DNA of 17,649 nt from the NCBI GenBank assembly GCA_902766655.1, contig CACXEL010000060.1:1-17649 (forward strand), read 5' to 3'. This document shows positions 1 to 17,649 of this stretch, one piece after another (the stretch's first letter is position 1; each line of letters opens with the position of its first letter). Source of the stretch: an uncultured Lachnospiraceae bacterium. GTDB taxonomy: Bacteria; Bacillota; Clostridia; Lachnospirales; Lachnospiraceae. A program made the position numbers and the translations under genes. Under the pieces are notes generated by a model. The model saw only the letters and a program-made list of their open reading frames with translations, was not told the origin of the DNA and did not search any database.

Positions 1-530
1 CAGCCCAGGTTGAAGCGCTTCATGCCGTTCACGACCCGGCAGATGGCCGCGAAATCGTGAAGGTTGTCCTGGAATCTGGGGCTCAGCGGATGCACGACGT
101 GGGGCTTCATGACCGTGAAGGGCACACCGTACTGGGTGAAGGCGTCGGTGACGGAGAACGTGCCGCAGAAGGCGTCGCGCCTGTGCTGGAAATCCATCTT
201 GCCGATCTCGTCCGGATAAGCCTGCATGAGGATGGGCACGCCCGCGTCCTGGAGGGCGGTGATCGCGCCGTTCTCGTCGGCGAAAATGGGCATGGAGAAG
301 ATCACGCCGTCGAACTCGCCTTCATGCTGCCTCAGCCACTTCGCGTAGAGCAGGCCCTCGTCGCGGGTCTCGATGCCGCCGTAACGGGTGAGGGAGGCAT
401 CCATGGCGATGTAGTCGTAGCCGGCATCGGTCACGGCCTTGATCATATCCTCGCGGGCGCCGTAAATGAGTTCACCGGGCATGAAGCCGCGGTTGCAGAA
501 AGCAAGGGCAAAGGTCATTTTCCTGGACAT
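1..530 (-). CDS. L-fucose isomerase-like protein, N-terminal part (truncated by window edge)
   Basis: The protein starts MSRKMTFALAFCNRGFMPGE and reads on through the left edge, so only about 176 residues are visible. Segments such as CNRGFMPGELI, DASLTRYGGIET, MPIFADENGA, QAYPDEIGKMDF and HRRDAFCGTFSVTD are typical of the N-terminal domains of the L-fucose/L-arabinose isomerase superfamily, in the branch usually annotated only as fucose isomerase-like. Members of the superfamily interconvert aldoses and ketoses using a metal ion in the cytoplasm; the metal ligands lie in the missing C-terminal part, so activity cannot be judged here. The ATG is preceded by AAAGGAG at a 9-nt spacing; a second in-frame ATG four codons later is possible but lacks as good a site. 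The gene lies 203 bp downstream of the DUF4432 gene on the same strand and probably belongs to the same sugar-catabolic unit. No convincing promoter was seen in the gap. Confidence 0.8.
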   Translation of the reverse strand, partial: MSRKMTFALAFCNRGFMPGELIYGAREDMIKAVTDAGYDYIAMDASLTRYGGIETRDEGLLYAKWLRQHEGEFDGVIFSMPIFADENGAITALQDAGVPILMQAYPDEIGKMDFQHRRDAFCGTFSVTDAFTQYGVPFTVMKPHVVHPLSPRFQDNLHDFAAICRVVNGMKRFNLG

Positions 531-733
531 GTGTCTGTTCTCCTTTCAGTATACGTTGTTGTTTAAACAGCTGATATGGTAATGTTTGTTTTCTTTCGCG
601 CGGGTGGCCGGCGGCTTAGGACAGATCATGTCCATTGTTCCGTGCCGGCTGTCTTCGGCCGCCGCCTTCTCAGGCTTATGCCCGGTCAGCTGGTCCGCAC
701 TCTCTCAATAGCTTTGTCATGTGATCGGCCGGG

Positions 734-1723
734 TCAGAGCTCAGCGAACTCGATCGTGACTGTGTTGGTCACCGAATCGAAGGCCTTCAGGACCGGCAGC
801 GTGCCGTTCTCCCGTTCGTCGTGGCGGCCGGAGATGTAGCAGTTGGTCGGTTCGAGTCCCAGGACGTAATCGCCGCTTGCCATGCTCCTCCACTGGGAGA
901 GGATCGGCAGCGTGTCGCCGGACCAGGAGATGGTCATCAAGGTCCCAATGGCTTCATTTTCCACCCGGGCCCAGAAATCCTGTGCCATCCTCTGGAAGAA
1001 GACCCGCTCCTCCTCATTGTCGATGGGCTCGTCGAAGTCGCATTCCCTGCCGAGGCCTGTCTTCGCGAATTCGGTGCGCGGAATCGTCTCCCGCTCCTCG
1101 GGGAGCACCAGCTTTGCCTTCTCGGAAAGCAGCGGATAGCCGAAGTTGCAGTGGTAGATCTGCATGATCTCTTCGTCCCGCGGGGTCAGGTTGGTGACGA
1201 TGTCCTGCACTGTGACGGAGGCACCGAAGGCAGGCACGCGGATCTCCCGCTTCACCTCCAGGCAGTGGCCGAAGAGGGCCGTCTCCCGGATCGTCCCGCG
1301 GACCAGGACCATGTCGTCCGCAAGTTCCGCGCAGACCTGGTCGGCCTGGAGGCTGTGGTAGCGGCCGTGCAGCGGATGCCACTCGCCCTTGTCGCGGTTG
1401 GCCGGCCCCGCTGAACGGAGGCCGTAGGTGTAGAGAAGGCCTCCGGGAAATGTATTCACGAACTCCGTCTCATAGGGGCTGATGACCGCCGGGCTGTCGT
1501 ACCCGTTCCTGCTCATCCAGCTCATATTGATTCCCCGGTAGCGGCACTGCCCGATGTCCAGTCCTGCGTCGGGCAGGATGTCCAGCTCGAGACCTCCGGC
1601 TGTCCGCACCTCGATGATCTCAGTGCCTTTTGCCCGGCCCGACGCCACAGTCACGCGGCGCACAGTCACCAGCTGGGATGGATTCCCTATGTATCCCTTC
1701 TTCAGAATCTCTTTCAAAGTCAT
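734..1723 (-). CDS. DUF4432 / aldose 1-epimerase-like protein
   Basis: The 329-residue product matches the DUF4432 (mutarotase-fold) family in length and motifs: GGLLYTYGLRSAGP near residue 94, HPLHGRY near 117, IYHCNFGYPLL near 190 and GLEPTNCY near 289. Family members resemble galactose mutarotase and are thought to bind or epimerise sugars or sugar-like substrates in the cytoplasm; the substrate here is unknown. It is encoded upstream of the L-fucose isomerase-like gene and divergent from a PocR-AraC regulator, which suggests that mutarotase and isomerase work consecutively on one sugar. Start choice: GGAGG lies only 2 nt before the ATG, which is unusually close; the third codon is TTG with a 7-nt spacing and is a real alternative (start at 1717). 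A likely -10 (TATATT at 1783-1788) has its -35 region covered by the 12-bp repeat described separately. Confidence 0.85.
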   Translation of the reverse strand: MTLKEILKKGYIGNPSQLVTVRRVTVASGRAKGTEIIEVRTAGGLELDILPDAGLDIGQCRYRGINMSWMSRNGYDSPAVISPYETEFVNTFPGGLLYTYGLRSAGPANRDKGEWHPLHGRYHSLQADQVCAELADDMVLVRGTIRETALFGHCLEVKREIRVPAFGASVTVQDIVTNLTPRDEEIMQIYHCNFGYPLLSEKAKLVLPEERETIPRTEFAKTGLGRECDFDEPIDNEEERVFFQRMAQDFWARVENEAIGTLMTISWSGDTLPILSQWRSMASGDYVLGLEPTNCYISGRHDERENGTLPVLKAFDSVTNTVTIEFAEL

Positions 1724-1801
1724 CGCCTCCGATCCGGCTGTTTTTTATCTTATGGTTTGATTTTAAAGTCTTTTGGGAGACGAATATATAGAAAAGCGTC
1801 C

Positions 1802-1813
1802 TTTTTACTTTGA
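1802..1813. promoter_or_regulatory. Direct repeat copy 1, candidate PocR-AraC operator
   Basis: TTTTTACTTTGA occurs here and again at 1910-1921 in the same orientation, perfect over 12 bp, with similar flanking bases (GCG shortly before each). Read on the minus strand it sits where the -35 box of the catabolic pair would be, ahead of TATATT at 1783-1788. That is the usual place for an AraC-type activator. The repeat is visible; its role is inferred. Confidence 0.4.
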
Positions 1814-1909
1814 TTTTGTTCGTTTTCATGATATGGTTTTTGTAGTTAATCTGTGTGAGGAGCCTCCCACCGAGATACCGGCTCCGCGGGAGAGGCTTGA
1901 AGTTTGCGA

Positions 1910-1921
1910 TTTTTACTTTGA
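1910..1921. promoter_or_regulatory. Direct repeat copy 2, candidate autoregulatory operator
   Basis: This second copy of TTTTTACTTTGA ends one base before the GGGAGG ribosome binding site of the PocR-AraC gene, a position suited to repression. The two copies are 108 bp apart, close to a whole number of helical turns, so looping between bound dimers is possible. An imperfect dyad (AGCCTCCC at 1861-1868 with GGGAGAGGCT at 1888-1897) lies between the copies. Confidence 0.35.
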
Positions 1922-1936
1922 CGGGAGGCCTTCATC

Positions 1937-2776
1937 ATGATCTCCATTTTCGATCTGGAAAAGCTTCAGATCCTGCTCAGGGATTTCTATGAGCTCAGCC
2001 ATATCCGCATCACGGTCTTTGACGAGAACATGACCGAGCTGATCTCCTACCCCGCGAACGTGGCGCCTTACTGCTCGGTGATTCGCTCCGTCCGGGAGGG
2101 ACTTGACGCCTGCATGGCCTGCGACCGGAAGGCATGCTCTGCCGCCTCCAGGCGGCGGGGGACCTACGTGTACCGCTGCCATGCCGGCCTGACCGAGGCG
2201 GTGGCGCCTTTGTTTGTGGACGATGTGCTGGCCGGGTACCTGCTCTTCGGGCATGTGTTTTCATTTCCCAACCACGAGGAGGGGTGGGAAGTGATCCGCG
2301 CACACTGCAGCGGTCTGCATCTCGACGAGGAGGCGCTCCGGGAGGAGGTCTTCCGGGCAGTGCCCACGGAGGAGTCCAGGATCCGCTCCGCGGCCCACAT
2401 CCTTCACGCCGTGGCCTCCTACCTGATCCTGGAGCGGATGGCGACGCTCAAGCAGGACATGCTGGCAGTGCGGCTCAATACCTACCTGACGGCCCATCTC
2501 ACGGAAAAGGTCAGCGCCGCGGTAATCGCGGACCATCTGGGAATAGGAAAGACACAGCTCTACGAACTCTCGCAGCAGCTCTATGGATGCGGAATTGCGC
2601 AGCAGATCCGGACCATGCGAATCGAAAAGGCAAAAAAGCTCCTGGCCGGGCCGGACAAACTGCCCATCACGCGGATCGCCTCCGAATGCGGCTTTGCGGA
2701 TTACAACTATTTCATCACCGTCTTCAGCCGCGAAGCCGGCATGCCGCCAGCCCTCTGGAGGAAGACGGCCAGGTAG
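1937..2776 (+). CDS. PocR-domain AraC family transcriptional regulator
   Basis: The 279-residue protein has an N-terminal PocR ligand-binding domain (about residues 5-170) and a C-terminal AraC-type double helix-turn-helix (about 180-279). The PocR part shows the usual Cys-rich stretch (PYCSV, then CMACDRKAC, then YRCHAGLTE) and the hydrophobic VDDVLAGYLLFGHVF segment. In the HTH part, ITRIASECGFADYNYFITVF is the characteristic second helix-turn-helix. PocR was first described in the regulator of propanediol and cobalamin genes, and the domain senses small metabolites. GGGAGG precedes the ATG by about 8 nt. The gene is divergent from the mutarotase/isomerase pair and is its most likely regulator. 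A modest promoter candidate is TTGATT (1810-1815) with TATGGT 16 nt later. Confidence 0.88.
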   Translation: MISIFDLEKLQILLRDFYELSHIRITVFDENMTELISYPANVAPYCSVIRSVREGLDACMACDRKACSAASRRRGTYVYRCHAGLTEAVAPLFVDDVLAGYLLFGHVFSFPNHEEGWEVIRAHCSGLHLDEEALREEVFRAVPTEESRIRSAAHILHAVASYLILERMATLKQDMLAVRLNTYLTAHLTEKVSAAVIADHLGIGKTQLYELSQQLYGCGIAQQIRTMRIEKAKKLLAGPDKLPITRIASECGFADYNYFITVFSREAGMPPALWRKTAR

Positions 2777-2815
2777 ATCATCCCTTGTCGGCAGGCAAAA
2801 AAAGCCTTCACCCCC

Positions 2816-2844
2816 TTGCCTTCACCGGACGGAGGTGGTATACT
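2816..2844 (+). promoter_or_regulatory. Promoter of the MATE transporter leader
   Basis: TTGCCT (2816-2821) and TATACT (2839-2844) are separated by exactly 17 nt, matching the sigma-70/sigma-A consensus in 4/6 and 5/6 positions. Transcription would begin near 2851, immediately before the structured leader. Confidence 0.65.
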
Positions 2845-2850
2845 CTCCAC

Positions 2851-2941
2851 CGTTGAACTGAACAGGTCATCGGAGGAGAGGGCATCGCAATGCCCGGACC
2901 CGCCAGGGTCCGTCTCGATAAGATGTCGGGTGCGCCCGGTT
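2851..2941 (+). ncRNA. Structured 5' leader, riboswitch-like, class not identified
   Basis: Between the promoter and the intrinsic terminator lies an RNA that folds compactly. Two adjacent 6-bp hairpins (GGGCAT/ATGCCC at 2880-2895 and GGACCC/GGGTCC at 2896-2911, both with 4-nt loops) are enclosed by GAGA/TCTC (2876-2879 with 2913-2916), then an internal loop GGAG against GATAA, then CATC/GATG (2868-2871 with 2922-2925). A possible basal helix pairs AACTG (2856-2860) with CGGTT (2937-2941). CGGTT is also part of the 5' arm of the terminator, so the two folds exclude each other, as in transcription-terminating riboswitches. If the basal helix forms on ligand binding, the switch would be ON. The 5' end (ACTGAACAGG) loosely recalls NiCo riboswitches from memory, but the remainder does not clearly match, so no class is assigned. 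Confidence 0.5.
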
Positions 2942-2970
2942 ATTGTCAATAACCGGGCGCACTTTTTTTT
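2930..2970 (+). terminator. Intrinsic terminator upstream of the MATE gene
   Basis: GTGCGCCCGGTTATTG and its perfect complement (2930-2962, nominal stem 16 bp, so the real loop is larger) are followed by eight T residues. It stands 25 bp before the MATE start codon, after a promoter and a folded leader, so it is most likely an attenuator rather than the end of the upstream regulator gene alone. Confidence 0.88.
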
Positions 2971-2995
2971 CTGCGTTCAAAAGGTGGGATAGAAC

Positions 2996-4345
2996 ATGAA
3001 AAAACAGATTGATTTTACAAGCGGAGGCATCGTCCTGCCTTTGCTCAAGTTTGTAGGCCCGGTGCTCTTCGCTCTTTTTCTCCAGTCCATGTACGGTGCC
3101 GTGGACCTCATGATCGTAGGCAAATTCGCCATGGCGGCGGACGTGTCGGCGGTCTCCACCGGCGCCCAGATCATGATGACCCTCACGGGACTCATCAGCT
3201 CCCTGGCCATGGGTATGACTATCCTGATCGGTGAGAAGATCGGCGAGAAAAAGCCAGAGGAAGGCGGCCGGTTCGTGGGCGGCGGCATCGTGCTCTTTAT
3301 CATCATAGGCATCCTCATGACCCTTCTCACGGTGCTTCTTGCGCCGCAGCTGGCCGGGATCATGCACGCCCCCGATGAAGCCTTCGCCTGCACCACCGAT
3401 TACATCCGGATCTGCGGCGGAGGTACCCTGGTCATCATCGCCTACAACCTGATCGGAAGCATTTTCCGGGGGCTGGGGGATTCGGGCACGCCCCTCATGA
3501 CCGTCTTCATCGCCTGCGTATGCAATATTGCCGGCGATCTTTTCCTGGTAGCGGGCCTTGGCATGGGGACCAGAGGAGCCGCCATCGCCACGGTGGCTGC
3601 CCAGTTCGTGAGTGTTGTCATTTCCCTCCTGATCATCCGCCGGAGGGAGCTTCCCTTCCAACTGAGCCGGGCGAGCGTGCGGTTCGACCTCAGGATCATC
3701 CGTCTGATCCTCTTTCTGGGGACACCGATCGCCCTTCAGGACCTACTGGTGGGCATCTCCTTCCTGGTCATCATGGCCATCGTCAACTCCCTCGGCCTTA
3801 TCAGCTCCGCGGGCGTGGGCGTGGCGGAGAAGGTTTGCGCCTTTATCATGCTGGTGCCCATGTCCTTCATGCAGTCCATGTCCGCCTTCGTGGCCCAGAA
3901 CAAGGGAGCGGGAAAGTCGGACCGCGCGGTCCGGGGCCTTCTGTACGCCATCGGAATATCGACCCTCTTCGGCGTCGCCATGTTCTTTCTGGCCTTCTTC
4001 CGCGGAGACCTGCTGGCGGGTATCTTCGCCAATGATGCGGAGGTCATCGCAGCGGCGGCCCTCTACCTCAAGGCCTATGCCATCGACTGCCTGCTGACCT
4101 GCTTCCTCTTCTGCTTTGTCGGCTTTTTCACCGGCATGGAGTACACCCGCTTTGTCATGGTCCAGGGCATCCTGGGGGCCTTCGCGGTCCGCATTCCCGT
4201 CGCCTTCCTCATGAGCCGGCGGGTGCCGGTCTCTCTCTTCCTCATCGGACTGGCAACCCCCTGCTCCACCCTGCTGCAGATCACGCTCTGCTTTGTCTGC
4301 TTTGCCATGTGGAGACGGCGGGAAGGAGGAAACAAGGCGTTTTGA
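2996..4345 (+). CDS. MATE family efflux transporter
   Basis: The 449-residue, strongly hydrophobic protein has about 12 predicted membrane helices arranged as two MatE repeats (about 15-175 and 235-395). Typical segments are GPVLFALFLQSMYGAVDLMIVGKF near the N-terminus, GSIFRGLGDSGTPL around 155 and MSFMQSMSAFVAQNKGAGKSDRA around 295. Family members export cationic drugs, dyes or metabolites across the cytoplasmic membrane using a Na+ or H+ gradient; the substrate here is unknown. A purine-rich site (AAGGTGGGA) precedes the ATG. Expression is probably controlled by premature termination in the leader, which suggests induction by a small ligand the pump relieves. The last three codons lie inside a 41-bp inverted repeat, and the stop codon TGA coincides with the element's apparent boundary. 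Confidence 0.92.
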   Translation: MKKQIDFTSGGIVLPLLKFVGPVLFALFLQSMYGAVDLMIVGKFAMAADVSAVSTGAQIMMTLTGLISSLAMGMTILIGEKIGEKKPEEGGRFVGGGIVLFIIIGILMTLLTVLLAPQLAGIMHAPDEAFACTTDYIRICGGGTLVIIAYNLIGSIFRGLGDSGTPLMTVFIACVCNIAGDLFLVAGLGMGTRGAAIATVAAQFVSVVISLLIIRRRELPFQLSRASVRFDLRIIRLILFLGTPIALQDLLVGISFLVIMAIVNSLGLISSAGVGVAEKVCAFIMLVPMSFMQSMSAFVAQNKGAGKSDRAVRGLLYAIGISTLFGVAMFFLAFFRGDLLAGIFANDAEVIAAAALYLKAYAIDCLLTCFLFCFVGFFTGMEYTRFVMVQGILGAFAVRIPVAFLMSRRVPVSLFLIGLATPCSTLLQITLCFVCFAMWRRREGGNKAF

Positions 4346-4421
4346 GAGGCAGGGACGGACCTTTTTTCTCAAAAATCAAGGATTTTTGAGAAAAAAGGTC
4401 CGTCCCTGCCTCTCAAAACGC
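4337..4421. repeat. Long palindromic element, copy 1
   Basis: The 41-bp arms (4337-4377 and 4381-4421) are perfectly complementary and separated only by AAG. The core GGGACGGACCTTTTTT followed by TCTCAAAAATC recurs in the element at 17078-17164 and partly in that at 5718-5790. It fills the gap between the convergent MATE and nuclease-like genes. The left arm includes the last nine bases of the MATE gene; GCGTTT, from that gene, is repeated in inverted form at the outer end of the right arm. The T-runs are inside the stem, so it is not a standard intrinsic terminator, although it may still block convergent transcription or stabilise 3' ends. Confidence 0.9.
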
Positions 4422-4431
4422 TCTCTTTGTT

Positions 4432-5637
4432 TCAACCTTCGAAGACCTCCCGCACGTTCTTCGCGGTGGGCTCGAGGCTGTAGGGCCACTCGATCAGCCG
4501 CACCCCGTTCTCATCGCAAAGCTGCTTCTTCTGGGCATCCAGCTCCTGCCTCTGGGCCAGGGCCTCCTCCCCGCCGAAAAAGCCGACGGGCAGATAATGC
4601 TGGATACCCTGGTACTCGATGCCCGTACGTATGGATGGTATGTAGAGGTCCAGGCTCTGTCTGCCGAGCCAGTCCGGCCGGTACTGGTAGAGTGTGTCAG
4701 GGTATTTTTCCCGGACGGCATGAAAGAGGGAAAGCTCATGCTTCCACTTGGGTTTGATGGTGCCCTCCGCCGTCAGGCGTGTCCTTATTTTCGTCCGCTC
4801 GAGACGCCAGTCCGACTTGAATCCGTCCTTCTCCTCGTAGAGGGAGAGATCCGTGTACCACCACTGGAACATGGGCATGATGCTCCGGGTCAGCGCGAGA
4901 AAGAATTCCAGCTCGGACCTGAAGTAGCCGCACTCCAGCATGTGTTCTATGTTCCGGCGGACATAGACGGTCTTGACCGGATCGTAACAATAGGGGATAC
5001 CGCCCTGGTAGCGCGCAAGACGGTCAGGCAGATAGGGAGACCGGAGCACGACACCGTCCTCCAGGAGATGAGTCTGATACCAGATCAGGGGATAGTCGTA
5101 GAGGGAGTAGCCGCCGAAGGTGTCCAGGTGGTACATGAGAAGAACGTCGTCCATATTGGCCTTGTCGAAGACGGCCAGATAGTGGACTGTCTCCTCGTCG
5201 GGGAAGATGTTTTTGACCGGCCGAAGCTCCCTGGCCCGCTTACAGACCTCCATGACCACGATGAACTGGGACAGAAAGCTCTCCGGAATCAAAAAACAGG
5301 CCTCCCTGTCCGTATTAAGGTCCTGGAACTGGTCCATGAAGGCCTTCACATATTCATTCTCAGGGAGGTCTCCCGACTTCTCGATCAGCTTCCTGGTCTC
5401 GTAGCGGTAGGGCAGGTCGGCCCAGGACAGCTGGACCAGAAAGCGGTCACAGTCCTTTTCGTAGTACTCCTCCCGAACGTCCTCAAAATCCTGCTTCCAG
5501 GACTCATGCTCCGCAAGGAGGGCCTCCATCGTTGAGAAGGTCTGTCTCTCATGATACTGGGGATACCGCTCCCAGAGCATGTCGATTCTGTCAAATGAGA
5601 ATCTCTCTCCGGGCTTTTCGTGAATCGGCGGATACAA
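4432..5637 (-). CDS. Protein of unknown function with C-terminal PD-(D/E)XK-like nuclease domain
   Basis: The first ~290 residues are not recognised: rich in aromatic and acidic residues, no signal peptide, no membrane helices. The last ~110 residues look like a restriction-endonuclease-fold (PD-(D/E)XK, Vsr-like) domain: HELSLFHAVREKYPD supplies a conserved early Glu, LDLYIPSIRTGIEYQGIQHY supplies D330 and the E341-x-Q343 pair, and the ending KKQLCDENGVRLIEW is typical of this group. Such domains usually cleave or nick DNA. The start is uncertain. The frame is open up to an ATG at 5769, but that ATG and the next codons lie inside palindromic element 2, so I prefer TTG at 5637, preceded by AGGAAG and, 13 nt upstream, GGGAGG. 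TACAAT is a possible -10 about 40 nt before it. It stands alone, with no methylase or recognisable defence partner. Confidence 0.7.
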   Translation of the reverse strand: MYPPIHEKPGERFSFDRIDMLWERYPQYHERQTFSTMEALLAEHESWKQDFEDVREEYYEKDCDRFLVQLSWADLPYRYETRKLIEKSGDLPENEYVKAFMDQFQDLNTDREACFLIPESFLSQFIVVMEVCKRARELRPVKNIFPDEETVHYLAVFDKANMDDVLLMYHLDTFGGYSLYDYPLIWYQTHLLEDGVVLRSPYLPDRLARYQGGIPYCYDPVKTVYVRRNIEHMLECGYFRSELEFFLALTRSIMPMFQWWYTDLSLYEEKDGFKSDWRLERTKIRTRLTAEGTIKPKWKHELSLFHAVREKYPDTLYQYRPDWLGRQSLDLYIPSIRTGIEYQGIQHYLPVGFFGGEEALAQRQELDAQKKQLCDENGVRLIEWPYSLEPTAKNVREVFEG

Positions 5638-5717
5638 ATGACTTCCTGCGCCTCCCTTTCTGTGGCATTTCGTCAATTGTACTACAGCCTGCGGCGGGAC
5701 GAAAGAGGGAGGATTCC

Positions 5718-5790
5718 TGAAAATCAGGGACAGACCTTTTGTGTCAAAAGGCTTTGATTTCTGACACAAAAGGTCCGTCCCTGATTTTCA
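5718..5790. repeat. Long palindromic element, copy 2
   Basis: The 29-bp arms (5718-5746 and 5762-5790) differ at one position, with a 15-nt loop. The core is GGGACAGACCTTTTGTGTCA on one side and its GGTCCGTCCC counterpart on the other, clearly related to copy 1. In the minus-strand transcript of the GH2 gene the single mismatch is a G-U wobble, so the hairpin is intact there. It sits 10 bp beyond the GH2 stop codon and ahead of the nuclease-like gene. Its outer ends read TGA, as in the other copies. Confidence 0.85.
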
Positions 5791-5799
5791 AAAGGCCGA

Positions 5800-8181
5800 T
5801 TACTCCTCGCAGAGGATTTCCGCCACGACAGTATTGCTGCCGTCGTCCGCGGTCACGCGCACTGTCCCGGGCTCAAGGGCCTGGACGACGGTCTGGGCCT
5901 CACCGAAGTAGGTCGGCACCGTGTCCTGGGCGTAATTTCCCCGGAAATAGGTGGAGGCATTGGCTGTACCCATCACAAGGGCATTCTCCGCGGAGATCCG
6001 GACGCTGTGCTTCTCCATCGGCTTGACCTCGCCGGCCTTGTCGGTGTAGCGCATCCTGAGATAGACCATCTCTCCAGGCCGGCAGACGTTCTTCTCGGGC
6101 TCAAGCCTGAGCTCCGTCTCCGCTCCTGCTGTGGTGAGAGTATCCCTGCCGATTTCCATGCCGGTCTTGTCATAAGAGACCGCGGTAATCGTGCCGTCAT
6201 GATAGGCAGTGCGGAAATTGACCCTGGCTTTTCTGACCTTCTTTTTGCCCACGCTCTTCCCGTTCACGAACAGCTCAACGGTCTCCGCGCGGGCGTAGAC
6301 CTCCACGTCCGTCTCCTTGCCGTCGCAGCCCGGATAGGTCCAGCTGCGCATGGCCCGGGTCAGCTGCCAGCCCGAGATCCGGGGCTTTTCATTCTCATAG
6401 GCGGGAAATACAGCCAGGAAGGGGCCTTTCTCCAGTTCAAAGGCAACGCGGGTGTAATCCACCTCCGGCGTCTTCTTGCCGGTCACATCGACCCGGCATG
6501 TGCCGCCGCGGATCCTGTCCTCAGGCGCCTCCGACTTGTAATCCTCGAACTCCGGACCGCCGTCGCCGCACTCGCCGATGTAGTCCCAGCCTGCCCAGAC
6601 GTAGTCGCCGACCACCTGGGGTGTCGTCTTGGCGATCTCCCAGAAATCGTAGGCATCTCCGATCAGGGTCTCGGAACCCAGGATGAGACGATTGGGATAC
6701 TTGCGGGCGTCCTTCTTATAGCGCCAGTTGCCGTAGTTGTAGCCGGCAATATCCATGGCCGCGAAGGCGTCCTTTGTCTTCCAGTCGCAAGGCGGCAGGG
6801 AGGCACCGAACTTCATGAAGTCGCAGCCCAGATTGGCCGCCATGACATTGTAAAATTCAGACCCGACGTGCTTCTTCTTGGGCTTTTTGGCCTGGGTGTT
6901 CTCCGCAGCCTTCCTGGCCGCCTCCGCCTGCTGTTTGGCCTTCTCGTCGCTGTAGACGCCCATGCCCATGGAGCTCAGGAAGTTGAAGAAGATATTGATT
7001 CCGCAGGTAACCGGCCGGCTCGAATCCAGCGTGTGCAGCCAGGCCGTGAAGGAGTGCTGGAGGGCGATGCCCTTGGCCTGGGCCGTCTCCGCCACCTCAT
7101 TGCCGGTGGAATACATGATGACGCAGGGGTGGTTGTAGTCCTTGTCGACCATGTCCTTCATGTCCTGCTTCCACCAGTCCTTGACATAGGCGGCGTAATC
7201 ATGCTCCGTCTTATGCATGTACCAGCAGTCCACGTACTCGTCCATCATCAGCACGCCGAGCCGGTCGCAGACCTCAAGCTGGTACTTGGAGCAGGGGTTG
7301 TGGGCGGAACGGACCGAATTGTAGCCGGCTTCCTTGAGGATCCGGATCCTCCGCTCCTCCGCCTCCGGGTAGGTGCAGGCGCCGAGCAGACCGTTGTCAT
7401 GGTGAATGCAGGCCCCCTGGATGATCACGCGCTCCCCGTTGATGGCGATTCCCTTTTCCGGCGTCCAGGTCAGGGTGCGGATCCCGAAGGTCTCTTCGAC
7501 GACATCCTCCCCGAAGGTGACCCGGCAGGTGTAGAGGTTGGGGGTATCCACATTCCAGAGCTTTGCGTCCGGGATTTCCAGGACGAACTCGCCCGACCCT
7601 GTGGCGGAGGCTGCCACATTTTCCCCATCCAGGATTTCCACCGAGGCCTCCCCGGGTATGGAGGTCTCGACCCGGACCCGCACCTTGGCCGGCCGGATGC
7701 TCAGTGTGTCAATCCTCACACCGTTGATGGGAATGTGCTTCTCTTTGCCGCTCCAGAGCCAGACCGGGCGGAAGATGCCGGTCCCGGAATACCAGCGTGA
7801 ATTGGGCTGGTCCGAATTGCGGGCGATGACACGGATCTCATTTTCCCCGTCCACAAGGAAGGGGTTGAGTTCAACGTAGAAGTTGGTGTAGCCGTACGGA
7901 CGATACATGGCTTTCTGCCCGTTCACGTAGACCTCGGCGTTGTGGTAGACGCTCTCGAACTCAAGGACAAGCTTCTGTCCCGCCAGCTCACCGGGCACCG
8001 TGAAGGTCTTGCGGTACTCATAATCGCCGCCCTCGAACCATCCGATATTGCCCTCTCCGAGGCTTGTGCTCACCCTCCGTTCCGTCCGCATCGCATCATG
8101 GGGAAGTGTCACCGCCACCGGCCGGCCCCCCTCCTTCAGAGGGGTGCATGTCCAATCGCGATTGAAATCTCTCTTCTGCAT
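5800..8181 (-). CDS. Glycoside hydrolase family 2 (beta-galactosidase/beta-glucuronidase type)
   Basis: The 793-residue enzyme has the GH2 domain order: sugar-binding jelly roll (about 10-160), Ig-like domain (165-260), TIM barrel (265-560), DUF4982 (about 600-680) and a C-terminal Ig-like domain. The acid/base is E362 in YSTGNEV and the likely nucleophile E504 in ILGSETL. A Lys/Ala-rich segment (KQQAEAARKAAENTQAKKPK) lies between them. No signal peptide is present, so it should hydrolyse imported beta-glycosides in the cytoplasm; which sugar cannot be told. The start is taken at the ATG with GGAGG 10 nt upstream; the frame is open to an ATG 14 codons earlier that would bury this site. It lies downstream of the AraC/cupin gene on the same strand, with its own -10 and a large dyad between them, so that AraC protein is the probable activator. 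Confidence 0.93.
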   Translation of the reverse strand: MQKRDFNRDWTCTPLKEGGRPVAVTLPHDAMRTERRVSTSLGEGNIGWFEGGDYEYRKTFTVPGELAGQKLVLEFESVYHNAEVYVNGQKAMYRPYGYTNFYVELNPFLVDGENEIRVIARNSDQPNSRWYSGTGIFRPVWLWSGKEKHIPINGVRIDTLSIRPAKVRVRVETSIPGEASVEILDGENVAASATGSGEFVLEIPDAKLWNVDTPNLYTCRVTFGEDVVEETFGIRTLTWTPEKGIAINGERVIIQGACIHHDNGLLGACTYPEAEERRIRILKEAGYNSVRSAHNPCSKYQLEVCDRLGVLMMDEYVDCWYMHKTEHDYAAYVKDWWKQDMKDMVDKDYNHPCVIMYSTGNEVAETAQAKGIALQHSFTAWLHTLDSSRPVTCGINIFFNFLSSMGMGVYSDEKAKQQAEAARKAAENTQAKKPKKKHVGSEFYNVMAANLGCDFMKFGASLPPCDWKTKDAFAAMDIAGYNYGNWRYKKDARKYPNRLILGSETLIGDAYDFWEIAKTTPQVVGDYVWAGWDYIGECGDGGPEFEDYKSEAPEDRIRGGTCRVDVTGKKTPEVDYTRVAFELEKGPFLAVFPAYENEKPRISGWQLTRAMRSWTYPGCDGKETDVEVYARAETVELFVNGKSVGKKKVRKARVNFRTAYHDGTITAVSYDKTGMEIGRDTLTTAGAETELRLEPEKNVCRPGEMVYLRMRYTDKAGEVKPMEKHSVRISAENALVMGTANASTYFRGNYAQDTVPTYFGEAQTVVQALEPGTVRVTADDGSNTVVAEILCEE

Positions 8182-8252
8182 AATCTCCTGACCTCCTGCA
8201 TGTGAAATAAATACACCCGGCATCTCTCGAGCCTTCTCTGCTGTCCGGTCCT

Positions 8253-8258
8253 ATTATA
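8253..8258 (-). promoter_or_regulatory. Candidate -10 box of the GH2 gene
   Basis: TATAAT on the minus strand, 71 nt ahead of the GH2 start codon, has no good -35 at 16-18 nt. That is common for promoters requiring an activator, fitting AraC-type control. Confidence 0.5.
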
Positions 8259-8293
8259 TACTATCCATTAATTCACACCGGAATCTGGCGCTA

Positions 8294-8336
8294 ACGTGCC
8301 TTGTGACGGCGCGAAATGTAAAAACACAAGGAACGT
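8294..8336. promoter_or_regulatory. Inverted repeat, candidate operator upstream of GH2 promoter
   Basis: ACGTGCCTTGTG (8294-8305) and CACAAGGAACGT (8325-8336) form a dyad matching at 11 of 12 positions with a 19-nt spacer. It lies about 35 bp upstream of the candidate GH2 -10 box. No T-run follows on the minus strand, so a terminator for the AraC gene is less likely than a protein-binding site, although a hairpin is possible. Confidence 0.45.
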
Positions 8337-8371
8337 ACTGCTTCTCAAACTGCCCCTTTTCCCACCCTGGA

Positions 8372-9133
8372 TCAGTTCTGATTCATATACTGTGTCGGAC
8401 TCACGCCGGTGACCCGGTGAAAGACCCGGCAAAAATAGGACACATCGTAAAACCCGCTCATGAGGGCGATCTCGTTGATGGACAGATGCAGCGTATCCTT
8501 CTGGCGCAGCATACGCCGGGCATAGGAAATGCGGACATTCCTCAGATATTCCACCGGTGTCATCCCCGTCACGGAGCGGAAGCGCCTGCGGATATAATCC
8601 TTGCTGAAGCCTGTGTTCAGGAGCGCATCCGTCACCTGAAAATCCGGATCGCTGTATGAGTTCGTGATCGCACGGATCAGTTCGGAGATGACCGGATCCG
8701 CAAGCCCGGCGGTTGAGCGTTTTTCTACAAGGTGCAGAACAATCTCGAAGAGCATGCCCGTAATCTCATCCGATTCCGCGCCGAGAAGGTATCTGCTCAG
8801 AAGAACGGACATCAGCTTCTCAAGCGTGCCGCTGGCGTCGTCCGTCAGGACCAGGGGTTCCCTGGGCTCGAATGCCTTTTTCACCGGCAGCCCGGCCGGT
8901 TGCAGGGAATCCGCGTGCAGGTAGATATCCCGGAATCCATCCGCAGATTTCTTCGTGTGCGGCATATCGGGCGGTATGACGTGGATCACGCCCGGCACGA
9001 AAGGATATTCCTTTCCGCCGATCTCCGCGACGCCTTCCCCTTCGGAGTTCATGATTATCTCGTAGCAGTCATGGCAGTGCATGTTAATATCGTGGAGGAC
9101 ACCCGGCGAGGCTCCGACCATAATGAGCGGCAT
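8372..9133 (-). CDS. AraC family transcriptional regulator with N-terminal cupin domain
   Basis: The 253-residue protein has a small cupin-like sensor (about 1-130; HCHDCYEI at 19-26, then VPGVIHVIPPDMPHT) and a C-terminal AraC double helix-turn-helix (about 155-253), including FSKDYIRRRFRSVTGMTPVEYL and the family-typical FYDVSYFCRVFHRVTGVSP. Such proteins bind a sugar or oligosaccharide in the cupin and activate neighbouring catabolic genes. GGAGG precedes the ATG by 9 nt. It is divergent from the alcohol dehydrogenase and upstream of the GH2 gene, so it is well placed to control both; the -10 boxes of both targets lack good -35 partners. Confidence 0.92.
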   Translation of the reverse strand: MPLIMVGASPGVLHDINMHCHDCYEIIMNSEGEGVAEIGGKEYPFVPGVIHVIPPDMPHTKKSADGFRDIYLHADSLQPAGLPVKKAFEPREPLVLTDDASGTLEKLMSVLLSRYLLGAESDEITGMLFEIVLHLVEKRSTAGLADPVISELIRAITNSYSDPDFQVTDALLNTGFSKDYIRRRFRSVTGMTPVEYLRNVRISYARRMLRQKDTLHLSINEIALMSGFYDVSYFCRVFHRVTGVSPTQYMNQN

Positions 9134-9154
9134 AATTCATCACCTCCTGCCAAC

Positions 9155-9184
9155 AGTATATCCTTTCACATCGTTTTTATCCAA
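9155..9184 (-). promoter_or_regulatory. Candidate promoter of the AraC/cupin gene
   Basis: On the minus strand TTGGAT (9179-9184) and TATACT (9155-9160) are 18 nt apart, giving a short leader of roughly 15 nt before the start codon. The -10 is good and the -35 moderate. Confidence 0.45.
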
Positions 9185-9227
9185 CTTTTTCAGCGCTTGT
9201 GTTCTAACGCTCCCTGTCCTCATTTCC

Positions 9228-9233
9228 TATAAT
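9228..9233 (+). promoter_or_regulatory. Candidate -10 box of the alcohol dehydrogenase gene
   Basis: A perfect TATAAT lies 78 nt before the dehydrogenase start, with no recognisable -35 at the right distance. This suggests activator dependence, plausibly on the divergent AraC protein. Confidence 0.4.
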
Positions 9234-9311
9234 GAAATCACAGCAAAGATAATACGAGCTGCCGACCGGCCCGGCCGGCTGCAGCCAGTCTCAAAGGATA
9301 AAGAAAGGAAA

Positions 9312-10313
9312 ATGAAGACCATGGAAGGAACAATGCGCCAGATGATTTTGACAGGACCCAGAAAAAGCACCATCATCGAGGTCCCCATCCCCACATATAC
9401 AGACGATGAAATGCTCGTCAGAGTCACCCTGACCGGCATGTGCCACTCCGAGTGGTATCCCTGGGCCACCGCCAGGCCGGGCGACGTCCTGGGCCACGAG
9501 TCCATCGGCGTTGTGGCCGAGGTCGGCAAGAACGTGAAGGGCTTCAAGGTCGGCGACAGGGTGACCGGCCTCGGCGGCGGGGCCTACAAAGAGTATATCG
9601 TTGTCACTCCGCAGAAAATGGCCCACGTTCCTGACAATCTGAAGGACGAGGACGCCATCTCCGAGCCGCTGGCATGCATCCTCTCCGCAGCCATGAAGCT
9701 CCCCTGCGTGACCCTTGGCGATACCGTCGCCGTAGTCGGCTGCGGCTACATGGGCCTCGGCACCATCGCCTGCTTCAAGGCCATGGGCTACGGCAACATC
9801 ATCGCCGTCGACAAGCGCCCGGAGGCCCTCGAGAACGCGAAGAAGTTCGGCGCCACCGAGACCTACACGCCAGAGGACCTGCCCGAGATGTATATCTCCA
9901 ACTGGGAGACCATGGGCAAGGCGGACCTGACCCGCAGCGGCGACAACGCCGGCATTTTCGCCCCCGGCATCCCCACCGTCATGGAGTTCACCGGCACGGA
10001 GGACGGCCTCCAACTGGCCGGCCAGATGGTCAAGGCCCACGGCAGACTGGGCATCGGCGGCTACCATAACGACGGTATGCGTTCCATCGATTTCATGCTC
10101 TGGAACTTCAAGGCCTTCACGGCCATCAACTGCCACGAGCGCCGTATAAACTATGAGGCTGACCTGTGCAGGCGCTGCATGGAGCTCCTCAGCAAGGGCA
10201 TCTGGAAATTCACGGGCGTCACAAAGATCTTCGACATGAAGGACTTCGACATGGTCAGCGAGATGATGGAGCACCATACCGACAACTTTATCAAGGGCGC
10301 CTTCCGTCCCTGA
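9312..10313 (+). CDS. Zinc-type medium-chain alcohol/polyol dehydrogenase
   Basis: The 333-residue medium-chain dehydrogenase has catalytic-zinc residues C44 (GMCHSE) and H62-E63 (LGHES), a Rossmann motif GCGYMG at 143-148 and D167 in AVDKRP, which favours NAD(H) over NADP(H). The four-cysteine structural-zinc loop usual in this superfamily is missing: the chain goes straight from GDRVTGLGGGAYKEY to the substrate domain. It probably oxidises a sugar, polyol or secondary alcohol in the cytoplasm; the substrate is unknown. Start is uncertain among in-frame ATGs at 9312, 9321 and 9333. GAAAGGAA at 9303-9310 is very near the first and about 11 nt from the second. It is divergent from the AraC regulator and followed by a strong terminator, so it is a single-gene unit. 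Confidence 0.88.
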   Translation: MKTMEGTMRQMILTGPRKSTIIEVPIPTYTDDEMLVRVTLTGMCHSEWYPWATARPGDVLGHESIGVVAEVGKNVKGFKVGDRVTGLGGGAYKEYIVVTPQKMAHVPDNLKDEDAISEPLACILSAAMKLPCVTLGDTVAVVGCGYMGLGTIACFKAMGYGNIIAVDKRPEALENAKKFGATETYTPEDLPEMYISNWETMGKADLTRSGDNAGIFAPGIPTVMEFTGTEDGLQLAGQMVKAHGRLGIGGYHNDGMRSIDFMLWNFKAFTAINCHERRINYEADLCRRCMELLSKGIWKFTGVTKIFDMKDFDMVSEMMEHHTDNFIKGAFRP

Positions 10314-10373
10314 TTCCATTGGAAAATGCCCCACCACCGGCCGGACCTTCCTGCATCCGTCCATTCTGAAGCC

Positions 10374-10412
10374 AAGCTGCTGCAGGCCATGCGGCCTGCA
10401 GCAGCTTTTTTT
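10374..10412 (+). terminator. Intrinsic terminator of the alcohol dehydrogenase gene
   Basis: A perfect 15-bp stem (AAGCTGCTGCAGGCC with its complement) around an ATGC loop runs into a T-tract. It lies 60 bp after the dehydrogenase stop codon. Confidence 0.92.
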
Positions 10413-10422
10413 GCAGTCTTGT

Positions 10423-10592
10423 TTATTCCGTCTCTTTCACCGCCAAAACAGCCATGCCCTCTTTTCCGGGCAGCGTCATAAAGCCAGAAAGCGCTCGATC
10501 GCATACCAGTCCTCCATAGTCTTGGCCGGGCACACATCATATTCATTGGCCATGCTCCACCAGAGATTGGGAAAGGCTGACAGCCTGAGTAA
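10423..10592 (-). pseudogene. Remnant of a DUF5605/DUF5060-type glycosidase gene
   Basis: Two short coding fragments survive on the minus strand in different frames. The first reads [16 protein letters not shown] and continues to [14 protein letters not shown] then a stop. WWSxANEYD followed by KTxEDW is the recognisable active-site region of DUF5605/GH140-like (apiosidase-type) glycosidases, its Glu being the presumed acid/base. The second, starting about where the first stops, reads TLPGKEGMAVLAVKETE then TAA, which resembles the extreme C-terminus of such enzymes. Most of the gene between and before them is gone, so this is a decayed gene with internal deletion. It fits the surrounding glycoside-utilisation genes. 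The homology is from memory of the family. Confidence 0.55.
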
Positions 10593-10612
10593 AGTGACGA
10601 ATTATGAACAAA

Positions 10613-10630
10613 ATTGGCCAATACCGGTAT
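10613..10630. promoter_or_regulatory. Two overlapping 10-bp palindromes, candidate operator of the GH3 gene
   Basis: ATTGGCCAAT (10613-10622) and ATACCGGTAT (10621-10630) are perfect palindromes sharing two bases. They stand just upstream of the best promoter candidate for the GH3 gene, which suits a repressor or activator site. No regulator in the window is an obvious partner. Confidence 0.35.
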
Positions 10631-10635
10631 ACCCG

Positions 10636-10663
10636 TTTATATTCCGCCACGGCATAATATAAG
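10636..10663 (+). promoter_or_regulatory. Weak promoter candidate of the GH3 gene
   Basis: TTTATA (10636-10641) and TATAAG (10658-10663) are 16 nt apart. CATAAT at 10653-10658 is an alternative -10. Either places the start of transcription about 20-30 nt before the GH3 start codon. Confidence 0.3.
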
Positions 10664-10693
10664 CAGAAAATGTAAAACACAGGAGGTATCTCA

Positions 10694-12937
10694 ATGAACG
10701 CGGAACAGATCTTAAAAGAAATGACCCTGGAAGAAAAGGCCGCTTTTTGCTCCGGTCGGGATTTCTGGCACACAAAGGCCATTGAGCGCCTGGGCATCCC
10801 CTCTGTCATGATGTGCGACGGCCCTCACGGACTGCGCAAGCAGGAGGGAGAGGGCGACCATCTCGGCATCAACAAGAGCATTGAGACTGTCTGCTACCCC
10901 ACCGCCGCGGCGCTGGCCTCCTCCTTTGACCGGAGCGTGATGCACCGTCTCGGGGAAGCCCTTGGCCAGGAGTGCCAGGCGGAAAATGTAGCCATGCTCC
11001 TGGGTCCCGGCCTCAACATCAAGCGCAGCCCCCTCTGCGGGCGGAACTTCGAGTATTTCTCCGAAGACCCCTTCCTTGCCGGTGAGATGGGCGCTGCCTA
11101 TGTAAAGGCGCTGCAGTCCAGGGGAATCGCCGCCTGCGCCAAGCACTTTGCCTGCAACGACCAGGAGACGCGGCGCATGTCCGGCTCCTCGGACCTGGAC
11201 GAGCGGACACTGTTTGAAATCTATCTGCCCGCTTTTGAGGCAGTGGTCAGGAAGGGCAGAACACGCAGCATCATGTGCGCCTACAATGCCATCAATGGCG
11301 AGTTCTGCGCGGAAAACAGAATGCTGCTGACAGAGATTCTCCGCGAAAAGTGGGGCTTTGACGGCTTCGTCGTCACCGACTGGGGCGCCGTCAAGGGCCG
11401 TGCCAAGGGCGTTGCATCCGGTCTCGATCTGGAGATGCCAGGCGGTCCCACCGCCACCGGCGAAGAGATCCTGGAGGCCGTGCAGGGCGGCACGCTGAGC
11501 GAAGCCGACCTGGACAAAGCCGTACTGAACCTGCTGCGTTTTGTGGAAACCGCCCTCGAAAAGCGGGAGGACAATGCAGCCATCGACCGGAACGCCTGCC
11601 GGAAACTGGCGAGAGAGCTGGCGGGCGAGTGCGCGGTGCTGATGAAAAATGAAGGTATTCTGCCGCTGAAGGAGGGCCGGACAGTCGCCTTTATCGGTGA
11701 GTTCGCGGACAAGCCCCGCTACCAGGGCGCAGGCTCCAGCCATATCAATGTGCCGCACCCGGTCAGCGCCCTGGAGACGGTCGGGGATGCCGTCATCTAT
11801 GCCAGAGGCTACGACGCCCACAGCGACAAGACGGATGCGGCCCTGCTCGCCGAGGCTATGAAGGCCGCGAAGGAGGCTGAGAATGTCGTCATTTTCGCAG
11901 GACTCCCCGATGCCTTCGAGTCCGAAGGCGCCGACCGCGAGCATATGCGCCTTCCGGACAACCAGAATGAGCTGATCGCGGCGGTGGCCGCGGCCAATCC
12001 CAACACGGTGGTCGTCCTCCACGGCGGCTCTCCGATGGAGCTGCTCTGGCTCGGCCAGGTGGGCGCTCTCCTGTGCATGTATCTCGGCGGTGAACAGGTG
12101 GGGCCGGCAACTGTCGATCTGCTCTATGGAAAGGTGAATCCCTCCGGCCACCTGGCCGAGACCTGGCCCATCCGCCTGCAGGACAATCCTTCCTACCTGA
12201 ATTTCCCCGGCGAGGACGGTGTGGTCACCTACGCAGAGGGCATTTTCGTGGGCTATCGCTACTATGACAAGAAGGAAATGCCCGTCAACTTCCCCTTCGG
12301 CCACGGTCTGAGCTATACCGGCTTTGCCTACTCCAATCTGACCGTGGACAAGGAAAAGCTGACGGATCGGGAGACCTTGACCGTCAGCGTGGATGTGACC
12401 AACACGGGCGCTGTCGCCGGCAAGGCCGCCGTTCAGCTCTATGTGCGCGATGTGAAAAGCACGGTGCGCCGCCCGCTGCGCGAGCTGCGGGACTTCAGCA
12501 AGGTCGAGCTTGAGCCCGGCAAGACCAGGACGGTCAGCTTCACCCTGGATAAGCGCGCCTTTGCCTACTACGAGCCGAAGGTCCATGACTTCTTCGTGGA
12601 GAGCGGCGAGTTCGTGGTCGAGATCGGCGAGAACTGCCGTGACATCCGCCTGTCGACATCTGTCCAGGTCGAGGGCACGACGGTCGTGAGCTTCACGATC
12701 ACAGAGACCACCACCATCGGGCAGCTGATGAAGCACCCCAAGGGCGCCGCCTTTATCCGGCAGATGCTTCAAAAGTCCGACGGCCCCTCCGATGCCGCGC
12801 AGGCGGAGGCCATGGGCGAGGGCAGCGAAAAGATCATGCAGAGCATGATGTTCGAGATGCCGCTGGGCTCCCTGGTCAGCTACGGACGGATGACTTCCAA
12901 GCAGCTCAAGGGACTCATTGCATCCCTGAATGCCTGA
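10694..12937 (+). CDS. Glycoside hydrolase family 3 (beta-glucosidase type)
   Basis: The 747-residue enzyme has the GH3 N-terminal barrel (about 10-290), the alpha/beta C domain (about 310-560) and a fibronectin-III-like domain (about 590-660). The catalytic nucleophile is D229 in FVVTDWGA; the substrate-binding KHF motif (K150-H151) and MCDGPHGLR, LLGPGLNIKRSPLCGRNFE are also typical. A ~70-residue tail (from about 680, MKHPKGAAFIRQML to LKGLIASLNA) follows, as in several Clostridia homologues. No signal peptide is seen, so it should cleave beta-glucosides or other beta-linked oligosaccharides in the cytoplasm. AGGAGG stands 7 nt before the ATG. It is a single-gene unit ending at a strong terminator, and functionally complements the GH2 enzyme. 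Confidence 0.94.
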   Translation: MNAEQILKEMTLEEKAAFCSGRDFWHTKAIERLGIPSVMMCDGPHGLRKQEGEGDHLGINKSIETVCYPTAAALASSFDRSVMHRLGEALGQECQAENVAMLLGPGLNIKRSPLCGRNFEYFSEDPFLAGEMGAAYVKALQSRGIAACAKHFACNDQETRRMSGSSDLDERTLFEIYLPAFEAVVRKGRTRSIMCAYNAINGEFCAENRMLLTEILREKWGFDGFVVTDWGAVKGRAKGVASGLDLEMPGGPTATGEEILEAVQGGTLSEADLDKAVLNLLRFVETALEKREDNAAIDRNACRKLARELAGECAVLMKNEGILPLKEGRTVAFIGEFADKPRYQGAGSSHINVPHPVSALETVGDAVIYARGYDAHSDKTDAALLAEAMKAAKEAENVVIFAGLPDAFESEGADREHMRLPDNQNELIAAVAAANPNTVVVLHGGSPMELLWLGQVGALLCMYLGGEQVGPATVDLLYGKVNPSGHLAETWPIRLQDNPSYLNFPGEDGVVTYAEGIFVGYRYYDKKEMPVNFPFGHGLSYTGFAYSNLTVDKEKLTDRETLTVSVDVTNTGAVAGKAAVQLYVRDVKSTVRRPLRELRDFSKVELEPGKTRTVSFTLDKRAFAYYEPKVHDFFVESGEFVVEIGENCRDIRLSTSVQVEGTTVVSFTITETTTIGQLMKHPKGAAFIRQMLQKSDGPSDAAQAEAMGEGSEKIMQSMMFEMPLGSLVSYGRMTSKQLKGLIASLNA

Positions 12938-12948
12938 GCTCCTCACTA

Positions 12949-12992
12949 CACACATCAAAAAAACAGCCTCACGGCTGTTTTTTTGATGTGTG
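12949..12992 (+). terminator. Intrinsic terminator of the GH3 gene
   Basis: A perfect 20-bp stem closed by a TCAC loop begins 12 bp after the GH3 stop codon. Its inner half is AACAGCC/GGCTGTT flanked by an A-tract on the left and seven T residues on the right, so it could work in both directions. Confidence 0.9.
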
Positions 12993-13118
12993 GCGTGATC
13001 ATCGAAAATCATGTGGCCTGGCAGGAAGCCAGACTTCCTGAACCCGTCGATGACGGCCTGACAGAGTATATTCTGAGTTGAAGAAGAAACTGGCGGCAGG
13101 ATTCCTCTTGCCGGGTCC

Positions 13119-13147
13119 TTACACTGTCTGGTATTGTAAAATATAAA
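13119..13147 (+). promoter_or_regulatory. Promoter of the DUF362 lipoprotein/permease operon
   Basis: TTACAC (13119-13124) and TATAAA (13142-13147) are separated by 17 nt. Transcription would start about 40 nt before the lipoprotein start codon. Confidence 0.55.
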
Positions 13148-13193
13148 GGGGCTTTGGAAAACGGAAATCGTCATCAAGAGGAGGTCTGAACAA

Positions 13194-14273
13194 ATGAAAT
13201 CCATGAAATATGCGGCACTTACCCTCGCGATCCTGCTGACGCTCAGCGCCTGCAGCGGCCGTGTATCAAGTGCCCCGTCGTCATCCGCAAATAATACAGT
13301 GCATGACAAGGCTTCCCCCAAAGCTCAGAACGAAGGGGTAGATCAGGAAACTCCGGCAGATACGGTGAATCAGGTTCCACAGCCTGACCCGTCTGAAGAG
13401 GGCGAGAGCCCTGTTGTCTATTTTACTTCAGATATTTCTCCTGATGGATTGCTCCGGATTTATGAATCGCTTGACTGGGAACCGCAGGGGAAAGTGGCTG
13501 TCAAAATCTCTACGGGCGAACCTCCCGCAAGCAACTATCTGCGCCCTGAGCTGATCGGGGATCTCGTGCAGGCGGTGGATGGCACCATCGTGGAGTGCAA
13601 CACGGCCTATGGGGGTTCCCGCTCCAGCGCTGCCATGCACAGACAGGTAGCGGAAGACCACGGCTTTACCGCCATCGCGGACTTTGATCTGATGGACGAA
13701 GAGGGAGAAGTCGAGTGGCCGATGACGGGCGGCAGCAGGCTGGACAAGATAATCGTGGGCAGCCACGCGGAGAACTATGAAGACTGGATCATCCTGTCGC
13801 ACTTCAAGGGACATGCGATGGCGGGATTTGGCGGAGCTGTCAAAAACGTCGGTATTGGCATCTCCTCGCCCAGCGGCAAGGTCTATGTCCATACGGCCGG
13901 GACAAAGACCAGCGGGAGCATCTGGTACAGCGATCAGGACGCATGGCTGGAAGCGCTGGCGGAAATGGTCCTCGGCTTCAGCAGCCACGTGGGTGCGGAA
14001 CATATCATCTACATCAATGTGATGAACCGCCTGTCCGTAGACTGTGACTGTGACGGAAATCCCGCGGAACCAGATATGCATGACATCGGAATTCTGGCAT
14101 CCGCCGACCCGGTGGCGCTCGATCAGGCGTGTATTGATCTCATCTACAAGGCCCCGGACAGCGCTTCGCTGGTGCGCAGGATTGAACGCCAGAACGGCAT
14201 CCATACCCTGGAGCACGCCGAGGCAATCGGTCTGGGCAGCAGGACCTACGAACTGGTAAATATCGATGGCTGA
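13194..14273 (+). CDS. DUF362 domain lipoprotein
   Basis: The 359-residue product begins with a lipoprotein signal (MKSMKYAALTLAILLTLSAC), with C20 the predicted lipidated cysteine, followed by a Ser/Pro/Glu-rich linker to about residue 70. The rest is a DUF362 domain: KISTGEPPASNYLRP, ILSHFKGHAMAGFGGAVKNV and VDCDCDGNPAEPDMHDIGIL, then ASADPVALDQACIDLIY, are typical. DUF362 proteins occur widely in anaerobes, sometimes fused to ferredoxin domains; their biochemical role is not established. The VDCDCD cysteines could bind a metal or cluster, but this is inference. AGGAGG lies 9 nt upstream of the ATG. The stop overlaps the start of the downstream permease, implying coordinated production of an extracytoplasmic lipoprotein and a membrane channel. 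Codon use is less GC-biased than in the sugar genes. Confidence 0.88.
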   Translation: MKSMKYAALTLAILLTLSACSGRVSSAPSSSANNTVHDKASPKAQNEGVDQETPADTVNQVPQPDPSEEGESPVVYFTSDISPDGLLRIYESLDWEPQGKVAVKISTGEPPASNYLRPELIGDLVQAVDGTIVECNTAYGGSRSSAAMHRQVAEDHGFTAIADFDLMDEEGEVEWPMTGGSRLDKIIVGSHAENYEDWIILSHFKGHAMAGFGGAVKNVGIGISSPSGKVYVHTAGTKTSGSIWYSDQDAWLEALAEMVLGFSSHVGAEHIIYINVMNRLSVDCDCDGNPAEPDMHDIGILASADPVALDQACIDLIYKAPDSASLVRRIERQNGIHTLEHAEAIGLGSRTYELVNIDG

Positions 14274-15183
14274 ACTGTTTGACCTTCTGCGGAGAGAGGC
14301 GGTCTATCTCTGCTACTATTTTGAACTGCAGCTGCGGCAGATCTGCCGGTACTGGCTGATCGGTATTCTGATCGGCTCATGCATTTCAGTTTTTCTGAAG
14401 GAGCACATTCACGGGCTGTTCAGACGGATGAGCGGGTCAAAATTCGGAATTCTGGGGCTTATTCCTGCCAGTCTCCTGGGGATAGCTTCTCCCCTGTGCA
14501 TGTACGGCACGATTCCGCTCGCGGCGTCTGTCTCAAGAAGCGGGATGCGGGATGACTGGCTTGCGGCCTTTATGATGACGTCGATCCTGCTCAATCCACA
14601 GCTCCTCATATACAGCATGGCTCTTGGCCCCGCAGCTCTGGGTGTGCGTTTCATTTCCTGCTTCCTCTGCGGGATCGCCGCAGGGCTTCTTGTCCGGGTG
14701 TTTTATGCGGATAAGGAATTCTTTGATTTCAGGAGCTTCGATGAGCCGAAAAGCCGCGATACTGACCCGGATCTCCTGCTCCGGCTGATCAAGAACATCG
14801 GCCGGAACATCAAGGCTACAGGGCCGATGTTCCTGCTGGGTGTCACCCTTTCCGCCATCTTCCAACGCTATGTGCCGCAGGATCTGATGACGCGGGTCTT
14901 TGGCGGCAACGAGGCCTGGGGCGTGCTGATGGCGGCCACCATAGGCGTTCCGCTGTATGCCTGCGGCGGCGGTACGATTCCTCTTCTGCAGGGGTGGCTT
15001 GCAGAAGGAATGAGCCTCGGCAGCGCCGCGGCATTCATGATCACCGGATCGGCAACGAAGATTACCAATCTCGGGGCACTGAAGATAGCTCTGGGGTGGA
15101 GAAGGTTTGCGCTGTACATTGCATTTGTTATGGCTGTGTCCTTCCTTTCGGGGATCGCTGTCAATATCCTTGTTCAGTGCTGA
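14266..15183 (+). CDS. ArsP/DUF318-like permease
   Basis: The 305-residue membrane protein has about eight helices in two halves, each with a Pro/Cys/Gly signature: GIASPLCMYGTIPL (C78) and GVPLYACGGGTIPLLQGWL (C233), the second followed by GSAAAFMITGSATKITNLGAL. This is the pattern of the predicted permease family PF03773 (DUF318), whose characterised members include ArsP, an exporter of trivalent organoarsenicals. The substrate here need not be arsenical. The ATG lies inside the end of the DUF362 gene (8-nt overlap ATGGCTGA) with no good RBS of its own, so translation probably depends on termination-reinitiation. The partnership suggests that the lipoprotein assists the permease outside the membrane. 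No ars regulator or other arsenic gene is present. Confidence 0.82.
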   Translation: MAELFDLLRREAVYLCYYFELQLRQICRYWLIGILIGSCISVFLKEHIHGLFRRMSGSKFGILGLIPASLLGIASPLCMYGTIPLAASVSRSGMRDDWLAAFMMTSILLNPQLLIYSMALGPAALGVRFISCFLCGIAAGLLVRVFYADKEFFDFRSFDEPKSRDTDPDLLLRLIKNIGRNIKATGPMFLLGVTLSAIFQRYVPQDLMTRVFGGNEAWGVLMAATIGVPLYACGGGTIPLLQGWLAEGMSLGSAAAFMITGSATKITNLGALKIALGWRRFALYIAFVMAVSFLSGIAVNILVQC

Positions 15184-15206
15184 GCAAATTCAAAAAGCCA
15201 GGACAT

Positions 15207-15243
15207 AAAAAAACGGGATTCCCTGATTTCTCAAGGAATCCCG
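15207..15243 (-). terminator. Intrinsic terminator of the tRNA-Ala gene
   Basis: On the minus strand CGGGATTCC pairs with GGAATCCCG around a 12-nt loop and is followed by seven T residues. It begins 5 nt beyond the tRNA 3' end. Confidence 0.85.
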
Positions 15244-15248
15244 AGCAG

Positions 15249-15321
<73 letters not shown>

Positions 15322-15335
15322 GAACCACAAGTGGT

Positions 15336-15364
15336 AATATAACATACCCCACCGGGTTTGTAAA
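15336..15364 (-). promoter_or_regulatory. Promoter of the tRNA-Ala gene
   Basis: On the minus strand TTTACA (15359-15364) and TATATT (15336-15341) are 17 nt apart, with the start of transcription a few bases before the mature tRNA 5' end. No strong terminator separates bioY from this promoter, so some read-through from bioY is possible. Confidence 0.75.
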
Positions 15365-15393
15365 GCACTATTTTCATTTTTTTGAAATCTTTT

Positions 15394-15966
15394 TTACAGA
15401 CCTGCCGCCCGGGCGATTCTCGGGGAAATGAGGACCGCCAGCACCATCTTCGCCAGATCAGGAATGATAAAGGGAATCACGCACCAGCCGAGGGCCTGCC
15501 CCACCGACACAGCGCCGTTGGCTGCAGAGTAGACCTGGATGAACCACACTGTTCCGAAGAGGAAAACGACGACATCCCCCAGGAAGAGGCCCAGGAACTT
15601 GGCAGCCGTATGCTCGCCGAGAAGTTTGGTAACAGCAAGGTAGACCAGCGGAACTGCGATGAATCCGATGATGTAGCCGCCTGTAGTTCCCAGGAGGACG
15701 CCCAGGCCGGCTTTAAAGCCCGAGAAGACCGGAAGCCCGACAGCGCCGAGAAGGATGTAGAGGCAGACGGCCATGAGGCCTCTCTTCCACCCGATGAGGG
15801 CGGTCACGGCGAAGACGCCGAAGGTCTGCAGGGTGAAGGGGACCGCGCCGATGGGCAGGGTGATCCAGGAGCAGATGGCGATCAGGACGGCCGACATGGC
15901 GATGAGGGTCATATCCTTGACGGAAAGACCGGATTTGGCGGAGGAAGCTGCTGCATGTGTTGTCAT
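15394..15966 (-). CDS. bioY: Biotin transporter BioY (ECF S component)
   Basis: The 190-residue protein has about six membrane helices and BioY hallmarks: LPIGAVPFTLQTFGVF (residues about 36-51), GLPVFSGFKAGLGVLLGTTGGYIIGF (about 76-101) and IPDLAKMVLAVLI near the C-terminus. BioY is the substrate-binding membrane component that captures biotin, working with a shared energy-coupling module (EcfA/A'/T) not encoded here. The start is taken at the ATG preceded by AAAGG at 10 nt; the frame is open 35 codons further upstream, but that part runs through the operators and is not BioY-like. It is divergent from birA, and a BirA box lies in its promoter region, so biotin should repress it. A small CCTTGC/GCAAGG hairpin is in its leader. 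Confidence 0.95.
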   Translation of the reverse strand: MTTHAAASSAKSGLSVKDMTLIAMSAVLIAICSWITLPIGAVPFTLQTFGVFAVTALIGWKRGLMAVCLYILLGAVGLPVFSGFKAGLGVLLGTTGGYIIGFIAVPLVYLAVTKLLGEHTAAKFLGLFLGDVVVFLFGTVWFIQVYSAANGAVSVGQALGWCVIPFIIPDLAKMVLAVLISPRIARAAGL

Positions 15967-16010
15967 TTTCTCGATGCCTTTCTTTGCGGACCTTGCTTTT
16001 TGGCAAGGGT

Positions 16011-16045
16011 GATTGTAAACTGTAGCAAAGCTCAGCTTTACAATC
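16011..16045. promoter_or_regulatory. BirA box 1 (bioY operator)
   Basis: GATTGTAAA (16011-16019) and TTTACAATC (16037-16045) are perfect inverted half-sites with a 17-nt spacer, matching the TTGTnAAC-type BirA operator layout of Firmicutes. On the minus strand TACAAT of one half-site could itself be the bioY -10, so biotinyl-AMP-loaded BirA would block it. Confidence 0.8.
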
Positions 16046-16069
16046 GCAGATGATACCATCGTAGGCGCC

Positions 16070-16103
16070 AATTGTCAAGCAAAATAAAAATCAATTTACA
16101 ATT
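16070..16103. promoter_or_regulatory. BirA box 2 (birA operator)
   Basis: AATTGTCAA (16070-16078) and TTTACAATT (16095-16103) are inverted half-sites with one mismatch and a 16-nt spacer, just before birA. TTGTCA and TACAAT within them resemble -35 and -10 boxes but are 19 nt apart. If they are used, the transcript would start within about five bases of the birA ATG. Confidence 0.65.
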
Positions 16104-16113
16104 AAGGCAAACC

Positions 16114-17088
16114 ATGACTAAAGACTCTGTTCTATCCATCCTCGCAAAAAATGAAGGCTACGTATCCGGCGAGACCATCAGCAGCTCCCTGGGCATTTCC
16201 CGGGCAGCGGTCAACCTGGCGGTCAAGGCTCTCCGCGAGGAGGGCTGCGTGATCGAGTCCTCCACCCGCAAAGGCTATCGCCTGACCTGGTCCCCGGACC
16301 GGCTGACGGCCGGCGACCTGGGCGCCTTCCTGCCCTTTGATCGCATGGACCGTGTCCTCTGCCTGGACACGGTGGCCTCCACCAACCGGACCCTGGGTGA
16401 CCTGGCCTGGGACGGGGCGCCGGCGGGCCAGGCGGTGGTCGCCAATGAGCAGACCCGCGGGAGGGGGCGGCTCGGGCGGGATTTCATTTCCCCGAGGGAC
16501 CAGGGAATCTACCTCTCCTACCTCCTCCGGCCCCAGACGCCGGCGGCGGACGCTGCCTCCATCACGGCCTGGACGGCGGTCGCGGTCGGGCGCGCTGTTG
16601 AATCCGTAACCGGCATCTGCCCGGACGTGAAATGGGTCAACGACCTCCAGATCGCCGGCCGCAAGCTCTGCGGCATCCTCACGGAGATGGCCTACGAGAC
16701 GGAAAGCGGCCGGATCCGCAGCATCATCATCGGGATCGGCATCAATGTAAATGAAAACCCCGAAGATTTCCCGGAGGAGCTCCGCGGCGTGGCCACCTCC
16801 CTGCGGATCGCCGCCGGCAGGACCTTCCGGCGAGCCGAGCTGGCGGCCGCCGTGATCCGGGAGCTGGACAGACTGGCCGCTGACTGGCCGGACGAACGCG
16901 CCGCTTACCTTGACGCCTACCGCGCCGCCTGCATCACCACCGGCCGCGAGGTCATCGTCCACGCCACAGACGGCGACCGACCGGGCTTTGCGGAGGCGGT
17001 CGGGGAAGACTTCTCGCTTCGCGTCCGCTATCCCGACGGTCATTGCGAGGACATCCGCAGCGGAGAGGTCAGCGTGCGGTCACTATGA
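16114..17088 (+). CDS. birA: Bifunctional biotin-protein ligase / biotin operon repressor BirA
   Basis: The 324-residue protein has an N-terminal winged helix-turn-helix (about 1-60; YVSGETISSSLGISRAAVNL), the biotin/lipoate ligase catalytic domain (about 75-260) and a C-terminal SH3-like domain (about 275-324). RGRGRLGRDF is the biotinyl-AMP loop (Phe replacing the usual Trp), KWVNDLQIAGRKLCGIL carries the catalytic Lys, and IIIGIGINVNENPEDFPEE is the following conserved strand. It makes biotinyl-AMP, transfers biotin to carboxylase carrier proteins, and with biotinyl-AMP represses biotin genes. The start is taken at MTKDSV with AAGG about 6 nt upstream; an ATG 14 codons earlier would lie inside the operator. 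The stop TGA and last codons lie within palindromic element 3. Confidence 0.94.
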   Translation: MTKDSVLSILAKNEGYVSGETISSSLGISRAAVNLAVKALREEGCVIESSTRKGYRLTWSPDRLTAGDLGAFLPFDRMDRVLCLDTVASTNRTLGDLAWDGAPAGQAVVANEQTRGRGRLGRDFISPRDQGIYLSYLLRPQTPAADAASITAWTAVAVGRAVESVTGICPDVKWVNDLQIAGRKLCGILTEMAYETESGRIRSIIIGIGINVNENPEDFPEELRGVATSLRIAAGRTFRRAELAAAVIRELDRLAADWPDERAAYLDAYRAACITTGREVIVHATDGDRPGFAEAVGEDFSLRVRYPDGHCEDIRSGEVSVRSL

Positions 17089-17164
17089 GCGTGAGGGAGG
17101 GCCCTTTTTCTCAAAAGTCAAAGATTTTTGAGAAAAAGGGCCCTCCCTCACACTCATAGTGACC
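17078..17164. repeat. Long palindromic element, copy 3
   Basis: The 42-bp arms (17078-17119 and 17123-17164) are complementary at 40 positions, separated by AAA. The core GGGAGGGCCCTTTTTCTCAAAA is related to copy 1. It fills the gap between convergent birA and pheA. GGTCACTA from the end of birA is reproduced in inverted form at the outer end of the right arm, and the birA stop codon coincides with the TGA at the element boundary. Confidence 0.88.
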
Positions 17165-17169
17165 TCTTC

Positions 17170-17649
17170 TCACCCTTCCGCGTAATTCCCCAGGAAAATG
17201 AACACCGGACACTCCTCCTTCAGCTTCAAGATCATCTCCCGCACCCGCTCATCCACCACGCTGGCCTCCGCGTCGATGTAAAACAGGAACTCGAAATCCC
17301 GCCCCACCACCGGGCTGGACTCCAGCTTGGTCACGTTGATGCCCAGCTCCGCGAAGGCCCTGAGGACCTCGAACAGCGCCCCCGGCTTGTGCTCCACGGA
17401 CAGGATCATGGATATCTTGTTGGCCCCCGGATAAATCACCGGCTCCCGGGTAATGCAGACGAACCTGGTATAATTGTTGTCGCTGTCCGACACGTGCTCC
17501 TTCAGAGTCACCAGCCCATAGGTCTCGGCCGCCTCCGGAGAGGCGATGGCTGCCGCACCCATATCCTCCGTCTCGGCCACATAGCGGGCAGCGATGGCGG
17601 TGTTAAGGACCGGCACAATGGAGGCCTGGCTCTCCATTTTCTTGACGAA
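17170..17649 (-). CDS. pheA: Prephenate dehydratase, C-terminal part with ACT domain (truncated by window edge)
   Basis: About 159 residues are visible; the frame continues through the right edge. The first half is the end of the dehydratase domain: AAIASPEAAETYGL and the signature region SDSDNNYTRFVCI, whose TRF motif is needed for converting prephenate to phenylpyruvate in phenylalanine synthesis. The second half is an ACT regulatory domain: ISMILSVEHKPGALFEVLRAF, then INVTKLESSPVVGRDFEFLFYID. In most PheA proteins the second motif is ESRP, which helps bind feedback-inhibiting phenylalanine; here it is ESSP. Whether a chorismate mutase domain is fused at the N-terminus cannot be seen. It converges on birA with palindromic element 3 between them. 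Confidence 0.9.
   Translation of the reverse strand, partial: FVKKMESQASIVPVLNTAIAARYVAETEDMGAAAIASPEAAETYGLVTLKEHVSDSDNNYTRFVCITREPVIYPGANKISMILSVEHKPGALFEVLRAFAELGINVTKLESSPVVGRDFEFLFYIDAEASVVDERVREMILKLKEECPVFIFLGNYAEG

What the first reader, a model, noticed from the sequence alone, without database searches (positions are those of the whole stretch)
2816..2995. Possible unassigned riboswitch controlling a MATE efflux pump
A 17-nt-spaced promoter is followed by about 80 nt of RNA with a three-way-junction-like fold, then a perfect terminator with eight U residues, then the MATE gene. A possible 5-bp basal helix (AACTG with CGGTT) uses bases of the terminator's 5' arm, giving mutually exclusive folds and predicting an ON switch. 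I cannot match it confidently to a known class; the 5' end loosely resembles NiCo riboswitches but the inner sequence does not clearly fit, and MATE pumps are not the usual NiCo targets.
Basis: partly seen in the sequence, partly recalled or inferred. Interest (0 to 1): 0.72.

Follow-up and report, generated by a model that had tools for sequence, protein, structure and literature searches.

The report
Unnamed RNA switch before efflux pumps
The stretch of RNA ahead of this drug-efflux pump gene belongs to a strongly conserved, apparently uncatalogued family of RNA switches found in front of efflux-pump genes of many gut-type bacteria, so an unidentified chemical signal probably turns these pumps on.

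Summary
Window 2865-2944 is one copy of a conserved RNA (P1, P2, P3 with a CGCA loop, optional P3b, P4 with a UGCG loop), followed by a terminator that reuses P4. No Rfam 15 family reaches its curated score on it. There 121 of 123 untruncated copies carry the matching 5' half; shuffled upstream DNA gives 2. Over 96 copies 98.1% of pair cells are standard and 12 of 16 pairs have compensatory changes. First downstream ORFs are mostly MATE (35 of 104), ABC exporters (28) and cytidylate-kinase-like proteins (12). Related leaders join the domain to different terminators. Best reading: a new class of transcriptional ON riboswitch that senses an unknown compound and induces efflux. Not shown: ligand, binding, switching. 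I could compare with guanidine-IV and Gd4v only through positions printed in papers.

The parts
2816..2844 (+). sigma-70-like promoter, TTGCCT-17-TATACT
   Evidence: pattern scan, 9 of 12 matches; expected start of transcription about 2851 (inference)
2865..2944 (+). conserved aptamer-like domain
   Evidence: covariance-model match, 54.6 bits with R1 (window not in R1), 62.2 bits with R2 (the window is one of the 96 rows of R2); only copy found in the window's genome, next best E 1.77
2868..2871 (+). P1 5' strand CATC, pairs with 2922-2925
   Evidence: fold; near-invariant in relatives, with compensated TATC/GATA (L092) and CACC/GGTG (L095) copies
2872..2875 (+). conserved unpaired GGAG, 5' side of the internal loop
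   Evidence: G 85, G 95, A 95, G 89 of 96 rows
2876..2879 (+). P2 5' strand GAGA, pairs with TCTC 2913-2916
   Evidence: fold; P2 covaries in relatives
2880..2895 (+). P3 hairpin, loop CGCA at 2886-2889
   Evidence: fold; all five model pairs of P3 show changes on both sides; loop CGCA, CGUA or CGGA in 112 of 149 unique rows with a stem of four or more
2896..2911 (+). P3b hairpin, optional in the class
   Evidence: fold; absent or of variable sequence and length in relatives
2917..2921 (+). linker GATAA, 3' side of the internal loop; its last two A are in 96 of 96 rows
   Evidence: inside the search pattern for the rows fetched by it
2922..2925 (+). P1 3' strand GATG
2926..2939 (+). P4 hairpin, CGGG-UGCG-CCCG core 2927-2938, loop 2931-2934 complementary to the P3 loop
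   Evidence: fold; third pair G-C 55, A-U 35, G-U 6 of 96; free pattern positions GC 79, AT 38, GT 7, AC 1 in 125 pattern hits
2930..2962 (+). terminator stem-loop (2930-2944 with 2948-2962), overlaps P4
2963..2970 (+). run of eight T (U-tract)
   Evidence: sequence
2996..4345 (+). MATE-family efflux transporter, 449 aa
   Evidence: PF01554 E 6.6e-48, TIGR00797 over its cut-off

Best explanation
2865-2970 is one member of a class of cis-acting RNA switches. Transcription starts just upstream; the 5' part folds into a P1-P2-P3(-P3b) domain and a P4 hairpin, whose CGNA and UGCG loops can kiss. When an as yet unknown compound binds, this domain is held together and keeps the bases of P4, so the terminator (which needs the same bases) cannot form, and RNA polymerase reads on into the MATE gene. 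Without it the terminator wins and the pump stays off. Shown by comparison: the conserved domain, its helices, the overlap with the terminator, the efflux genes downstream. Inferred: small-molecule sensing, the ON direction, the kissing contact, export of the inducer or a related compound.
For: Strong covariation in 96 copies (98.1% of pair cells standard, 12 of 16 pairs changed on both sides, 0 of 500 shuffles reach any of the five measures, slid versions 28-45% paired); RNAalifold on the same alignment finds the same four helices. Retrieval with the 3' half alone finds the 5' half in 121 of 123 copies. Unpaired nucleotides are nearly invariant although P3 varies freely. Non-homologous first genes with one theme: of 104 distinct first ORFs 35 MatE, 28 ABC_membrane, 12 Cytidylate_kin2, 6 YunG-like, 3 GNAT. 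Different terminators: in 95 of 149 rows (weak hits included) the terminator arm overlaps P4 only, in 12 it reaches the P1 3' strand or linker, alone (6) or with P4 (6, two of which, L182 and L247, lie mostly on P4); in the sister group the GCYGGATAA terminator itself covaries. In L192, L206 and L221 (Bacteroidota) the terminator uses the P1-side strand, yet GTGCGCCCGGTTA stays the same, so that sequence is not kept only for the usual terminator; these copies were, however, fetched by that very sequence.
Against: No binding or termination data. A5 is fitted to the model, and most rows were fetched by an exact 23-base pattern, which inflates conservation of the 3' half. The loops hardly vary, so the kissing contact has no covariation support: five copies have CGGA, one CGAA and one CACA against UGCG, and seven have UGAG (five of these with a CGNA P3 loop), each leaving an unpaired position. 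P1 is nearly invariant in A5. 26 of 149 rows showed no or only a weak terminator in my simple search, among them two Bacteroidota copies (L186, L208) that may work on translation or not at all. 16 of 111 sites with enough downstream sequence had none of the expected gene families.
Confidence: 0.75

Rival explanations
1. Already described class: the element belongs to the guanidine-IV / Gd4v superfamily, or to a motif in supplements I could not read, and the ligand is guanidine or the unknown Gd4v ligand.
For: Guanidine-IV and Gd4v are two hairpins joined by a loop-loop pseudoknot with a terminator, are ON switches or proposed ones, lie before MATE and GNAT genes, and Gd4v is enriched in guts (PMC7736828, PMC9788692). 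A group of distant relatives here precedes GNAT (L028, L100, L163) and MATE genes (L064, L095). In the sister group P4 sits on top of the terminator, as the D2 hairpin does in Gd4v.
Against: Printed guanidine-IV landmarks are absent: loop-2 G66-U67 with G72 six further on (97% each), kissing A29-U72 and C30-G71; this class has CGNA with UGCG and no conserved G-U-N4-G there (compared by eye). Guanidine-IV is most often before sugE and Gd4v over 50% before a transaminase; neither family is among the 25 listed of 30 Pfam families found for 104 first ORFs. R2 finds nothing significant in six SMR loci, best E 0.28, though none of these is an authenticated guanidine-IV.
Confidence: 0.13
2. Ribosome-mediated attenuation: a short peptide is translated in the leader and a stalled ribosome (for example under an antibiotic) blocks the terminator.
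For: In the window an ATG (2890) opens a short frame into the terminator (read). Seven tandem loci have a small frame with a W/C-G/E-R-S/P-P-P peptide before the second copy.
Against: The P4 G-C to A-U exchange would change encoded residues but keeps the pair. Hairpin 1 varies in length and sequence. Copies with CCGCAG loops lack that ATG. Bacteroidota copies have a promoter-like TANNTTTG beginning 12-13 nt before the aptamer, 5 of 5 against 0 of 106 others, leaving little room for a frame. The PP peptide is seen in 7 of 122 members.
Confidence: 0.06
3. A protein, not a small molecule, binds the leader and prevents termination.
For: MarR, Rrf2, PocR-like or histidine-kinase genes lie near some copies, and conserved loops can be protein sites.
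Against: I saw no regulator common to the loci (MarR_2 in 2 and Rrf2 in 1 of 104 first ORFs); the same RNA occurs in Bacillota and Bacteroidota; a conserved internal loop plus complementary loops is typical of an aptamer (inference).
Confidence: 0.08
4. An ordinary constitutive attenuator or read-through terminator without a sensor.
For: The terminator alone is very stable.
Against: A bare terminator does not need an upstream domain conserved across phyla with covariation and near-invariant unpaired bases.
Confidence: 0.03

Closest known systems
Guanidine-IV riboswitch (GGAM-1, mepA motif)
   Same: Two hairpins with complementary loops, terminator platform, ON logic, MATE genes among its targets (PMC7736828, PMC11611296)
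   Different: Different loop sequences and printed invariant positions; its binding structure is said to include the terminator stem, while here P4 and the terminator exclude each other; sugE is its main target, a family not among those listed here
Gd4v motif (guanidine-IV variant, ligand unknown)
   [quoted passage not shown])
   Different: Said to be extremely similar in sequence to guanidine-IV, which this class is not by the printed positions; mainly before a transaminase; no authentic sequence was available to compare
yjdF (azaaromatic) riboswitch
   Same: Binds many unrelated toxic-type compounds, a possible model for what is sensed (PMC4793209, listing and start of abstract only)
   Different: Another RNA: reported almost exclusively before yjdF, and no yjdF match here
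Guanidine-I riboswitch (Rfam RF00442)
   Same: Lies before exporter genes
   Different: No match in the window; Rfam found it in 3 of 20 SMR loci instead

Membership tests
Riboswitch (kind) | conserved structured domain in the 5' leader supported by covariation | tested here: met
Riboswitch (kind) | expression platform mutually exclusive with the conserved domain | tested here: met
   by sequence and fold only:
Riboswitch (kind) | direct binding of a small molecule or ion by the RNA alone | not testable with these tools
   needs in-line probing or similar
Any Rfam 15 family, NiCo included | score at or above the curated gathering score | tested here: not met
   window and two sets of 20 loci gave tRNA only; pieces of the window and of L206 at E up to 10 gave only hits below the gathering score (best mir-31 E 0.00012, 28 against 51 bits, on the long terminator hairpin of L206)
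Guanidine-IV riboswitch | loop-2 G66, U67 and G72 (Lactococcus numbering), kissing A29-U72 and C30-G71 (C. botulinum numbering) | tested here: not met
   compared by eye with the A5 conservation table using positions printed in the papers; no authentic sequence aligned
Guanidine-IV riboswitch | sugE (SMR) as most common downstream gene | tested here: not met
   SMR not among the 25 listed of 30 Pfam families for 104 first ORFs
Guanidine-IV riboswitch | binds guanidine | not testable with these tools
   no assay
Gd4v motif | over 50% before a PLP transaminase | tested here: not met
   no aminotransferase among the 25 listed of 30 families
[quoted passage not shown]
   P4 lies inside the terminator of the sister group, but in the window P4 and the terminator share bases
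Gd4v motif | sequence match to the published alignment | not testable with these tools

The most novel reading that the evidence does not exclude
A so far unnamed riboswitch class, spread over Bacillota, Bacteroidota and probably Spirochaetota, senses one toxic compound (or family) that is common in animal guts, through a P1/P2 internal loop closed by a P3-P4 loop-loop contact, and switches on MATE pumps, heterodimeric ABC exporters and a cytidylate-kinase-like enzyme that may modify the same compound; tandem copies with a Pro-Pro leader peptide combine this sensor with a second signal.
Probability: 0.5. Interest if true: 0.85.

Novelty: new variant of a known kind. Interest (0 to 1): 0.74.

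Why it matters
Efflux pumps with unknown natural substrates are hard to study. A sensor RNA shared by MATE, ABC and kinase-like genes gives a direct handle: find what the RNA binds and one learns what many gut bacteria pump out. It would add a riboswitch class missing from Rfam 15, one that is easy to test with a short RNA and a transcription assay.

Tried and rejected
Rejected: NiCo and other Rfam families. Not supported: AACTG/CGGTT helix. Leader peptide as the general mechanism: unlikely.

Taken back: from memory I first took the element for guanidine-IV (note), and in my notebook I wrote that SMR leaders L137, L139 and L156 are guanidine-IV and that Rfam 15 lacks that family. On re-checking, their spacing does not fit the printed positions (G66, U67, G72), and a pattern scan of the SMR loci found nothing convincing; both statements are withdrawn. 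I do not know whether Rfam 15 holds guanidine-IV.

Led nowhere: plasmid search for sugE leaders (744 records, the ten most frequent genera all proteobacterial); viral contigs (0 stretches); the ten literature searches listed no description of this motif; supplements and most subscription papers could not be read.

Dropped or limited rows: L160 was cut at wrong coordinates and is not in the class counts. 27 of 149 unique rows fail the P4 or P1 criteria and are not among the 122 members; L165, which is among them, looks like a false member. The gene tallies draw on 80 of the 119 pattern stretches (65 of these loci remain after identical aptamers are counted once) plus the covariance-model loci; several contigs were fetched by both routes. 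ORFs are mechanical calls. The counts include the ten sequences R1 was built from. Alignment A5 was fitted to the model. The shuffles keep only base composition.

Full report
WHAT WAS CLAIMED. The parts are there: promoter TTGCCT-17-TATACT, terminator 2930-2962 with T 2963-2970, -28.6 kcal/mol, z -6.9, MATE gene 2996-4345 (PF01554, E 6.6e-48; TIGR00797 over its cut-off). Rfam 15 finds nothing but a tRNA elsewhere in the window, and at E up to 10 only hits far below their curated scores.

RELATIVES. A plain DNA search of 397 genomes of the same family (19 genomes with a match) returned leaders with the same letters ...AAGATGTCGGGTGCGCCCGGTTAT... and a variable hairpin before them. A covariance model of ten of them (R1) found 52 matches at E up to 1e-6 in 397 family genomes (the ten included), 3 in 348 phylum genomes, own included, and 7 in 146 order genomes, own included. 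At E up to 0.01 the family tally is 81 of 397 genomes, but that tail is mixed. The window's genome (76% complete) shows only this copy: the next best is E 1.77. Viral contigs gave none. The equal lengths of G348:C26 and CALWQP010000026.1 (Mediterraneibacter) and of G062:C11 and CAKNLF010000011.1 (Roseburia), both genomes of the window's family, suggest that this family is Lachnospiraceae (inference).

STRUCTURE. In the 119 stretches there are 125 pattern hits; 2 are truncated. Of the 123 others 121 have the CATCNGAG signature upstream, where shuffled upstream DNA has it twice, and 117 have a P3 hairpin with a CRNA or TGCA loop. The two pattern positions left free (R and Y) pair in P4: GC 79, AT 38, GT 7, AC 1. 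On 96 aligned copies (A5) 98.1% of pair cells are standard, 12 of 16 pairs have changes on both sides and 236 cells are double changes (shuffled 75.8); sliding the partners drops pairing to 28-45%. RNAalifold on the same alignment predicts the same helices. A5 is fitted to the model, so these numbers lean towards it. P1 hardly varies in A5; compensated copies (TATC/GATA, CACC/GGTG) occur outside it. The fold of window 2865-2944 alone is this structure, with P3b as third arm. Unpaired GGA (85-95 of 96), the AA before P1 (96 of 96), UGCG (94-96) and GUUA after P4 (90-95) are conserved; the last three lie within the search pattern for the rows fetched by it.

LOOPS. The P3 loop is CGCA in 90 of the 149 unique rows with a stem of four or more, CGUA in 17, CGGA in 5; the P4 loop is UGCG in 115 and UGAG in 7 with a stem of three or more. 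CGCA and UGCG are complementary, so a kissing contact is plausible, but the pair hardly varies and there is no covariation for it.

PLATFORM. In 95 of 149 rows the terminator 5' arm overlaps P4 only, as in the window; in 12 it reaches the P1 3' strand or linker, alone (6) or with P4 (6); 26 had none or a weak one in my search, 14 could not be typed and 2 lay downstream. A sister group of weaker matches (L098, L103-L109, L112-L115, L166, L167, with L161, L162, L096 and L125 as bridges) keeps P1 and a P4 hairpin but uses a GCYGGATAA/TTATCCRGC terminator; on 17 of these sequences, MAFFT-aligned, P1, P4 and the terminator are 96.9% paired with double changes at 7 of 17 pairs (L115 was not in that alignment). 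Two platforms on one sensor domain, both in conflict with it, are what a riboswitch would show (inference).

GENES. Of 122 members 11 end within 700 nt of a contig end; of the other 111 the first recognised family within 3.5 kb is ABC in 37, MATE in 35, cytidylate-kinase-like in 13, YunG-like in 6, MarR in 2, GNAT in 2, none of these in 16; median distance 39 nt. The ABC label there comes from sequence similarity and includes at least one ABC-F protein (L188). Direct Pfam scans of 104 distinct first ORFs give MatE 35, ABC_membrane 28, Cytidylate_kin2 12, YunG-like 6, Acetyltransf_1 3; 13 members had no ORF of 110 aa starting within 700 nt. These families are unrelated to each other, so the leader is not carried along by one gene family.

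ALTERNATIVES. A translated leader is unlikely as the general rule: the P4 exchange is neutral for pairing but not for any peptide, hairpin 1 changes length freely, and the five Bacteroidota copies have a TANNTTTG box (recalled as the Bacteroidota -7 motif) beginning 12-13 nt before the aptamer, 5 of 5 against 0 of 106 other members. Seven tandem loci do have a small frame with a conserved Pro-Pro peptide before the second copy; that is a separate observation.

KNOWN CLASSES. The nearest published RNAs that I found are guanidine-IV and its variant Gd4v. I read the Results and Discussion of PMC7736828, parts 1-4 of 6 of PMC9788692, and abstract, two sections and passages of PMC11611296. The printed guanidine-IV positions and pairs do not fit this class and the gene associations differ, but I had no authentic sequence of either to align, so the negative rests on printed positions only. 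Of PMC11109978, PMC8632094 and PMC2965389 I saw passages, which describe no such motif; their supplements were out of reach. Ten literature searches listed no description; that is not proof of absence.

VERDICT. A real, widespread RNA class that I could not find catalogued (about 0.95 that it is a functional conserved RNA; 0.75 that it is a ligand-sensing ON switch as described; about 0.13 that it is already described under another name). Ligand, binding and switching are untested.

Noticed in passing
L091, L176, L177, L205, L215, L234, L245: Two copies of the aptamer lie in series, 110-385 nt apart, before ABC exporter genes in six loci (L177 has no downstream sequence); between them a short frame carries a conserved W/C-G/E-R-S/P-P-P peptide whose R-x-P-P begins 35-48 nt before the second copy.
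   Followed up: partly
L098, L103-L109, L112-L115, L166, L167: A sister leader (CATCGGAGGG ... GCYGGATAAGATG ... TTATCCRGC + T) with other loops; in all 14 the first ORF falls in the MATE cluster. No Rfam match to the leader in the 12 of these loci scanned.
   Followed up: partly
L028, L064, L095, L097, L100, L163: A third variant with an extra conserved insert (GGGGAT...GCAGGCCGC) between P3 and P2; first ORFs include GNAT (L028, L100, L163) and MATE (L064, L095) genes. It might bear on the Gd4v question.
   Followed up: no
L137, L139, L156, upstream of SMR genes: Leaders with a hairpin-like GCCG element and a terminator hairpin whose loop holds UAGGCC, not matched by Rfam at gathering; unassigned (first taken for guanidine-IV, then withdrawn).
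   Followed up: partly
window 4337-4421: A perfect inverted repeat with 41-bp arms (4337-4377 and 4381-4421, 3-nt spacer) at the end of the MATE gene, before the convergent next gene; perhaps a two-way terminator or a small mobile repeat.
   Followed up: partly
L188:3756-5420: An ABC-F type ATPase (ABC_tran twice, ABC_tran_Xtn) behind a cytidylate-kinase-like gene and one aptamer copy; ABC-F proteins often protect ribosomes (recalled), a hint at the kind of inducer.
   Followed up: no
window 1937-2776: A PocR/AraC-like regulator gene on the same strand directly before the leader (partial NCBIfam matches below cut-off); it could act on the pump promoter.
   Followed up: no
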